Assembly (NCBI RefSeq): GCF_008326425.1
Contig: NZ_AP018929.1
Coordinates: forward strand, 1,316,875 to 1,380,874
Direction: 5' to 3'
Origin: Sulfuracidifex tepidarius
GTDB taxonomy: Archaea; Thermoproteota; Thermoprotei_A; Sulfolobales; Sulfolobaceae
DNA: 64,000 nucleotides
Part shown: in pieces, positions 1 to 64,000 of the stretch
Position numbering within the stretch: the first letter of the stretch is position 1
How the letters are laid out: each line of letters begins with the position of its first letter
Program-made: the position numbers and the translations under genes
The notes under the pieces: model-generated
Told to the model about the DNA's origin: nothing
Databases searched by the model: none
What the model saw: the letters and a program-made list of their open reading frames with translations, nothing else

Positions 1-2
1 TC

Positions 3-530
3 ATGGGAGAGATCACCCTCGACGAAGGAGAGATCGGCTATTCCCCGGCTGAGTTTTTCCCTGCTCCAATGAGGGTCATCGACGTCATGAGGTCGGGAAC
101 CAGTGTGAGAGATTCAATTTATCTATCTTACCTTCAGGAGTTAGGTATGGACGAGTACAGAGAGAGGGAGTTCTCCACTCTCAGCTCTGGAGAGAAGAGG
201 ATGGTCCTCGTTGCTAAAGCTCTAGCTGAGGGAAACTCAGTCCTGATGGATGAGCCTCTCTCGAACTTGGACGCTAGGAACTACGTTAGGCTAGTGAAAG
301 CTATGAGGAAGTTCTCCAAGACCAAGACTATTATAGTTACCTCCCATGACGTTGAACTCGCGACTGTAGCAGACCATGTAGTCCTCATGAAGAATGGGAT
401 GGTCTTCAAGGAGGGTGACCCGTCATCTGCTTTGACTGAGGAAACTCTGTCGACGCTGTACGACGTGAAAATGAGGAGAGTCAAGGTAGGTGAAAGAATA
501 ATATTCGTCAAGGATATCTCTAATATATGA
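3..530 (+). CDS. ABC transporter ATP-binding protein, 5'-truncated by window edge
   Basis: Nucleotide-binding subunit of an ABC transporter, acting on the cytoplasmic face of a membrane permease. The visible 175 residues hold the ABC signature (LSSGEKR, about residues 60-66), Walker B with its glutamate (VLMDEPLSNLD, about 80-90) and the switch histidine (TSHDVELA, about 114-121). The Walker A motif is absent because the gene begins before the window, so the ATG at position 3 is probably internal. The compact C-terminus resembles importers of the iron-siderophore/cobalamin type, but the substrate cannot be read from the sequence. It overlaps the next gene by 4 nt (ATGA), so the two are translationally coupled. 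Confidence 0.85.
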   Translation: MGEITLDEGEIGYSPAEFFPAPMRVIDVMRSGTSVRDSIYLSYLQELGMDEYREREFSTLSSGEKRMVLVAKALAEGNSVLMDEPLSNLDARNYVRLVKAMRKFSKTKTIIVTSHDVELATVADHVVLMKNGMVFKEGDPSSALTEETLSTLYDVKMRRVKVGERIIFVKDISNI

Positions 531-1222
531 AAATATCAGCTCCTTTCGCAGGACCAATATCCTTTCCTTTACTCGTCGCTAGAGACAGGGGATTGCTCAG
601 GGGGTACGAACTATCTAACTCTTGTCAAGACAACAAGCTCGGTGAGGTAGTGCTAGACTCAATCACCAACATCTGGAGGATCGAAGACGAATACGAAGTG
701 AGGTCAGGCGTATTCATAAAGATGTACTCGATGATAGGAAGGAAGGAGTCCAACGTGGTTTATACTGTGAGGAAGGGTACGTTAGCTGACTACAACGCTA
801 GGCTTTACGCCTTACAACACGGGAAGGAAGTAGTGAACTTAACGCCTAATGAGGTAGTTAAAAAGGCTGAGGAGGGCTTCATGGGGATAGTAGGAAACGA
901 GGTGAAAGTAGGAGAATCCCTGGAGGAAGAGTTCATGAGAGAAGGAATTTTAGCTCCGTCCTGTTTGATGGCGTTCAAGACAGACGACCCAGACGTGTTG
1001 AGGATTTACGATGACGGAATAAGGATAATAAACGAAGAACCTATTCTAGCCTCTTCGATAATATCAAGGGAGTCTGGTTATTATGACGAGGAGACAATGA
1101 GGAGGATAATCTCGCTTTATCACCATAGAAGAACCGAGGACAGGAATGAGCTGATGAAAGCTATCTCGATCTACTCCAAAGTTGAGCAGAACGTGAGCAA
1201 AATAAAGGTGGGTAACACATAA
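527..1222 (+). CDS. Solute-binding-like protein of DUF3834 type
   Basis: A 231-residue protein with no signal peptide or membrane segment. The N-terminus (MKISAPFAGPISFPLLVA) and overall make-up resemble, from memory, the crenarchaeal DUF3834 family, which is thought to be related to solute-binding proteins. The coding start overlaps the stop of the ABC ATPase gene by 4 nt, so it belongs to that transporter operon. It may be a cytoplasmic ligand-sensing or regulatory partner of the transporter. The lack of an export signal argues against a classical extracellular binding protein. The family assignment is tentative; the coding status is secure. Confidence 0.6.
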   Translation: MKISAPFAGPISFPLLVARDRGLLRGYELSNSCQDNKLGEVVLDSITNIWRIEDEYEVRSGVFIKMYSMIGRKESNVVYTVRKGTLADYNARLYALQHGKEVVNLTPNEVVKKAEEGFMGIVGNEVKVGESLEEEFMREGILAPSCLMAFKTDDPDVLRIYDDGIRIINEEPILASSIISRESGYYDEETMRRIISLYHHRRTEDRNELMKAISIYSKVEQNVSKIKVGNT

Positions 1223-1430
1223 GATTTCCATAGAAATGCGGTAGAGAAAAGGTAGGAGAGGACAAAAAGAGGTAGAAATCATTTTTGCATAAATTGTGAA
1301 AATATATGTAAGAAATTTTTTATCTTGATTGATTTTATTTCACAGGTTGATAACATAAGTGAGGTATGAGTTCCCTGCCAGGAGAGCTTGACAAAAATAA
1401 CTATATAACTTTTTTCCTTTCAGGGTCTTA
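1223..1430. terminator. Convergent intergenic region with T-rich stretch
   Basis: These 208 bases separate two convergent operons. A run of T-rich sequence at about 1314-1335 follows the ABC operon and is the kind of oligo-T context in which Sulfolobales transcripts terminate. A second T-rich stretch at about 1400-1422 lies next to the tatC stop. No gene longer than about 30 codons is credible here. Confidence 0.35.
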
Positions 1431-2303
1431 TCATTCTTCTCTTCTCTGAGTGTTCTCTAACTTTCTCATCTCTTTCTGGATCTTGTTTCTCTGCCTGCTC
1501 TCTATGAAGTAGGCTCCAGAGATTCCAACTACATATAGACTTGAAAGTATTATACCTATGATAGTCTCAACTACTCCTCCAGTAGTACCAGGAGATATTA
1601 TCCACGCGATTATGAAAGAACCCAGTATTCCCCATCTCCAGTTCTTCTTCCACGTAGAAGCCTTGACTGCACCTATATAGGTCAGAACGTCCATTACTAG
1701 AGGAAACTCGAATGCTATACCTGTCACGAAAAGCATTGTCATGATTATGTTCACGAATGCTCTAAGTCCTAACGTAGGGGCTACCGCACCTCCGAACTGA
1801 TTAACGTAAAGGATTATGAACTTCAGCATGAACGGAATTATAACTAAATACGCGAATGAAGCTCCTGCGCCGAAGAGCAGGAATGCAGGCAAGAGGAACC
1901 ATTTTATCACTTTCTTCTCTCTTTCGTATAGACCAGGGGAAACGAAAGCCCAGATTTCCCTCACTATTATGGGCATTGCAAAGAATGTGGCCAAGAAAAG
2001 GGATATGTAAATCGACGAAAATATGGGATCGAAGGGATTTATTACAAGTAACTTTATGCTTTTAGGAAGTTCGTCGTAAATGAAGAGCCTCGTCATCTGT
2101 ACGGAGAGGCTATCGAAAATGTCAGGATAAAGGACGGGAAACGTGTATCCGTTCCAAGTTACCTCCCTTATCCCGAAGGCGAAAAATATAGAGAAAGCAA
2201 CAACTAAAGAGACTGCTATTCTCCTTATGCGATACATTAATTCCCTAAGGTGGTCTAAAAGGGGAGTTTCCTTCTGCTTTTCCTCAGGCTTTGTTGTCGC
2301 CAT
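1431..2303 (-). CDS. tatC: Twin-arginine translocase subunit TatC
   Basis: Core subunit of the Tat machinery, which exports folded proteins bearing twin-arginine signals. The 290-residue protein begins with the cytoplasmic TatC signature region (LLDHLRELMYRI, about 14-25) and continues with roughly six hydrophobic helices, including the conserved VSPGLYEREKK loop after the second helix. An extended extracytoplasmic loop between helices 1 and 2 (about residues 48-95) is longer than in bacterial TatC. A charged C-terminal tail ends the protein. It overlaps the upstream TatA-like gene by 20 nt, giving the order tatA, tatA2, tatC read leftward. The acidic extracellular setting makes folded export of metalloproteins plausible. 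Confidence 0.95.
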   Translation of the reverse strand: MATTKPEEKQKETPLLDHLRELMYRIRRIAVSLVVAFSIFFAFGIREVTWNGYTFPVLYPDIFDSLSVQMTRLFIYDELPKSIKLLVINPFDPIFSSIYISLFLATFFAMPIIVREIWAFVSPGLYEREKKVIKWFLLPAFLLFGAGASFAYLVIIPFMLKFIILYVNQFGGAVAPTLGLRAFVNIIMTMLFVTGIAFEFPLVMDVLTYIGAVKASTWKKNWRWGILGSFIIAWIISPGTTGGVVETIIGIILSSLYVVGISGAYFIESRQRNKIQKEMRKLENTQRREE

Positions 2304-2568
2304 TCTTTAACCTCTCGAGCTCGTTCTGAAGCTCTCTTATTTTCTTCTCCAGCTCCTCAACGCTGGAGGGCTGGGGGTCATCTTGCAAGGACTCATCTAT
2401 TTCCCTCTTTAACTCATCCGAGAATTGCCTCTGCACGTTCTTCATCTCGTTTATGGTCTTCCCGACGTCTTTAGCTACCTTATGGGGGTTCTTTAACCCT
2501 CCTAACAGAAGTATCCCTACTATTACCACTACCAACATATCATCTAGGTTTCCTAGCAAACATCTCAC
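2284..2568 (-). CDS. TatA/TatB-family translocase subunit, second copy
   Basis: Small Tat component with one N-terminal membrane helix (MLVVVIVGILLLGG), a hinge (LKNPHKVAKDVGKTINEMK), an amphipathic helix and a long charged coiled coil (about residues 50-90). The hinge has GLKNP where TatA usually has FGPxKLPE, so this copy has diverged and may play a TatB-like role. The ORF can start at GTG 2568. A TTG at 2559 with GGGGTGA just upstream would give the very short N-terminus typical of TatA and may be the real start. It lies between tatA and tatC and overlaps tatC by 20 nt. Confidence 0.85.
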   Translation of the reverse strand: MRCLLGNLDDMLVVVIVGILLLGGLKNPHKVAKDVGKTINEMKNVQRQFSDELKREIDESLQDDPQPSSVEELEKKIRELQNELERLKNGDNKA

Positions 2569-2640
2569 CCCAATTTTTATTTCAAGAAAATATAAAATTT
2601 GCTTTTAAATCATATTATTTGTATTCATTTTCTGCGATTC

Positions 2641-2928
2641 TCACTGTTTCTGGTTCTTCTTCAGCTGATCTAACTGGTCTTGTAATTGCTTTATTTGCTT
2701 CTCTAAATCTTCCTTAGAAGGATCAGTCTGTACGTTGTAACCGTTTTGCTTTGCTTGCTTAGCTATCTCTTCTGCTTCTATCTCGGATTCCAACTTACCC
2801 TTCTTGAATTCCCCTGCAGCTTTACCTAGAGACCTGAAGAACTCGGGGATCTTGGTAGAGCCGAACAGAACAAGAGCTGCCACTACTGCTATTATGAGAA
2901 GATTTGTTGGTGCAAATGCATCGAACAT
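2641..2928 (-). CDS. tatA: Twin-arginine translocase subunit TatA
   Basis: Pore-forming or membrane-thinning Tat subunit. It has a short extracytoplasmic end, one helix (LLIIAVVAALVLFG), the classic FGSTKIPEFFRSLGKA hinge and amphipathic helix, and a Q/K-rich coiled tail. I place the start at ATG 2928 because an AAGGTG ribosome-binding sequence lies about 9 nt upstream; the in-frame GTG six bases earlier overlaps that site. It is first in the tat cluster, 72 nt before the second TatA-like gene. The hinge matches canonical TatA better than its neighbour does. Confidence 0.92.
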   Translation of the reverse strand: MFDAFAPTNLLIIAVVAALVLFGSTKIPEFFRSLGKAAGEFKKGKLESEIEAEEIAKQAKQNGYNVQTDPSKEDLEKQIKQLQDQLDQLKKNQKQ

Positions 2929-3040
2929 AATCACACCTTTAAATAAGGGTACTCGCGAAACTTAATAAGTTTTCACTCATTAGTTATGAAAAACTAGAGT
3001 AAATGATGTTAAAATAAAATTATCAACTAATAAAGTTTAT

Positions 3041-3673
3041 TTAAATACCTTTCGAAACATGAAGTAATTGACAAAGTGAGGATATTTCAGTGAACTTGAG
3101 CCCTTTTAAGGATGAAGGGTCTACGGGGACTTCTCCTTTTAAGAGGTAGGAAGTGGAAAGCCCTGCAGCGTTGTAAGCTAAAATATCATAGCTAGTGTCG
3201 CCTACTCCTATGCTTAGATCAGGGCTCACACCTAGACTCTTCAGGGCCTTGATAACTGGTTCTGGATGAGGCTTCCCTTTCTCCACATCGTCATTAGTGA
3301 CCAAGAAGTGTGGGGAAATACTTATGATGTCAAGTACTTTCTCTGCCGATACTCTCTTGGAAGAAGTCACCACTGAAACCTTTGTGCCTGAACGCTTAAA
3401 GCCCTCCACGACTTCTCTTGCGCACTCCGTCGGTTTAGCTTCTTCCTTAACCAAGGTGTTATATACATCTGTCTTAATGGAAGCGAGGGTCTCCGCTTTA
3501 TCTTCTCCTACTAGTATCTTAGCTATATCAAGAGTTTTCCTTCCCAGTAAAACAGTTATGTCAAAAGAAGGTTTTTCACCCATTTCCTTCAATGCGATCT
3601 CCCATGCTTTCTTGTGAAGCATCGCTGTGTTGGCTAATGTTCCATCTAAGTCGAAGATCACTGCTTCGATCAT
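3041..3673 (-). CDS. HAD-superfamily phosphatase (beta-phosphoglucomutase/Gph-like)
   Basis: A soluble phosphohydrolase of about 210 residues. Motif I is FDLDGT with the nucleophile and acid/base aspartates, motif II is VVTSS, the conserved lysine sits in KGKPHPEP, and motif IV is GVGDTSYD. The cap inserted after motif I is helical, as in subclass I enzymes (phosphoglycolate phosphatase, beta-phosphoglucomutase). The start is ATG 3673, directly before the strand carrying motif I; the open frame extends 39 codons further, but that extension lacks any conserved feature. The exact substrate is unknown. It stands alone, convergent with nothing and divergent from the MFS gene. Confidence 0.85.
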   Translation of the reverse strand: MIEAVIFDLDGTLANTAMLHKKAWEIALKEMGEKPSFDITVLLGRKTLDIAKILVGEDKAETLASIKTDVYNTLVKEEAKPTECAREVVEGFKRSGTKVSVVTSSKRVSAEKVLDIISISPHFLVTNDDVEKGKPHPEPVIKALKSLGVSPDLSIGVGDTSYDILAYNAAGLSTSYLLKGEVPVDPSSLKGLKFTEISSLCQLLHVSKGI

Positions 3674-3910
3674 TCTAGGTGATATAAAACTCCTATATTT
3701 AAAAATGCGTAGGTCCAGCAGGACGTAATAGAAACGTATTGCGTAAAATTGCATCTCGATTTCCCCATGAAGTTTTCCACGAAGATCCACTCATAGATTA
3801 GACGACCAAGGCGAAGTATTTTGTAATTCACTCGAAAATCAAGGAAACTAAGTCTCTCTGCTTATCTTGATATCATCCCGCCTGATGAAATAGTAAGTTA
3901 AAACTCAATT

Positions 3911-3918
3911 TTATAAAA
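3911..3918 (+). promoter_or_regulatory. TATA box of the MFS transporter operon
   Basis: TTATAAAA centred about 25 bp upstream of the ATG at 3940. This is the spacing expected for a leaderless Sulfolobales transcript starting at or next to the start codon. Confidence 0.6.
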
Positions 3919-3939
3919 TGTAAGTATATACTAAACACC

Positions 3940-5331
3940 ATGTTCGATGACTTCGACAGCAGGGGAATTGGAAGGTTTCAAGTGAAGAGCGTCTTAGTTA
4001 GCGGAGCTGGAGTTCTAGCTGACGGATATAACCTCTATTCAGTGTCGATAACCGCTTTCCTTATTCAGAGGTACCTCGACCTTTCCTCTGTGGAGCTGGG
4101 CGCGGTCATAGCGGGGACCTACTATGGTGCAGTAGTGGGAGCTTTACTACTAGGCTTCCTCTCCGACAAAATAGGGAGGAAAGCATTGTATGGAATAGAC
4201 GTCACCATAATGACCGTGGGTGAAATCCTGCAGTTCTTCGTAGGCAACTTTCAAGAGCTATTCCTGACCAGACTTCTCATAGGGCTCGGTGTGGGAGCGG
4301 ACTACGTGTTATCTCCGATAATAGTGTCGGAGAACTCCAACTCCAAGGACAGGGGGAAGCTGATGGTAATTACCTTCGCCTTCATGTGGGGAATAGGAGC
4401 TGTCCTATCAGCTTTCTCTTATCAAGTACTTTCAGACGTGGGGTTGACTAGTTCCCTTGTGTGGAGATTAGTTCTGTCCTTAGGAGCGATACCCACAGCT
4501 GCGGTCATCCTCTCTAGGAGGAAAATTACGGAGACGCTCAGGTTTGCATCTAGAGTGAAGCCTGACGAGAAAGAGTTAAACAAGATCATGAAGGAAACGA
4601 AGGTGAAGGTTGAGCCCATCCCGGACGAGAGGAGCTCTTCGTTCTGGTTCAAGAAGAGCTTCCTACTGATATTCCTTTCCTCCATGCTTTGGCTCCTCTA
4701 CGATATGTATTCCTCAACTTTCAGCTTATACGGGCCGATAACTATAGCGTCCAACCTCGGCTTGTCTCCAATAGATTTCGTCTATGCTGCGCAGTTCCTT
4801 GCAGGCATACCGGGACAGATCCTTTGCATATTTTTAATAGATAAGATAGGCAGGACTAGAATGATAACTATAGGATACGCCGGAGTAGCATTGTGGCTGG
4901 GAATGTATTCTTTGCTGTTGTCCCGTCCCTCAATTTTCGGGTTAGGCGCCGTGGGGAAGAGCTTAACGGGAGAAGCTGCACTCCTGGGCTTCTCGTTCTA
5001 CCTTTTGAACTATCTGTTCTCAGCTATGGGACCTGCATCAATAATAGGATCTGCGATGCTGACTCCGGAACTCGTCCCCACGAAAATAAGAGGGAGGGCC
5101 CAATCTATCTCGGTCTCTGTGGACAGACTAGCGTCTGCCCTGAGCATAACCAGCTTTCCCTTGTTGCTCTCAAGCTTCGGGTTGGGAGCGCTTGTTGGGG
5201 TATACTCTCTTATAGCCTTAGGGTCTTCCCTTGTGGCACTGAAGTTGATACCCGAAGCTAAGGGAAGGTCGTTAGAGGAGGTCAGTGGAGAGGACGAAAC
5301 TATTAAGAGCAGAGAGAAGCATCTCTCATAA
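3940..5331 (+). CDS. Major facilitator superfamily transporter
   Basis: A 463-residue polytopic membrane protein with about 12 hydrophobic segments split by a charged central loop (about residues 200-245). The loop 2-3 motif [14 protein letters not shown] is the MFS signature (G-x3-D-x-x-G-R-R/K), and a related DKIGRTR sits at the equivalent place in the second half. The N-terminal layout (DGYNLYS in helix 1) resembles sugar or organic-acid/phosphate proton symporters, but the substrate is not evident. It is the first gene of a tightly packed group: its stop codon shares one base with the start of the M61 peptidase gene. A peptide or sugar uptake role would suit that partner, as an inference only. 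Confidence 0.88.
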
Positions 5332-6857
5332 TGTATTTCAAAGTAACCCCTGCTCACAGATACGTCAAGGTCGAAGCTAACGGAAGGGAGGGAGAGGTCA
5401 CTTTTCCCACTTGGCTACCCGGTTCTTACGTAATCAGGGAAATGGAGAGAAACATTGTCTTCATAGATGGTATAAGAATTTCAAAAAATAAGTTTTGGGT
5501 TAGAGAAAATTTCAGTTATAAAGTTTACACCATGAGCTGGGACCAAAGGGAAGCAATCTCGACTGGAAATTACATGTTCTTGAATGGACCTGCTGTGTTT
5601 CCTTTCCAGAGCTTTGACGAGAGATATTGTATTGAACTTAACTTGCCCGAGGGATGGAAGGCCAACACTACCTTGAGGAAAGAAGGGGAGAGGACTCTCT
5701 GTGCTCGGGATTATCATGAGTTGGCCGACTCCAGCATCCAAGCTTCTCCTGACTTGAAGGAATACAAGATAGACGAATTACATAAGATATCTACGGTTGA
5801 CGTCTTAGACGAGGAGTTCCTGAACAAGTTGAGGCTGGTTGTGAGCAAGGAAGACGAAGTATTCAGTGCCGTGGACCCATTACTCTCTTCAAGGGAATAT
5901 ATATTCTACTTTAGGTTCTCCAGCAACCCTAGAGGTGGAATAGAGCATTCAAATTCATCCGCGATAACCTCTTCATGGAACAGCGAGCTAACGTCTTTGG
6001 TGGAGGTCTTCGCACACGAGTACTTCCACAGGTTGAACGTGAAGTACTTGAAGCCCAAGGATTTGAAGCTCAACTATGAGATGGAGACTTATACCGAACT
6101 TCTCTGGTTCGCTGAGGGAGTGACGGACTACATGGCTTATAAGTTGTCTTGGAAGTCGGGAGGGATAAAGTTACAGGACTTCCTCAAGAGGATCGCTGAG
6201 TCCCTCCAGAAGCTTACTTTCCGTGGAGGAATGATGAGTCTGGCCGAGTCCTCAATGACAGCATGGATAAAGTACTACAGGAGGGACGAAAACTACCTCA
6301 ACTCCGCCGTGTCTTATTACGACGGAGGGCTGATCCTCGGCTTGATATTGGACCTCTCCTTGTTCAGGAAAGGGTTAAGAATAGAGGACCAATTCAGAAA
6401 GATACCTAGAGAGTACACACTATACGACCTGCAAGAGGCCTTCTCTGAGGCTGAAGTAGACTTGGAAGTCAGCAGACTCCCCTCCAGAGAGATGCTGAAG
6501 TTAGTGAGGAATTTCATTGATGTGGATACCCCTGACAGGGACAGACCTTATCTTGGGATCTCATTGGACGGAGACGTAGTGTCCTTCGTGGAGGACGACT
6601 CTCCAGCAGACCAAGCCGGGGTCTGCCCCAGGGACAAAGTGTTGAGTGTTAACGGCAGACCTGCCGAAGCTATCTTGAAGGAGATAGAGAAAGGAAAGCA
6701 AGTTCACCTTCTCTTATCAAGGGACGGCAGGCTACAGGAAATTGGGGTTGTGGTTGGCAAAAGCCCAGGACACGGGATAAGGATTTCGGGCAAGGACGTG
6801 TCCACAAAGTGGGCGGGAGAAGAGTTCAAGTTCGAGGTTCCCTCAAGGGTGATCTAA
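5331..6857 (+). CDS. M61-family aminopeptidase with C-terminal PDZ domain
   Basis: Zinc metallopeptidase of the glycyl-aminopeptidase (M61) family. The zinc site HEYFH lies at residues 229-233 and the third ligand glutamate at E262 in WFAEGVTDY. The N-terminal beta domain (1-150) precedes the thermolysin-like catalytic domain, and residues about 405-480 form a PDZ domain (YLGISLDGD, SPADQAGVCPRDKVLSVNG). There is no signal peptide, so it is probably cytosolic. It overlaps the MFS gene by one base and elp3 by one base, a three-gene run without gaps. Length (508) is slightly shorter than bacterial relatives (about 550-600). Confidence 0.9.
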   Translation: MYFKVTPAHRYVKVEANGREGEVTFPTWLPGSYVIREMERNIVFIDGIRISKNKFWVRENFSYKVYTMSWDQREAISTGNYMFLNGPAVFPFQSFDERYCIELNLPEGWKANTTLRKEGERTLCARDYHELADSSIQASPDLKEYKIDELHKISTVDVLDEEFLNKLRLVVSKEDEVFSAVDPLLSSREYIFYFRFSSNPRGGIEHSNSSAITSSWNSELTSLVEVFAHEYFHRLNVKYLKPKDLKLNYEMETYTELLWFAEGVTDYMAYKLSWKSGGIKLQDFLKRIAESLQKLTFRGGMMSLAESSMTAWIKYYRRDENYLNSAVSYYDGGLILGLILDLSLFRKGLRIEDQFRKIPREYTLYDLQEAFSEAEVDLEVSRLPSREMLKLVRNFIDVDTPDRDRPYLGISLDGDVVSFVEDDSPADQAGVCPRDKVLSVNGRPAEAILKEIEKGKQVHLLLSRDGRLQEIGVVVGKSPGHGIRISGKDVSTKWAGEEFKFEVPSRVI

Positions 6858-8290
6858 TGAAAGTTTCTGACAACCATAGAATAAGGAAGCTATCCAGATT
6901 GATGTCAGGAGTCACTATAGTCTCCATAATGACACAACCACACAGATGCCCCCACGGTAAATGCGTTTTCTGTCCGGGAGGAGTTGACGTGGGATCGCCC
7001 CAGAGCTATTACGGGAGAGAACCGACGCTTATGAGGGCAATTGAGAACGATTATCACCCCTTCCTTCAGGTCAGCTCTAGACTATCGCAGTACGTTTATT
7101 TAGGTCACGTCCCGAGCAAGATAGAGCTAGTGATCATGGGAGGGACTTTCCTCTCCACCGACATAGACTACCAGGAGTGGTTCGTGTCTCAGGCACTCGA
7201 AGCCATGAACAGATTTCCCTCCAAGGATAAGCCGGGGTTCGTTTACTTGGAGGAAGCCCAGGAGAGAAACGAGACGTCCCAGGTCAGATGCGTGGGGATC
7301 ACGGTGGAGACCAAGCCTGACTGGGGGAAAGAACCTCAGGCTGACATGGCACTCCGTTTGGGAGCTACAAAGGTAGAGCTAGGAGTTCAAACTATTTACG
7401 ACGATTTACTGAAGAGAAGCAACAGGGGGCACACAGTCAAGGACTCAATAGAGTCCACCAAAATACTCAAGGACTCTGGGTTTAAGGTGGTGTATCACGT
7501 GATGTTGGGTCTTCCAGGATCTGACCCTGACAGGGACCTAGAGTCTTTCAAGACCATGATGGAAGATGAGGACTTCATGCCTGACATGCTGAAGATATAC
7601 CCTACCCTAGTTGTGGAGAGTGCGCCTCTAGTTGAAACGTGGAAAAAGGGAAATTACAAGCCTTATGACACAGAAACCCTCATCGACTTGATCTCGGAAA
7701 TGTATAGATATATACCTCCTTGGGTCAGAGTAATGAGAGTACAGAGGGACATACCAGCTAACATAATACTGGACGGCAACAGGAAGGGAAACCTGAGGGA
7801 GCTGGTGGAGAGTGAAGCTGAGAGAAAAGGCATAAAGATATCTGAAATAAGATATAGGGAAGCCGGAATCTCCTGGATACACGGAAGAGGATATCCGGAA
7901 GAGCCTAAGCTCGTTACTAGAAGGTATCAAGCTAGCGGAGGAACTGATGTATTCATTTCAATGGAAGACCAGAGGGGAATTCTGATAGGATACCTCAGGT
8001 TGAGGATACCTCACTCTTCGCACAGGAGGGAGATAGACGATCACACGTCAATAGTCAGGGAATTACACGTTTACGGAGCTGAGGTTCCAATCAACGGAGG
8101 ACCCCTCGTGGGGGAAGTCTCCTTTCAACATAAGGGATTCGGGTCCCTCCTCCTGAAAGAGGCTGAGAAAACCTCCCTCGAGTACGACAGGACAAAGGTA
8201 GCTGTCCTTTCCGGTATAGGCGCTAGGGAGTACTACAGGAAACAAGGATATTCCCGTGAAGGACCTTACATGGTGAGGAGAATATCCTGA
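6857..8290 (+). CDS. elp3: Elp3: tRNA uridine-34 carboxymethylating radical SAM acetyltransferase
   Basis: Elp3 uses a radical SAM centre and acetyl-CoA to install a carboxymethyl group at C5 of the wobble uridine in tRNA. The cluster-binding motif CPHGKCVFC is at residues 31-39 of the 477-residue protein, followed by radical SAM strands (GITVETKPDW, LGVQTIYDD, VVYHVMLGLPG). The C-terminal GNAT domain has RELHVYG and the acetyl-CoA loop HKGFGSLLL. I start at ATG 6857, which overlaps the peptidase stop by one base and has GGTGA six bases upstream; the longer open frame runs inside the peptidase gene. The ferredoxin and Trm9-like genes follow 125 nt downstream, suggesting a shared pathway. Confidence 0.96.
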   Translation: MKVSDNHRIRKLSRLMSGVTIVSIMTQPHRCPHGKCVFCPGGVDVGSPQSYYGREPTLMRAIENDYHPFLQVSSRLSQYVYLGHVPSKIELVIMGGTFLSTDIDYQEWFVSQALEAMNRFPSKDKPGFVYLEEAQERNETSQVRCVGITVETKPDWGKEPQADMALRLGATKVELGVQTIYDDLLKRSNRGHTVKDSIESTKILKDSGFKVVYHVMLGLPGSDPDRDLESFKTMMEDEDFMPDMLKIYPTLVVESAPLVETWKKGNYKPYDTETLIDLISEMYRYIPPWVRVMRVQRDIPANIILDGNRKGNLRELVESEAERKGIKISEIRYREAGISWIHGRGYPEEPKLVTRRYQASGGTDVFISMEDQRGILIGYLRLRIPHSSHRREIDDHTSIVRELHVYGAEVPINGGPLVGEVSFQHKGFGSLLLKEAEKTSLEYDRTKVAVLSGIGAREYYRKQGYSREGPYMVRRIS

Positions 8291-8374
8291 TCACGAGAAC
8301 TAGTGGTCTCAATGACGAAAACGAAATTCCTTTATATAAAATTCAGAATCTCAGAAGAGTTATTTCACATTAAT

Positions 8375-8384
8375 CTTAAATATA
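8375..8384 (+). promoter_or_regulatory. Probable TATA box of the ferredoxin gene
   Basis: CTTAAATATA centred about 37 bp before the ATG, predicting a leader of about 10 nt. A second AT-rich box, TTTATATAAA at 8331-8340, is an alternative and could give a longer leader. Their presence suggests that ferredoxin and the methyltransferase can be transcribed independently of elp3. Confidence 0.4.
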
Positions 8385-8415
8385 GAACTCACAAAAGAGA
8401 TTTGGGTTATCCTAA

Positions 8416-9280
<865 letters not shown>

Positions 9281-9356
9281 AGGAGACTTTTGAAAGATAA
9301 GCTATCAGAACTATAAGCCGTTTTTAATTTAAGAAGGAGAGACTCTAAGTTACTTA

Positions 9357-9938
9357 ATGAGATGTTTAGTTCTTCACGGTAAAAATTCTTCTCCCGAGAA
9401 GATCAAATGGCTCACTGACCCAATATCTAAGTTTGCTGAGGTAGAATCCCCTTTCGTGGACATGGAGGTAAGCGAAATAGTTGAAAAGTTCAGGCATGAA
9501 AATTACGAATGTTTTGCGGGACATTCAAGAGGCGGAACTGCAGCTCTCATTTTAGGGTCTATAAGGCCATCCGTGGTCATAGCTGTCTCTTCGCCTACTG
9601 ACAGGAAACTGCAGTTAGATCACTTATCTAAGTTCCCAGACGATACACCTCAGTCTTCCCTATACAAGGACCTTTCTAAGGTTAGAGACCTAGACTCTTC
9701 CTCTCCCATCAATTACGTTGAAGGGCTAAAGAACAGCAGTATCCTCCTCATATACGGGGACTCAGATCAAATAGTCCCCAGGAGACACGGAGAAGTCTTG
9801 TGCGAGAAGCTAGCTAACTGCAGGTTAGAGATAGTGAAGGGGATGAAACACTCCCCCATGGGACAACAGATAGGCCAAATAAACAGAATCATATCGGAGT
9901 TCCTTAAGTATTACGTAAATTCCCGCAGAATCACTTAA
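9357..9938 (+). CDS. Alpha/beta-hydrolase fold protein (DUF-type serine hydrolase)
   Basis: A 193-residue single-domain protein. The oxyanion-strand start is LVLHGKNSSP, the nucleophile elbow is GHSRGG (about residues 57-62), the acid is in YGDSDQIVP, and the histidine is in KGMKHSPMG. The full triad is present, so it should be an active esterase or peptidase-like hydrolase. Small size and lack of a lid resemble RBBP9/YdeN-type hydrolases. The ATG at 9357 follows a TTTAATTTAA stretch about 30 bp upstream. It is followed 24 nt later by XPB, with no obvious functional link. Confidence 0.8.
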   Translation: MRCLVLHGKNSSPEKIKWLTDPISKFAEVESPFVDMEVSEIVEKFRHENYECFAGHSRGGTAALILGSIRPSVVIAVSSPTDRKLQLDHLSKFPDDTPQSSLYKDLSKVRDLDSSSPINYVEGLKNSSILLIYGDSDQIVPRRHGEVLCEKLANCRLEIVKGMKHSPMGQQIGQINRIISEFLKYYVNSRRIT

Positions 9939-9962
9939 TTTGGGCAAAACAGATTAAATCCA

Positions 9963-11300
9963 GTGGCTAATTTAAGGTATTCTAAAGGTTTGCTGATATC
10001 GGATACTTATGCACCCAACCTGAAGTGGAATGAGAGGGGAAAGATCTACATAGGTTACGGAAAGGACTACTTCGACGTGATGAGGTACTTCAACGACTCC
10101 GAAATAGAAGTAAAGGACACGGTCCTAGACCTGCTTCCTTTCCCTCAGGTGAAAGAAATAGATAACTTGAGGGATTATCAGAGGGATGCGGTGGAGAAGT
10201 GGTACGCATCTAAAAGGGGCGTAGTAGTTCTCCCCACTGGTGCAGGGAAAACTTTGATAGGCCTCAAGGCAATAGAGAAGTGTAGGGTCGCTTCCATAGT
10301 TGTTGTACCTACAGTGGACTTGCTTTATCAGTGGGCTAAGAGCGTAGAGGAGAAAATGGGTGTTAAGCCCGGGATAGTGGGAAACGGAGAGAATCAAGTG
10401 AGGGGAATAACTGTAATAACTTATGATTCCTTGTACACGAAAGCCGAGGAGTTAGGAAATAAATTCGGACTCATGGTCTTCGACGAGGTCCATCACTTAC
10501 CCTCAGAGGGATATTCCCAAGCAGCTATGCTCTTTGCCTCACCTTACCGTTTGGGACTTACAGCGACGCCTGAGAGGGAGGATGGAAGGCATAGACTCCT
10601 CCCATCCCTGGTAGGTCCTGTGGTGTTCAGGCTCACAGTGGACAAGCTAAAGGGAAAGTACGTCTCCGACTTCGAAGTGAAGAGGATCTACGTTGAGCTA
10701 AAGGAAGACGAGGAGGAGAGATATGCGGAACTCAGGGGGAAGATGAGCTTGTACCTCAAGAGAAAGAAGTTGAGGTTGTCAAGCCTCAAGGAATTCAAGA
10801 GACTCGTCTTCCTGGCTTCCAGAGAGAAGGAAGGAAGGGAAGCTCTCCTAGCGTGGCAGGAAGCCCTGAGAATAGCGGTGAACTCTAGGAGCAAGATTGA
10901 TAAATTGAGGGAAATATTGGGGCAGACTGAAGACGGGGACAAGGTCATAGTCTTCACTAGAGACACTTTCATGGCTTACGACATCTCCAAGGAGTTCCTG
11001 ATACCAGCAGTGACATATAAGACTCCTAAGGAAGAAAGGGAGGAGATATTGAGGAAGTTCAAGGACGGAGAGTACAAGGTAATAGTGACCAGCAGCGTCC
11101 TGGACGAGGGTGTAGACGTACCAGACGCAAACGTAGCCGTCCTGATGGCAGGTTACGGGACGAGGAGACAGTTCCTTCAAAGGCTGGGCAGGGTATTGAG
11201 AAAGAAGGAAGGAAAGAACGCAGTCCTTATAGAGCTAGTAACGAAGAACACGTCAGATCACGGTCTCAGTTCAAGGAGGAGGAAGAATGTTCCAGTCTGA
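9963..11300 (+). CDS. xpb: XPB-type DNA helicase
   Basis: Superfamily 2 helicase of the XPB/Ssl2/RAD25 group, which opens DNA around lesions. A damage-recognition-like N-terminal region (about 1-70) is followed by motif Q/I (LRDYQRDAV, LPTGAGKT), DEVHH (motif II), TATPERED (motif III with the adjacent RED element typical of XPB) and motifs V-VI (SSVLDEGVDVP, QRLGRVLRK). The short form of 445 residues matches archaeal XPB, which lacks the eukaryotic extensions. The start is GTG 9963. The 3' end overlaps the Bax1 gene by 14 nt, consistent with the known archaeal XPB-Bax1 complex. Confidence 0.95.
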   Translation: MANLRYSKGLLISDTYAPNLKWNERGKIYIGYGKDYFDVMRYFNDSEIEVKDTVLDLLPFPQVKEIDNLRDYQRDAVEKWYASKRGVVVLPTGAGKTLIGLKAIEKCRVASIVVVPTVDLLYQWAKSVEEKMGVKPGIVGNGENQVRGITVITYDSLYTKAEELGNKFGLMVFDEVHHLPSEGYSQAAMLFASPYRLGLTATPEREDGRHRLLPSLVGPVVFRLTVDKLKGKYVSDFEVKRIYVELKEDEEERYAELRGKMSLYLKRKKLRLSSLKEFKRLVFLASREKEGREALLAWQEALRIAVNSRSKIDKLREILGQTEDGDKVIVFTRDTFMAYDISKEFLIPAVTYKTPKEEREEILRKFKDGEYKVIVTSSVLDEGVDVPDANVAVLMAGYGTRRQFLQRLGRVLRKKEGKNAVLIELVTKNTSDHGLSSRRRKNVPV

Positions 11301-12729
11301 ACTGGCAAGGTTCAAGGTGAAGGGAAACCAAGTAATTCCCTCTTTCGCACAGCCTGAAGACGACGTAGTACCTTTAGTAATTGACCTTTTCAAGGAAGGG
11401 AGGAAGTTATCCGAGATAAACGAGGACGTTAAGACTCTCTCCAAGGTATACGATTACAAATTAGTCAAGGGATTGTCCACGGTCATGAGTAGGCTGTGTG
11501 AATTCACCGGAGGGAACGGATACCCACTGGAGCTGAGGAGGTTCCTCTTCTCGAAGGGGCCGGTTCTGGATCGCGATAGAAAGGAGGAGATTCTCAGGGA
11601 AGCTTCACGGAAGTTCAAGGTTGAAGACCCACTAGAGTATCTTTACTCCGACATGAAGGACGAGATGAAAGTTTCGCATGCCCCTAGAGTCTCGCCAGAA
11701 GAGATCGTCAGTATGTATAACCTGAGCCTGCTCCAGACTATTCTCTTCAAAGCCTTCAGGATGAAGGTGTACATGTCCTCAAGGTGGAAGGAGGTCATAA
11801 GGCTTTCCAAGTCCCTGGGGTTAATGTACTACGCCTACGTTGAGCCCCCCAGCGTGGAGTTCATAGGTCCTATGACACTCCTGAAGCTGACCGAGAGATA
11901 TGGAAGGAACCTAGCTCTCCTGATCCCCGAAATAGTGAAGGCAGGAGACTGGAAAATTGAGGCTGAAGTAGTCCTAGGCAAGAAGAGGAGGATTTTCAAC
12001 CTGAAGGTGGAGAGCTCCCCCTTGATAAAGTATGTGAAGGAGGGCGTGAGAGATGAAGGGAAAAAAGAGACATTCGACAGCACGGTGGAAGAGTCCTTCT
12101 ACAGGGAGTTCAGAGCTGTAGCGAAGGACTGGGAGATAGTAAGGGAACCCGGTTTCCTGGTCGTGGACGACGGTAGCGGAAGGGTCATGATACCTGACTT
12201 CCTGGCGAAGAAGGGTAACTTCTCGGTATACATAGAGGTAGTAGGGTTCTGGACCAAGGAATACCTAGAGGAGAAGATCTACAAGCTTAGGAACGTGAAG
12301 GAGAAGGTCCTAGTCCTCATCGACGAAGACCTCTCAACTGAGAGAATAGACTCGGACGACGTGATTAAGTTCAGGAAGAAGATAGACGTCACAAAAGTGT
12401 ACCAATGGCTTAACAGGAAGATGCCGAAGCCCAGCCTCACAGAGCTGAAGTTAGACGGCGACTACATAAGGTTAATGGACATGGCGAGGAAATCTGGAGT
12501 GCAAATCAAGGACGTCAGGAGCGTAGTCGAGAAGATGGAAGATTACGTAGTGTTGAAGACCTTCGCAGTCAAAAAGAGAATCCTAGAGGGCATGTCAAAT
12601 GAGGACTTCAGCGGAAAGGACGTAAGTTACGTGAAGGCTAAATACGGGGATTTCGCTGAGGAAGCGCTGGAGTTCCTGGGCTACAAGATCAGGTATAAAG
12701 ACCTGTTTAATGCTGTGATATCGAGATGA
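11287..12729 (+). CDS. bax1: Bax1, XPB-associated structure-specific nuclease (DUF790)
   Basis: Partner of archaeal XPB that forms a heterodimer and incises DNA at the junction of unwound substrates. The 480-residue protein shows a long helical N-terminal part and a nuclease-like core around residues 270-340: EPGFLVVDDGSGRVMIPDF followed by IEVVGFWTKEYLEEK. These supply the acidic residues and lysines of a PD-(D/E)XK-like site. The ATG lies inside the end of the XPB gene (14-nt overlap), so the two are translated together. No other NER gene is nearby. Assignment rests on gene order plus the DUF790-like core. Confidence 0.9.
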   Translation: MFQSELARFKVKGNQVIPSFAQPEDDVVPLVIDLFKEGRKLSEINEDVKTLSKVYDYKLVKGLSTVMSRLCEFTGGNGYPLELRRFLFSKGPVLDRDRKEEILREASRKFKVEDPLEYLYSDMKDEMKVSHAPRVSPEEIVSMYNLSLLQTILFKAFRMKVYMSSRWKEVIRLSKSLGLMYYAYVEPPSVEFIGPMTLLKLTERYGRNLALLIPEIVKAGDWKIEAEVVLGKKRRIFNLKVESSPLIKYVKEGVRDEGKKETFDSTVEESFYREFRAVAKDWEIVREPGFLVVDDGSGRVMIPDFLAKKGNFSVYIEVVGFWTKEYLEEKIYKLRNVKEKVLVLIDEDLSTERIDSDDVIKFRKKIDVTKVYQWLNRKMPKPSLTELKLDGDYIRLMDMARKSGVQIKDVRSVVEKMEDYVVLKTFAVKKRILEGMSNEDFSGKDVSYVKAKYGDFAEEALEFLGYKIRYKDLFNAVISR

Positions 12730-12774
12730 CGTCAAAAGTCAGAGATTTAAACTAGTTTAAACTTCTTGTATTGC

Positions 12775-13866
12775 ATGAAGGCAGCTGTTCTCTTCAAATA
12801 CAAGGAGCCGCTAAAGGTTGTGGATAACGTTGAATTAGATCCTCCAAAAGAGGGTGAAGTGAGGATAAAGGTTGAAGCTACGGGAATGTGCCACTCAGAC
12901 GTTAACGTTTTCGTCGGTGCGACCCCTGTACCACCACCTGTAATAGCTGGACATGAGATAGCGGGTGTGGTCGAAGAAGTCGGACCTGGAGTAACCAGGG
13001 TTAAGCCTGGAGATAGAGTAGTATCGGCTTTCGTACATCCGTGCGGGAAATGCAGGAACTGTATAAGCGGGCACGAGAACGTGTGTGAGGTCTTCTCAGC
13101 TACTAGACTGAAAGGGCTCATGATGGACGGTACTTCAAGGCTTCACTTTAAGGACGGGTCTCCTCTGAGGTTCTTTCTGGGTGGAGGTTTCGCGGAGTAC
13201 GCTGAGGTAAGCGAGAACGCTCTTACTGTTGTTCCTCAGGAAATAGACTTGAAGAAGGCCGCTGTTCTCGGCTGTGCGGGGCTCACAGGTTACGGGGCAG
13301 TGAACTCCCTGAAGCTAGAACCAGGGGAAAGCGTGGCGGTGATAGGAGCTGGAGGTGTAGGTCTTTCCGTGATACAGTTGCTGAAGGCTTCTGGCGCGGG
13401 AAGGATAATAGCGGTAGGGACGAAGAAGTGGAAGCTTGACAAAGCCATGGAGATGGGTGCTACCGACGTTGTTAACTCCAAAGAGACCGATGCAGTGAGG
13501 GCGTTAAAAGAGATGACCAACGGCGGTCCTGACGCTGTAGTTGAAGTGGCCGGAGTTCCAGACACGATAAAGATGGCTATGGACTCCGTGAGGCTGGGAG
13601 GTAGGATAGTACTGGTAGGACTGCCTCCGGCAACTGCTGAAATACCTCTCAGGGTAGCAACGATTGTAAGGAACGGAATACAGATCATAGGAAACTACGG
13701 AGGAAGGCCTAGAATAGATATGCCTAGGCTCATGGATTTGGTGAAAATGGGGAAATATGACCCTAACAAGTTAGTGACGGGGACGTACCATCTGGAGGAA
13801 ATAAATGAGGCAGTTCACTCTCTAGAACAAGGCGAAGCGTTGAGGAGCATTATACTCCCCTCCTGA
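12775..13866 (+). CDS. Zinc-dependent alcohol dehydrogenase (MDR family)
   Basis: Medium-chain dehydrogenase/reductase of 363 residues. Catalytic zinc ligands are in GMCHSDV and [12 protein letters not shown]; the structural zinc site is [15 protein letters not shown]. The nucleotide fold has [14 protein letters not shown]. The family is NAD(P)-dependent and oxidises alcohols or reduces aldehydes; in Sulfolobales, relatives include semialdehyde reductases of the 3-hydroxypropionate/4-hydroxybutyrate cycle, but this sequence alone does not fix the substrate. The start is ATG 12775 (TTG 12766 is upstream). TTTAAACTAGTTTAAAC at 12747-12763 is a likely TATA/BRE region. It is followed by a PaaK-like ligase with its own promoter. 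Confidence 0.88.
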
Positions 13867-14018
13867 TCTGCTTTAAGTAATATTCCAATTTCTTCAGATA
13901 TTAAGTCTCCATCGTGCTAAACTCTAAATTAAATGTTTAGCTAAAAGAGAGTTGTACATGTAACATGGTATAAATTTGAAAAATTACTACAACGTCCTCC
14001 TGACCCCAATATTTAAAT

Positions 14019-14026
14019 TTTTTAAA
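14019..14026 (+). promoter_or_regulatory. TATA box of the PaaK-like ligase gene
   Basis: TTTTTAAA, part of an extended ATTTAAATTTTTTAAAC tract, centred about 27 bp upstream of the ATG at 14049. The spacing predicts a leaderless transcript. Confidence 0.55.
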
Positions 14027-14048
14027 CATATATCATATCGATCAAGAA

Positions 14049-15467
14049 ATGAGCTCGCCTCTTCAGGAGTACGAGAGAATACACAAGGAACTTCAAGATG
14101 AGGGCTTCATAAGACATGATTATCCCATAGATCCGACAACCGTGTTATGGAACCAGAAAGTAATGACAATGAAGAGACAAGACCTTGATAAAATAAAGAC
14201 GTTTAGGCTAAAGAGAATAGTGAAATGGGCATGGGAGAACTCTGAGTTTTACAGGAACTTCTGGAAGACAAAGGGTTTCGATCCAGAGCAGGTCAAGGAT
14301 TGGAAGGATATAGTCAAAATACCCATATTGAGAAAAGATGACCTCAGAAACGACCTATCCAAGAACCCTCCCTTCGGGTCCATCATGGTCCCAGAGTTAG
14401 CTAGAAGGATAAGGTTTGTCGGTGCTACGTCTGGATCAACTGGAATGCCTACGTTTCAGGGATGGGGAGGACTTGAACTGGATTACTTCGAGGAAGCTCA
14501 GGCCAGATATCTTTGGACTTTCGCCAGCGTCAAACCCACGACGGTTTACGCGAATTACCTCAACATGTCCGGGTTCTACAGCTGGGGCCCTCCGTTAGTC
14601 GAGACTGCCATGTGGAGGTGCGGAGCCACAGCTATAGCAGGAGGAGGAGAGACTTATTTCAGCTGGAAGTCCAGACACAACCTAATCTTCAAGTTGTGGA
14701 AAGTAGACGTAATGGCAACAACTCCTTGGTTACAAAGGCTAATAGGTGAGGAAGCTAGACTGGAAGGCTGGGAAACTCCTTTCAAGGTACTTCTATTGCA
14801 TGGCGGTGCAGCAGCTGAGAACACCAAGAAGAAGCTATTTCAAGTTCACCCCAACGCTAAACTAGCTGTAAGCGTTTGGGGTACTACAGATGGACATATG
14901 GCCGTTGAAGTTCCAGGCTCTGAAGGCCAGTTAGTAGTATGGGAAGACATGGAGATGTTCGATATTGTTGACCCCAAGACTGATGAACCTGCCGCTGAAG
15001 GGGAAAGAGGGGAATTAATATCAACGCTCCTCAATCACTTCACCATGCCGCTTATAAGGTACAGTCTAGGAGATTACGTTAAGAACGAGTTCATTACAGA
15101 CCCAGACCCTAAGTTCGGCATAACGCACATGAGGTTCGTAGAGCCCATCCCGGGCAGAGTAGAGTGGATGTTCAAAGTACAAGGGAAGTTACTCCTTCCA
15201 ATATATGTGGAAGACGCTGTAAACGAAATACCAGACACGACGGGTATGTTCAACATATTCATTTATGATAACAACATGGACAAGTTGAAGATAAGGATAG
15301 AGAGCAGGAAAACTGTGACGGACGACTACGATAGGGAAGCTAGGAAGGTACTAGGGGAAAGGATAGGGATAGACCCGGAGAACGTGGAGATAGAGTGGGT
15401 CAAGCCGGGCGAGACTATCTGGACAGGGTACAAACTACAAGTGTTTGTAGACAAGAGAAAGAAGTAG
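14049..15467 (+). CDS. PaaK-like acyl-CoA ligase (AMP-forming)
   Basis: Adenylate-forming enzyme resembling phenylacetate-CoA ligase. The phosphate loop is [11 protein letters not shown] (about residues 124-134), the adenine/AMP region includes VWGTTDG, and the hinge is [12 protein letters not shown]. The C-terminal lid ([17 protein letters not shown] onward) carries GR and the swivelling domain. The 472 residues exceed PaaK (about 435) slightly because of an N-terminal helix region. It should couple an organic acid to CoA through an acyl-adenylate. The substrate is not identifiable; the adjacent alcohol dehydrogenase suggests alcohol/aldehyde/acid catabolism, as inference only. Confidence 0.8.
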
Positions 15468-15530
15468 TCATAACCTTACTAGGACAAGATAAGAAGAGCG
15501 TCTAAATTGACTTAAGGAAAGCGAAGAAGA

Positions 15531-15625
15531 TTATTTTTACGTCTTCTTTATCTGTCACATTTTCATTTTTTATAACTAGATATTTGACACGCTCAGTGTA
15601 TTTCTTGCTTTCCCTTCCCTTTCTT
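15531..15625 (+). terminator. T-rich termination zone after the PaaK-like gene
   Basis: Several runs of four to six Ts (ATTTTTAC, CATTTTCATTTTTT, TTCTTTTTTG) lie between the convergent ligase and mevalonate kinase genes. Oligo-T tracts of this type terminate transcription in Sulfolobales. No gene is visible in 15468-15677. Confidence 0.4.
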
Positions 15626-15677
15626 TTTTGTAAAAAAGTCCTCTATCTCTTTTTCCCCGTCCTTTTCTCTACTCGTT

Positions 15678-16619
15678 TCATTCAGTCCTCTTGGAAACTG
15701 TAACTCCTCCTTCATGAAACCTCGAGTTGATGAGGTACGCTCCAAAAGACCTAAGGAGCATTCCTGACGCCGGATCCGAAGTCATAATCACTGAACCGCC
15801 TGCACCTCCCCCGCTTATTTTCGCACCTTTTATACCAAGATATCTGGCCCTAGAAACTGCTTCGTCTATTTCCGGTACTGTGACTCCGAGCGAAAACAAG
15901 AGCCCGTGGTTGACGTACATGAGTCTACCAACCTCAGTTTCCTTGTTCTCTTCCATGTACTCCTTGGCCTCCATCACAATGGAACCTATGGAATCTATTA
16001 TCTTCGAGAAGACTTCGACGCTTTGGTCTTTGAACTCCTTCACTTTCTTCAACATCTCTGCGGTAGTCATAGACCTCCTAAAGTAACCTGAAACGAAAGA
16101 GATATCACTGTGAATCCTTTCTTCCTTGTTCCCGTTGAAGAGAATTATTCCTCCCAAACTTTCAACGTAAGTGTCCATCCTGCTCCCTATCCCCTGGACT
16201 CTCAGTTCCACCTCGTGGCTCTTCCTCGCTATCTCCATGGGCGTGAGGTCTTGCCCGAGGAAAGAGGAGTAAGCGGAAATAGTGCCGACTATTACGGCTG
16301 CGCTGGTCCCTAGCCCCACCGACGGCTCCACGGGAGATTCTATCTCTATTTTCACGGGAACGTCACCTACAGCACTTAAGGACTCACTTACGTAGTTCAG
16401 GAGCCTCGACACCTGCTCGTTCTCGACCCTCATATCGTCCAAGTTGACCTTGACGCCCTTCAGGTTCAAAGAAGGGGAGACCACCACGAACTTCTCCGAG
16501 GGCGACACCCTGACCTTGAGGAACTCCGATATTGTAGCTGCTATTGCAGGTTTACCGTATACTACAGCATGTTCTCCAAACAACGTTAGCTTGAGGGGGA
16601 CTCTGGCTTCAACTATCAC
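15678..16619 (-). CDS. mvk: Mevalonate kinase
   Basis: First kinase of the archaeal mevalonate route to isoprenoid lipids: ATP-dependent phosphorylation of mevalonate. The 313-residue GHMP kinase has motif 1 PLKLTLFGEHAVVYGKPAIA near the N-terminus, motif 2 PSVGLGTSAAVIVG (about 100-113) and motif 3 KISGGGAGGSVIM (about 270-282). EHAVVYG is diagnostic for mevalonate rather than phosphomevalonate kinase. It starts with GTG overlapping the ThrRS-ed stop (GTGA), placing it third in an operon with the beta-CASP RNase and ThrRS-ed. Confidence 0.95.
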   Translation of the reverse strand: MIVEARVPLKLTLFGEHAVVYGKPAIAATISEFLKVRVSPSEKFVVVSPSLNLKGVKVNLDDMRVENEQVSRLLNYVSESLSAVGDVPVKIEIESPVEPSVGLGTSAAVIVGTISAYSSFLGQDLTPMEIARKSHEVELRVQGIGSRMDTYVESLGGIILFNGNKEERIHSDISFVSGYFRRSMTTAEMLKKVKEFKDQSVEVFSKIIDSIGSIVMEAKEYMEENKETEVGRLMYVNHGLLFSLGVTVPEIDEAVSRARYLGIKGAKISGGGAGGSVIMTSDPASGMLLRSFGAYLINSRFHEGGVTVSKRTE

Positions 16620-17794
16620 AAGTAATCAAGCTTCGGTCTACGTGATAAAAGTATTGGCATATTTCTTTTCAATTTCACAGGGTCTGACGTTAAGACCATG
16701 GAAGCTATTTCCTCAACTGTGAGGCTCTTCTGCTCCGTCTCTTCCCTTATTTTCACTGTGAGGGAAAGAGTCTTGGCTTCCCTCTCTCCTAAAACACCTA
16801 CCAGTGGAATCCACTCCTTTCCTGCCCTCCTTATCTTGTTTCCCAATCCATCGTTTAGGTCATCTATGTCGACCCTGATATCGCGGGACTCCAATTCTTC
16901 GGCTATTTTGATCGCATCCTCCAGGAATTCCCTCCCCACCGGCAATATTCTAACTTGTATTGGGCTCATCCACATCGGGAGAGTAGGATATACCTTTCCC
17001 TTGAAGCTCTGTGTCAGAAAATAATACGTTAGATAATTCACATTTACTCTTGTCACTCCCCCTCCCCTGGACACTAAGGGAAGGGTGTTTGAAGAGTCCT
17101 TGAAAGATTGGGGAATTTCAACGTTGAACTCACCGCCGTAGTTCACCGTGATGGTCGGAGATTCGTTCAGGCACGGGATTAACTTACCTCTTTGCTGGGA
17201 GTAAGTGACGGAGAATTCCCCTTGTACGGGGGAGCCGTTTCCTTCAGTTTCTACCGTCATTTCCCTGGCGTTGTTCTTTAACCAACTTATCACTGCGCGA
17301 CGCATGAAAGTAGCGTGAGGCGAGGTGGGGAAGCCGAACTTCTCGCAGTATTTGACTTCCTCCGATTTCCTGATTTCCTCGAGGTCCTCGCTCCTGATCC
17401 TCCTGGAGAGTTCGCTTAAAGGGTGACCATAACACGAGACCGTGAATGATTTGTACCACCCGAAGGGGGCTCTAATTACCTTCATTTCCTTGGTGATCAT
17501 GTTCTCCATTTCCTTTAACATGGACACGGCTACCCCTGGTTTCGCAAGTCTGTCAGACAAGTGAGCGTAGGGATAGAGAACTATCAAGTCTGGGTGTACT
17601 TTCCTTGCGTCTTCAACTATCTGAGTTACGGCTTTTCCAACTACTTTCTCGTCGTCCCCTTCTTCTACTGCTGTGAACACTACAAGGACGTTCTCACCTT
17701 TAAAGTCGTGTAGAGGGTTTTCCTCGGCTGACTCTATAGCTTTTTCCCTGGTCGAGAAAGAAAAAAAGGAGGAGTGTATCATCAATATTATCAT
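16616..17794 (-). CDS. Free-standing threonyl-tRNA synthetase editing protein (ThrRS-ed)
   Basis: Trans-editing factor that hydrolyses Ser-tRNA(Thr). The N-terminal ~140 residues are the archaeal D-aminoacyl-deacylase-like editing domain ([47 protein letters not shown]). The C-terminal ~110 residues are the class IIa anticodon-binding domain ([40 protein letters not shown]). The aminoacylation domain between them is replaced by a short divergent region, so it cannot charge tRNA; crenarchaea have a separate catalytic ThrRS-cat, not present here. It overlaps the RNase gene by 4 nt and mevalonate kinase by 4 nt. Confidence 0.92.
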
Positions 17795-19059
17795 AGCTTT
17801 ATCTCCTGTCCGTTCTCCGGCGTGACCACGTCTACGCCTACCTCCTCCTTTACAGTAGCTGCGAATTGTTCCGCGCTGTCACTAGAGGCGTGAACGATGA
17901 CCAACTTCTGCAGGTGGCTTGCGCTCTTCACCAGCTTCATCAGGTCTCCTTTACCGGAGTGACTTGAAAAGTCGAATAGCTCAAACCTTGCCTTCAACAT
18001 GGGAGAGAACTCGTCGAACTTACCTATCTCCAAGAGTTTCCTGCCTGGGGTACTTGGGGCTTGATAGCTCACCAGGAACACTGCGTTCTTAGGATCTTCT
18101 GCAAGTTTCTTGTAGTAATACACTGCGGGCCCTCCTTTGAGCATTCCAGCGCTTGCAACTATGACCCCCTTGTCCTTCCACACCTTCTTCCTCTCGTTAA
18201 ATCCATTAACGTAGTGGAAGCTGTCGTAAGCCTTCTTCAATAGATCGGGCTTATGGAGGTATTCCTTGTGGTTTAACATGACCTCGGTGATTTCCCTTGA
18301 CATACCGTCGTAGTACACGGGATAGGGAAAATTGGACGAAGCGAAAAGCGAGAGTAGCTCCTGGCTCCTGTTCAGACTGAAAGCTGGGACTAGGACAGTT
18401 CCCCCTCCCTCTATGACCTCCTTTACTTTGTCCAGAAATTCCTTCTCCACAACTTCCCTGCTAGGATGATTGAACCTACCATACGTAGCCTCCATTATGA
18501 GCACGTCTGTGTCCTTGAGGTCCTCAGGATTAGCCGGGTTCATGAGCTTGGTCTCAGCGGTGTTTATGTCGCCAGTATAAGTTATCTTAAACTTTTCGCT
18601 CAATATGTGGATTTGAGCGCTCCCCGGTATGTGACCCGCGTTGGTGAATTTCACCTTGTACCCTTCTATCTCCTCTTCCTTGTCGAACTCCACAGTGTTG
18701 AAGTTCTCTACTGCCTTCTTTACCTCAACCCACTCGAAAGGTATCTTAGGACCTGATAGCTTAACGAAGTCCCTGAGTATGAGCTCGCTTATGGCCTTCG
18801 TCATGGGAGTACCGTATATCCGCTTCTTTAACGTAGAGATTTGATATATCGGTAGAGCTCCCACGTGGTCCAGATGGCCGTGCGAAACCAAAAAACCCTT
18901 AACTTTCCCGGGCAGCTCCTGTAACGGAAAGTTGGGGTTATCATTGTTATCGAAGTTAACCCCGTAATCCATCACAAGGCTGCCGTCGTTGTTGCCGATC
19001 TCGATGGCAGATCTTCCGACTTCTCTGCCTCCTCCGAGTATCTTTAGATAGTAGTCCAT
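17791..19059 (-). CDS. Beta-CASP metallo-beta-lactamase ribonuclease (aCPSF2/RNase J-like)
   Basis: A 422-residue RNA nuclease. Motif 2 is [12 protein letters not shown], motif 1 region [13 protein letters not shown], motif 3 [12 protein letters not shown], motif 4 YTGDINTAE. The beta-CASP part has [10 protein letters not shown] (motif A), and [13 protein letters not shown] and [12 protein letters not shown] correspond to motifs B and C. It lacks the N-terminal KH domains of aCPSF1, so it corresponds to the short archaeal aCPSF2 group, for which 5'-3' exonuclease activity has been shown in Sulfolobus. It leads an operon with ThrRS-ed and mevalonate kinase and diverges from the NAC gene across 57 bp. 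Confidence 0.92.
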
Positions 19060-19081
19060 TTGTTTAATACCTCAGCACCGC

Positions 19082-19095
19082 AAACTATTAAGTTT
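19082..19095. promoter_or_regulatory. Near-palindromic TATA element shared by divergent RNase and NAC genes
   Basis: AAACTATTAAGTTT is almost self-complementary. Its centre is about 29 bp from the RNase start codon (19059, minus strand) and about 28 bp from the NAC start (19117, plus strand). One element is therefore suitably placed to serve two leaderless transcripts in opposite directions. Confidence 0.5.
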
Positions 19096-19116
19096 GCCAT
19101 AAGTGAATGTAAATTG

Positions 19117-19476
19117 ATGAAGATTAGAAATAACGACCTAAAAAAGCTCGAGAAGATGGGCATAAAACCCAACATGGTGAACGCTACCCGCGTCATAATT
19201 GAAACAGCTGAAGGCGAAAGGATAGTGATAGAAGGATGTCAGGTAACCAAGATGGTAGCTCAAGGGAACTCGTTCTACACTATTATAGGAGGAGAGGAAA
19301 GGAAAGAGGAAATTAAAGAGGGAGAGAACAAAGGAGAAGTGTCAATAAGTGAAGACGACGTCAAATTCCTCATGGAACAAACCGGTAAAGGCGAGAACGA
19401 GGTCAGGGACGCCCTCGTCAAGAGCGGAGGAGATATAGCTAAGGCTCTGGCTTCCTTGACAGGAGAGACCTCATAG
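19117..19476 (+). CDS. nac: Nascent polypeptide-associated complex protein (archaeal NAC)
   Basis: Ribosome-associated chaperone that contacts nascent chains, a homodimer in archaea. The NAC domain covers residues about 1-65 (MKIRNNDLKKLEKMGIKPN, ATRVIIETAEGERIVIEG), and a UBA domain is at the C-terminus (EDDVKFLMEQTGKGENEVRDA onward, about 80-118). The start is ATG 19117; the open frame extends 19 codons further, but ATG 19117 sits 28 bp from a TATA element and begins the conserved region. Its last 38 nt overlap the convergent HTH regulator gene. Confidence 0.93.
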   Translation: MKIRNNDLKKLEKMGIKPNMVNATRVIIETAEGERIVIEGCQVTKMVAQGNSFYTIIGGEERKEEIKEGENKGEVSISEDDVKFLMEQTGKGENEVRDALVKSGGDIAKALASLTGETS

Positions 19477-20167
19477 AGCTTATGATCTCATCCTCGTTTT
19501 TCTTCATCGAAATTATCACGTTTATTCCCTCCTGTTCGCTCAAGTAAAGCGCCAGAGGATCTATCCTAACGGGTCTATGGAAAACAACTACCTTCGGCTT
19601 CACAGGGGCTACCTTAAGCGCGATCATAGGAGACCTGCCACCTGCGACCTTGGTGAAGATGAGGACTCTGTTGAGAGATAGCGAAAGGAATTGATAGAAA
19701 TCGGCACCGCTCAGCATGGATATAGCCTTTATGCTGTTGGCTACCATGTATCCGTAAACGCTTGTCTGGTTCACGAAGGAGTTCATCATCACGCCGTCCA
19801 CTGCCATTACTATCTCGTCAATTGGTAGGGGAGAAACGAAGTCAGCCATGTCCATGATGTAAGGGTAATTGAGGTTGAACATCTTCACAAGCTCGCTCAC
19901 TATCTTGAAGCCGTTCTTGGCGTCGTTCCTGATCAGGGCATCTACGTATCTCTTTATGAACCCGCTTCCAGGCTGTCTCCTGCCCCTCTCGTAGTCTGCT
20001 ATCACGGTCTGTTTCACCCCCAGCTCCTTGGCTAGTTCCTGCTGAGATAACTTGAACGTCTCCCTCCACTTCCTCAACGACACGAAAACGTCGTTGCTCC
20101 AGACTATGTCCCCTGCTATTCTCTTTCCTACCATGTCTAGGATGTACTTGTCGTAAATGTTCTCCAT
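19439..20167 (-). CDS. XRE-type HTH transcriptional regulator (COG1709-like)
   Basis: A 242-residue predicted DNA-binding protein. The helix-turn-helix is at about residues 30-60 (LRKWRETFKLSQQELAKEL, GVKQTVIADYERGRRQPG). The remaining 170 residues form an unassigned alpha/beta effector domain (VVFHRPVRIDPLAL). Archaeal relatives are conserved single-copy regulators of unknown target. The start is ATG 20167; a longer open frame would run backwards through tRNA-Pro and is rejected. A palindromic TATA element at 20181-20192 lies upstream and is shared with tRNA-Pro. Its 3' end overlaps the NAC gene by 38 nt tail to tail. Confidence 0.82.
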   Translation of the reverse strand: MENIYDKYILDMVGKRIAGDIVWSNDVFVSLRKWRETFKLSQQELAKELGVKQTVIADYERGRRQPGSGFIKRYVDALIRNDAKNGFKIVSELVKMFNLNYPYIMDMADFVSPLPIDEIVMAVDGVMMNSFVNQTSVYGYMVANSIKAISMLSGADFYQFLSLSLNRVLIFTKVAGGRSPMIALKVAPVKPKVVVFHRPVRIDPLALYLSEQEGINVIISMKKNEDEIISSMRSLLSRKPEP

Positions 20168-20180
20168 CTTCTCCGATGAA

Positions 20181-20192
20181 GTTTTATAAAAC
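20181..20192. promoter_or_regulatory. Palindromic TATA element between HTH gene and tRNA-Pro
   Basis: GTTTTATAAAAC is a perfect 12-bp palindrome. Its centre is about 26 bp upstream of the tRNA-Pro 5' end and about 20 bp upstream of the HTH start codon. It fits the tRNA promoter well and may also drive the divergent regulator. Confidence 0.5.
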
Positions 20193-20212
20193 CGGCTAAA
20201 AATTAAAGATAG

Positions 20213-20287
20213 GGGCCCGTGGTCCAGCTTGGCTAGGATGCGACGTTCGGGTCGTCGAGGTCCCGGGTTCAAGTCCCGGCGGGCCCA
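20213..20287 (+). tRNA. tRNA-Pro (CGG)
   Basis: A 75-nt intronless cloverleaf. The acceptor stem pairs GGGCCCG with CGGGCCC, the D stem is GTCC/GGAT, the anticodon stem CGACG/CGTCG encloses loop TTCGGGT (anticodon CGG), and the T arm is CCGGG-TTCAAGT-CCCGG. The discriminator is A and CCA is not encoded. The first three acceptor pairs are all G:C, as expected for a hyperthermophile. Confidence 0.97.
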
Positions 20288-20445
20288 TTGATCGTTTCAA
20301 TCCCGCTTCTAGATAAAATTATAACACCAGGCTTACAGTCAGAGGAGGAAAAGAGGAAGGTAAAGGAAAAGAAAGGTATTTTTTAGTACACGTGCTAATA
20401 CATGCAAAAATATAGGTACATAACACTGTGTGTCGTATTACAGAT

Positions 20446-21510
20446 TCATGAGGAGTAAAACGGCTTAAGTATTGTCCCATGTGCAACTGTTTCAGCAGGA
20501 GGTACTATAGAACCGAACTTGTTAGACCTTCCTCTGATCATCTTTCCGGTGAATGTGCTCTCGGTTATGGCTCCTGCACCTACCTTAGCTTTAGAACCTA
20601 CAACAGAGTAAGTGAGGTAAGACTTGGACCCTATCTCAGCATATGGCTCAACTAGTGTATGAGATATCTCGCTATACGCACCTATAACCGCATTTCTCTC
20701 TATAGAGGAATACGCTCTAACGAGAGAGAAGTTTCCTACATAAGCTCCTTTACCTATATATGCAGGGCCCTTTATCACCGCATATTCCTCCACCGTAGCA
20801 CCTTCCTCTACTACCACGTTCTTTCCTATTACGGCAGAGGTAGAAATGTTAGCCTCGTCTGAGATGAATGACCCCTTTCTTTCATCTAACACATTTTGCA
20901 CTGCTGCCAGCAGATCCTCGGGGAAGCCTATGTCAACCCAGGAACCGGACCAGACGAAATAGGATGAATCTAACGACGATAAGTAGTTCTCGAAGCTCTC
21001 TACCGGCTCCGTTGGCAAGACGTAAGCCCCAGCTAAGGCTAAGGTAGATCCCGATTTGACCACTTTCAGCTTCCCCTCTCTCAACTCGACTAAACCGTAG
21101 GTGTTCAGACCCTCGCTCACAGGGGTCAGAGATATGGAAGGCTTACCATTGGTGTAAAACAGAGAGATCAAGGAAGAGTAAAGTTGTTTTGACGTGACTA
21201 TGTCACCGAAAGCCAGCACGTAGTAGTTATCGGATACTCTACTTACACCCGTCCTGATTGCTCCCTCTATTCCTGCCTCTTTCTGATACACGACCTCATA
21301 ACCAGCGTTCAGATCACCTATCTCTTTATCCAGATCCTTACCCTTGTCGCTCGTAACTATCACGAAGTCGGTTACCCCGGCGTCCATTAAGCCGTCTAAA
21401 ACGTACCTGATCACCGGCTTTCCCGCTATCGAGATGAGCTCCTTCTGTTGCTCCTTCGTGAGAGGGAGAAGGCCTTCTCCTTTCCCTCCGGCTAAAACTA
21501 CCGCTTTCAT
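20446..21510 (-). CDS. Bifunctional GlmU-like sugar-1-phosphate nucleotidylyltransferase/acetyltransferase
   Basis: Makes nucleotide sugars, probably UDP-GlcNAc. The N-terminal Rossmann-like pyrophosphorylase domain has VVLAGGKGEGLLPLT (with G-x-G in place of the usual GTR-type loop) and LISIAGKPVIRYVLDGL; FGDIV is the metal-binding strand. From about residue 215 the C-terminal part is a left-handed beta-helix of hexapeptide repeats (AVIGKNVVVEEGATV, AYIGKGAYVGNFS, AVIGAYSEIS), the acetyltransferase domain. The Sulfurisphaera tokodaii homologue ST0452 is bifunctional. It overlaps glmS by 4 nt, so glucosamine-6-phosphate synthesis and activation are coupled; the missing middle step would be a phosphoglucosamine mutase elsewhere. 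Confidence 0.9.
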   Translation of the reverse strand: MKAVVLAGGKGEGLLPLTKEQQKELISIAGKPVIRYVLDGLMDAGVTDFVIVTSDKGKDLDKEIGDLNAGYEVVYQKEAGIEGAIRTGVSRVSDNYYVLAFGDIVTSKQLYSSLISLFYTNGKPSISLTPVSEGLNTYGLVELREGKLKVVKSGSTLALAGAYVLPTEPVESFENYLSSLDSSYFVWSGSWVDIGFPEDLLAAVQNVLDERKGSFISDEANISTSAVIGKNVVVEEGATVEEYAVIKGPAYIGKGAYVGNFSLVRAYSSIERNAVIGAYSEISHTLVEPYAEIGSKSYLTYSVVGSKAKVGAGAITESTFTGKMIRGRSNKFGSIVPPAETVAHGTILKPFYSS

Positions 21511-23264
21511 TCTACCGTCACCGTCTTAGCTAGGTTTCTGGGTCTGTCCGGGTCGAGCCCTTTACCGACCGAAACGTAATAGGCCAAGAGCTGAATCGGA
21601 GGTGCTAACGCAAATGGCTCCAACCCCTTCTCTAACCTCACCTCAACCTCATCTTTAGATATCCCTTTAGACGTCCCGACATAAAATATTCTAGCTCCCC
21701 TAGATTTCATCTCCTCAATGTTGACCTTAAGCTCATCTATCCCCGGGTCAAGGAAAACCACGGGGAAACCTTCGGACACTAACGCTATAGGTCCGTGTTT
21801 GCTCTCTCCTGCGGGGTATGACTCGGCGTGAACATATGCTACCTCCTTTATCTTCAAGGCACCTTCTAGAGCCATCGGAAGGCCGACACCCTTGGAGAGG
21901 TAATACATGGAGGGGGCAGAGATCAAAGTGGAGCTCCACTTCTTCATCTGCCCTTCAGTCCCTTCTAACGAGGCTTCCAGAACTTCGTGCGCGTGAGACA
22001 AGTAGTCTAACTTTTCCCCCAGGATCTTTGACTTGAGCAAAAGGAGCGAAGCTACCTGTGACACGAAAGTTTTGGTTGCTGCTACCCCCAGCTCCGGTCC
22101 TGCTCTCATGTACAGCTTCACGTCGCTCTCCCTCGAGATAGTGCTCTCTATCACGTTAGTGATCGAAATAATGGTAGAGCCTTCATTCTTGAACTCCTTT
22201 ATGGCCATCTTCACGTCCAAGGTTTCACCGCTCTGACTTAGGGCGAGGATCACGTCGCCCGCCCTCGTCCTGTATGAGGGGTACTCCGACGCTATCATTG
22301 GTATCACGGTGAACCCTGACATGTTCAACTCCCTACCGAATATGAGGCCGGCGTGGTAACTCGTACCGGCAGCTACCACGAATATCCTGTTAGCTTGCGA
22401 CATGACCTTTACCGCTTTATCAACAGAGTCGTCAGCCATCATGGTGGAGAGTGTCTCTTTCACTGCTAGAGGGGAGTCGTGGATCTCCTTCAACATGAAG
22501 TGAGAGTATCCTCCTTTCGAGGCGGAGGCCAAGGTGAAGTTGAGCTTGTGAACTCTCTCGTTCACGTCTACTATCTTCCCGTCCTTTTCTATGTAAACCG
22601 AGGAAGGAGTGATGAACCCGATCTCCCCGTCCTGAATCGTAACTACTGTATTAGTAAGGGGTAAGAAGGGGGCATACTCGCTCGCTATGAAGTTCTTGTC
22701 CTCTCCGAGTCCTATCACTAAAGGGTTGTCAAGACGTGCGAAGAATATCCTCTTCTCCCCTTCCATTATCATCAGGATCGCATAGCTTCCCCTCAGGGAA
22801 GACACTGCAGCTTTGAAGGCTTCGAAGCTTTCCATGTCCCTCTTCATGAACTCCTCAACTAAGTGGGGTATTACTTCTGTGTCTGTGTCGCTTCTGAACT
22901 TGTGGCCTAAAGATTCTAGTTCCTCTCTCAGTTCCTTGTAGTTGTTAAGGGTTCCGTTGTGGACTACAGCTATTCTCCCAGAGCAGTCCACGTGAGGGTG
23001 AGCGTTTTGATCGTTCGGGGCACCATGTGTCGCCCATCTAGTGTGCCCCAGGAAAATGTAACCAGACATTTCATTTATCTTCTTTGTCTTTACAACCTCT
23101 ACGACCTTCCCCTTGGCTTTCCTAACGTCTATCCCTTCATCGTCTAAGGAAGCTACGCCGACGCTGTCGTACCCTCTGTATTCAAGCCTGCTCAACGACG
23201 ATACCAGTACATCCGTCAAAGACTTGTCCTTTTTGTTAGAAGCAATTCCTATAATCCCGCACAT
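21507..23264 (-). CDS. glmS: Glutamine--fructose-6-phosphate aminotransferase (GlmS)
   Basis: Converts fructose-6-phosphate and glutamine to glucosamine-6-phosphate. The nucleophile C2 (MCGIIGIA) becomes N-terminal after Met removal; the glutaminase domain has LEYRGYDSVG, GHTRWATHG and HNGTLNNY. Two SIS domains follow (VAAGTSYHAG, SQSGETLDV, and ALKIKEVAYVHAESYPAGE), and the C-terminal tail is PRNLAKTVTVE, which contributes the catalytic end. The 585 residues match the family. It is the first gene of a two-gene amino-sugar operon with the GlmU-like protein, supplying GlcNAc for surface glycans and N-glycosylation. Confidence 0.97.
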   Translation of the reverse strand: MCGIIGIASNKKDKSLTDVLVSSLSRLEYRGYDSVGVASLDDEGIDVRKAKGKVVEVVKTKKINEMSGYIFLGHTRWATHGAPNDQNAHPHVDCSGRIAVVHNGTLNNYKELREELESLGHKFRSDTDTEVIPHLVEEFMKRDMESFEAFKAAVSSLRGSYAILMIMEGEKRIFFARLDNPLVIGLGEDKNFIASEYAPFLPLTNTVVTIQDGEIGFITPSSVYIEKDGKIVDVNERVHKLNFTLASASKGGYSHFMLKEIHDSPLAVKETLSTMMADDSVDKAVKVMSQANRIFVVAAGTSYHAGLIFGRELNMSGFTVIPMIASEYPSYRTRAGDVILALSQSGETLDVKMAIKEFKNEGSTIISITNVIESTISRESDVKLYMRAGPELGVAATKTFVSQVASLLLLKSKILGEKLDYLSHAHEVLEASLEGTEGQMKKWSSTLISAPSMYYLSKGVGLPMALEGALKIKEVAYVHAESYPAGESKHGPIALVSEGFPVVFLDPGIDELKVNIEEMKSRGARIFYVGTSKGISKDEVEVRLEKGLEPFALAPPIQLLAYYVSVGKGLDPDRPRNLAKTVTVE

Positions 23265-23575
23265 TAGAAAAACGTGTAATTTCTTTAGTATTTGACCTTT
23301 TTCATCACTGATGTGTTGTAGAGTAGGGCTATTCAGGGATCCATTGCGAATTTAGTTCATTTATTGAAATAGAATAAATTTAATTGGGCGCTATTGCATG
23401 GACTGGGTAAGGATTTACACTAAACATTTTTCTTTTTTGATTTGTTCTTGCTATAATTACAATATACGATGTAGACCTGAATCGCCCAAATTTACGTTAC
23501 CCCTTTAACCCATATTGGCTATACGAAGTAAAAATTGAAAGAAAATAACAGCAAGGTAACAAGGATACCTACAAG
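23265..23575. other. Intergenic region between glmS and tRNA-Gly with interleaved complementary segments
   Basis: These 311 bases contain no convincing protein gene. TTGGGCG (23384-23390) is complementary to CGCCCAA (23483-23489), and GGGTAA (23405-23410) to TTACCC (23498-23503). The order A-B-A'-B' would allow alternative pairings or a pseudoknot-like fold in a transcript. The segments are short and may be chance. The glmS promoter must also lie within the first ~60 bases. Confidence 0.3.
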
Positions 23576-23651
23576 TGCGGCCACCGGGATTCGAACCCGG
23601 GATCTCTGGCTTGGGAGGCCAGCGTCCTAATCCAGGCTGGACTATGACCGC
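23576..23651 (-). tRNA. tRNA-Gly (CCC)
   Basis: A 76-nt intronless cloverleaf on the minus strand. The acceptor stem pairs GCGGTCA with TGGCCGC (one G-U), the D stem is GTCC/GGAC, the anticodon stem CTGGC/GCCAG encloses loop CTCCCAA (anticodon CCC), and the T arm is CCGGG-TTCGAAT-CCCGG. The discriminator is A and CCA is not encoded. Confidence 0.96.
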
Positions 23652-23845
23652 ATGTTACCATTTCAAAATGAGGTAATAACTTTTTTGCTCTGAAGGTCAG
23701 CATTTCCAGCGCATTTCACCGATCAATCGACCCTCTTCTCATCAGCTTAGAAATAGTAAGAAGTGTTCATCTTATATCTTCCGTTCAGACGGGAATAATC
23801 ATCTTCACTTATCTGCCTACATCGAGGTCATCATAAGGAGCCGGA

Positions 23846-23929
23846 CGCCGGGAACGGGATTCGAACCCGTGCAGGGGTTTCCCCTAATGGCTCTCAAGGC
23901 CACCCCCTTAACCACTCGGGCATCCCGGC
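23846..23929 (-). tRNA. tRNA-Ser (TGA)
   Basis: An 84-nt class II tRNA on the minus strand. The acceptor stem pairs GCCGGGA with TCCCGGC, the anticodon stem GTGGC/GCCAT encloses loop CTTGAGA (anticodon TGA), and the long variable arm AGGGGAAACCCCT forms a GGGG/CCCC stem. The T arm is CACGGGTTCGAATCCCGT-like and the discriminator is G, the serine identity base. CCA is not encoded. Confidence 0.95.
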
Positions 23930-23946
23930 TTGCCCACTATCTTTTC

Positions 23947-24504
23947 TCAAGTCTTTTTTATTAAGATTATCGAGTAACCTTTAACTCGTTTTACCACAGT
24001 TATATTACCGAAGAACTGGGAAAACTCCTTTTTTACGTTCTCCTCTCCTCTATATACTACCAACTGCACGTGACCTTCGTCCTTCAGCTTCTCGTGGGCA
24101 CACTTGGCGAACTTCCTTAAGAAATCCACCCCTTTCGAGAGAGGGGGGTTTGAAAATATTGCATCGAACTTCAGGTCAGTGGCTGACAGTACGTCGCTCT
24201 TTATCACCTCCACCCTATCGTTAACCCCGTTTATCTCCACGTTCTTCTTGGCTAACTTCACTGCGTTAGGATCAACATCCATCATCACTACCCTCAAGGA
24301 CGGGTTAGAGAGCGCTACATATATGCCTATGGGGCCGTAACCACACCCGACGTCAGCCACAAGGCCCTCTTTGGGTATGACCAAGTTCTCGAGGAGAGAC
24401 CTGGTACCCGTGTCCACCTTACGCTTTGAGAAGACCCCAGCGCTGGAATGGAAAGAAAGAGGTATACCGTTGATCACGTCAAGCACTACTTCTATTGCCT
24501 TCAC
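23947..24504 (-). CDS. RsmC-like class I SAM-dependent RNA methyltransferase
   Basis: A 185-residue methyltransferase of the N2-guanine rRNA methyltransferase type. Motif I is VADVGCGYGPIGI (about residues 48-60), the ribose acid is in MMDVDPNAV, and motif IV is FSNPPLSKG (about 111-119), the NPP(F/Y)-type motif that flips an exocyclic amino group. FHSSAGVFSKRKVDTGTR before motif I is characteristic of RsmC-type enzymes. It starts with GTG 24504 and overlaps the cbf5 end by 26 nt, in an operon L14e-cbf5-methyltransferase, all ribosome- or RNA-related. Confidence 0.85.
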   Translation of the reverse strand: MKAIEVVLDVINGIPLSFHSSAGVFSKRKVDTGTRSLLENLVIPKEGLVADVGCGYGPIGIYVALSNPSLRVVMMDVDPNAVKLAKKNVEINGVNDRVEVIKSDVLSATDLKFDAIFSNPPLSKGVDFLRKFAKCAHEKLKDEGHVQLVVYRGEENVKKEFSQFFGNITVVKRVKGYSIILIKKT

Positions 24505-25520
24505 CCCACTTTCTAGGATAAACGTCTCTATCGATGAAAACCCTATCAGTGGTTGCCACTTCTCCCTTGTCGACTTTGGCGAGCCTCCTGTAGTCTACTA
24601 ATGCCTTTCCGACCGATACCAGTTCTCCCTTAGTGGTTATTACACATACCAGGTCGTCTTTCTTGAACTCCTGAAAACCCACAACTCCTGGAGCTGTCAA
24701 CTTAGCGCCGTAAGCTATTGCGTTAACTGCGTTGTCGTCAACCATTATTTTGGGGATCCCGCAAGTAGCTATCTCCATTGGCATGACCATTCCCCTAAGG
24801 TAGGTCTCGTCCTTGCAGTTCTTCCACATATACACTGCCTCGGACACTTCGTGCATGGTGACCAAGTTCCTCTCGTCGAATATCCCCGTCCTGGTCCTTC
24901 TCAACTCCCTCATGTGGGCTCCGTAACCGCTCATTAACCCCACATCGTGACATATCTTCCTCATGTAAGTCCCGTGTTCTGACACTATCCTCATGAGCAC
25001 CATCTTCCCTTCGATCTCCTGGACTTCTATTTCAAATATCTTCCTTGTCCTTAACCTTCTGCTCACCGAAGACCTCACTGGGGGCCTCTGGTATATCTTC
25101 CCTTTGAACTTCGAAATCACCGACTTGAGTTTCTCCTGATCGAAGTCTGAGTGTACCTGCATGACGCACTCGTACTCCTTCGTTGATTCAGACACGTAGT
25201 GCATTATCTTGGTAGCGTTCTCTAAACCTACGGGTAGAACGCCGGTGACTTTGGGATAACCCCGCTCATCGCTCTAGGGTCCCTCCGTGGCCTACCCTAT
25301 CAAGAGAAAGCATCCCCTTGAGCCAAAAAGCCACCTCGTGGCTTGTAGGGCCGGGTGGCTTATCCACGTTGATTATCCCGTTCCTTATAAGTAGGTTCAT
25401 TTCCCTCTTGTCTGGGTATGAACCGTGACTTTCATCTATCTGAGGCTCAACCTTGAACGTCCAAGGGTTATTATAAGAACAAAAAGAGTCAATTGACTGG
25501 ATGAAGTTATAAGGCTTCAT
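24479..25520 (-). CDS. cbf5: Cbf5 (archaeal TruB-like) pseudouridine synthase, interrupted by a 16-nt pre-mRNA intron
   Basis: Catalytic subunit of H/ACA sRNP, which converts guided uridines of rRNA to pseudouridine. The frame is broken: exon 1 (25520-25274) ends after HGGTL and exon 2 (25257-24479) resumes with PKVTGVLPVGLENATK. Removing 25258-25273 restores GGTLDPKVTG and a 341-residue protein. The catalytic D83 codon GAT is assembled across the junction (G from exon 1, AT from exon 2). N-terminal NVDKPPGPTSHEV, the core HGTYMRKICHDVG, and the C-terminal PUA domain (from about residue 255, IPKIMVDDNAVNAIAYGAKL) are all intact. Exon 1 begins one base after the L14e stop. Confidence 0.94.
25258..25273 (-). 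other. Archaeal pre-mRNA intron with bulge-helix-bulge motif in cbf5
   Basis: On the transcript strand the intron reads AGCGAUGAGCGGGGUU. It folds with its flanks into outer helix GGGA/UCCC, 3-nt bulge UUA, 4-bp central helix CCCU/GGGG, 3-nt bulge AGA and a short GC/GC stem closed by GAUGA. Cutting between the second and third base of each bulge (AG^A, UU^A) releases exactly 16 nt and restores the frame. This is the substrate form of the archaeal tRNA-splicing endonuclease. Introns in cbf5 are known from crenarchaea; this one is very short. Confidence 0.9.
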
Positions 25521-25521
25521 C

Positions 25522-25812
25522 CTAAATCACAGTCATCTTCGGCTTTATTGTCTCCTTCATGAAGTCAAGTAAAGAAGCCTGCTGAAGCGCGTTCTTGACC
25601 TCGTCGTCACTGGCTCCCTTCTTTATTTCTACTTTCTTATCTGTTGCGTCTATGTGAAGTATGTTGCTCCTCTTCCTCTTCACTCCGTTCACGTCCTTAG
25701 GCCCGGTAATCAGGACGAAGTTCTCGTCTATGATGTCGACTATGACAACCTTTTTCCCTGCATCTCTTCCCCTGGTTTTAACGCAGATTCTACCTACTTC
25801 TATCACTGCCAT
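25522..25812 (-). CDS. rpl14e: Large-subunit ribosomal protein L14e (eL14)
   Basis: A 96-residue KOW-type ribosomal protein. The N-terminal beta barrel begins MAVIEVGRICVKTRGRDAGK and continues KVVIVDIIDENFVLITGP, with RKRSNILHIDAT before a helical tail. The start is ATG 25812; the seven extra upstream codons lack conservation. It sits one base before cbf5. In many archaea eL14 and cbf5 are neighbours, consistent with a ribosome-assembly operon. Confidence 0.93.
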   Translation of the reverse strand: MAVIEVGRICVKTRGRDAGKKVVIVDIIDENFVLITGPKDVNGVKRKRSNILHIDATDKKVEIKKGASDDEVKNALQQASLLDFMKETIKPKMTVI

Positions 25813-25856
25813 GATTTGATCTACCCATCTCATCTGATTTCTGGGTAATTTTAAGC

Positions 25857-28625
25857 TTACTGCCAGAACTTCCTGTTCTTGAGGAACTTCCTCTCCTCGT
25901 CTATCAGGGAGAGGAAGAAACTTTCCTCGCCGTCCGAGATCCTGCTGAGTACCCTGCCCATGTTAGACGGACCTACTCCTGGAGTGGCGAGGGCTATGAA
26001 TGCGTTCTTCCCGTAGGTGGAGAAGAGGGAAGCCACTCTCCTGACGTTATCCAGTGACTTCTCCTCGGGTTTGGACAACTTTTGCCCCTTGATAGCCTTT
26101 CTGACTGCTTTCAGGGAGTCCTCATCTGACACTTCGCTCGCGCCCAGGAAGACGGAACCACACTTCGGACACTTATCGGGTGCATGTTTCACTTTTCTCA
26201 CCTCGCTCCACCCGCATACTATACACATGATCCTGAACTCCTTGTTCATGAGCCTCTCCTTCATGACCTCCATCATGAACGGGGAGCTCTCGTCCCAAGC
26301 TTGGAAGGCTAAAAGTCTGTTCAGGAACTGCGAAGCCAGGGGTGACGGTGAGGGGACTTCCAAGACCGTCCACTTCATGGACTTGAGCAGGGGGATCACG
26401 GACTCGTCGTAGTTCTTCACCTTCAGTTCCCTCAAAGCTTCCCTTCCTACTATGGTATCAGTATAAGCCTTGAGGATGGTACTGGAGACGTCGACCTCAG
26501 ACTTAGGGTCTACAACTCCGAACCTCTTAACCTCCACGAGGAGTTTCCACTTGAACTGAGGACTTTCCTTGATCCCGGCGTCCAAGACTCGGAGGAGTTC
26601 CTCCTCTGAGAGACTCAGGATCTCCTCCTTGACTTTCTCGATGTCATGATACCCTATTGGCACCATGGAGGACAGAGCAACGTGATACGAGTCCGCCCTG
26701 AAAGATGACTTGGCCATCTTTATCCCGTTAAGTAAAGTGGAGAAAATTGCGCCTAAGGTGTTGTTTCCCCTGCTCCCCAAGGGGGAGTGTATCACGATCA
26801 CGTCGTGGTTAATTATCTCGACCACAAAGGTGTCCTTGTCGACTCTGGGATATCCCCTCTCAGAGTGCTGAGAGATGACGTCTAGCAAGCTGGGGGTCAA
26901 AACCAAAGGTTCCTCTGAACTACCTGGTAACTTACCTGTTTCTCGCTCTGCTTCGAAGAGTCTGTTTATCTCGTCGAAGACCCACATCGCAGTCTCCCTC
27001 TCGACCGGGATGGATTCCCCGAACCAGCTCGGAAGGACTCCTTTCTTCAGCTGTCCCCTCTCTACCAACAATTTGTCCTGCTCTATGCTGACTACCTTCC
27101 AAAGCCTTCCCCCTAAGACGAAGATGCTCTCGTCCTCCAAGGTAGACACGAAGTCCTCGTTCAGGGTTCCCAATCTCATTCCAGTGAGGGAGTCCACCAC
27201 GGGGAAGCTCCTTATCGAGTCGGGTATCATGTTAGTGCCGTAGTAATACCTCCATATTCTCCATGACACTCCGAGCTTGCCTTCCTTCCTTTTAACTACC
27301 CTTGCGCTTTCGAGTAGGTCTACTACTTCCTCCAAGTCTTCCCTCTTCATGTCCTTAAAGTAAAAGGACCCCCTCAGTATCCCCTCGATTTCGTCCAGGT
27401 CGTTGTAACCCTCTAGTACCATTCCCGCCACTTGATGTGCCATGACGTCAAAGGGATATCTCTCTATCAAGGGCTTCTCCACGTACCCGCTCTTCGCCAG
27501 CCTCACTATCGCGTTGCACTCTATGACGTCATATATATCGTTCCCGGGCATCACGACCCCCCTGGACGTCCCCGTCAGGTTGTGGTTACTCCTCCCTATC
27601 CTCTGGATGAGCCTGAGGCTCTCCCTGGGGGACATGTACTGGACTACCATCTTCACAGAACCTATGTCTATTCCGAGCTCCAGACTGGAGGTAGCTATTA
27701 CAGCGTCTAAGTTGGAGTTCCTGAAGTCCCTCTCCACTGAGACCCTGAGCTCCCTGGAGAGCGACCCGTGGTGGGCGACTACCTTCATCTTGTAAACGTT
27801 AGACAGAGAGTTAGAAAGGAACTCGGTCATCTCCCTCGTGTTGGTGAAAACTAGGAGGGGTCGGTTCTCGTCAGCTAGCTCCTTTATTCTCCTGAGCCGA
27901 GAGGCTACCTCAGGGGACAGTGAGTGCCTCTTAGCCACTTCGACGTCCTCTTCCTTTACCTCAGGGATCTCTATCCTGACGTCAATGGTTTTAGTGAAAT
28001 CGACCTTGGCGACCTCCACGTTACCGTCATGGTCTAGATACCTCTTAGCCACTTCCATGTCCCCTACAGTAGCAGATATTCCAATTAATTGTATTTTATT
28101 CCTTGAAACTTTCTTGAACCTCTGTAACGTGACTGAGAGATCTATTCCTCTCTTCTCATCTAACATTTCCTGTAACTCGTCTATTATTACCCACCTGACC
28201 TTGTTCACCATTTCCCTTATCTTCTTGTTCAAGAGAAAATACTGCATGGATTCGGGTGTCGTTATCAATATGTCTGGAGGGTCGTTCACCAGGTCCTTCC
28301 TTTGCTTGTCGGTGGTGTCACCGTGCTTCACCCCGACCTTCACTCCCAGAGTAGAGCCTATTTTCTTCAGCCTCTCCTCAACGTCTCTGTTCAGCGACCT
28401 TAACGGAGTGACGTAAATACATGATATCTTTTGAGGTCTGTTGACGAAGATCGAGTAAAATACTGGGAGTACTGCTGCTTCAGTTTTCCCGGACCCGGTA
28501 GGTGCTGTTATTACCACGTTCTTTCCTTTCTCGATGAGGGGGATGGCGACCTTCTGGATCGGAGTCAGCTCGCTATACCCTAAGGTCTTCAGCCTCGATG
28601 CGAAGTCCTGAGCTTCCCTGAGCAT
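25857..28625 (-). CDS. Lhr-family superfamily 2 ATP-dependent helicase
   Basis: A 922-residue DNA/RNA helicase of the archaeal Lhr group. Motif Q (LGYSELTPIQKVAIP) and Walker A (TAPTGSGKTEAA) lie in the first 55 residues; Walker B is IIDELQEML, motif III SATVGD, motif V ATSSLELGIDIG and motif VI LRLIQRIGRSNHN. A winged-helix and the Lhr-specific domain follow (to about residue 800). Near the C-terminus a four-cysteine zinc site is visible: CIVCGW, then CPKCGS about 16 residues on. Family members unwind branched substrates and some act in RNA metabolism. It is 44 bp upstream of the L14e operon on the same strand. Confidence 0.9.
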   Translation of the reverse strand: MLREAQDFASRLKTLGYSELTPIQKVAIPLIEKGKNVVITAPTGSGKTEAAVLPVFYSIFVNRPQKISCIYVTPLRSLNRDVEERLKKIGSTLGVKVGVKHGDTTDKQRKDLVNDPPDILITTPESMQYFLLNKKIREMVNKVRWVIIDELQEMLDEKRGIDLSVTLQRFKKVSRNKIQLIGISATVGDMEVAKRYLDHDGNVEVAKVDFTKTIDVRIEIPEVKEEDVEVAKRHSLSPEVASRLRRIKELADENRPLLVFTNTREMTEFLSNSLSNVYKMKVVAHHGSLSRELRVSVERDFRNSNLDAVIATSSLELGIDIGSVKMVVQYMSPRESLRLIQRIGRSNHNLTGTSRGVVMPGNDIYDVIECNAIVRLAKSGYVEKPLIERYPFDVMAHQVAGMVLEGYNDLDEIEGILRGSFYFKDMKREDLEEVVDLLESARVVKRKEGKLGVSWRIWRYYYGTNMIPDSIRSFPVVDSLTGMRLGTLNEDFVSTLEDESIFVLGGRLWKVVSIEQDKLLVERGQLKKGVLPSWFGESIPVERETAMWVFDEINRLFEAERETGKLPGSSEEPLVLTPSLLDVISQHSERGYPRVDKDTFVVEIINHDVIVIHSPLGSRGNNTLGAIFSTLLNGIKMAKSSFRADSYHVALSSMVPIGYHDIEKVKEEILSLSEEELLRVLDAGIKESPQFKWKLLVEVKRFGVVDPKSEVDVSSTILKAYTDTIVGREALRELKVKNYDESVIPLLKSMKWTVLEVPSPSPLASQFLNRLLAFQAWDESSPFMMEVMKERLMNKEFRIMCIVCGWSEVRKVKHAPDKCPKCGSVFLGASEVSDEDSLKAVRKAIKGQKLSKPEEKSLDNVRRVASLFSTYGKNAFIALATPGVGPSNMGRVLSRISDGEESFFLSLIDEERKFLKNRKFWQ

Positions 28626-28690
28626 AGATTAAAACACAATTAACTGGAATATTAACTTCTGGAAAACGACAACACGTCAAAGTTAATTTG

Positions 28691-30394
28691 ATGACAAGGT
28701 TTTTATTAGCGTCTTTCTATAAAATCACAAAAATGTTCGAGGATAGGAACGTAGTATTCGTTGTATTGCTGACCTTGGAGGCATTAATCCTCAGCGAGGT
28801 AACTTCCTACTACAAGGGAGTTGAAGGCATAGCGATTTACCTCTTCTTCTTTTATTTCGTGCTTTTCGCAGACGCGTTCTCGTCGGTAATCGTTTTCTAC
28901 TCTCCTTTAACTTCCTTGATATATCTCTTGGGAGTTTCGACCTTGTTCTCAGTCTTCGGCATAGACGTGTTGAGTCCCTTTAACATTACAACATACGTCT
29001 TCGGTCTATCATCTGCGTCGTTCATACTCTTCTTAATAAGAAGGTCGTTCTCAGACATGTTGATATCTTCCATAAGTAAGGCTGGAAAGCCCAGGATTTC
29101 AAAGAAATCTCTTTTCTTAGTACCTTTTCTAGTTATAGGAGTCACGATATCCTTTACGGGCACGAGGGACATACTACTCTTATCTGGATTCGTTGCGGAC
29201 TTCATGATTTTAACACTAAGTCAGGACACTAGGCAATACCCCTTACTCTTGATGAGCTGGCTTTCGTTCCCCCTCATTCTCTTTTCCGTGAGGGAGACAT
29301 CAAGCGACGGGATCGTGTTAGGTAAAGTGAACAAGATATTAGTACGTTCTTCCTCAGGTATCAGGTTTAGAGGTAATACTTACAGCTGGGTCAAAGCAGG
29401 GAACCTAGAGTTCAGGGTCGACGTGAAGGAGAAGAAGAACTTCAACCTCGTGATAGCCGGAGCCAGCGGTTCGGGTAAGTCGTTCCTCGTCAAACACGTG
29501 ATAAGACAACTGGGAGTTTCCTTCACCGTGTTTGACCTTCACGGGGAATACCCTTCAGATGGTGTTAAAAAGATCGACATGTCGAAGACAGCAGTGAATC
29601 CGTTGTCCCTCAATAACACGTCCCCCAGAAAGAGGTCCCTTGAAGTCGCTTACATGATAAGGTCTATCTTTAACTTGGGAAACCTGCAGACAATAGACAT
29701 GTTCAACCTGATTTCCGAGACCTACATGGAGAACGGAATAGATGAGGAGGATCCCCGAACTTGGTCTCAGAAACCCCCAACGTTCAGGGACGTGTTGATC
29801 TACTTGGAAAGGAAGAAGAGGCTTTCCATGTCTTCTCAAGACATAAATAGGCTCTCCTCCCTGGAGCCTTACCTAGTCTTCCTCTCGACTGAGATATTCT
29901 CCCGCGATGCGATCGACATTGAGGAGGTCTTCGATAACAACGTGATTTTGGACTTCTCGCTAGTTTCAGCTAATGAAATAAAATACATCATGATAGAGAC
30001 ATTACTCAGAAACCTCAGAGATTACATGTTAAGGAAAGGACAGTCCCCTCTCTGGAAGATGTTCGTACTGGACGAAGCACCCTTCGTCCTCTCCAAGGAG
30101 ACGGGTAAGGAGACCGTGGAGAGGATCTTCGCTGAAGGAAGGAAGTTCGGCATAGGAATGATAGTGGTCTCACAGTCCATAGAGTACGTGAAGAAACTCA
30201 TGAACAACTCAGCTTCGTTCTTCATTTTCCAGCTCTCTGAGCCTAACGAGGTGGACTATATAGTAAGGTTTTTAGCCGGTGACTCGGATGCATATTCATT
30301 GATACATGACACAGCTTTATCGTTGCAGAAAGGAGAGTTTATAACGAGAAGCGACAGAGGAGATATTTTTTTAGTCAGGAGTATAGTTCAGTAA
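28691..30394 (+). CDS. Membrane-anchored HerA/VirB4-like ATPase
   Basis: A 567-residue protein with about six to seven N-terminal membrane segments (residues about 18-205) followed by an ATPase domain. Walker A is GASGSGKSFLVK near residue 257, the following strand carries FDLHGEYPSD (the HerA/VirB4 motif), Walker B is MFVLDEAPFVL near 456, and a conserved arginine/glutamine region is VVSQSIEYVKK. The fold is that of the FtsK-HerA translocase superfamily, and membrane anchoring suggests a DNA- or protein-pumping role at the membrane, as inference. The start may be ATG 28691 or ATG 28733. Rpo13 and PCNA1 follow within 12 nt. Confidence 0.8.
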   Translation: MTRFLLASFYKITKMFEDRNVVFVVLLTLEALILSEVTSYYKGVEGIAIYLFFFYFVLFADAFSSVIVFYSPLTSLIYLLGVSTLFSVFGIDVLSPFNITTYVFGLSSASFILFLIRRSFSDMLISSISKAGKPRISKKSLFLVPFLVIGVTISFTGTRDILLLSGFVADFMILTLSQDTRQYPLLLMSWLSFPLILFSVRETSSDGIVLGKVNKILVRSSSGIRFRGNTYSWVKAGNLEFRVDVKEKKNFNLVIAGASGSGKSFLVKHVIRQLGVSFTVFDLHGEYPSDGVKKIDMSKTAVNPLSLNNTSPRKRSLEVAYMIRSIFNLGNLQTIDMFNLISETYMENGIDEEDPRTWSQKPPTFRDVLIYLERKKRLSMSSQDINRLSSLEPYLVFLSTEIFSRDAIDIEEVFDNNVILDFSLVSANEIKYIMIETLLRNLRDYMLRKGQSPLWKMFVLDEAPFVLSKETGKETVERIFAEGRKFGIGMIVVSQSIEYVKKLMNNSASFFIFQLSEPNEVDYIVRFLAGDSDAYSLIHDTALSLQKGEFITRSDRGDIFLVRSIVQ

Positions 30395-30405
30395 TTTAGA
30401 TTGTT

Positions 30406-30777
30406 ATGTCAGAGGGAGAAGTTGACGAGAGGAGGGACGTTCACGAGGACTCTGAACCGGAAGAGCGAGAGCATGAAGACGATGACCTTCCTTTTCTCTC
30501 GATTCAAGATATCGAGATATTAATGAGAAACACTGACATCTGGGATAAACTCCTTCAAGGGAAAATAGACATAGAAGAAGCGAAGAGGGAGTTTGAAGTC
30601 AACGGAAGAGTTTTCGATGGAATAGAAGATAGAAAGAAGGCTAAAAAGCAGGCTTCCAGGAAAGCTAAATCAAAGAAGAAGGAAAAGAAGAAGAGCGAGG
30701 ATGAGGAAGAGAAAGTGGAGGAGGTAGAGGAAGTGGAAGAAAAGGAGGAGAGCGAGGATGAGGTCGGAGAGGAATGA
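30406..30777 (+). CDS. rpo13: RNA polymerase subunit Rpo13
   Basis: Archaea-specific RNA polymerase subunit that sits near the downstream DNA and the jaw. The helix-turn-helix core LSIQDIEILMRNTDIWDKLL (residues about 31-50) with GKIDIEEAKREFE matches Sulfolobus Rpo13. An acidic N-terminal tail and a lysine-rich stretch (KKAKKQASRKAKSKKKEKKK, about 78-97) flank it; the basic tail contacts DNA in the known enzyme. Unusually, a further glutamate-rich tail of about 25 residues follows, making the protein 123 residues rather than about 104. It lies 11 nt after the HerA-like gene and overlaps PCNA1 by 4 nt. Confidence 0.92.
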   Translation: MSEGEVDERRDVHEDSEPEEREHEDDDLPFLSIQDIEILMRNTDIWDKLLQGKIDIEEAKREFEVNGRVFDGIEDRKKAKKQASRKAKSKKKEKKKSEDEEEKVEEVEEVEEKEESEDEVGEE

Positions 30778-31526
30778 CATTCTCTTTCACTTACCCTAGT
30801 GCAAAGGACTTCAATGACCTAATAGTAGCTCTCTCTAAAGCAACAGACTCCATCACGATTAACGTGACTGATGAGGGAATCAACGGGAGATATGTGGAGC
30901 CTGACACTAAGTCGATGATGGTCATTCTCAACGTGCCTAAGACGTTCTTCTCGTCTTATGAAATAGAAAAGCCACTTTCCCTGGAGCTGAACTTAGCGTC
31001 GTTGAGGAAAGTGCTGAGCAAAGCGAAGAGCAGGACCGCGTCGGTTGAGGTCTCGGAGACAGACTCCGGGATGAGGATAACAGTAAAGGACAACAAGCTA
31101 GGGACTAAAAGCAACATTTACGTTTCCTCCAAGAAAGGTGAAGTAAACGATGGAGGAGAGCCAAAGGTGTCGCCCACAGTCAAGATGTCTTTAGATTCTA
31201 GAGTCCTTGAGCTAGTCGTAGGTGATTCGTCAATAATAGGAGATGAGGTTCTAATCAAAGGGGAGGGAGAAGAGGTCACCTTCTCCACTTCAGAAAGGGG
31301 TAAAGAATACACCGCAACCATGAGGAAGGACAAACCCCTGAAGTACATAGAGGTCGCGGACAGCGCTGAGTCCAAGTTCAGGGCTGAACTACTGAAGGAA
31401 GCAGTGAGCATAACTTCAAACTTCTCTAACGTAGATGTGGAGTTAGGGACTAACATACCCCTGAAGATGAGAGGAGAGGCAGACGCCGGAGGACAAGTCA
31501 CTGTTTGGATAGCTCCGGTGATTTGA
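30774..31526 (+). CDS. pcna1: DNA sliding clamp subunit PCNA1
   Basis: One of three subunits of the heterotrimeric Sulfolobales clamp that tethers polymerase, FEN1 and ligase. The 250-residue protein has two clamp domains; the N-terminal FTYPSAKDFNDLI, EPDTKSMMVILNVPK and the interdomain/C-terminal IPLKMRGEADAGGQVTVWIAP match the PCNA1 type more closely than the second PCNA at 37.5 kb. It overlaps rpo13 by 4 nt. This rpo13-pcna1 order agrees, from memory, with Saccharolobus. Its last 29 nt overlap the convergent amidohydrolase gene. Confidence 0.92.
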   Translation: MTFSFTYPSAKDFNDLIVALSKATDSITINVTDEGINGRYVEPDTKSMMVILNVPKTFFSSYEIEKPLSLELNLASLRKVLSKAKSRTASVEVSETDSGMRITVKDNKLGTKSNIYVSSKKGEVNDGGEPKVSPTVKMSLDSRVLELVVGDSSIIGDEVLIKGEGEEVTFSTSERGKEYTATMRKDKPLKYIEVADSAESKFRAELLKEAVSITSNFSNVDVELGTNIPLKMRGEADAGGQVTVWIAPVI

Positions 31527-32607
31527 GGATATAATCCCCACCTCTTTTTATAATTGCCATATATTTATTTTTTGATATTTTTATTCCAGAGTTCTCGTCA
31601 TCTACCACGTTCAGCATGTTGAGTGGAGTACCTTCTTCCACTCTGTTCTTGATCCCCAGGAAACTTGAAGGTAAGGTCGTAGAACCTTTGAGTATTTGCT
31701 TGGAGTAGTCCGACCCGGGCTTTCTGGTCCTTGATATAAGCAGGGCTAACTCCATGTCCTTCCAGAGGTTAGGGCTGATCCACGCTCCGTTGTCTGTCCC
31801 AAAGAAGACCTTTACTTGAGAGTCCATAGCCAAGTCAACTTTAGGTATCCCGACTGAAAACCACATGTTACTCCTCGGACACATCACTAAGGGAACATCA
31901 CGATCGGCCAATACCCTCATTTCTTCTTCATCCAGCCAAACGCCGTGAACAAGGAAAGAAGGAGAGAAGTCCTCAATGAAGCTTTCAAGGTCGTACTTCA
32001 ACCACTGAGATAGTGTCTCTGCGAAGTGTGAGGCCCTGAGCTTTACTGAATCTTTGATGACCCTGAAGTCGTATTTCGCCGACGGACTTGGAAGACCATA
32101 GCCATCAGCGTATTTCATAAGTTCTCTTAACGCTTCCCTTGAGAACTCTTCCTCCTCTAGTCTACCTAGGATGAAGTAGTTCACCCACTGGCCTTTCAAC
32201 GTTTTAGCTAGCTTACTTCCTTGAATTCCCTGTTCTCTGAAGTCTACAACCGTCTTCACACCTAGCCTTAAAGATTCCCTGAGAAACAATCTAATTGATG
32301 CTGAGACATCGTATCCTTCACGTGAGAAGGCCTTGTACTTGAAGCTTAACGGATCACCCACAGCTTCCTTTACGGTGAGCTGATACCCTTCTTCCATGAC
32401 CATGTAGTCTCCGCTATGTACGTGAAAGTTCACCAAAGAGGGCATCAAGAGACCTTTAATTTCGTAAGCGTTTCCAACGAGACCGTTACCCACATGTGTT
32501 ATTATTCCGTCCTCTACCTCCAAGTTGAAGTTCTCTTTCCAATCTAGTGAATCTCCCATTATCCCCGAGCTTACATTTATGACCTTACGTTCTCTATTAC
32601 CTTCCAT
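31498..32607 (-). CDS. Deaminase-type amidohydrolase in the riboflavin operon
   Basis: A 369-residue metal-dependent hydrolase of the cytosine/guanine/SAH deaminase branch (COG0402-like). Metal and catalytic residues are visible: H62 and H64 in NFHVHSGD, H194 and E197 in ASHFAET, H221 in LVHGVWLDEEE, and D272 in FFGTDNGAW. The H-F-A-E-T and TDN elements are typical of aminohydrolases that deaminate heterocycles. It is the last gene of a five-gene run RibB-RibC-RibH-ArfA-amidohydrolase and overlaps arfA by 31 nt. A role in removing the pyrimidine 2-amino group in riboflavin synthesis is my inference; SAH/MTA deaminase or a deformylase are alternatives. Confidence 0.85.
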   Translation of the reverse strand: MEGNRERKVINVSSGIMGDSLDWKENFNLEVEDGIITHVGNGLVGNAYEIKGLLMPSLVNFHVHSGDYMVMEEGYQLTVKEAVGDPLSFKYKAFSREGYDVSASIRLFLRESLRLGVKTVVDFREQGIQGSKLAKTLKGQWVNYFILGRLEEEEFSREALRELMKYADGYGLPSPSAKYDFRVIKDSVKLRASHFAETLSQWLKYDLESFIEDFSPSFLVHGVWLDEEEMRVLADRDVPLVMCPRSNMWFSVGIPKVDLAMDSQVKVFFGTDNGAWISPNLWKDMELALLISRTRKPGSDYSKQILKGSTTLPSSFLGIKNRVEEGTPLNMLNVVDDENSGIKISKNKYMAIIKRGGDYILKSPELSKQ

Positions 32608-33281
32608 TTGGAGTCCCTTGTTTCCCTTATTCTAGTCAGGGCCTCCGTAGCCTTTGATACAGCACATCTGGGATTCTCACAGATTCCAACCCCGAACTTG
32701 ACCTCGTTCAGTGGTGCTTCCAGAATTCCCCTGAACTCGTCTAGAGAGGAAAAGATCATGAAATTGTCACCGCCTAAGTATTGAACCAGGCTTCCGTGGC
32801 CCTCAGCTATGCGTTGTAGCTCTACCATTACCTCCATGCTCCTTCTAAAGGATGAATAAATGGAGCTCCTCTCCGTGAGCTCCGTGAATGAGTCCACGTC
32901 TGCGTGAATCGCAACTACCTTGGAGTCGGGATGGTCTAGAACTTCCAACTCTCCGGGTCTCAACTCATTCAGACACTTAGAAGCCACCTGCTCAGCCTCT
33001 AAGAAGTTCCTCCCGTAACCCATACATCCCCTCAACTCGACCGGAGAGTATTCTTTTAATTTTGAAAACAAATTTTTAAAATGTGAATTTCTTATTCCAT
33101 CTGCTATTATAAGGAACTTGTCCATCCTTGTCATGAGCGGAAATGCGTCAATTCTCAAGGAGAACTTATTCACGAAAAAAGATAGTTTAGATTGGGCTAG
33201 TTGTATTTTCCATTCCCTGTCATAACCTAGGGTCTCAGTCCACTCCCTGTAATGATGTAGCTCCACAGCGAAGACTTTCAC
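32577..33281 (-). CDS. arfA: GTP cyclohydrolase III (ArfA)
   Basis: First enzyme of the archaeal riboflavin/deazaflavin route: opens GTP to the formamidopyrimidine nucleotide while keeping the formyl group. The 234-residue protein has two nucleotidyl-cyclase-like palm domains; the first has [20 protein letters not shown] and the second [15 protein letters not shown] followed by [12 protein letters not shown], the metal-binding GGDN turn. It overlaps ribH by 4 nt and the amidohydrolase by 31 nt. The context with three later riboflavin enzymes supports the call. Confidence 0.92.
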
Positions 33282-33748
33282 TCTATGTACACCGTTTCCT
33301 TAATGTCTCCTAAGGACTCAAGCTTCTTGTACCTTAAAGCCAGCTTCACAGCCGACTCCACTGCTCTATTTGCGTATTCCTCTATCCTCTCTACTGCTTG
33401 TTCGTGAGTAGCACCAGGACCTATTATACCTAGGGTAACTGGCTTTCCGTGCTGAATTGAAAGATCTGCTATCAGCCTAGCTGTCTGAGAGCCTATGATC
33501 TCGTCATGCTTGGTCTCTCCCCTTATCACCGCACCTAGAGTTACAACAGCGTCCACATCGACTTTCTCCAGGATTTTCTTAACCGCCAGGGGGATGTCGT
33601 AACTCCCCGGGACCTTGAAGACTATCTTTACGTTAGCTCTCAGAAACTTGGCGTGAGATATGGCCTTCTGTAGCATCAAGTATGTTATATCGTAGTTGAA
33701 ATCCGCTACTACTATTCCTAGGTTAATCGAGCTCTCCTGCATTTTCAT
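33278..33748 (-). CDS. ribH: 6,7-dimethyl-8-ribityllumazine synthase (RibH)
   Basis: Condenses 5-amino-6-ribitylaminouracil with dihydroxybutanone phosphate to lumazine. The 156-residue protein has [37 protein letters not shown] and [18 protein letters not shown], covering the substrate phosphate and pyrimidine sites. The catalytic histidine is in ETKHDE. It overlaps ribC by 26 nt at its start (ATG 33748; ATG 33742 is a close alternative) and arfA by 4 nt at its end. Confidence 0.95.
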
Positions 33749-34187
33749 ACCCCTGCCTCAAACCTTTTCCCGCGTATTCCCTTAATGATTTTCCTCCATC
33801 TCTCACAAGTCTGACTAGGTTTCTGGCGTGCTTCGTGGCCCTATCCTCGGCTATCCTCACAAGGTCGTCCGGGTGCTCTGCCTCCTCTTCGTGTACAGTC
33901 ACGTCCATCACGTGTTTCGATGTCAAAATCTGAACCATGATGAGTCCTATGCTTGATGATATGTAGCTATATTTGTCGAGCTGAGTCCTTCCTACCCATC
34001 CCAAAGTTATTACTCCGTCGCATCCTGAGTCTATTAACTTCTTAGCAGCTACTGGCAGGTCCTTTATTCCGGGCACTGTGTACCTCACAATTTCGCAATC
34101 ATTGTCGTCTTTCCTTATTGTCCTCTCCGCGATATCTCCCATGTTTACCCTCGAGAAAGTGGTGTCAGCTACACCGTATTTACGCAA
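33723..34187 (-). CDS. ribC: Archaeal riboflavin synthase (RibC)
   Basis: Dismutates two lumazines to riboflavin plus the pyrimidine precursor. Archaeal RibC is paralogous to lumazine synthase, not to bacterial RibE, and this 154-residue protein shows that form: [47 protein letters not shown] and [13 protein letters not shown]. It overlaps ribB by 8 nt and ribH by 26 nt, so the two paralogues are adjacent and probably arose by tandem duplication. Confidence 0.94.
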
Positions 34188-34842
34188 CTCTAACTACCTC
34201 TAGGATCTCTTTCCCAGTTATGAAAGGTATACCGTTGCTCTTGGCGAAGTTTTCGGCTTTCTCTCTCTTCATGCTGTACCTTTCATCTAACATCTCAGCT
34301 ATCACAACACTCCTCTCAAGGCCTAGGTATTCCATCAAAGAGGACGTCAACTCCGTATGTCCCCTGCGTTTCTCTAGACCCCTGGAGAGCAACACAGGCA
34401 CGTGACCCGGAGCCATGAACTCATTGAAGAACTTCTCTTTAGCTGACGTTTCGTCCTTTCGTAATAACTCCACCGTCTTATGTAACTCTAATATGGTCTT
34501 AGCTCTGTCCTCATCTGATATCCCTGTCCTAGTGCTCATGTGATTTACCCACATCGCAAAAGCAGGCTCGTCCCCGTAAACCGGCCTCTTAACTAACCTA
34601 GAATACTTTTGATAGCTTCTCAGCTCGTCCGTGATTAGACCTAGCCCGAGCTTCGCTCCTTCCTCCTTTCCAGTCACATAACATATGAGACCACCAGCCT
34701 CCTTCCTGAGCATGTAGACGCTCTTCCATGACACCGAACCTGCGTAAAAAACCATATCTACCTCCTCCTCCCTTCCATCGAAGTCGTACACCATTACTGG
34801 AAGACCTGACAGAAGGCTGTTCCTTAAGTTCTCTCTGTTCAT
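34180..34842 (-). CDS. ribB: 3,4-dihydroxy-2-butanone-4-phosphate synthase (RibB)
   Basis: Makes the four-carbon riboflavin precursor from ribulose-5-phosphate. The 220-residue protein shows GLPVMVYDFDGREEEVDMVFYAG-type N-terminal acidic metal-site residues (split here as FDGREEEVD), GLICYVTG, VNHMSTRTGISDEDRAKTI and the C-terminal APGHVPVLLS, GHTELTSSL. All match the RibB family. It opens the operon; ATG 34842 is used, and an ATG immediately upstream gives one extra Met. The divergent or upstream gene ends 35 nt away. Confidence 0.95.
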   Translation of the reverse strand: MNRENLRNSLLSGLPVMVYDFDGREEEVDMVFYAGSVSWKSVYMLRKEAGGLICYVTGKEEGAKLGLGLITDELRSYQKYSRLVKRPVYGDEPAFAMWVNHMSTRTGISDEDRAKTILELHKTVELLRKDETSAKEKFFNEFMAPGHVPVLLSRGLEKRRGHTELTSSLMEYLGLERSVVIAEMLDERYSMKREKAENFAKSNGIPFITGKEILEVVRVA

Positions 34843-34877
34843 CAAAGGAGTGTACGTGTAAAAATATAAAAGCGTAT

Positions 34878-35420
34878 TTACTTACGCTTATTAACATAAA
34901 CTAATAAGATATAAACAATAAGAGGAATTATGAATAGAAGAACCAAATAGTGGGAGTTTAAGTCAGTTTGCTTTTCAGATTGGTCGGGAAGAGAAGATGA
35001 ATGACCCGTATTGTTCTCCAAGAAGGATGTTATGTTAACGTCTGGTTCTATAACTTTCACCGTTAGGGTGCCGTTTACCTCCTTAGACATCATTTTTATC
35101 TTAAGCGGAGTCGAATTTGAAGGAAGGATGTAGTAAGGTATTAGCACGCTCCTGTTTTGTATTGATACTGTTGAAGGAGAAACTTTCGCGTTTATCAAAC
35201 TACAATTAAATGTAACGACTATTGCATCGAGGGATGAAGACAGATTGAAGGTGACTGGGAAAACGGATTGTCCTTCAAAAGTGAAGTTCAACACGTAACT
35301 GGATATACTCGTCTGCCTAGACTCGGAATACGTCATTGCTTGTGGTAGACTCCCTGAGAAAGCCATCATTGAGCTAAGCAGCAAGAAGAAGATAAGGGAA
35401 ATAATTAAGATTGCCTTCAC
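34878..35420 (-). CDS. Secreted or membrane-anchored protein of unknown function
   Basis: I do not recognise this 180-residue protein. It begins with a signal-peptide-like hydrophobic segment (about residues 3-22), continues as a Ser/Thr/Asn-rich extracytoplasmic beta-rich region with several N-x-S/T sequons (NFT, NLS, NCS, NRS, NST, NGT, NIT, NNT) and ends in a membrane helix (about 157-175) with a basic NKRK tail. That is the layout of a pseudoperiplasmic domain tethered by its C-terminus and glycosylated. It starts with GTG 35420, 38 bp from the divergent membrane protein gene at 35459, so the two may be co-regulated. Confidence 0.65.
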   Translation of the reverse strand: MKAILIISLIFFLLLSSMMAFSGSLPQAMTYSESRQTSISSYVLNFTFEGQSVFPVTFNLSSSLDAIVVTFNCSLINAKVSPSTVSIQNRSVLIPYYILPSNSTPLKIKMMSKEVNGTLTVKVIEPDVNITSFLENNTGHSSSLPDQSEKQTDLNSHYLVLLFIIPLIVYILLVYVNKRK

Positions 35421-35424
35421 AAAG

Positions 35425-35455
35425 TATATTTAATAGGTACGGGTTATAGTTTATA
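35425..35455. promoter_or_regulatory. Interleaved divergent promoters
   Basis: Only 38 bp separate two divergent start codons. ATATTTAATAGG (about 35426-35437) is placed about 29 bp before the plus-strand ATG at 35459, and TATAAAC read on the minus strand (about 35448-35454) is about 31 bp before the minus-strand GTG at 35420. Each TATA box therefore lies beside the other gene's start. Confidence 0.4.
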
Positions 35456-35458
35456 CTG

Positions 35459-36232
35459 ATGTCACTAGGATATGGCAGCAACCCGTATAGTAATTGGAGG
35501 TTCATAGCACTTTCTCAGTTCTCAGTTATTTTCATTTCAGCCCTAATTAGCTTCTTTCCTCAATACTACATATTGGGCTACGTCATTTATCTAGCTATAT
35601 CTCTATCCCTCACATCCCTCCTCACATTCAGGAGCAACCCGATGCTTAGGGAAAGGAAATATATGGGAGAGATAATGAGGTCCAAGACGATTTACGAGGA
35701 GAAGAACGCTAAGGAGGTCATGAATAAGGACGAGGAGTACATGAAGATATACAAACAGATGCTGAAGAGGAATGGATATTCCATGCTTTACCTTGTAGGT
35801 TACCTTGTAGTTGTTCTAGTAATCTACGATGTAGTATTCGACAGATATAGGACAATGTTTGGATCGAACCACCTTGATCTTTTCCTAGCTTTCTTCCTAT
35901 CGTTGGACGCTGTGGTCTTAGCTAATATATTCATTTCTAGGAAGGTAATGAAAGGAGCTACCTCACAGATCATGGCACCGCAGACGTATAGAATAACGGA
36001 GAAAGGAGTTATAGCTAGCGATGCCACGGGAGTGTTCCTTCACTCCAGGCACCTACCTTCCTCGGATATTAACGTGAACAGAGAAAAGAGGTACGTTGAA
36101 ATAAAGTCAAACACGATCAAATTACCTTACGACATCAGACTTTACACTAGAGACATAGACAAACTCCTGGACGTGCTGGAGAGAGTCAAGAGGCTAGAGC
36201 TCAGAAGACAACAGTCCTCGTCCCAGAATTAG
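35459..36232 (+). CDS. Membrane protein of DUF2208 type
   Basis: A 257-residue protein with four predicted membrane helices in two pairs (about residues 15-58 and 107-165), a cytoplasmic linker rich in lysine and glutamate between them (about 60-105), and a C-terminal soluble domain (about 175-257). The C-terminal part (APQTYRITEKGVIASDATG, HLPSSDINVNREKRYVEI) looks like a PH-like/bacterial PH-domain beta sheet. Similar archaeal proteins are annotated DUF2208; function unknown. The last 32 nt overlap the convergent cbiA gene. Confidence 0.6.
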   Translation: MSLGYGSNPYSNWRFIALSQFSVIFISALISFFPQYYILGYVIYLAISLSLTSLLTFRSNPMLRERKYMGEIMRSKTIYEEKNAKEVMNKDEEYMKIYKQMLKRNGYSMLYLVGYLVVVLVIYDVVFDRYRTMFGSNHLDLFLAFFLSLDAVVLANIFISRKVMKGATSQIMAPQTYRITEKGVIASDATGVFLHSRHLPSSDINVNREKRYVEIKSNTIKLPYDIRLYTRDIDKLLDVLERVKRLELRRQQSSSQN

Positions 36233-37496
36233 AGAAGTGGAAATGAGAGTAAGTACCTAGAGTGTTCTTAACCACGACGCCGTCCTTTTTCTGAAATATC
36301 CCTTTTCCTATCTCGTTCTCGAAAGCGAAATCCTTTTCTTCAACTGACAAGGGTGAAGATACGTGGAATTCGTGCCCTTGAAGGATGGATCCTTGGGTCA
36401 CTCGGCCTATGTCCTTGGTAGCTTTTAGCCTAGTATATCCTATGGTAAGCTTGTCCTTGACCTTTATCTCCATGTCGAAAACTCCGGTCATCGCATATTT
36501 CCTCTCTCCGACTAAAGAGGAAGAAAGGTACATCATACCCCCGCATTCAGCTAAGATAGGAACATCGTTCAAAGAAGACTCCTTTATCCACTTCTTGGTG
36601 AGAGAATTACGTTCAAGATAGTCCATATGAAGCTCCGGATATCCTCCACCTAAGTAGATTGCATCTGCGTTTTGCACCTCCTCGTTTTCAAGGGGACTGA
36701 AGAAGACTAAGTTATACTTCCTCTTGAGTAAGTCCAAGTTCTCCTTGTAGTAGAAAGAGAAAGCTTCGTCGTATGCAATCGCTAGAGTTTTCCTCGTTTC
36801 CACGTTAAAAGCATCCTCTGAATCTGGGAGGGAATCGGACTCCGACAAATCCAGAAGTAATTCTAAATCCAAGTTCTCTTCGACAATACTGGAAGCCCTC
36901 TCGATGATCTTTTCCACCTCTCCGTTGTCCTCAACGGTAACTAAGCCGAGGTGTCTGCTGTTAACCTCCAAATCCTTCGAGAAGGGGATTCTTCCGAGCA
37001 CTTTCACGCCTTCGGGGACTGAGTTCTTACAGTAATTGTAGTGAGTCTCAGATCCTACCTTATTGAATATAACTCCCCTCACGTCTACATTACCGTAACT
37101 CTTCAAACCTTCAATTATTGCACCCACGGTAGAGCTTACGTTACTACAGTTTATTACGAGAATCACTGGAGTCTTAGTCACCTTAGATAAGGTAGCTGTG
37201 CTGTAATCCGTGTTTATGCCATCGTATAGCCCCATGACTCCCTCAATGATCGAAACGTCGTAACCCCTGGAGTATCTTGATAAAGAATTTACCACGCCTT
37301 GGTTTCCCATCATCCAGAGGTCCAAGTTCACTGTAGCCTCCCTAGAAGCCTTAGTAAGGTAGCCAGGATCTATGAAGTCCGGTCCAGCTTTGAAAGCCCT
37401 TACCCTCATTCTCTTAGATATTGCCCTCACTATACCGGCTGTCACGGTCGTCTTTCCCGAACCGCTACGGTCTGAGGCTATGATGAACCTTTTCAT
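36201..37496 (-). CDS. cbiA: Cobyrinic acid a,c-diamide synthase (CbiA)
   Basis: Glutamine-dependent amidation of cobyrinate in anaerobic-route B12 synthesis. The N-terminal P-loop synthetase domain has IIASDRSGSGKTTVTAGI and FKAGPDFIDPGYLTK; the C-terminal class I glutaminase has the nucleophile in LAECGGMMYLS (about residues 328-338) and the histidine in SHFHFSN near the end. The 431 residues fit the family. It is convergent with the DUF2208 gene and divergent from PCNA3; CbiX, another cobalamin gene, lies 5 kb away. Confidence 0.94.
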   Translation of the reverse strand: MKRFIIASDRSGSGKTTVTAGIVRAISKRMRVRAFKAGPDFIDPGYLTKASREATVNLDLWMMGNQGVVNSLSRYSRGYDVSIIEGVMGLYDGINTDYSTATLSKVTKTPVILVINCSNVSSTVGAIIEGLKSYGNVDVRGVIFNKVGSETHYNYCKNSVPEGVKVLGRIPFSKDLEVNSRHLGLVTVEDNGEVEKIIERASSIVEENLDLELLLDLSESDSLPDSEDAFNVETRKTLAIAYDEAFSFYYKENLDLLKRKYNLVFFSPLENEEVQNADAIYLGGGYPELHMDYLERNSLTKKWIKESSLNDVPILAECGGMMYLSSSLVGERKYAMTGVFDMEIKVKDKLTIGYTRLKATKDIGRVTQGSILQGHEFHVSSPLSVEEKDFAFENEIGKGIFQKKDGVVVKNTLGTYSHFHFSNSGTRTVVF

Positions 37497-37544
37497 GTGT
37501 CTTTCAACCTTAAAACTTTCCTGAAGATTTTAATATAGGTTATC

Positions 37545-38288
37545 ATGTTCAAAGTTCTTTACGGTAAAGCCTCAAACTTCAAGACCATCTTGGACGTTTT
37601 AAGCCATATGATAGACGAAGGATCTTTCAAATTCGATCAGAACGGAATGAGCCTAGTCGCAATAGATAAAGCCCACATCTCCCTCGCCACGATAGAGATA
37701 CTTACCAACGCATTCAAGGACTATGAAGTCGACGAGGAATTCAACTTCGGATTTAACACGCTATACCTTCTGAAGATTTTCAAGGGGATATCAAGTAAGG
37801 ACGAGCTGGAGATCTCGTCATCATCTCCAGACGTGGTGAAAATAGTCATATACGGAGATAACTCGAGAGAGTACAACGTCAGGAACCTATCCGTAGAACA
37901 ACCTAGCTTGCCCAAAGTAAACATGGACTTCCCAGCTAAGGCTGTTATCCCTTCTAAAGGTTTTAAATCGGCTATAGATCAAGTTTCCACTGTTTCCGAC
38001 ACGGTAGTAATATCCGCAAATGATGACTCTCTAGTGATCAGGACACCTGAGGACAACAAGGACGCAAAAGTTGAGGTAGTATTCGATAAGTCAGACGAGG
38101 TTCAGATTAACGTGAATTCAAAAGTCGAAAGCGCTTATTCAGCCGATTACTTAAGCTACATACTAGGGCTTACCAAGATTTCTGGAACAACGTCCATTGG
38201 GTTTGATGAGAAGAAGCCGATTCAGATAAACTTCGAGAGCCAAGAAGGGGGGAAAGTTACTTATTTGCTAGCCCCTAAAGTAAGCTGA
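37545..38288 (+). CDS. pcna3: DNA sliding clamp subunit PCNA3
   Basis: A second, clearly different clamp subunit of 247 residues. VLYGKASNFKTILDVL, VAIDKAHISLATIEI, FNFGFNTLYLLKIFKG and GGKVTYLLAPKVS match the PCNA3 type of Sulfolobales, which joins the preformed PCNA1-PCNA2 dimer. PCNA2 is not in the window. Its stop and the ATG of the MetE-N gene share one base (TGATG), so clamp and methionine-synthesis genes are translationally coupled. TTTTAATATAGG about 20 bp upstream is a likely TATA region. Confidence 0.92.
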   Translation: MFKVLYGKASNFKTILDVLSHMIDEGSFKFDQNGMSLVAIDKAHISLATIEILTNAFKDYEVDEEFNFGFNTLYLLKIFKGISSKDELEISSSSPDVVKIVIYGDNSREYNVRNLSVEQPSLPKVNMDFPAKAVIPSKGFKSAIDQVSTVSDTVVISANDDSLVIRTPEDNKDAKVEVVFDKSDEVQINVNSKVESAYSADYLSYILGLTKISGTTSIGFDEKKPIQINFESQEGGKVTYLLAPKVS

Positions 38289-39256
38289 TGCAAATCTCAA
38301 AGTCCATCGCTGGAAGCTACCCAAAGAACCCCAAGCTAGCAAAAGCTCAAGCTTGGTACAGTGCAGGCAAAATAGGGAAAGAGAAGTACGAGAAATACCT
38401 CAAAACATACACTATGAAAGTTTTTTCTCTAGCTAAAGAGATAAATGCCTCTTACACCACTGACGGACTTCTAAGATGGGACGATATAGTAGATGTCACT
38501 TTCAGCTTCGTGAAGGGTGCCACAAAGGGACCTCTAATAAGGTTCTATGATAACAACTTCTATTACAGGAGACCGATAATTACGTCTAAGCTAACCAAGG
38601 ACGACAATAGCCTGATCGAAGCTATGGGGTTCTCGAGGGATGTAATGAAAGAGGCTGGCGTCTCATCTAAACTTAAAGGCGTTTTCTTAGGCCCTCTTTC
38701 CTACTACAGACTAAGCGAGGTAAAACATTACAAGAACCCTGAAGAGCTGATGATGGATTACTCCCAGGTGCTCTCTGAAACGATCGATGATCTGAAAGGT
38801 ACTCTAGATACCATTGAAATACATGAACCTTCCATGTTCGAGAAGAGAATCAAAAATGAACTGATTACCAAGTTACCTGAAATATATTCTCCTATTTCGT
38901 CGACTAAAATTGAGAAACACGTAATCACATATTTCGAAATGAGCCACCTTGAAAGGTTGGAGAACTTCTTCTCAATAAAGGCTGACTTCCACGGGATTGA
39001 TCTCTCGGAGAACCTCACGAAGGTAGCCAAGATCTATCCTCGCCTCAAGGGAGTCAGGCTGATAGCAGGGGTTTTGAACACTAGGACGACCAAGCTGGAG
39101 AAAGTAAGCTCTATTAACAAGGTTCTATCTAACATCAGTGAACACGGTGCAAAGGAGGTGGTTCTGAGCAACTCTTCTTTAATGGACTTCATACCTGAAA
39201 TGATAGCAGTGAAGAAAATTAAGCTTCTAAACAAGGTGGGGGGTGATAAAAATTAA
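38288..39256 (+). CDS. MetE N-terminal-domain-like protein
   Basis: A 322-residue TIM-barrel-like protein related to the N-terminal half of cobalamin-independent methionine synthase: [58 protein letters not shown] and [12 protein letters not shown]. It lacks the zinc-ligand cysteine motifs, so it cannot do catalysis alone. In bacterial MetE this domain helps bind methyltetrahydrofolate; here it is a separate gene immediately before the catalytic half (14-nt overlap). It probably positions the archaeal methyl donor for its neighbour. Confidence 0.85.
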
Positions 39257-40295
39257 CAGCAACAAGAAAACTTATCCAGAGGTTCCTATTTTACCTACTA
39301 CAGTTATAGGAAGTTACCCTAGACCCAAGTGGCTCAAGGAGTCAATAAGGCTGTCATCTGCAGGGAAAATCTCCAAGGATGACATGGAGGAAGCGTTCAA
39401 CGACTCAGTGATAGCTGTAATGAGAGACCATGAGGTCGCTGGGATAGACATACCTACAGACGGAGAAATGAGGAGAGATGAAATGGTAGAGTTCTTCGCT
39501 GAACACTTGAAGGGATTCAAGTTCTACGGCTATGTGAGGGTCTGGGGAGACGCGTATTACAGGAAACCTTCTGTCGTGAGTAGGGTGGAGTACAAGAAGC
39601 CTATGCTAGAAAGCGAAGTCAAGTTCGCACAGTCGGTGTCATACACCAAAAACCTGAAAGTCACAATCACGGGTCCTTACACCATAGCCGATTGGTCATT
39701 CAACGAGTACTACAAGACTAAGGAAGACCTTGTCTTCGATTTAGCCAAGATAATAAACCAAGAGATAAAGAATCTGGTGAAAATGGGTATTCCGTTCATA
39801 CAAGTAGACGAGCCTGCATTACCTACTCATGAGGAAGAAATACCATGGGGAGTCCAGGCTATAAACGAAGCTGTGAAAGGAGTTGACGTCAAAGTAGGGC
39901 TTCACATATGTTACGGAGATTACTCTAAGGTAATGCCATTCGCTGATGAACTGAAGGTAGACCAACTAGCTCTGGAGTTCAAGAACAGGGACTTTAAGGA
40001 CTTGGAGTTGATAAAGAGGTTCGGATACTCAAAGGAGATCGGTCTGGGAGTGGTAGACGTTCATTCGAAGAAAGTAGAAACTCCAGAGGAAGTTGCAAAG
40101 GGAATAAAGAAGGCTATGCAGGTACTTGAACCTGAAAAGATATTCGTGAACCCTGACTGCGGACTTAAGAGGCTATCCAGGAAGATCGCATACCAGAAGT
40201 TGGTTTCAGTGGTGGAAGGGACAAAAATGGTGAGGGAAGAACTTAAAAAGAAGGGATTGTCTACTATCCAGTTGAAACCCGTTGTCAACAGGTGA
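39243..40295 (+). CDS. metE: Methionine synthase, MetE catalytic-domain protein
   Basis: Transfers a methyl group to homocysteine. The 350-residue protein is a stand-alone MetE C-terminal barrel. [13 protein letters not shown] starts the domain; the zinc ligands are H and C in [11 protein letters not shown] and the late C in [10 protein letters not shown]; the homocysteine region includes VDEPALP. Archaeal core-MetE enzymes lack the folate-binding half and use other methyl donors, but here an N-terminal-like partner is encoded just upstream. The start is GTG 39243 with GGTGGGG before it. It is followed five bases later by the S15 gene. Confidence 0.92.
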
Positions 40296-40300
40296 ATACG

Positions 40301-40765
40301 ATGAACAAAAGGAGAGCTAGGGGAAAATCTCATTCAATGAGACCCGTGAGAGCAGGGTCTCCGAAATGGGTCAAGTTCACCCGTGAGGAAGTAGAGGTAT
40401 TAGTAGAGGAACTATCAAAGAAAGGTTATCCGCCATCAATGATAGGTCTAGTGCTCAGAGACCAATACGGAGTACCTCTGGTAAAGCAGGTAACTAGAAA
40501 GAGCGTATCTCAGATACTTGAAGAGAGAGGTTTAGCCCCAAAGATTCCTGAAGATCTTTTCAACTTGATAAAGAAGGCCGTTAACGTGAGGAGACATCTG
40601 AGCGAGTATCCTAAGGACAAGAAGGCTAAAAGAGGTCTTGAAGAGGTAGAGTCGAAGATAAGGAGATTAAGTAGGTACTACGTAGAGGTTGAGAAGCTTC
40701 CGAGGGATTGGCGCTACGATCCAGCCAAGGCTGAACTACTTATAGCTTCAGCCGAAGCATCCTAA
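40301..40765 (+). CDS. rps15: Small-subunit ribosomal protein S15 (uS15)
   Basis: A 154-residue archaeal uS15: the N-terminal archaeal/eukaryal extension [19 protein letters not shown], then [20 protein letters not shown], and the rRNA-binding helices around [30 protein letters not shown]. The start is ATG 40301 with GGTGA nine bases upstream. It closes the PCNA3-MetE-S15 run. Thirty bases near its 3' end (40694-40723) recur in degenerate form 160 bp downstream. Confidence 0.95.
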
Positions 40766-40913
40766 CTTTGACCCACTGTTCTTCTCTTTATTTCTTAAAT
40801 TGATTTAAGGAAACTGAATGTTTTTATCTTAATGATTGGGAGCGGTAGAAGATTCCATTCATGAGGGTAATTCACTTAGCTCAAGCTTCAGAGGGATTGG
40901 TGCTACGATTCCA
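40694..40913 (+). repeat. Imperfect direct repeat: rps15 3' end and intergenic copy
   Basis: Unit 1 (40694-40723, inside rps15) and unit 2 (40883-40913, intergenic) share AAGCTTC-n-GAGGGATTGG-y-GCTACGAT-(T)-CCA. About 27 of 30 bases agree. The second copy does not continue as an S15 reading frame. It may be a remnant of a local duplication. No gene is credible in 40766-41020. Confidence 0.6.
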
Positions 40914-41020
40914 TAATAATATGATGATAATAAAAATATATAGATAAAAAAGAGAAAGATATGTTCAGGGCGTGTATGTATATATTATGCCAACTGAATT
41001 CCACGTGGTCTTTAACTGCT

Positions 41021-41410
41021 CTATGTTCGTATCCTAATTGTTTCCTCTACTCTTTCTTTCAAAACTTCAGCTATACGGGAATCTAAGCCTAATGGAGGGG
41101 CAATTCTTATCAACACCTTCTTACCGTGAATATCGGCTTCATTTCCTTCAATCCCCAAAAGTCTCGGGATGTCCTTCAGGAAGTGGGTTCCCGTAGCGAA
41201 AAGCAGAGGAACTACAACTACCTCTTCTGCTCCCTTCTCGACCAAGTTCTCCAGAGCAGTCCTGAGATCTGGCTGATCGAACTCAAGAAAACCGTACTCT
41301 ACTAGCTCAAAGTCTCTACTTAACATTTTAGCGTAACCTATAGCCATTTCCTTCCACTGAGGTACTTTGCTCCCATGTAATACAAGCAGGATTCCTATCA
41401 AGCTTCTCAT
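41021..41410 (-). CDS. cbiX: Short-form sirohydrochlorin cobaltochelatase (CbiX small)
   Basis: Inserts cobalt (or, in related enzymes, nickel or iron) into sirohydrochlorin. The 129-residue single-domain form, which works as a dimer, shows LVLHGSKVPQW with the first active-site histidine and VVPLLFATGTHFLKDIP with the second. This small archaeal version is regarded as ancestral to the two-domain bacterial chelatases. It stands alone on the minus strand between S15 and S6e. CfbA/SirB activities are alternatives that sequence cannot exclude; CbiA nearby favours B12. Confidence 0.88.
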   Translation of the reverse strand: MRSLIGILLVLHGSKVPQWKEMAIGYAKMLSRDFELVEYGFLEFDQPDLRTALENLVEKGAEEVVVVPLLFATGTHFLKDIPRLLGIEGNEADIHGKKVLIRIAPPLGLDSRIAEVLKERVEETIRIRT

Positions 41411-41472
41411 TTAACCATTTCGAGTACGATTTTATATACTTGAATTAAGATAAGCTCTTGAAGGTGGAATGA

Positions 41473-42111
41473 TTGCCTGACTTTAAGCTCGTCATTTCTG
41501 ATCCAAGTTCGACATCTCTGAAGATAGAGAATGTTAAAGTGAAAGTTTCAGATAAAATACAAGCACAGAACGGAGAAAAGGAAGGAAAGACTCTCCCAAT
41601 AGCTAAGCTAAACGAGAAGACGAAGCAGAACCTTAACGTTGACTTATTCATTACTTTAGAAATTACAAAACAGGAAGGAGACAAAGTCTCCAAAGTTAAA
41701 TCCCACTTCAAGGTAGAGACTGACTCTTCAGTCCCCGACAATGAGGTTTGGATAGGACAGGAAGCATCGGAGAAGTTCGGATCTCAGGAATTCGAGGCGA
41801 AAGCGTATAGGACTAGAGCGTTCCAGCTAACCGTTGATCAGAACAAGTCTTCCTTGATAGGAAGAAAGATAGGGGAAGTCGTTGACTTCGGTGCTCTAGG
41901 AATTCCGCTCAAGCTCAAGATAACCGGAGGATCTGATAACTCTGGCTTTGCCATGAGACCAGACGTAGGAGGAGGAGTTAAGAAGAGGCTGCTAATAAGT
42001 GGACCCCCTGGATACCACCCAGAAGAGGACGGAGAGAGAAGGAGAAAGACCGTAAGAGGCAACTTGGTAGTCCAGGACGTAGTGCAAGTTAATACTGTAA
42101 TTTTAAGGTGA
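41473..42111 (+). CDS. rps6e: Small-subunit ribosomal protein S6e (eS6)
   Basis: A 212-residue protein whose N-terminal part ([25 protein letters not shown]) and central eS6 signature ([38 protein letters not shown]) identify it. [14 protein letters not shown] and [10 protein letters not shown] follow. It starts with TTG 41473, preceded by AAGGTGG. It is the first gene of a run with aIF2-gamma, a PIN protein, Rpo7, Spt4 and dephospho-CoA kinase; four bases separate it from aIF2-gamma. Confidence 0.95.
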
Positions 42112-42115
42112 TGCT

Positions 42116-43363
42116 TTGTCCTGGCCAAACGTACAACCAGAAGTTAACATAGGAGTAGTAGGCCATGTAGATCATGGGAAAACAACTTTAGTACAAGCTA
42201 TAACTGGAGTTTGGACCTCTAAGCATTCAGAGGAATTAAAAAGAGGAATGACAATAAAGCTTGGATACGCTGAGGCAAGCGTCGGGCTATGCGAGACCTG
42301 CAGAAAGCCTGAAGGATACGTTACAGAACCTTCATGTAACTCCTGCGGATCAGATGAGAAACCTAAGTTTCTAAGAAGGATTTCCCTGATAGACGCTCCT
42401 GGACATGAAGTTCTGATGGCTACCATGCTCTCTGGAGCTGCACTCATGGACGGAGCAATTCTAGTAGTCGCAGCCAACGAACCGTTTCCACAACCACAGA
42501 CGAGGGAGCATTTCACTGCGCTCGGTATAATAGGAATAAAGAATATGGTGATAGTCCAAAACAAAGTAGACGTGGTCTCCAAAGACGAAGCCCTAGCTCA
42601 ATATAGATCAATCAAAGAGTTCATCAAGGGAACTTGGGCTGAGGGATCGCCGATAGTCCCGGTCAGTGCTCTTCACAAGATAAACATTGACGCCCTAATA
42701 GAGAACATGGAGAACCACATAAAGACACCTGAGAGGGATCCAAACAAGAGCCCAGTCCTCTTGGTAATACGAAGTTTCGATATAAACAAACCTGGTACCT
42801 CTTACTCTGACCTAAAGGGAGGTGTTGTAGGGGGAACGATAATCCAAGGGAGCTTTAAAGTAGGGCAAGAGATAAAGATACTCCCAGGCATAAGGATGGA
42901 GAAACAGGGGAAAGTGTTCTTCCAACCGTTGTATACCAAAGTTTCCTCACTAAGGTTCGGTGATAACGAATTTGATGAGGCTAGACCCGGAGGTCTAGTC
43001 GCTATGGGGACTTACTTAGACCCCTCCCTCACCAAGGCAGATGGTCTCCTAGGTAACATAGTAGTCCCGGCAGACGCTAAGGTAGATGTACTAGACAAGT
43101 TATCGATTGAGTATCAGCTCCTAGAAAGGGTAGTGGGAGCTAAGGATCTCAACAAGGTCGACACAATAAGAGCAAGGGAGACCCTTATGCTATCCATAGG
43201 ATCAGCAACTACCATAGGAGTAGTGAAGACGTCGAAATCAAATGTAATAGAAGTAGACCTGAAGAGGCCTGTAGCAATATGGGACAAGAACGTACGAGCA
43301 GTGATAAGCAAACAGATAGGAGGCAGATGGAGACTTGTAGGTTGGGGAATAGTGAAAGTATGA
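42116..43363 (+). CDS. eif2g: Translation initiation factor aIF2 subunit gamma
   Basis: GTPase core of aIF2, which delivers initiator Met-tRNA. G1 is GHVDHGKTT (about residues 16-24), G3 DAPGHE, G4 NKVD; a zinc knuckle inserted after switch 1 has CETC and CNSCG. Domains II and III follow ([37 protein letters not shown]). The 415 residues match the family. The start is TTG 42116. The stop overlaps the PIN gene by 4 nt (ATGA). Confidence 0.97.
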
Positions 43364-43803
43364 CGGAGAGAGGGAGTCTGAGAGAAAAAGAAAGAGAAAA
43401 GGAAGGAGTACTTTTAGACACTAACATCCTTCTTTATATATACGAAGGTTTCGATCCATTTCTTTCCATATTGGAGCGATTTGATTACAAGCCCGATTTT
43501 TTCATCCATAGCGCTGTTGTAAACGAGCTCACAACACTGAAGGGAAGGGAGAAGGGTTTCTCCATGAACGCTAGAATTAATGTTGCCATGGCATATCTAG
43601 ATAAGTTTTCTAACATGTGGAAAAAGCTTGACCTTCCCTGTTCGGGGAAAGTGGACAATTGTCTAATTGAGACCGCATCCAAGATGAACTTCGTCTTGAT
43701 GACTAACGATAGAGAGATGAAACAAAGAGCACTTGAGAAAGGGGTTAGGGTCCTCTATGTACAAGGGAAAGGTAAAATTATAAAATCCTTGACCCCATTG
43801 TAA
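43360..43803 (+). CDS. PIN-domain protein (Fcf1/COG1412-like)
   Basis: A 147-residue predicted metal-dependent RNase. PIN acidic residues are visible: D in [10 protein letters not shown] (first), E in VVNELTTL (second), D in [10 protein letters not shown] (third) and D in LMTNDREMK (fourth). The start is ATG 43360, overlapping the aIF2-gamma stop; the longer open frame inside aIF2-gamma is ignored. Conserved linkage with aIF2-gamma in archaea points to an rRNA-processing Fcf1/Utp24-like role rather than a toxin; there is no antitoxin gene next to it. Confidence 0.85.
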
Positions 43804-43806
43804 GCT

Positions 43807-44337
43807 ATGTATAAACTTATAAAGGCAAAGGGTATCGTCCGAATACCGCCTGAATCTTTCGGCAAACCTTTGGAAGGGGTAGCCCTGGAGAACCTGAAGC
43901 AGGACTATCAGGAGAAACTCTCTAGCGAATTCGGATTGGTTCTGGCAATTCTCAGTGCTAAGGTAAGCGAGGAGGGACAAATAGTATACGGAGACGGAGC
44001 TACGTATCACGAAGTTGAGTTCGAGGTTCTTTCCTATGTACCAATGATACAGGAGGTAGCTGAAGGGGAAGTACAACAAGTAGATAATTACGGAGTTTAC
44101 GTTAATTTGGGACCTATGGATGGATTGCTCCACATTTCTCAAATAACTGACGAGAATATGAAATATGATAAGAATAGAGGAATAATGTACACAGAGAAAA
44201 CTAAGAAGACTTTACAGAAAGACGACCTAATAAGAGTTAGAATATTCACAATATCTACTTCGGCAGGAAGGTTACCCAAGATAGCCCTCACGTCTAGACA
44301 ACCCGCTCTGGGGAAGGCAGAGTGGATTAAAAAATAA
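43807..44337 (+). CDS. rpo7: RNA polymerase subunit Rpo7 (RpoE1)
   Basis: Forms the stalk of archaeal RNA polymerase with Rpo4. The N-terminal tip domain begins [20 protein letters not shown], and the C-terminal S1/OB fold is seen in [19 protein letters not shown] followed by DGLLHISQI. The 176 residues match Sulfolobus Rpo7. It lies three bases after the PIN gene and 30 bases before Spt4, the usual archaeal order. Confidence 0.96.
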
Positions 44338-44367
44338 TGTGAGAAAAAGGAACATGAGGTATGCAAC

Positions 44368-44565
44368 ATGGGACAGAAGGTATTTAAAGCGTGTAAAAAC
44401 TGCAGGGCTTTAACTAACTCCGACGATGCCAAGTGCCCTGTTTGTGGTGGGCAATCTTTCTCTGATGACTGGGAGGGAATGATCATAATAGTTGACGAGG
44501 AATCTGAGATAGCGAAACTTATGGGTGTGCAGAAACCTTGGAAATACGCAATAAACCTGAAATAG
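44368..44565 (+). CDS. spt4: Transcription elongation factor Spt4 (RpoE2)
   Basis: Small zinc protein that pairs with Spt5 to promote elongation. The zinc ligands are CKNC (9-12 region) and CPVC (about 23-26); FSDDWEGMIIIVDEESEIAK is the Spt5-binding strand and turn. At 65 residues it is full length. It overlaps the following dephospho-CoA kinase gene by 28 nt. Confidence 0.95.
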   Translation: MGQKVFKACKNCRALTNSDDAKCPVCGGQSFSDDWEGMIIIVDEESEIAKLMGVQKPWKYAINLK

Positions 44566-45080
44566 ACGTTTGTTTTTTTCCTACACGAGAAGCCAGAATT
44601 GAACTTTCTAGACCTTACGGTAAGTTAGTAGTCGGGAAGGAATCCCTCCCAGCGGAGGTAGCTGGGAGAAAAGTGATAACTGTAGGAGACTTCGTCACTA
44701 AAGTCCTAAATGACGCAGAAGTAAATCCTTACCTTAGTATTATTGATGGAAAAACAATGAGAAACTTATATTTTGGAACCAAGGCTGAAGGCGATGTCGT
44801 AGTGAATGAGGCTGGAGTACTAAGGCTTTCATCTATGTTGAAAGTAAAAGAAAGAATTGAAACAGGAGGAGGAAGAATTTTTGTAAATGGAGAAGAGGAC
44901 ATGCTAGCTATACCGGCAATACTTTTCAGTGAAGATGGAGATGTTGTTGTTTACGGCCAACCGAAAGCAGGATCTGTAGTGGTTAAAGTAAACAGGATGA
45001 TCAAATGGAGAGTAAACGACATTTTCTCAAAATTCCTGAGAAGGGATTGTCAGCCCTGCGCGGGGTCTTCACACTTCTGA
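44538..45080 (+). CDS. GTP-dependent dephospho-CoA kinase (DUF359)
   Basis: Final step of archaeal CoA synthesis: phosphorylation of dephospho-CoA with GTP. The family signature is visible: RPYGKLVVGKE near the N-terminus, VITVGDFVTK, LSIIDGKTMR and a C-terminal IFVNGEEDMLAIPAILF, GDVVVYGQP. The 180 residues match DUF359. No ATG is available near the start; TTG 44538 inside spt4 is used. The C-terminus (RDCQPCAGSSHF) contains two cysteines not usual in the family. Its position after Spt4 is conserved across archaea. Confidence 0.88.
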   Translation: MEIRNKPEIDVCFFPTREARIELSRPYGKLVVGKESLPAEVAGRKVITVGDFVTKVLNDAEVNPYLSIIDGKTMRNLYFGTKAEGDVVVNEAGVLRLSSMLKVKERIETGGGRIFVNGEEDMLAIPAILFSEDGDVVVYGQPKAGSVVVKVNRMIKWRVNDIFSKFLRRDCQPCAGSSHF

Positions 45081-45150
45081 CCTTTTGAGCCTCATCATCT
45101 AAAAATGCTTGGTAGAAGATTCTTCTGCACAATTTTATTTTTATACTTTG

Positions 45151-46395
45151 CTAGGCTCCATATTTTTCAGCTCTCTGCGAGTAGTTCAGGAGCAGGTTCA
45201 TCACGTCCATCCCTCTCACCCTAAGCGAGCCCTTTTTCGCATCTACCTCATTAAAGTCCTCAACCTGATCGAAAGGAACGTGATATGGGACATGGATGAA
45301 AATCGGTACTGGGTCTCCGGCGTGCTCCTTCTTTTCTACTGGAGTAGCATGGTCCCCAGTTAGTGCTATGACCATGTCGTCTCCTACGCTATCCATAATC
45401 TTCCCTATAACGTAGTCTATTCTCTCTATTGCTTTGACTTTCTCCTCTACCTTACCGTCATGAGAGGCTGCATCTGTAGCTTTTATGTGAAGAAACACGA
45501 AATCGTAATTGTCTGACTTCAAGAACTCTATCGCTGCCCTAGCCTTGGAGTCGTAGTCAGTATCTATTCCACCAGTAGCTCCAGGGGGAGTGACTACCTC
45601 CATTCCGAGCTCTTTACATATGCCTTTAATCAACGCAGTTGCAGCTACAGTGACTCCTCTCATCCCTGTGTAGTGTTGAAGTTTAGGTAGTTTCACGTAA
45701 CTTGCGGCTCCCCTGACTAGAACGATGTTAGCAGGTAACTCTCCTTTCTTTACCCTTTCTGCATTTGCCTTAGACTCGCTCAGCACTTTGTTCATCATAA
45801 AGGTAAGTTTATTTAAGACATCTGAGGTTTTCCTTGCCTCGGGTGTTTCCTCCAATGGCTTACTTTCCAAAACTTTCTTCCCAACCTCGTGTGGGTCAGT
45901 ATCGCTAACCTTATCGCTTAACCCAGTCCCAGACAGAACAACAGCTACCCTGTGCTCCGTACCTTTGTAAAACGATACCTTAACACCGTCGACCGAGCCT
46001 ATCTTTGAGTTCAGTTCATCAACTAGTTCCTGTCCTTCATCAAGTTTCCTTCCTGCCCTACGATCCTTCACTATCATGTTATCTACTGTGGCAAAGTTAC
46101 CTCTGAAAGCTACATCACCGTGTTTAAGCTCTGCGCCCGCTCCTAAAGCTTCGAAGGCCCCTCTTCCTCTGTAATACTTGTAAGGGTCTAATCCGAAAAT
46201 TGAAAGATGGGAGGTATCACTCCCCGGTATTATACCGGGAGAAATAGGATCCATTAGGCCTACAAGAGACGTTTTCAGGAGGTTGTCAATGTTCGGTTTC
46301 TTAGCGTACTGAAGTGGAGTAAGGCCTCCTAAGGAGGCGACCGGTCTGTCCCCTAATCCGTCTCCTATCACGAGCAGAACTTTATATTTCCTCAT
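45151..46395 (-). CDS. apgM: Cofactor-independent phosphoglycerate mutase, archaeal type (ApgM)
   Basis: Interconverts 2- and 3-phosphoglycerate in glycolysis/gluconeogenesis. The 414-residue alkaline-phosphatase-fold protein has [10 protein letters not shown] with the first metal aspartate, [11 protein letters not shown] with the phosphorylated serine, and the distal metal sites in [16 protein letters not shown] and ALTGDHATP. The archaeal insertion domain lies at about residues 70-220. It begins immediately after the VAT stop codon (no spacing), so the two form an operon. Confidence 0.95.
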
Positions 46396-48651
46396 TTAGA
46401 TCACGCTCTGTTTAAGCTGTTTAGCCATGGTCTCATACCTCTGCATGTCAGCTTGTGTTAAGCTTGGAGATACTACCTTCATACCTTCTTCAAGGTCTTG
46501 AGTAGTTACTTTCACGTCTACGTTATTCATGCATTCAGTGAGAACCTTGTTCTTGCACTCCTCATTTTCACCACACTCCTTGTTTGATCTCTCTACGCAC
46601 GAGGAGTAAACGTTCCTCAGCTTCAGCATCACGGTTTCTCTGACTAAAGCCTCTATGTCTGCTCCAGTATAGCCCTCAAGTTTCTTTGCAACTTCTTCCA
46701 AGTTCAGGTTTGGGTCTACTGGGACTGACTTGAGGTGAACCTTGAGTATGTCTACTCTAGCTTTCAGGTCAGGTGGAGGAACGTAAATTATCCTGTCGAA
46801 TCTTCCGGGTCTAAGCAATGCAGGATCTAGAAGGGTAGCTCTGTTAGTGGCTCCTATCACTATGACTCTGTTCAACGCTTCTATTCCGTCCATCTCTGAA
46901 AGCAGTTGATTCACTATTCTATCAGTTACTCCTGAGTCACCATGCATTCTCTCCCTTGAGGGTGCTATAGCGTCTATCTCATCGAAGAATACTACACAAG
47001 GTGCAGTTTGTCTAGCCCTCTTGAAAACTTCTCTTATTGCTTTCTCGCTCTCACCTACCCACTTAGAGAGTATCTCCGGTCCCCTTATAGCAATGAAATT
47101 GGCGTTACTCTCCGTTGCCACAGCCTTAGCTAACATGGTCTTGCCTGTTCCAGGAGGGCCGAACAGGAGAACTCCTTTAGGAGGCCTTATCCCTGTTCTA
47201 TCAAAGAGTTGCGGGAACTTCATGGGCCACTCTACGGCTTCTCTGAGCTGTTGTTTAACGTTCTCTAGTCCTCCTATATCTGACCAATGGACAGTTGGAA
47301 CTTCTACGTAAACTTCCCTTAACAAAGTTGGCTGGATCATTTTCATTGCCTCCATGAAGTCGTTCATCGTGACCTTAAGTTCCTTGAGAACGTCTGCAGG
47401 TATCTGCGGAGTGTCGAAGTTTATCTTCTTCTCTTGGGTGAACCTCCTCAGAGCGGCTATTGCAGCCTCTTTAGTCAGGGCAGCTAGGTCGGCTCCAGTG
47501 TAACCATTAGTAAGTTCAGCTATCTTGTCCAGATCTACCTTGTCAGGACCTTCATCTACTAGAGGCATGTTCCTAGTGTGGACTTGAAGGATGTCTTTTC
47601 TTCCCTTTGTGTCTGGAGGTCTGATCTCGATTTCCCTATCAAACCTGCCAGGCCTTCTCAGAGCTTGGTCTACTGCTTCCGGTCTGTTGGTAGCGCCTAT
47701 GATCACCATTTTCCCTCTTCCTTTTATCCCGTCCATTAGTGTAAGCAACTGTGCTACTACCCTTTTTTCAACCTCTCCAGTAGATTCCTCTCTCTTAGGA
47801 GCTATAGCGTCAATTTCGTCTATGAATACTATGGAAGGAGCGTTTTTCTCGGCTTCCTCAAATATCTCCCTCAGTCTCTGTTCGCTTTCTCCGTAGAACT
47901 TGCTCATTATTTCAGGCCCGTTTATTGAAGTGAAGTAGGCTCCAATTTCGTTAGCTAATGCCCTGGCTAGAAGCGTCTTTCCTACTCCAGGAGGACCATA
48001 AAGTAGAACTCCCTTAGGTGGCTCTATTCCGAGATGCTGGAATATCTCTGGATGTTTCATAGGCAACTCAACTATTTCCCTTATCTTCGATTTAACGTCC
48101 TCTAGGTCGCCTATATCTTCCCAAGTTACCTTAGGGAACGTTCCCTGCTCTTTAACTGGCTCTTCCTTTATTTCTATAGCAGTGTTCCCAGTCACGTAAA
48201 CGTTATTGGAAGGCATGGTGTTTACTACAACTAGATCCAAGGAACCAGTGTAGATAGGTATAGGAATAGTCTCCCCTTTGCTCAGAGGTTTGTCCATTAG
48301 CAATTCCCTTACGTAATTCACAAATGACTGATCGAAACGGATGGGTTGCGTTGGCGCGAGTATGACCTTGTTGGCAGGAGTTACACTAGCTTTCTTTACT
48401 GAGACTTCATCACCTATTGATACGCCTATTGCCTTTCGCACGTAACCATCTATCTTGATCTCCGAATCAGAAACATCGTAAGTAGGCATTGCCTGAACAA
48501 TAGAAGAACCTCCTGGTCCAGTGACTTCTATGTAGTCACCCGAGTCTGCACCCAGCCTGTTCATTACATTAAAAGTCAGTCTGCCTATCTTCTTTCCTAC
48601 GTCCCTCTGCCTAGCTTCGGAAACTCTTAACTTGATACCAGTTGACGACAT
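46396..48651 (-). CDS. vat: VAT/Cdc48 (p97-like) AAA+ ATPase
   Basis: Hexameric unfoldase of the archaeal Cdc48 type. The 751-residue protein has an N-domain (double-psi barrel plus four-stranded barrel, 1-180), D1 with [11 protein letters not shown] and [12 protein letters not shown], and D2 with [11 protein letters not shown] and [12 protein letters not shown]. Unusual features are a Cys-rich insertion in the D2 helical lid ([17 protein letters not shown] and a further C, about residues 690-715) and a C-terminus ending QSVI, without the HbYX motif used by many archaeal VATs to dock on the 20S proteasome. The start codon lies about 24 bp from a TATA box. Confidence 0.96.
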
Positions 48652-48670
48652 GATTACAAATATTCCGCTG

Positions 48671-48681
48671 TTTAAATAAAG
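48671..48681 (-). promoter_or_regulatory. TATA box of the VAT-apgM operon
   Basis: CTTTATTTAAA read on the minus strand, centred about 25 bp upstream of the VAT ATG at 48651. The spacing fits a leaderless transcript. Confidence 0.6.
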
Positions 48682-49066
48682 TCTTTTTCCGTTAGAGATA
48701 AAGATTTCGCAGGGACTTTCTATTTATGGTTATATCTGAGATTTATACATTATAAAGGAACTATAACTAAAGGAGTCTGTATTTATTAATCTTATTCTAT
48801 TATAAAGCTATATTATTTTTAAGTAGTATTATTAAGATTAATAATACTTTCAATAACAAGTTAGTTCATGATACAGATACCTCTGATTTAACATGGTCGA
48901 GAGGACCTTCTAAGGTTACATCAAAATCTACCATTATATTACAATGCCATAGAGTTACGATCTAGAGAGTTTTCGAATGAATCTCTTCTACTGAATACAT
49001 GAGATTATTATGTTATCAACTTTTTTCTCTCTCCAATTAATAACACAGTTACAGATAGCCGAGCCG

Positions 49067-49076
49067 TTTAAATAAG
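49067..49076 (+). promoter_or_regulatory. TATA box of the reverse gyrase gene
   Basis: TTTAAATAAG centred about 33 bp upstream of the TTG at 49104, predicting a leader of only a few bases. Confidence 0.55.
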
Positions 49077-49103
49077 CCTTTTTCACTAAAACATACGAGA
49101 TAC

Positions 49104-52100
49104 TTGTCCAATGTTCCTTACTCCATTTACATAAGCTCATGTCCCAACTGTGGAGGGGACATCGAAGCTGATAGACTAGCTAAAGGTCTTGTATGTAGGT
49201 CGTGCATGCCAAAGGAAATAGATGTGAATGGTTTGGAATCCCTCTTGAGATATCTAGAGAGAAGAGGGAACCTCAAATCTATGAAGGAGACGCTCAGCGT
49301 TTACAAGGAAGCTCAGTTCATCTCGGAGTTCTTTAAGCTGGCTTTGAAGACAGGTCCCATAGGTCCACAGCGTTCTTGGATAATGAGATTAGCTAAAGGA
49401 GAGAGCTTTTCGATCATAGCTCCGCCCGGTCTTGGAAAGACTACTTTTGGCGTAATTTCCTCGGTTTACCTTGCCTCCAAAAGGAAGAAGAAGAGCCTAC
49501 TGATGTTTCCTACAAAGACCCTTGTAAACCAGGTTAAGCAGAAGGTACAACAGGTTGCATCTAACACTTCCTCAGACGTAAGACTTCTGGTTTACGATTC
49601 TGGAATGAAACAAGCTCAACGCGCGGAGTTCATGAAGAGCCTCGGAGAAGAGGACTTCGACATAGCTATACTGAGTTCAAGGTTCGCCATGATGAACTTA
49701 GAGAACCTGAGTGTTTTAGATTTCGATTTCCTGTTCGTTGACGATGTCGATTCGGCTTTGAAGTCGAACAAGAGTGCTAGGACAGTCACTCTACTGGCTG
49801 GTTACACGGACGAAGACATTGAAAGGGTGAAAGAACTGCTTAAACAATCATATAACGACCCGTCAGCGTTCTCCAAAATCGCGAGCCTCAGGAAAAGAGA
49901 TAAGGTAGTAGTCTTCTCGTCTGCCACTGTAAATAGGAGTAACCCAGTCCTCTCTTCTCTGATGGGGTTCAAGCCGGGTAGCTCTAACATCTACCTTAGA
50001 AAAGTTGTAGACTCTTTCATTGAAATGCCTAAAGACGAAAACTCAGTCATAGAGATGGTCGACAGTCTGATCAAGAAACTGGGAAGCGGAGGATTGATCT
50101 TCGTTCCAGTGGACAAGGGAAATAAATACTCGGAACAAGTGGCCCGCGAGCTCGATGGGGACTTAAGGGTAATCTCACTTTCGTCATCCTCGGTAAGGAA
50201 AATCGATGAGTTCAAGAACGGAGACGTAGACGTGATGGTAGGCGTAGCTACACATTACGGAGTTCTGGTAAGAGGAATAGACATCCCATGTAGAATAAAA
50301 TATGCTATCTTCTTAGGCATACCTAAGTTCAGGTTCACCATGGGTGAGGCTATCCATCCACTCACAGCCTTGAAGTTGCTTACACTGATAGCTCAAGTTA
50401 GGAAGGACAACTCCATAACTTCTATACTTTACAGAGCTAAGAGGAGGCTAAGGAGAGCCAGCGTGGCTTCGCTTTCAATGATAGCAAGGGACATTAAAGA
50501 CGGGAAGGACCTCGACCCAGCCTTGAAGGACATGTACGCGGTGCTCTATGAGAACTTAAAAGATGTTGACGTGCTCGAAAAAATTTCCGAGATCGGAGAC
50601 GTCGTAATTGAAGGCAATTCGATAATGATGCCTGATTACATAACTTACGTCCAAGCTAGCGGTAGGACTTCGAGGCTCTTCGGTCCGGAGTTAACTACAG
50701 GGTTGTCCATAGTCTTTGTGGAGAACCAGAACTTGTTCAGAATGCTACAGAAGAAGCTCTCGTTCGTCTTAGACGAGAACAACTGGTCTAAATTGGACCT
50801 TGTAGAAGGGAAAGTAGAGGATATACCTTTATCTCAACTGATGTCAAAGATAACCAGAGAGAGGAAGGAAATAGCTCTAGCAAGAAGTTCAGGATCCATG
50901 GAGAGCTCACTCTCCAAGATCAAGACTACCCTCATGATAGTGGAGTCGCCCCATAAAGCCAAGACGATATCGAACTTCTTCTCTAGACCTACGGTGAGGG
51001 AAACGGAAGGTGTTAGAGTATTCGAGACCGTAATAGGTGACAAAGTGCTCATGGTTACGGCTAGCATAGGCCACGTTTACGACCTTACCACGGAGGAGAA
51101 AGGCCTCTTCGGGGTAGAAGTAGATAAGAAAGACGGTGAACAGAAGTTCATACCTTATTACTCTACGATAAAAAGGTGCGAAAACGGGCATCAATTCACT
51201 ACAGATAAGGACGGTAAATGTCCTAGATGTGGAGGGAAGGTGGTCAGCGACAAAAAGGCCGTGATAGATGGATTGAGGAAACTCGTAATGGAGGCTGACT
51301 CCGTGTTGATTGGCACAGATCCGGATACAGAGGGAGAGAAAATAGCGTGGGACTTATACGTCTCATTGAGGCCTTTCAACAACAACATAAAAAGAGCTGA
51401 ATTTCATGAGATAACTAGAAGAGCAATCCTCGAGGCAATAAATAACCCTAGGGAATTCATCGTACCTCTTGTGAAGTCCCAAATCGTGAGGAGGGTAGAG
51501 GACAGATGGATAGGGTTCAAGCTTTCAATGTACCTAAGAGATTTCTTCTGGAAGGATTACTGCATCAAGCTTACCGAGAAGAAAACCACGTCTTACCTTA
51601 AGGAGGTCTGCAACAAGAATGAAACTTATTACAACTTGAGCGCTGGAAGGGTCCAAACTCCAGTCCTGAATTGGGTAGTCAATAGGTACGTCAATGAATA
51701 CAAGAAGACTGCAAGGAAAATATTAGTTATTAGTGCAGGTAGCATAAACTTCACCGTATTGAAGGAGAAGGGGATGAAGAAGGACTCAGAAGTTAACGTC
51801 ATAGTGAAGGGGTACTCTACCTTTGAAGAGAAGTTCGGTCCTCTTCCGCCTTACACCACAGATACCCTTCTTTCAGACGCGTCTCAGTTATTGGGGATAT
51901 CCGCACAGGAAACTATGAGCATAGCTCAGGACCTCTTCGAAAGCGGACTCATAACTTACCACAGGACTGACAGTACCAGAGTATCTAACGTCGGCATATC
52001 AGTAGCTGAGAACTACTTGAAACAGCTTCTAGGTTACGTCCCCCCAGCCTTTAAGGGAAGAACTTGGGGTGAAGGGGGAGCGCATGAGGCAATCAGGCCT

Positions 52101-52826
52101 ACCAAGTCCATGGATTCAGACCAGCTTTATACTGCAATAGAATCAGGTGATATAGAACCTTCAAAACCGTTCAGAAGACAGCACTTCAGGGTTTACGAAA
52201 TAATCTTCAAGAGGTTTCTATCAAGCCAGCTCGACCCAATAATCATAGAAAGAGTGAAAGTGGATCTAGAGGCTGAAATGAAAGATGGAAAGAAATTAAC
52301 GTTAGAGTCTCCAGTTGAACTTCCAGTGTCTTTCAGGATTAGCGACGAAAAGGAGGTAGACCGTAAGCTCAAGGACAAAATATATGTACCTTTCCGTATC
52401 TATAAAGATGTGCCAGAATACCTGAAGAGTTTACAAAACAATGCCGTGGTCAAGGGAAAAGTAATTAGAGAGTTTCTGAAGTCAGATAAGCCTCTTTATT
52501 CTGAAGGAGACTTAGTTTCGGAGATGAAAACAAAGGGAATAGGACGGCCGAGCACTTACGCTACAATAGTGGGAACTCTGTTGAGGAGGAGGTACGTGAT
52601 AGAGAGTAAAAAACTTAAAAGGCTAATTCCTTCAAACCTAGGAATAGCTGTGAATGATTATTTGATCACTCATTATGGAAAATTCGTTGGCGAAGAGAGA
52701 ACCCGCCAGCTGCTAACTAAAATGGATAAAGTAGAAAAGGGGGAGATAAATTACACTGATTTATTGAATGAGCTGTACAAGGAGATAGAGCAGATTGATA
52801 AATTAAAAGAAACACAAGGTGAATGA
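49104..52826 (+). CDS. topR1: Reverse gyrase (TopR1 type)
   Basis: Introduces positive supercoils using a helicase-like domain fused to a type IA topoisomerase; a hallmark of hyperthermophiles. In 1240 residues: zinc finger 1 (C13, C16, C31, C34), Walker [10 protein letters not shown] (106-114), DDVD box in [10 protein letters not shown], latch and second helicase lobe to about 590, Toprim start [16 protein letters not shown], zinc finger 2 (CENGHQF, then CPRCGG), [12 protein letters not shown], and the active tyrosine Y952 in [11 protein letters not shown]. It starts at TTG 49104. From synteny memory it corresponds to TopR1 rather than TopR2. A nitrilase-like gene follows with a one-base gap. 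Confidence 0.96.
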
Positions 52827-52827
52827 C

Positions 52828-53697
52828 ATGTTAATAGCACTTCTGCATTTAAAATTGAAGGAGCTGTCAAGGAAACACAACGTTGAGAAAGCTAAGAAGT
52901 TAATGAAGATGGCTAGGGACAGAAACGTGAAACTTGTTGTTCTACCTTCTCTGTTCCCGGTTGGAAACACGTTCGAGATTTACAGCAATGAGAAAAAGCT
53001 GAGAAGTATGGTGAAGAACTTAGCTGAGAAGATCCCTGGTAACAATACAGACATCCTGATAAACTTAGCTATGGAAGGGGAAATGCACGTCATAGCAGGA
53101 CCGTTACTAGAACAAGCAGGTCCAAAGATATTTCTCACCAGCTTGGTTCTTTCGCCTCAGGGAGAGATCATAGGTAAGTACAGGAAGGTGATAATCTCGG
53201 ACAAGGACATAAAGCTCGGGATATCGGGGGGGAAAGAGCCCGTCTACACTCTCCTGGACAAGAAATACGGGATAATATCGGAGGACGACCTTTACTCTCC
53301 AGAGATAAGCAGGATATTATCACTTTTCGGAACTCAGGCCGTGATAGGAACAATGAAGGCTTTGTCAAACAACCAGGAAGTTCTGAAGCATTTAGCCATA
53401 GTGAGAACCGTGGAGAACAATATTCCTTATTTAATCGCGGGGGAGGTCATAGAGGACGAGGAAGGTGAAATAAAAGGGTCTTCTCCTACTTTCATAACAA
53501 CTCCAGACAACATGATATATAAAGAAGCTGAGGACTCTGACACTATCCTTACCGTAGAGTCTGAGGTTTTGATGAACGGAAAAGGAAAGAGAGTTAACAT
53601 GGCGATGCTCGACTCAGTCATAGGAGGACTTTGTAAGAACTACAAGAAATTGAGGATGGAAAACAATAAGAAAAGCAATAGCGAGGAAGAAGAATAG
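52828..53697 (+). CDS. Nitrilase-fold protein lacking the catalytic Glu and Cys
   Basis: A 289-residue member of the carbon-nitrogen hydrolase superfamily by pattern: [13 protein letters not shown] at the first catalytic position, [13 protein letters not shown] at the lysine position and [15 protein letters not shown] at the nucleophile position. Of the Glu-Lys-Cys triad only K120 remains; Glu is S41 and Cys is S151. It is therefore unlikely to be an active amidase and may be a binding or scaffold protein. The ATG 52828 is one base after the reverse gyrase stop, with GGTGA just upstream inside topR1, so the two are tightly coupled. The tail is Lys/Glu-rich. Confidence 0.75.
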
Positions 53698-53746
53698 ATA
53701 AAATATATGCATATATAAAATATTACTCAAATATAAAAATAACTTT

Positions 53747-54073
53747 TTAGGATGCCACGTAAAGGGCTACTCTTCTATTCTTAGATACTAACTTAACTAT
53801 TCCTTGTCTCTCCATTTCCTCTAACATTTTCTTGGCTACGCTTATGGTCATCTCAGTCTTTGAAGCTAGAGAGTATGGAGTGACTATTTTTTCTCTCTTC
53901 AACTCGTCTGTAACTTTCCTCTTGGTTTCGTTATCTAAAACTATAGTCTTGCTCATTACCTCTTTTCCTGTCTTACTGCTCTTTTTCTCCACCTTCTTTT
54001 CTTCCTTTGCCGCAGCCTCCTTCTTCATCTTCTTTTCTACGTTACTCAATGGCTTCTTTGAAACTCCACCCAT
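53747..54073 (-). CDS. rps25e: Small-subunit ribosomal protein S25e (eS25)
   Basis: A 108-residue protein with a lysine/glutamate-rich N-terminal half (KKEAAAKEEKKVEKK) and a winged-helix C-terminal half (REKIVTPYSLASKTEMTISVAKKMLEEME, GIVKLVSKNRRVALY), the archaeal eS25 form. It stands alone on the minus strand between the nitrilase-like and TrmB-like genes. The ATG 54073 is 47 bp from the divergent regulator's start. Confidence 0.93.
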   Translation of the reverse strand: MGGVSKKPLSNVEKKMKKEAAAKEEKKVEKKSSKTGKEVMSKTIVLDNETKRKVTDELKREKIVTPYSLASKTEMTISVAKKMLEEMERQGIVKLVSKNRRVALYVAS

Positions 54074-54120
54074 ACCTTAAACACACCATACTTTAATTCT
54101 CGAAGTGACATAAATAATTA

Positions 54121-54843
54121 ATGAGCAACCAACTCCTCGACGAAATGATAAGCAGAATATCGAAATTTGCCTCAATTTTCGGGATTTCCAGGTCTGAATT
54201 GAAAGTTTATGCTTTCCTTCTCTTGAATGGAAAATCCACAGCCAGAGACACCTCAGAGAAGCTTAACATGTCTTACACTAAGGTTTACTCAATTCTCTCT
54301 AGGTTAGAAGGAAGAGGATGGATAGTGAAAATAGCGAAGAGGCCTACCCTTTACGAAGCTGTTCCAGTGAAGGAGGTATGGCTTAACATAAAAGGCATAA
54401 TTGCAGCGAAGCTAGAACAACTAGAGAAGGACTTCATAGAACCTCTTTCAGCGTTCACTTTCTCATCCCCTTATACTGTCATCATAATACCATCTAAAGA
54501 TATTATAAGTGCAATGAAAGAATACCTGGTTGAGAAAAGCCAAAAGTACTTCATTGCGATCTCCTACCAAGAGCTCTTAACAGATCCTGTTTTAGAGTTA
54601 ATAAAAGCCGATTCTACCAAAGGAGAGACGAGGGTAATACTATCGAAAGGTGTGAAATTCCCCGATATCCCTTCGATTCAGATGAAGACAATCGACTCTA
54701 TGTTTGGAAGCGGGATAATAACCTCGTCCTCTATGCTTCTGATCGTGAAATCCGGAGAGTCTCTGATAGGGCTTTCTTCGAGCCATAGATACTTTGTAGA
54801 AATAGCGACTGTCTACTTCAATTACCTGTGGGACCTCCATTGA
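54121..54843 (+). CDS. TrmB-family transcriptional regulator
   Basis: A 240-residue regulator with an N-terminal winged helix (FGISRSELKVYAFLLLNGKS, ARDTSEKLNMSYTKVYSILSRLE, about residues 19-70) and a following helical linker (IAAKLEQLEKDFIEPLSAF). The C-terminal domain (VIIIPSKDIISAMKEYL onward) is the PLD-like effector domain seen in TrmB relatives. The ligand and target are unknown. TATA-like AATTCTCGAAGTGACATAAATAA lies just upstream. No sugar transporter, the usual TrmB target, is adjacent. Confidence 0.82.
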   Translation: MSNQLLDEMISRISKFASIFGISRSELKVYAFLLLNGKSTARDTSEKLNMSYTKVYSILSRLEGRGWIVKIAKRPTLYEAVPVKEVWLNIKGIIAAKLEQLEKDFIEPLSAFTFSSPYTVIIIPSKDIISAMKEYLVEKSQKYFIAISYQELLTDPVLELIKADSTKGETRVILSKGVKFPDIPSIQMKTIDSMFGSGIITSSSMLLIVKSGESLIGLSSSHRYFVEIATVYFNYLWDLH

Positions 54844-55057
54844 CCACGACGATAAATTAAACTTTGCCTTGTTGAAAATATTTTTAGAAGAAATAAATGA
54901 AACATCTTTACATTGATGCGGAAAAAACACTCAACTCAAAAACATATAGACCCATGTTAGAAGGTAAAGTTAGACTTCTTCGACGGGATTTGGAAAAGGG
55001 CTAGGAAACCTAATTGCTTAAAAACTTTTCCATGATAATGTGTGAAAACGATCCAAG

Positions 55058-55204
55058 ATGAAAATAATAACCGTAAAGTTACCCGAACAGTTCCTCGAGT
55101 CTATAGATGAGTTAGTTAATACCGGAAGATATACTAATAGGAGTGAAGTTATAAGGGCGGCATTGGGAGATTTCATACGAAAGGAGCTTTGGATCTCCGA
55201 ATGA
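55058..55204 (+). CDS. Small ribbon-helix-helix (CopG/ParD-type) DNA-binding protein
   Basis: A 48-residue ORF beginning [20 protein letters not shown] and continuing [20 protein letters not shown]. The strand MKIITVKLP followed by two helices, with the RSEVIRAAL turn, is the RHH fold in its minimal form; it should bind DNA as a dimer through the N-terminal strands. CTTAAAAAC about 40 bp upstream is a possible TATA box. It has no toxin partner: the next gene is TrmI, about 100 bp on. Likely a conserved Sulfolobales regulator. Confidence 0.85.
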
Positions 55205-55270
55205 TGAAAGCTGGTATTTTTGAAATGTGATATGTGACATCAGGACTGAAGAGATCGTTTTTGAGACCAA

Positions 55271-55279
55271 TTATTTAAG
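55271..55279 (+). promoter_or_regulatory. TATA box deciding the TrmI start
   Basis: TTATTTAAG centred about 27 bp upstream of ATG 55302. It lies inside the longer open frame starting at 55227, which argues that translation begins at 55302 on a leaderless transcript. Confidence 0.55.
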
Positions 55280-55301
55280 TTCATTTTTCAATCTTTCGAG
55301 G

Positions 55302-56069
55302 ATGATAAAGGAAGGAGATCTGATTGTGATTTGGATCGATGGGAGGAGAATCTACCTGACCAAGGTTGACCCAAAGAAGAGGTTTAGCTCCGACAAGGGA
55401 TATATAGACATGGAAAACGTGGTCGGAAAGGATTTCGGCGAAAAGGTTCAGCTTTCGACGGGTAGGGAAGCATACATCCTGAAACCTACTCCAATGGACA
55501 TATACAAGGGTTTGAAGAGACCTACCCAAGTTCTATATCCTAAAGACGTTGCTTACATCCTTTACCTTCTAGGCGTATCCCCTGGAGCTACCGTAATTGA
55601 GGCTGGAACTGGATCGGGTTTCATGACAATTTCGATGGCATACTTCCTCGGAAAAGAATCAAAGATAATCTCTTATGACGTAAGGCAGGACACACAGAAC
55701 TCGGCAAGGAAGAACGCTGAGATTTTAGGCTTGGGCGATAGGATCACGTTCAAGATAGGAGACATAAGAGAGAGAATAGATGAGACAAATGTAGACGCTA
55801 TCTTCCTTGATATGCCAGACCCTTGGAACGCTATAGAAACTTCGTATGCCTCTCTTTCGCCTTCAGGCTCGCTTGTGATCTTTGTTCCTACCGTGGTGCA
55901 GGTCGAGAAAACATATCTCTCTATGAAGGATAAGTTCATTGACGTCCACGCTGAAGAGTTGATGTCTAGAGAATATCAGTTGAAGGAGAACGCCGTGAGG
56001 CCTAAAAGTATAGGAGTATGGCACACCGGGTACTTGATTTACGGAAGGAAATTGTTAAAAGGAGATTAA
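55302..56069 (+). CDS. trmI: tRNA (adenine-N1)-methyltransferase TrmI
   Basis: Makes m1A at positions 57/58 of the tRNA T loop, a thermostabilising modification. The 255-residue protein starts [20 protein letters not shown], with the small N-terminal beta domain, then [18 protein letters not shown], motif [13 protein letters not shown], the motif IV region [12 protein letters not shown] and the C-terminal ARELQ-like segment. A longer frame begins at 55227, but ATG 55302 matches the family start and the TATA box. The following ATPase subunit gene begins 14 bp later. Confidence 0.93.
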
Positions 56070-56083
56070 CATTATAATACTCT

Positions 56084-56416
56084 GTGTCAGAAAACAATCC
56101 TGGTATAAATGTTAAATTAGTTATTAAATTTGAGGATGAGACTAAATCTCTAAAGGCTGAGATAGCTGAGGACTCAAAGAAGATACTTAATATGGCTACA
56201 ACGTCCTACTCGGAATTAAAAGAAGAGGCTGAGAAGAGACTTGCCGAGATCTATAACACGATAGATAACGATAAGAGAAATACTTTGGACTCAATGAGGA
56301 AGGAATATTCTTTGTCTAGGGAAAAGAAGATATCCGAAGTTAAGGTTGCAGGAGAGAAAAACCTTGATAAAGCTGTAGAACAACTCTTAGACTCTCTCCT
56401 CGGTGCTTTCAAATGA
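56084..56416 (+). CDS. A-type ATPase peripheral-stalk coiled-coil subunit (AtpH/G-like)
   Basis: A 110-residue, almost entirely helical, charged protein (FEDETKSLKAEIAEDSKKIL, EEAEKRLAEIYNTIDNDKRN) with the Ala/Glu/Lys composition of V/A-ATPase stalk subunits G/H or E. It starts with GTG 56084 and overlaps the subunit C gene by 4 nt, which supports an ATPase role. It is shorter than subunit E (about 190 residues). The other A-ATPase genes are not in the window. An unrelated coiled-coil protein is the alternative. Confidence 0.65.
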   Translation: MSENNPGINVKLVIKFEDETKSLKAEIAEDSKKILNMATTSYSELKEEAEKRLAEIYNTIDNDKRNTLDSMRKEYSLSREKKISEVKVAGEKNLDKAVEQLLDSLLGAFK

Positions 56417-57381
56417 GCGCTGTAAATGCCTACCTACATTCAGTAAGCAGAACAATAAAGACCAAGATCCTTACTCGAGGTGATGTCGGAGAGCTCTTAG
56501 CTGAGGATGACTGGAAACAAGTTTTCAATACCCTAAAGGAAAGGGAATACATTGATGAAATCCCCTCTTCCCTTGAAGAAGGAGAAAGGTTAATTCTGGA
56601 CAGACAGATACATATGCTGGAGAAACTTCTAGGTTATTCTTATAATTCTAAGATATCTAAGGATATAGTAAGTTTATATATGTATAATCTTTTGCTTGAT
56701 GAATTCAAGAGTATTGTGGCTTCAACGATAAACAAGAGACCATTAGCTATGAAATTTCACAGGGAATTGGAGAGGTTTAAAGACGGTGTTCCAGGGTCTG
56801 AGGAGGAGCTTCGTTCTGCAATAAATGGAACAATATTTGGAGAAGCTTACTCTTTCGCCTCCAGTTATGGTTACAAGAACGTAACCCAGTTACTTTCCTT
56901 GCTGGATCTTTATTTCATAGACAAGCTCTCCATGATCGTGGAGACCCTTAAAGGGGACTGGAAGATGCCCGCTAGGTCAATAATATGCGGTTATCAAGAT
57001 TATTACGCTTTGAGTGTGGCTGTGTATCAAGGAATCACGGCTAAACACCTATGTCAAGCCAAGGAAGATCTCATCAAGGACATAACAAGCGCGGACTATA
57101 ATGAAAAAGGTGAAGCGCTAAAGAGATTCGAGCCAGCCAAGTCGATTCCCTCCAAGTCTCCTCCAGAGATCCTATCTAAACTTTGGAACCAAGCCAGAAA
57201 GGAGGCAAGAAAGAATTCTTTGAACGTCTTCATGGGTCAGACCTTCAGCCCCATAATTGTCATGGCCACCAGTGAGATGTTGAGGCTTGACCTAGGTGAT
57301 ATTCTATCCATCGTAAATGGAAAAAGGCTGAAGATGGATAATTCATCCATACAGGAGATGATCTCTTACGATCTGGTCTAA
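56413..57381 (+). CDS. atpC: A-type ATP synthase subunit C
   Basis: A 322-residue all-helical protein of the V-type 39-kDa/subunit C family, which forms the socket between the rotor ring and the central shaft. YLHSVSRTIKTKILTRGDV and the three pseudo-repeats of helical bundle (NLLLDEFKSIVASTINKR, LSLLDLYFIDKLSMIVE, GDILSIVNGKRL near the end) are typical. It overlaps the small coiled-coil gene by 4 nt upstream. Its last 39 nt overlap a convergent unknown gene. Confidence 0.82.
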   Translation: MSAVNAYLHSVSRTIKTKILTRGDVGELLAEDDWKQVFNTLKEREYIDEIPSSLEEGERLILDRQIHMLEKLLGYSYNSKISKDIVSLYMYNLLLDEFKSIVASTINKRPLAMKFHRELERFKDGVPGSEEELRSAINGTIFGEAYSFASSYGYKNVTQLLSLLDLYFIDKLSMIVETLKGDWKMPARSIICGYQDYYALSVAVYQGITAKHLCQAKEDLIKDITSADYNEKGEALKRFEPAKSIPSKSPPEILSKLWNQARKEARKNSLNVFMGQTFSPIIVMATSEMLRLDLGDILSIVNGKRLKMDNSSIQEMISYDLV

Positions 57382-57690
57382 CATTTTTTCATCTACTATA
57401 TAATTGTCCCCTTCCATCATTATCGTGAAGTTGGCCAAGGCTGGAGGATCAGGCATCTCATCTAAGGGCTTTTTCCTACCTAGGTAAATCCACTTTAATT
57501 TCCCATTTACCTTGGTCACTTTATACCAGTACTTCCCGATATAGATGTACTTCTTTTCATTTTTGTAAACTATATGATACGGCTTAAGGTATACTTCATA
57601 CTCCTTTATCTTGGAGTTATACCCATATACCTTCGCTCTCAGCTTCTCCAGAAATCCTTCTACGTTTTCCTTTGGTACCTTAACTAGCAT
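57343..57690 (-). CDS. Conserved hypothetical protein, Tyr-rich
   Basis: Not recognised. The 115-residue protein has a basic N-terminal half and a notable tyrosine-rich middle (VYKNEKKYIYIGKYWYKVTK, about 40-59), then KLKWIYLGRKKPLDEMPDPP, which resembles the single-strand or tRNA-type nucleic-acid-binding strands of small archaeal proteins of the form K(Y/W)-x-YLGR. No membrane segment or signal is present. It is tail to tail with atpC (39-nt overlap) and its start lies 56 bp from the divergent aldo-keto reductase start. Confidence 0.55.
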   Translation of the reverse strand: MLVKVPKENVEGFLEKLRAKVYGYNSKIKEYEVYLKPYHIVYKNEKKYIYIGKYWYKVTKVNGKLKWIYLGRKKPLDEMPDPPALANFTIMMEGDNYIVDEKMLDQIVRDHLLYG

Positions 57691-57746
57691 AGTGAATATG
57701 CTTTTTTTATTTTTCTAAGCATAATGTTAATCAAGAGTGGTATTAC

Positions 57747-58724
57747 ATGAACTTCAGGAAGTTAAGTCATACCGATGATACTGTGTCTGAGATAGGTATC
57801 GGAGTATGGAGCTTGATAACCGACTGGTGGGGAGCTGACGTCTCCAAGGCAGAAAACGTGTTACTGAAGGCTTTCAACGAAGGAGTGAACTTCTTCAATA
57901 CCGCTGACATGTACGGTTATGGAAAAGGGGAGGAGATTTTAGGTAAATTGTTCGAGACCAAGAGAGATAGGATAGTGATAGCTACAAAGATAGGTTACGA
58001 TTTTTATCACAAGAAAGATTCGTTGAAACAGAGTTTCGAAGTCGATTACCTTCAATTCGCATTGAAGAAATCCCTCGAGAGGTTGAAAACTGACTACGTC
58101 GATGTTCTTATGATACATAACCCCAAGATGAACGTGATACTAAACGACGACGTCCTAGAGTTCATGAAAGGGGCGAAGGAGGACGGATTAGCGAAGAGTG
58201 TAGGCGTAGCACTGGGTCCTACTCTAGGGTGGGGGGAAGAAGGTATGAAAGCGATAGACAGAGGATATGAAAGTCTAGAGTACATATACAACTTAATTGA
58301 GCGGGAACCCGGTGAGACTTTCCTAAAAAATGGTGAAATAAATCACCTAATTAGGGTTCCTCACGCTACGGATGTACTCAATGAAATGAAGTGGCCTCTT
58401 TCTACCTCAGAGAAAATGCACAGATCCTTAAAGGATAACCAGTGGGTTCTGAAGGCACATGAGAGAACTAAAAATTTGATGAAGTTCTGTGAGTCAAAAG
58501 GAATAACGCTGTCTCAACTTGCCCTCTTATTCATTTTACACGAGAGAAAAGTGACCTCTGTTTTCCCTAATGTGTCCAGCGAGGAAGAACTCAAAACCTT
58601 CCTTCAGGTCGAGGAGATAGAACCTTTAAACGACGACGATATGAAGTTCCTTTCAGATTATTACAAGAGAAACTATAAGGACCTTAACGTGGAAAGTATA
58701 GGAGAGACTATCCGTTATAAGTGA
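57747..58724 (+). CDS. Aldo/keto reductase
   Basis: A 325-residue NAD(P)H-dependent (beta/alpha)8 oxidoreductase. Catalytic residues: D and Y in FFNTADMYGYGKGEEILG (the D-x4-Y tetrad part), K in IATKIGYDF and H in VLMIHNPKM. The C-terminal nucleotide-binding loop is around VTSVFPNVSSEEEL, divergent from the usual IPG-type. The substrate is unknown; the family reduces aldehydes and sugars. Its last 17 nt overlap the convergent rdgB gene. Confidence 0.88.
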   Translation: MNFRKLSHTDDTVSEIGIGVWSLITDWWGADVSKAENVLLKAFNEGVNFFNTADMYGYGKGEEILGKLFETKRDRIVIATKIGYDFYHKKDSLKQSFEVDYLQFALKKSLERLKTDYVDVLMIHNPKMNVILNDDVLEFMKGAKEDGLAKSVGVALGPTLGWGEEGMKAIDRGYESLEYIYNLIEREPGETFLKNGEINHLIRVPHATDVLNEMKWPLSTSEKMHRSLKDNQWVLKAHERTKNLMKFCESKGITLSQLALLFILHERKVTSVFPNVSSEEELKTFLQVEEIEPLNDDDMKFLSDYYKRNYKDLNVESIGETIRYK

Positions 58725-59268
58725 GGAAGAAGTCTAAGAACTTGAGGAAAGCCCTGGCTCTATGCGAATATTTATTCTTCTCTGAAATTTCCATTTCAGC
58801 GAAGGTTTTATCTGAGCCGTTAGGTATGAAAATTGGATCGAAACCGAATCCTCTTACGCCCTTAGCTTCCTCACTTATTTTGCCCTCCACATCGCCGTGA
58901 AACGTGAGAGTTTTTTTACCATCTGTAAAAGTTATTACGGTCTCAAAATTAGCTTCCCTTCTTTTCACGTTAGAGAGTAACCTCAGCATACCTTCTATGC
59001 CTATAGTTTTACGCACAAACTTGGTATAAGGTCCAGGAAATCCATTCAAGGCGTCCACGAAAAGACCACTGTCGTCAACTATCAAAGGAGACCTGAAACT
59101 TAAGAAGGAGTCTATTGCAGAGTGGAGGGATATCTCCTCTATGGTATCTGCTTGAACCTCGACTTTAGGACAGTTTATCCACTCCAGTTTCACGCCTTTC
59201 CCTTCGGCTATTTCATTCATTTCCTTGAACTTGCCCTCGTTCCCCGTGATCAGCTTAATCGTCTTCAT
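58708..59268 (-). CDS. rdgB: XTP/dITP pyrophosphatase (RdgB/HAM1)
   Basis: House-cleaning enzyme that hydrolyses deaminated purine triphosphates to monophosphates. The 186-residue protein has LITGNEGKFKEMNEI (substrate loop), IVDDSGLFVDALNGFPGPYT (catalytic aspartate and purine site) and GFGFDPIFIPNG, ending SHRARAF. The start is ATG 59268, 14 nt inside bud32; TTG 59274 is also possible. It is the last gene of the S24e-S27ae-Kae1-Bud32-RdgB operon. Confidence 0.94.
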   Translation of the reverse strand: MKTIKLITGNEGKFKEMNEIAEGKGVKLEWINCPKVEVQADTIEEISLHSAIDSFLSFRSPLIVDDSGLFVDALNGFPGPYTKFVRKTIGIEGMLRLLSNVKRREANFETVITFTDGKKTLTFHGDVEGKISEEAKGVRGFGFDPIFIPNGSDKTFAEMEISEKNKYSHRARAFLKFLDFFLTYNG

Positions 59269-59917
59269 AGTCAAACACGTATTTCTTTCTTTCCTCTCTA
59301 CTTACATATCTTCCCCTCGATCTTATCCTCCTAGCGGCGTCAAGAACAGAGAAGGCCCTCTCCTTCCCCGCCACGTCAGAGTATCCTTCCATGAACGTGG
59401 AGATCAGTTTGTCCCTTACATCGGGTTTCATCGTCTCAAGTGAACGATAGAAAACTTCTATGTCGGTCCCGAAGTCCTCTATATCGTCTGTTCTTTTCGC
59501 TAACCCGAAATCAATCAGAAACAGCTCTCCTTTCTCATTCACAATGAAATTATTGGGATTTACGTCACCGTGAGCTATGCCATGCATGTGGAGTAATGCT
59601 ATATATTCTCCCATTTTCCTGGTTACCTCATCTTTACAATCGGTTTCTCTTACCGTGACTCCGTCTATGTATTCCAACACTAGGGTATTGCTCTCCTTGT
59701 CTATATAGAAAATTGCAGGTGTATTAACTCCTATCTTTAAGGCATTGTAGATGAAATGTGCTTCCATCATGGTTCTCTCTGTGTTAATTTTCTTGTCCAA
59801 GGATGGATCTCTGTAAGGTTTAGATCTTCTCTCCTTAAATATAGCTCTGTAACCTAGGAAATACCCTTCATAAATGATGGATTCTGCACCTCTCTTCAAC
59901 ACTTTCAGCTTCTCCAT
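59255..59917 (-). CDS. bud32: Bud32 KEOPS-complex kinase/ATPase
   Basis: Small atypical kinase of the KEOPS complex, which makes tRNA t6A37 with Kae1. The 220-residue protein shows [12 protein letters not shown] (glycine-poor loop), the lysine in [28 protein letters not shown], and the catalytic [11 protein letters not shown] and LIDFGLAK. The missing activation segment fits the Bud32 type. The C-terminus ([20 protein letters not shown]) lies next to rdgB (14-nt overlap). It overlaps kae1 by 13 nt; in several euryarchaea these two are fused, but here they are separate. Confidence 0.95.
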
Positions 59918-60900
59918 TTAGCCTCTACCTCGTCTACCCTCCATCTGGGCCTGACCTGGGACTTATCCACATCAACTGTGATTCCGGCCTTAGCTTCTAA
60001 CATTCCCGCGTAAGCTATCATGGCCCCATTGTCGCCTGAGAACTCCGAAGGGACAACTTTTATCTCCACTCCCCAGTCCTTCCCTAAAGCTTCAAACTTG
60101 TTCCTTAAGCTTCCACTAGCAGCGACTCCTCCAACTATCAGGATCTCCCTCTTTCCAGATAAGGCTAGGGCCCTCTCAGTGGCTTCCAATAGCATATCGA
60201 AAGCAACTTCCCTTAACGTTAAACAAACATCTCCTATATCGTTGTTCTTCAAGGCGTTCTCTGCGGCAGTCAGAAGCCCTGAATAAGACATGTCCTGTCC
60301 CTTGACAACGTAGGGGAAATCTATTATCTTGTTCCCTTTCTCAGCGCATAGATCTATAACATGTCTTCCGTTTATTATGTAAGGAGGAGCTAGGCCTGCG
60401 TCCCTAGAGAAGGTATCCATGAGATTTCCCAAAGCTATGTCTAGAGTCTCACCGAAAACCCTGAATCTGCCCTTGTAAAGGGTTATTATCTGGGTGTTAC
60501 CTCCTGACAAGTAAAGAACCAGGGGGTCCTTCACTTTCGTAGTAAGGAAACCTATCTCTATATGTCCTATTCCATGGTTGACAGGAACTAACGGCTTACC
60601 ATAACGCAATGACAATGCCCTAGCCACGGTAGCTCCAACCCTGAGTGCTGGACCTATACCGGGTCCCATAGAGAACGCGATGTAATCTACGTCATTCATG
60701 CTTATGGATGCCTTCCTCAAAGCAGACCTCATGACTGACGGGGCTACAGAAGCATGATGGGAGAGAAGGTCTGTAGGTTTCATCCCACCTTCTTTAGGTA
60801 CGTAAGTGTCCCTTTCATTAGCTAGGATATAAGGGTCTTCATCCCTTACTATTCCTACTCCAAAAGTATGAGCTGTGGACTCAATGCCTAAAACTAGCAT
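59905..60900 (-). CDS. kae1: Kae1 (TsaD family) threonylcarbamoyltransferase subunit
   Basis: Catalytic subunit that transfers the threonylcarbamoyl group to A37 of ANN-decoding tRNAs. In 331 residues: [16 protein letters not shown] (ASKHA fold start), the metal-binding histidines in [23 protein letters not shown], and [10 protein letters not shown], with [11 protein letters not shown] and [10 protein letters not shown] at the C-terminus. It is between S27ae (one-base overlap) and bud32 (13-nt overlap). The other KEOPS members (Cgi121, Pcc1) are elsewhere. Confidence 0.96.
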
Positions 60901-61091
60901 TACTTACCTTTCCTTCCTACGAATTCTGTGTATTTACACTTTCCGCAAGACCACCTTTCTACTGGCTTGATGTGGTGTGCCATTATGCTTCCGCATCTAG
61001 GACATTTCTTGTTCTTTAATTTTATCTGTTCTCCTTGAACCTCGTAATAGAGCCTTACGACGGCCTTAGTACCTCCTTCCTTCTTAGGCAT
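60900..61091 (-). CDS. rps27ae: Small-subunit ribosomal protein S27ae (eS31)
   Basis: A 63-residue zinc ribosomal protein: [19 protein letters not shown], then zinc ligands CPRCGS and CGKC. In eukaryotes it is fused to ubiquitin; here it is free, as in archaea. The start is ATG 61091, eight bases inside the S24e gene; the longer open frame lies wholly inside S24e. It precedes kae1 with a one-base overlap. Confidence 0.95.
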
Positions 61092-61440
61092 TGCTCTTTC
61101 CACCCTTCTTGCTCTTAGTTCCGGCGTCCCTATCAAGTATGTGCTTCCTTTCCATCTTCTTCATTATGTCCTCTGAGTTATACACGTGAACTCTAGCAAG
61201 ACTATACCCTGCACCGTAAGGAGTATCAACTCTCCTTACTACAACTAGGTTCTCTTTAGTTTGCAGAAGTGACGCAACAGCGTTCTTAAGCTCCTTCCTT
61301 GATGGAGTGGAGCTACCTATATGATATATCCTAAGCGTTAGCTCTTCTCTTCCTACTACGTCGTTCTTCACTCTCTTTTCGACTACACCTTCAGCTTTTT
61401 CTGACAACTTGACCTTCATTTCAGACAAGGCAATCAACAT
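61084..61440 (-). CDS. rps24e: Small-subunit ribosomal protein S24e (eS24)
   Basis: A 118-residue protein with the eS24 pattern: [63 protein letters not shown] and [16 protein letters not shown]. The start is ATG 61440 with a CTTAAAA box 20-26 bp upstream; ATG 61419 ([11 protein letters not shown]) would also give a full domain. It is first in the operon that continues with S27ae, Kae1, Bud32 and RdgB. Confidence 0.94.
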
Positions 61441-61467
61441 CTCTAATATCTTGTGTGAATTTTAAGA

Positions 61468-62256
61468 CTAACGGATGTCGTGGATAATGTCTTCTGCCAC
61501 TTTCCTTCCGGAGAGTAACATAGCACCGAATATCGGCCCCATCCTTGGAAGGCCCCTAACTTCTGCCGTTGCCATTCCAGATGAATAAAGCCCCTCTGCC
61601 ACCTTCCCTGAGTTCATTACAACAAGCTCTTCAGCTATCTCGCTGTACGCTGACTTCTCACCTGGGATCTGTATGTTGAGTTCTGGTAATTTCCTTGCTG
61701 CTACTGAAATAATTTCTGAGTCATGACCAGTTGCGTCCAACACTGCTTTAGCTGAAATGAACAGCGGGTCAACGTGAAGACCTGACATCTGGGTTGAGGT
61801 CCACTCGACTGCAACCCCTGCCACTCTCAGAGGATCCTCCCTGAATATTACGTCGTCTACAGTCACTCCGTGTATTATCTTAGCTCCAGCATCTACTACT
61901 GCAGCCCCCAACTTAGCCATGAACTCAGCCGTGTCTACCACGAAGACACCTTCCTCTACTTCCTTCATCTTTACGCCTACTTCCTCCATTATCTCGTTTG
62001 CGGGAGTCTCTATGACTACCTTATGAAAGTTCATTGCTCCTCCACCTATTCCACCACCGAAACTTAGTCTCCTTTCGAAAATAACCGTCTTCTTGCCTGC
62101 CTTCGCCAAGTAATACGCAGCGGTCATCCCCGAAGGACCGGCTCCTACTATTACTACGTCTGAATCGACAATACTCATCCAATCTTCCATTGTGTACTTT
62201 ATGATGTATTGACTTATCTTTTTCTCATCAACCTGCTTTATCCTAATCTGTTCCAT
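61468..62256 (-). CDS. thi4: Thi4-type thiazole synthase, archaeal sulfide-dependent form
   Basis: Makes the thiazole of thiamine from NAD and glycine. The 262-residue protein has the dinucleotide motif [38 protein letters not shown] and the C-terminal [19 protein letters not shown]. Yeast Thi4 donates sulfur from an active-site cysteine; here the equivalent loop reads [10 protein letters not shown] with a histidine and no cysteine, the form of the Methanocaldococcus enzyme that uses free sulfide and is catalytic, not suicidal. It follows the S24e operon on the same strand but starts upstream of it, separated by 27 bp. Confidence 0.9.
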
Positions 62257-62345
62257 AAGGAGAAGTCTTCATAACTAAGTTATAAAGTAACTTATAAAAA
62301 AGTAATCATTAATTAGTTTATTAATTACAATTACGAGTTATCTGC

Positions 62346-62555
62346 ATGCCGTTAAGTATAGATTACGAAGCCAAATCAATAAAGTGCGACTGGTGTAAAA
62401 ACGTAATTAAAGGAAAACCTTTAACTGTAAAGACGTGTTGCAACAATAAACCGTGGGTTTTCTGTAGTGAAAGGTGCTATAGACAATGGATGACGGAATG
62501 GCTAAAGAGACAGGAACAAATAAAGGGAGGGAGAAAGGCAACGAAGTTACTGTAG
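62346..62555 (+). CDS. Small zinc-finger protein, TRASH/FCS-like
   Basis: A 69-residue protein with C14-x2-C17, C31-C32 and F-C40-S-x2-C44, the pattern of TRASH/FCS metal-binding fingers, followed by a basic amphipathic helix (RQWMTEWLKRQEQIKGG, KATKLL). It may be a metal sensor, chaperone or a nucleic-acid-binding accessory. Its last 70 nt overlap the UbiX start in another frame, so the two are tightly coupled. TTATTAATTACAATTACG lies upstream as promoter region. No direct precedent for the gene is recalled. Confidence 0.72.
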   Translation: MPLSIDYEAKSIKCDWCKNVIKGKPLTVKTCCNNKPWVFCSERCYRQWMTEWLKRQEQIKGGRKATKLL

Positions 62556-63112
62556 CTATAACGGGAGCTAGCGGAATAATATATGGTCTGAGAACAGTAG
62601 AGGAGCTTGTAAAGTTAGGATACAGGCCCATGGTAATTTTATCGAGGGAAGCAGAGAAGGTGGCTAGAATAGAGAACGGTTTCGATTTGAGGCAGAAAAT
62701 AGGTGAACTCGCTTCCTTCTTCATGGAGGAAGAGATTGACGCACCCATGTCGAGCTCAAGCTACACTGTCTGGACTTTAGGGATGGCTATAATACCCTGT
62801 AGCGTTAAAAGCATGGCTGAGATAGCGAACGGAATAGCATCAAACTTGGTCTCCCGTGCTGCTCTAAATTACGTAAGGACAGGAGGAAAGCTAGTTCTAG
62901 TAGTTAGGGAGACGCCCCTCGGTGCGATAGAGCTTGAAAATGCACTGAAGCTCGCCAGACTCGGCGTGATTTTCTTACCTGCTTCACCGGGTTTTTACAC
63001 CATGCCTAAGAGCATTGATGACATGGTCAACTTCGTTGTAGGAAAAACTTTAGATATGTTAGGAATAAAACATGAAATTTATAATAAATGGAAAGGAACA
63101 AGAGTTTTATAA
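62486..63112 (+). CDS. ubiX: UbiX-like flavin prenyltransferase
   Basis: Makes prenylated FMN, the cofactor of UbiD decarboxylases, from FMN and dimethylallyl phosphate. The 208-residue protein has VTVAITGASGIIYGLRTVEEL (flavin loop), SSSSYTVWTLGMAIIPCS (phosphate site) and VVRETPLGAIELENALKLARLG, FLPASPGFYTMP near the C-terminus. The start is uncertain: ATG 62486 has AAGGTG about 12 nt upstream; ATG 62498 is a second option. Either start lies inside the zinc-finger gene. No ubiD is in the window. It converges on the Cys-rich gene with a 6-nt overlap. Confidence 0.9.
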   Translation: MDDGMAKETGTNKGREKGNEVTVAITGASGIIYGLRTVEELVKLGYRPMVILSREAEKVARIENGFDLRQKIGELASFFMEEEIDAPMSSSSYTVWTLGMAIIPCSVKSMAEIANGIASNLVSRAALNYVRTGGKLVLVVRETPLGAIELENALKLARLGVIFLPASPGFYTMPKSIDDMVNFVVGKTLDMLGIKHEIYNKWKGTRVL

Positions 63113-63496
63113 AATGTCTATGTCCTTCTTTCCGAACTTCTTAGAGATTATGTCCTTGACTTTGTCTACCTCATCGTCTCCGGTTAAGTCTTTCTCTATG
63201 TCGTCATCAGTCTTCCTTGCGTTAGCATAGGCGCAACGATTTCCAGGGAGAAGTGCTCTCTTCTCACAGTAAGCGTATTGGCAGTCTCCTGTGATACAAG
63301 TATCTCCTACCCACCTGCACCAGCCAACTTTTTGAGGATTTCCCTTATTGTATTTCTGCTGTATTAGTAGGGCTTTCTTGTTACACCTAAAATAGGGACA
63401 TAGATAGTTACACTTTCCGCCTAACGGTAGAGGTTTTGGCTCTCCCTGAAGGGAAGCCTTATCATTAAAGCGAACTTTATTTGGCTGATCTCTCAA
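63107..63496 (-). CDS. Cysteine-rich protein of unknown function
   Basis: Not recognised as a named family. The 129-residue protein has eight or more cysteines: CNYLCPYFRC (29, 33, 38), then CRW, CITGDCQYAYC and CAYANA. Spacing C-x3-C-x4-C followed by C-x6-C-x4-C-x4-C suggests two metal centres (Zn or Fe-S). The C-terminal third is acidic and lysine-rich (DDDIEKDLTGDDEVDKVKDI) and probably helical. It starts with TTG 63496, 33 bp after endA's stop and on the same strand, so it may be co-transcribed with endA. It converges on ubiX. Confidence 0.65.
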   Translation of the reverse strand: MRDQPNKVRFNDKASLQGEPKPLPLGGKCNYLCPYFRCNKKALLIQQKYNKGNPQKVGWCRWVGDTCITGDCQYAYCEKRALLPGNRCAYANARKTDDDIEKDLTGDDEVDKVKDIISKKFGKKDIDIL

Positions 63497-63529
63497 GTAG
63501 ACTAACCCCCGTTTAACCTTTATATCAAG

Positions 63530-64000
63530 TTACATTTTTACCCATTTAAACATTGTGTACTTTATGAGTTCCTTTTTGAGATCTACCATAGCTAGAACCA
63601 AGGTCTTCCTAGTGCTATGAGATACCCTGCCGAAACTCATGAGTTCTAAAGGAGATATCTCGTTGTTTATATCCAACGCTATGACTACGAAAGGAGCATG
63701 CTCTATGCCCGGACCCATCGTGTAAACAGCGAAGTCTGCTCCGAACTTGATTCCAGACCTAACGATGAACTTCTTTTTCCTTAAATCCGAGTACACAGCG
63801 TAAAGCACATTGAACCTATCTACAGTAGCCAAAGCATGTTTAGTCAGCTCATCCTTAGTCACTTTCTTCCCATCTAAGTTGACTATCTCTAACCCAAAGT
63901 TTTCCATTAGGTATAAGGATTCCACAAAGGATAACTCTAAAGGCCTGTCGACCTCCTCAGGTCCCTTTGGCTTAGGAACTCCCAGAGGCTTACCGAAGAA
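63530..64000 (-). CDS. endA: tRNA-splicing endonuclease catalytic subunit EndA, 5' end outside window
   Basis: Cleaves bulge-helix-bulge introns in tRNA, rRNA and some mRNAs. The frame is open to the edge, so the gene is truncated at its 5' end; the visible part starts within FFGKPLGVPKPKGPEEVDRP. The catalytic triad is visible in the C-terminal domain: Y in FAVYTMGPG, H in IEHAPF and K in SHSTRKTLV. RFNVLYAVYSDLRKKKFIVR and GIKFGADF match Sulfolobus EndA, which works with a non-catalytic partner as a hetero-tetramer and accepts relaxed and mRNA motifs. This matches the cbf5 intron found 38 kb away. Confidence 0.94.
   Translation of the reverse strand, partial: FFGKPLGVPKPKGPEEVDRPLELSFVESLYLMENFGLEIVNLDGKKVTKDELTKHALATVDRFNVLYAVYSDLRKKKFIVRSGIKFGADFAVYTMGPGIEHAPFVVIALDINNEISPLELMSFGRVSHSTRKTLVLAMVDLKKELIKYTMFKWVKM

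Follow-up and report, generated by a model that had tools for sequence, protein, structure and literature searches.

The 64,000-nucleotide stretch of the Sulfuracidifex tepidarius genome analyzed here (the window) carries on its minus strand a gene for the pseudouridine synthase Cbf5, which in the list of the window's open reading frames (ORFs) is broken into two frames. The upstream frame (25520-25266, minus strand) encodes 84 aa, ends in ...GHGGTLER, as the original prediction had it for the unspliced mRNA, and stops at a TGA within a 16-nt insert, while the downstream frame (minus strand) terminates at 24479. Read along the minus strand from 25520, 82 codons lead to GGA GGG ACC CTA (GGTL), followed by a G, the insert, and then AT CCC AAA GTC ACC. 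Deletion of 25258-25273 (AGCGATGAGCGGGGTT) rejoins the two frames, as had been predicted, into one full-length Cbf5 frame of 341 aa in which the junction reads GHGGTLDPKVTGVLPV and the motif GGTLDP is complete. Exon 1 (25274..25520, minus strand) comprises 82 codons and the first base, G, of the Asp83 codon, and exon 2 (24479..25257, minus strand) supplies the AT of that codon, then 258 codons and the stop. The Asp of GGTLDP (codon 83), built across the junction, is the catalytic residue of the Cbf5 family, and the insert lies inside its codon, G/A(T or C). The protein of the spliced frame aligned with the structure of an archaeal Cbf5 (2aus_C; E 2.3e-96) from residue 31 to residue 333, and the alignment crosses the junction without a gap. 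Downstream, an ORF that by eye is methyltransferase-like (window 23947-24504, minus strand) has its GTG start inside the 3' end of cbf5, an overlap of 26 bases; in S. metallicus, too, a downstream coding region partly overlaps cbf5 (PMC2738675). A small ORF (25522-25833, minus strand) that by eye resembles ribosomal protein L14e ends one base ahead of the cbf5 start, which suggests that these two are co-transcribed.

A frame that is broken in the DNA could be the mark of an assembly error or of a decayed pseudogene, and the original prediction had itself named an assembly artefact as a way in which it might fail. The genome is complete, however, on one contig of 2,560,765 bp, and a single TruB-family gene was found in it. 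Sister species of the same genus have homologous inserts at the same point, of 17 nt (AGCCTCACGGCGGGGTT) and 22 nt (AGCTGCTGTAAATGGCGGGGTT), and the intron ends, AGC...GCGGGGTT, are common to these and to the 16-nt copy of the window. Both exons are, moreover, under strong purifying selection, with dN far below dS in the comparison with the nearest sister species (0.031 and 0.732 for exon 1, 0.033 and 1.311 for exon 2). Set against such evidence, an artefact or a pseudogene is scarcely credible. Within the genus, loop length has changed while the intron ends stayed.

The 16 nt (25258..25273, minus strand) sit in a bulge-helix-bulge (BHB) element (25253..25283, minus strand) with an outer helix of 4 bp (GGGA/UCCC), a central helix of 4 bp (CCCU/GGGG), 3-nt bulges (AGA and UUA), and an inner helix of 2 bp (GC/GC) closed by a 5-nt GAUGA loop, and by this geometry the predicted cut sites fall on the exon borders. 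The structure is as the original prediction had drawn it, and no fold of the 31-nt element GGGACCCUAGAGCGAUGAGCGGGGUUAUCCC has a lower energy than this strict BHB, either at 37 °C (-10.3 kcal/mol) or at 70 °C. The prediction had given the deletion as exactly 25258-25273, to which one correction applies: sequence alone does not fix the splice point to the base, since the intron and exon 2 share an initial A and a slide to 25257-25272 yields an identical mRNA; it is the BHB rule that selects 25258-25273. The same ambiguity is common to 114 of the 121 introns read in the comparison below. A fold of 56 nt was no better than those of shuffled sequences (z -0.14), with its helices slightly shifted; folding alone therefore proves nothing, and frame repair and comparison were relied on instead. 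In a count over both strands, the exact BHB geometry with a 16-nt gap turned up 6 times among the window's 127,920 positions, a rate of about 5 per 100,000. It is therefore unlikely that this geometry and a frame-repairing deletion coincide by chance, and the comparison with relatives decides the matter.

The original prediction had called for a comparison of cbf5 intron lengths across Sulfolobales. The protein encoded by exon 2 was used to search 214 genomes of the host's order, an approach far better than a scan of genome contigs with the same protein, which returned one relative only. The junction was readable in 144 genomes, with an intron of 16-57 nt present in 121 and absent in 23. All 31 Sulfolobaceae cbf5 genes examined have an intron (16-31 nt) at the same codon junction, although the search imposed the exon borders and the identical position is in part true by construction, the independent support being the BHB pairing. 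Every one of the 113 distinct introns has its first two inner pairs, where shuffles reach at most 99 and 103, and the inner pairs of these introns covary by compensatory G-C, A-U and U-A exchanges. A complete central helix is present in nearly every intron read. In one genome, L131 (G013), the cbf5 intron has these BHB ends too and is 57 nt long, above the published maximum of 44 bp.

These comparisons also bear on a rival reading in which ribosomes get past the 16 bases by programmed frameshifting or bypassing and make the full protein with no splicing at all. The two cbf5 frames are indeed offset by 16 nt, and early cbf5 cases were, according to Yokobori et al. (PMC2738675), confused with translational frameshifting. 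Yet the insert ranges from 16 to 57 nt among species and falls into all three length classes modulo 3 with the pairing geometry kept, a simple frameshift would add residues to the protein and not read the GAT codon, and spliced cDNA has been reported in relatives (PMC2738675); we give this explanation next to no chance.

The intron has not been kept everywhere in the order. In two whole families of the set none of the genes read (12 and 5) has an intron. Also intronless are six genomes in two otherwise intron-keeping families (L090, L122 and L141, that is, G027, G028 and G030; and L082, L078 and L140, G070-G072), and among these cases are three from a single genus in which the remaining members carry introns of 36-40 nt. 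On a tree of 102 proteins, a short one of 120 columns and with the added loss cases mostly draft genomes, intron presence requires 5 changes, at least 4 of them being forced by well-supported branches. Yokobori et al. had concluded that the intron was lost at least twice, in Pyrodictiaceae and Ignicoccus (PMC2738675), and it is likely, as a lead from these sequences, that there were more than the two published.

The genes for the splicing machinery are all in the genome. The window itself holds, at 63530..64000 on the minus strand, an ORF with a PF01974 match for the catalytic (alpha) subunit of the EndA endonuclease (181 aa, its N-terminus just past the window end). In its alignment with the archaeal EndA structure 2cv8 (E 3e-61), the Tyr, His and Lys positions that should form the active site are retained. 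Elsewhere in the genome there is a gene for a beta-like, structural EndA subunit, with matches to chain A of 2zyz and chain A of 3p1z, and the genome also encodes an RtcB ligase. The crenarchaeal (alpha beta)2 endonuclease processes canonical as well as relaxed BHB motifs (PMC6379350). No intron-containing tRNA was found in the window by an intron-aware ARAGORN search.

The 16-nt insert is thus almost certainly a shortened form, spliced via its BHB, of the cbf5 pre-mRNA intron that is conserved in crenarchaea, and what counts against this is an inner stem of only 2 bp and a 56-nt folding energy that is ordinary next to shuffles. By analogy with published relatives and with what is generally known of archaeal splicing, the cbf5 pre-mRNA would fold around the junction into the BHB, the heterotetrameric EndA (alpha2beta2) would cut both 3-nt bulges between their second and third bases, and RtcB would join the exons, an event that would restore both the GAT codon of the catalytic Asp83 and the reading frame for use of the spliced mRNA. 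Translation of unspliced mRNA would stop after 84 residues, at the TGA in the intron, and could not give an active enzyme. A literature search for RNA-seq or circular RNA of the cbf5 intron turned up nothing that looked relevant by title and abstract, and a review of tRNA introns had nothing on cbf5. For annotation, the consequence is that unless the intron is recognized, gene-finding programs will give the cbf5 of these archaea as split or truncated.

The inner stem of the window intron is the shortest of the 121 read, the next shortest having 3 bp, and its two pairs are exactly those kept in all 113 distinct introns, which suggests that these two pairs may be the minimal EndA substrate. An extension of this idea, that a 2-bp stem and 5-base loop (a 9-nt hairpin in a 16-nt intron) might be as small as an EndA-spliced mRNA intron can physically become when no tRNA body surrounds it, and that the genus might show the last steps of intron shortening, is one that we consider unlikely. 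So short a stem could also mean that the intron, while real, acts as a regulator, its inefficient splicing limiting Cbf5 output. This would add to the reading as a spliced intron, and Yokobori et al. did propose that cbf5 introns act in regulation (PMC2738675), but the BHB of the window copy is not the least stable (24th of 121 in a rough energy ranking, from the same script whose BHB-minus-MFE energy gaps over all introns were set aside because it handled broken outer pairs crudely), and we think such regulation improbable.

That cbf5 introns are known in crenarchaea, as the original prediction stated, is documented by Yokobori et al. 2009 (PMC2738675), who described them in Desulfurococcales and Sulfolobales. 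The spliced intron proposed here is like theirs in its gene, its BHB and its cuts between the second and third bulge bases, here a matter of geometry only, and also in the split catalytic codon, which is seen directly in our sequence as G/AT and whose disruption by the insertion is stated in the same paper (PMC2738675); what differs is the species. There, a spliced D. mucosus cDNA is mentioned as an unpublished result (PMC2738675). The prediction called 16 nt very short; this length equals the lower limit of the published range of 16-44 bp and has precedents. In Table 1 the introns of Desulfurococcus mobilis and D. mucosus are already given as 16 bp long, and that of Sulfolobus metallicus as 22 bp (PMC2738675); ours is one further species at the minimum. 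The published record, then, already covers the intron's position and length, its mechanism and the split of the catalytic codon, and what is new is small: an inner stem shorter than any other read, and an intron length that varies within a genus (22, 17 and 16 nt). The other 16-nt intron read (L068) has an inner helix of 3 bp and a 3-nt loop, as against 2 bp and 5 nt in the window copy. Archaeal tRNA BHB introns share the endonuclease and the motif, and as their sizes run from 11 to 175 nt (PMC2738675), 16 nt is not extreme; they differ in that the cbf5 host is an mRNA, with no tRNA body to aid recognition. The putative 12-bp introns of an archaeal virus genome (Peng et al., cited in PMC2738675) are a further likeness, being very short insertions into coding genes of archaea as well, but, as far as that citation describes them, those keep the frame, which the cbf5 insert breaks, and their splicing is putative.
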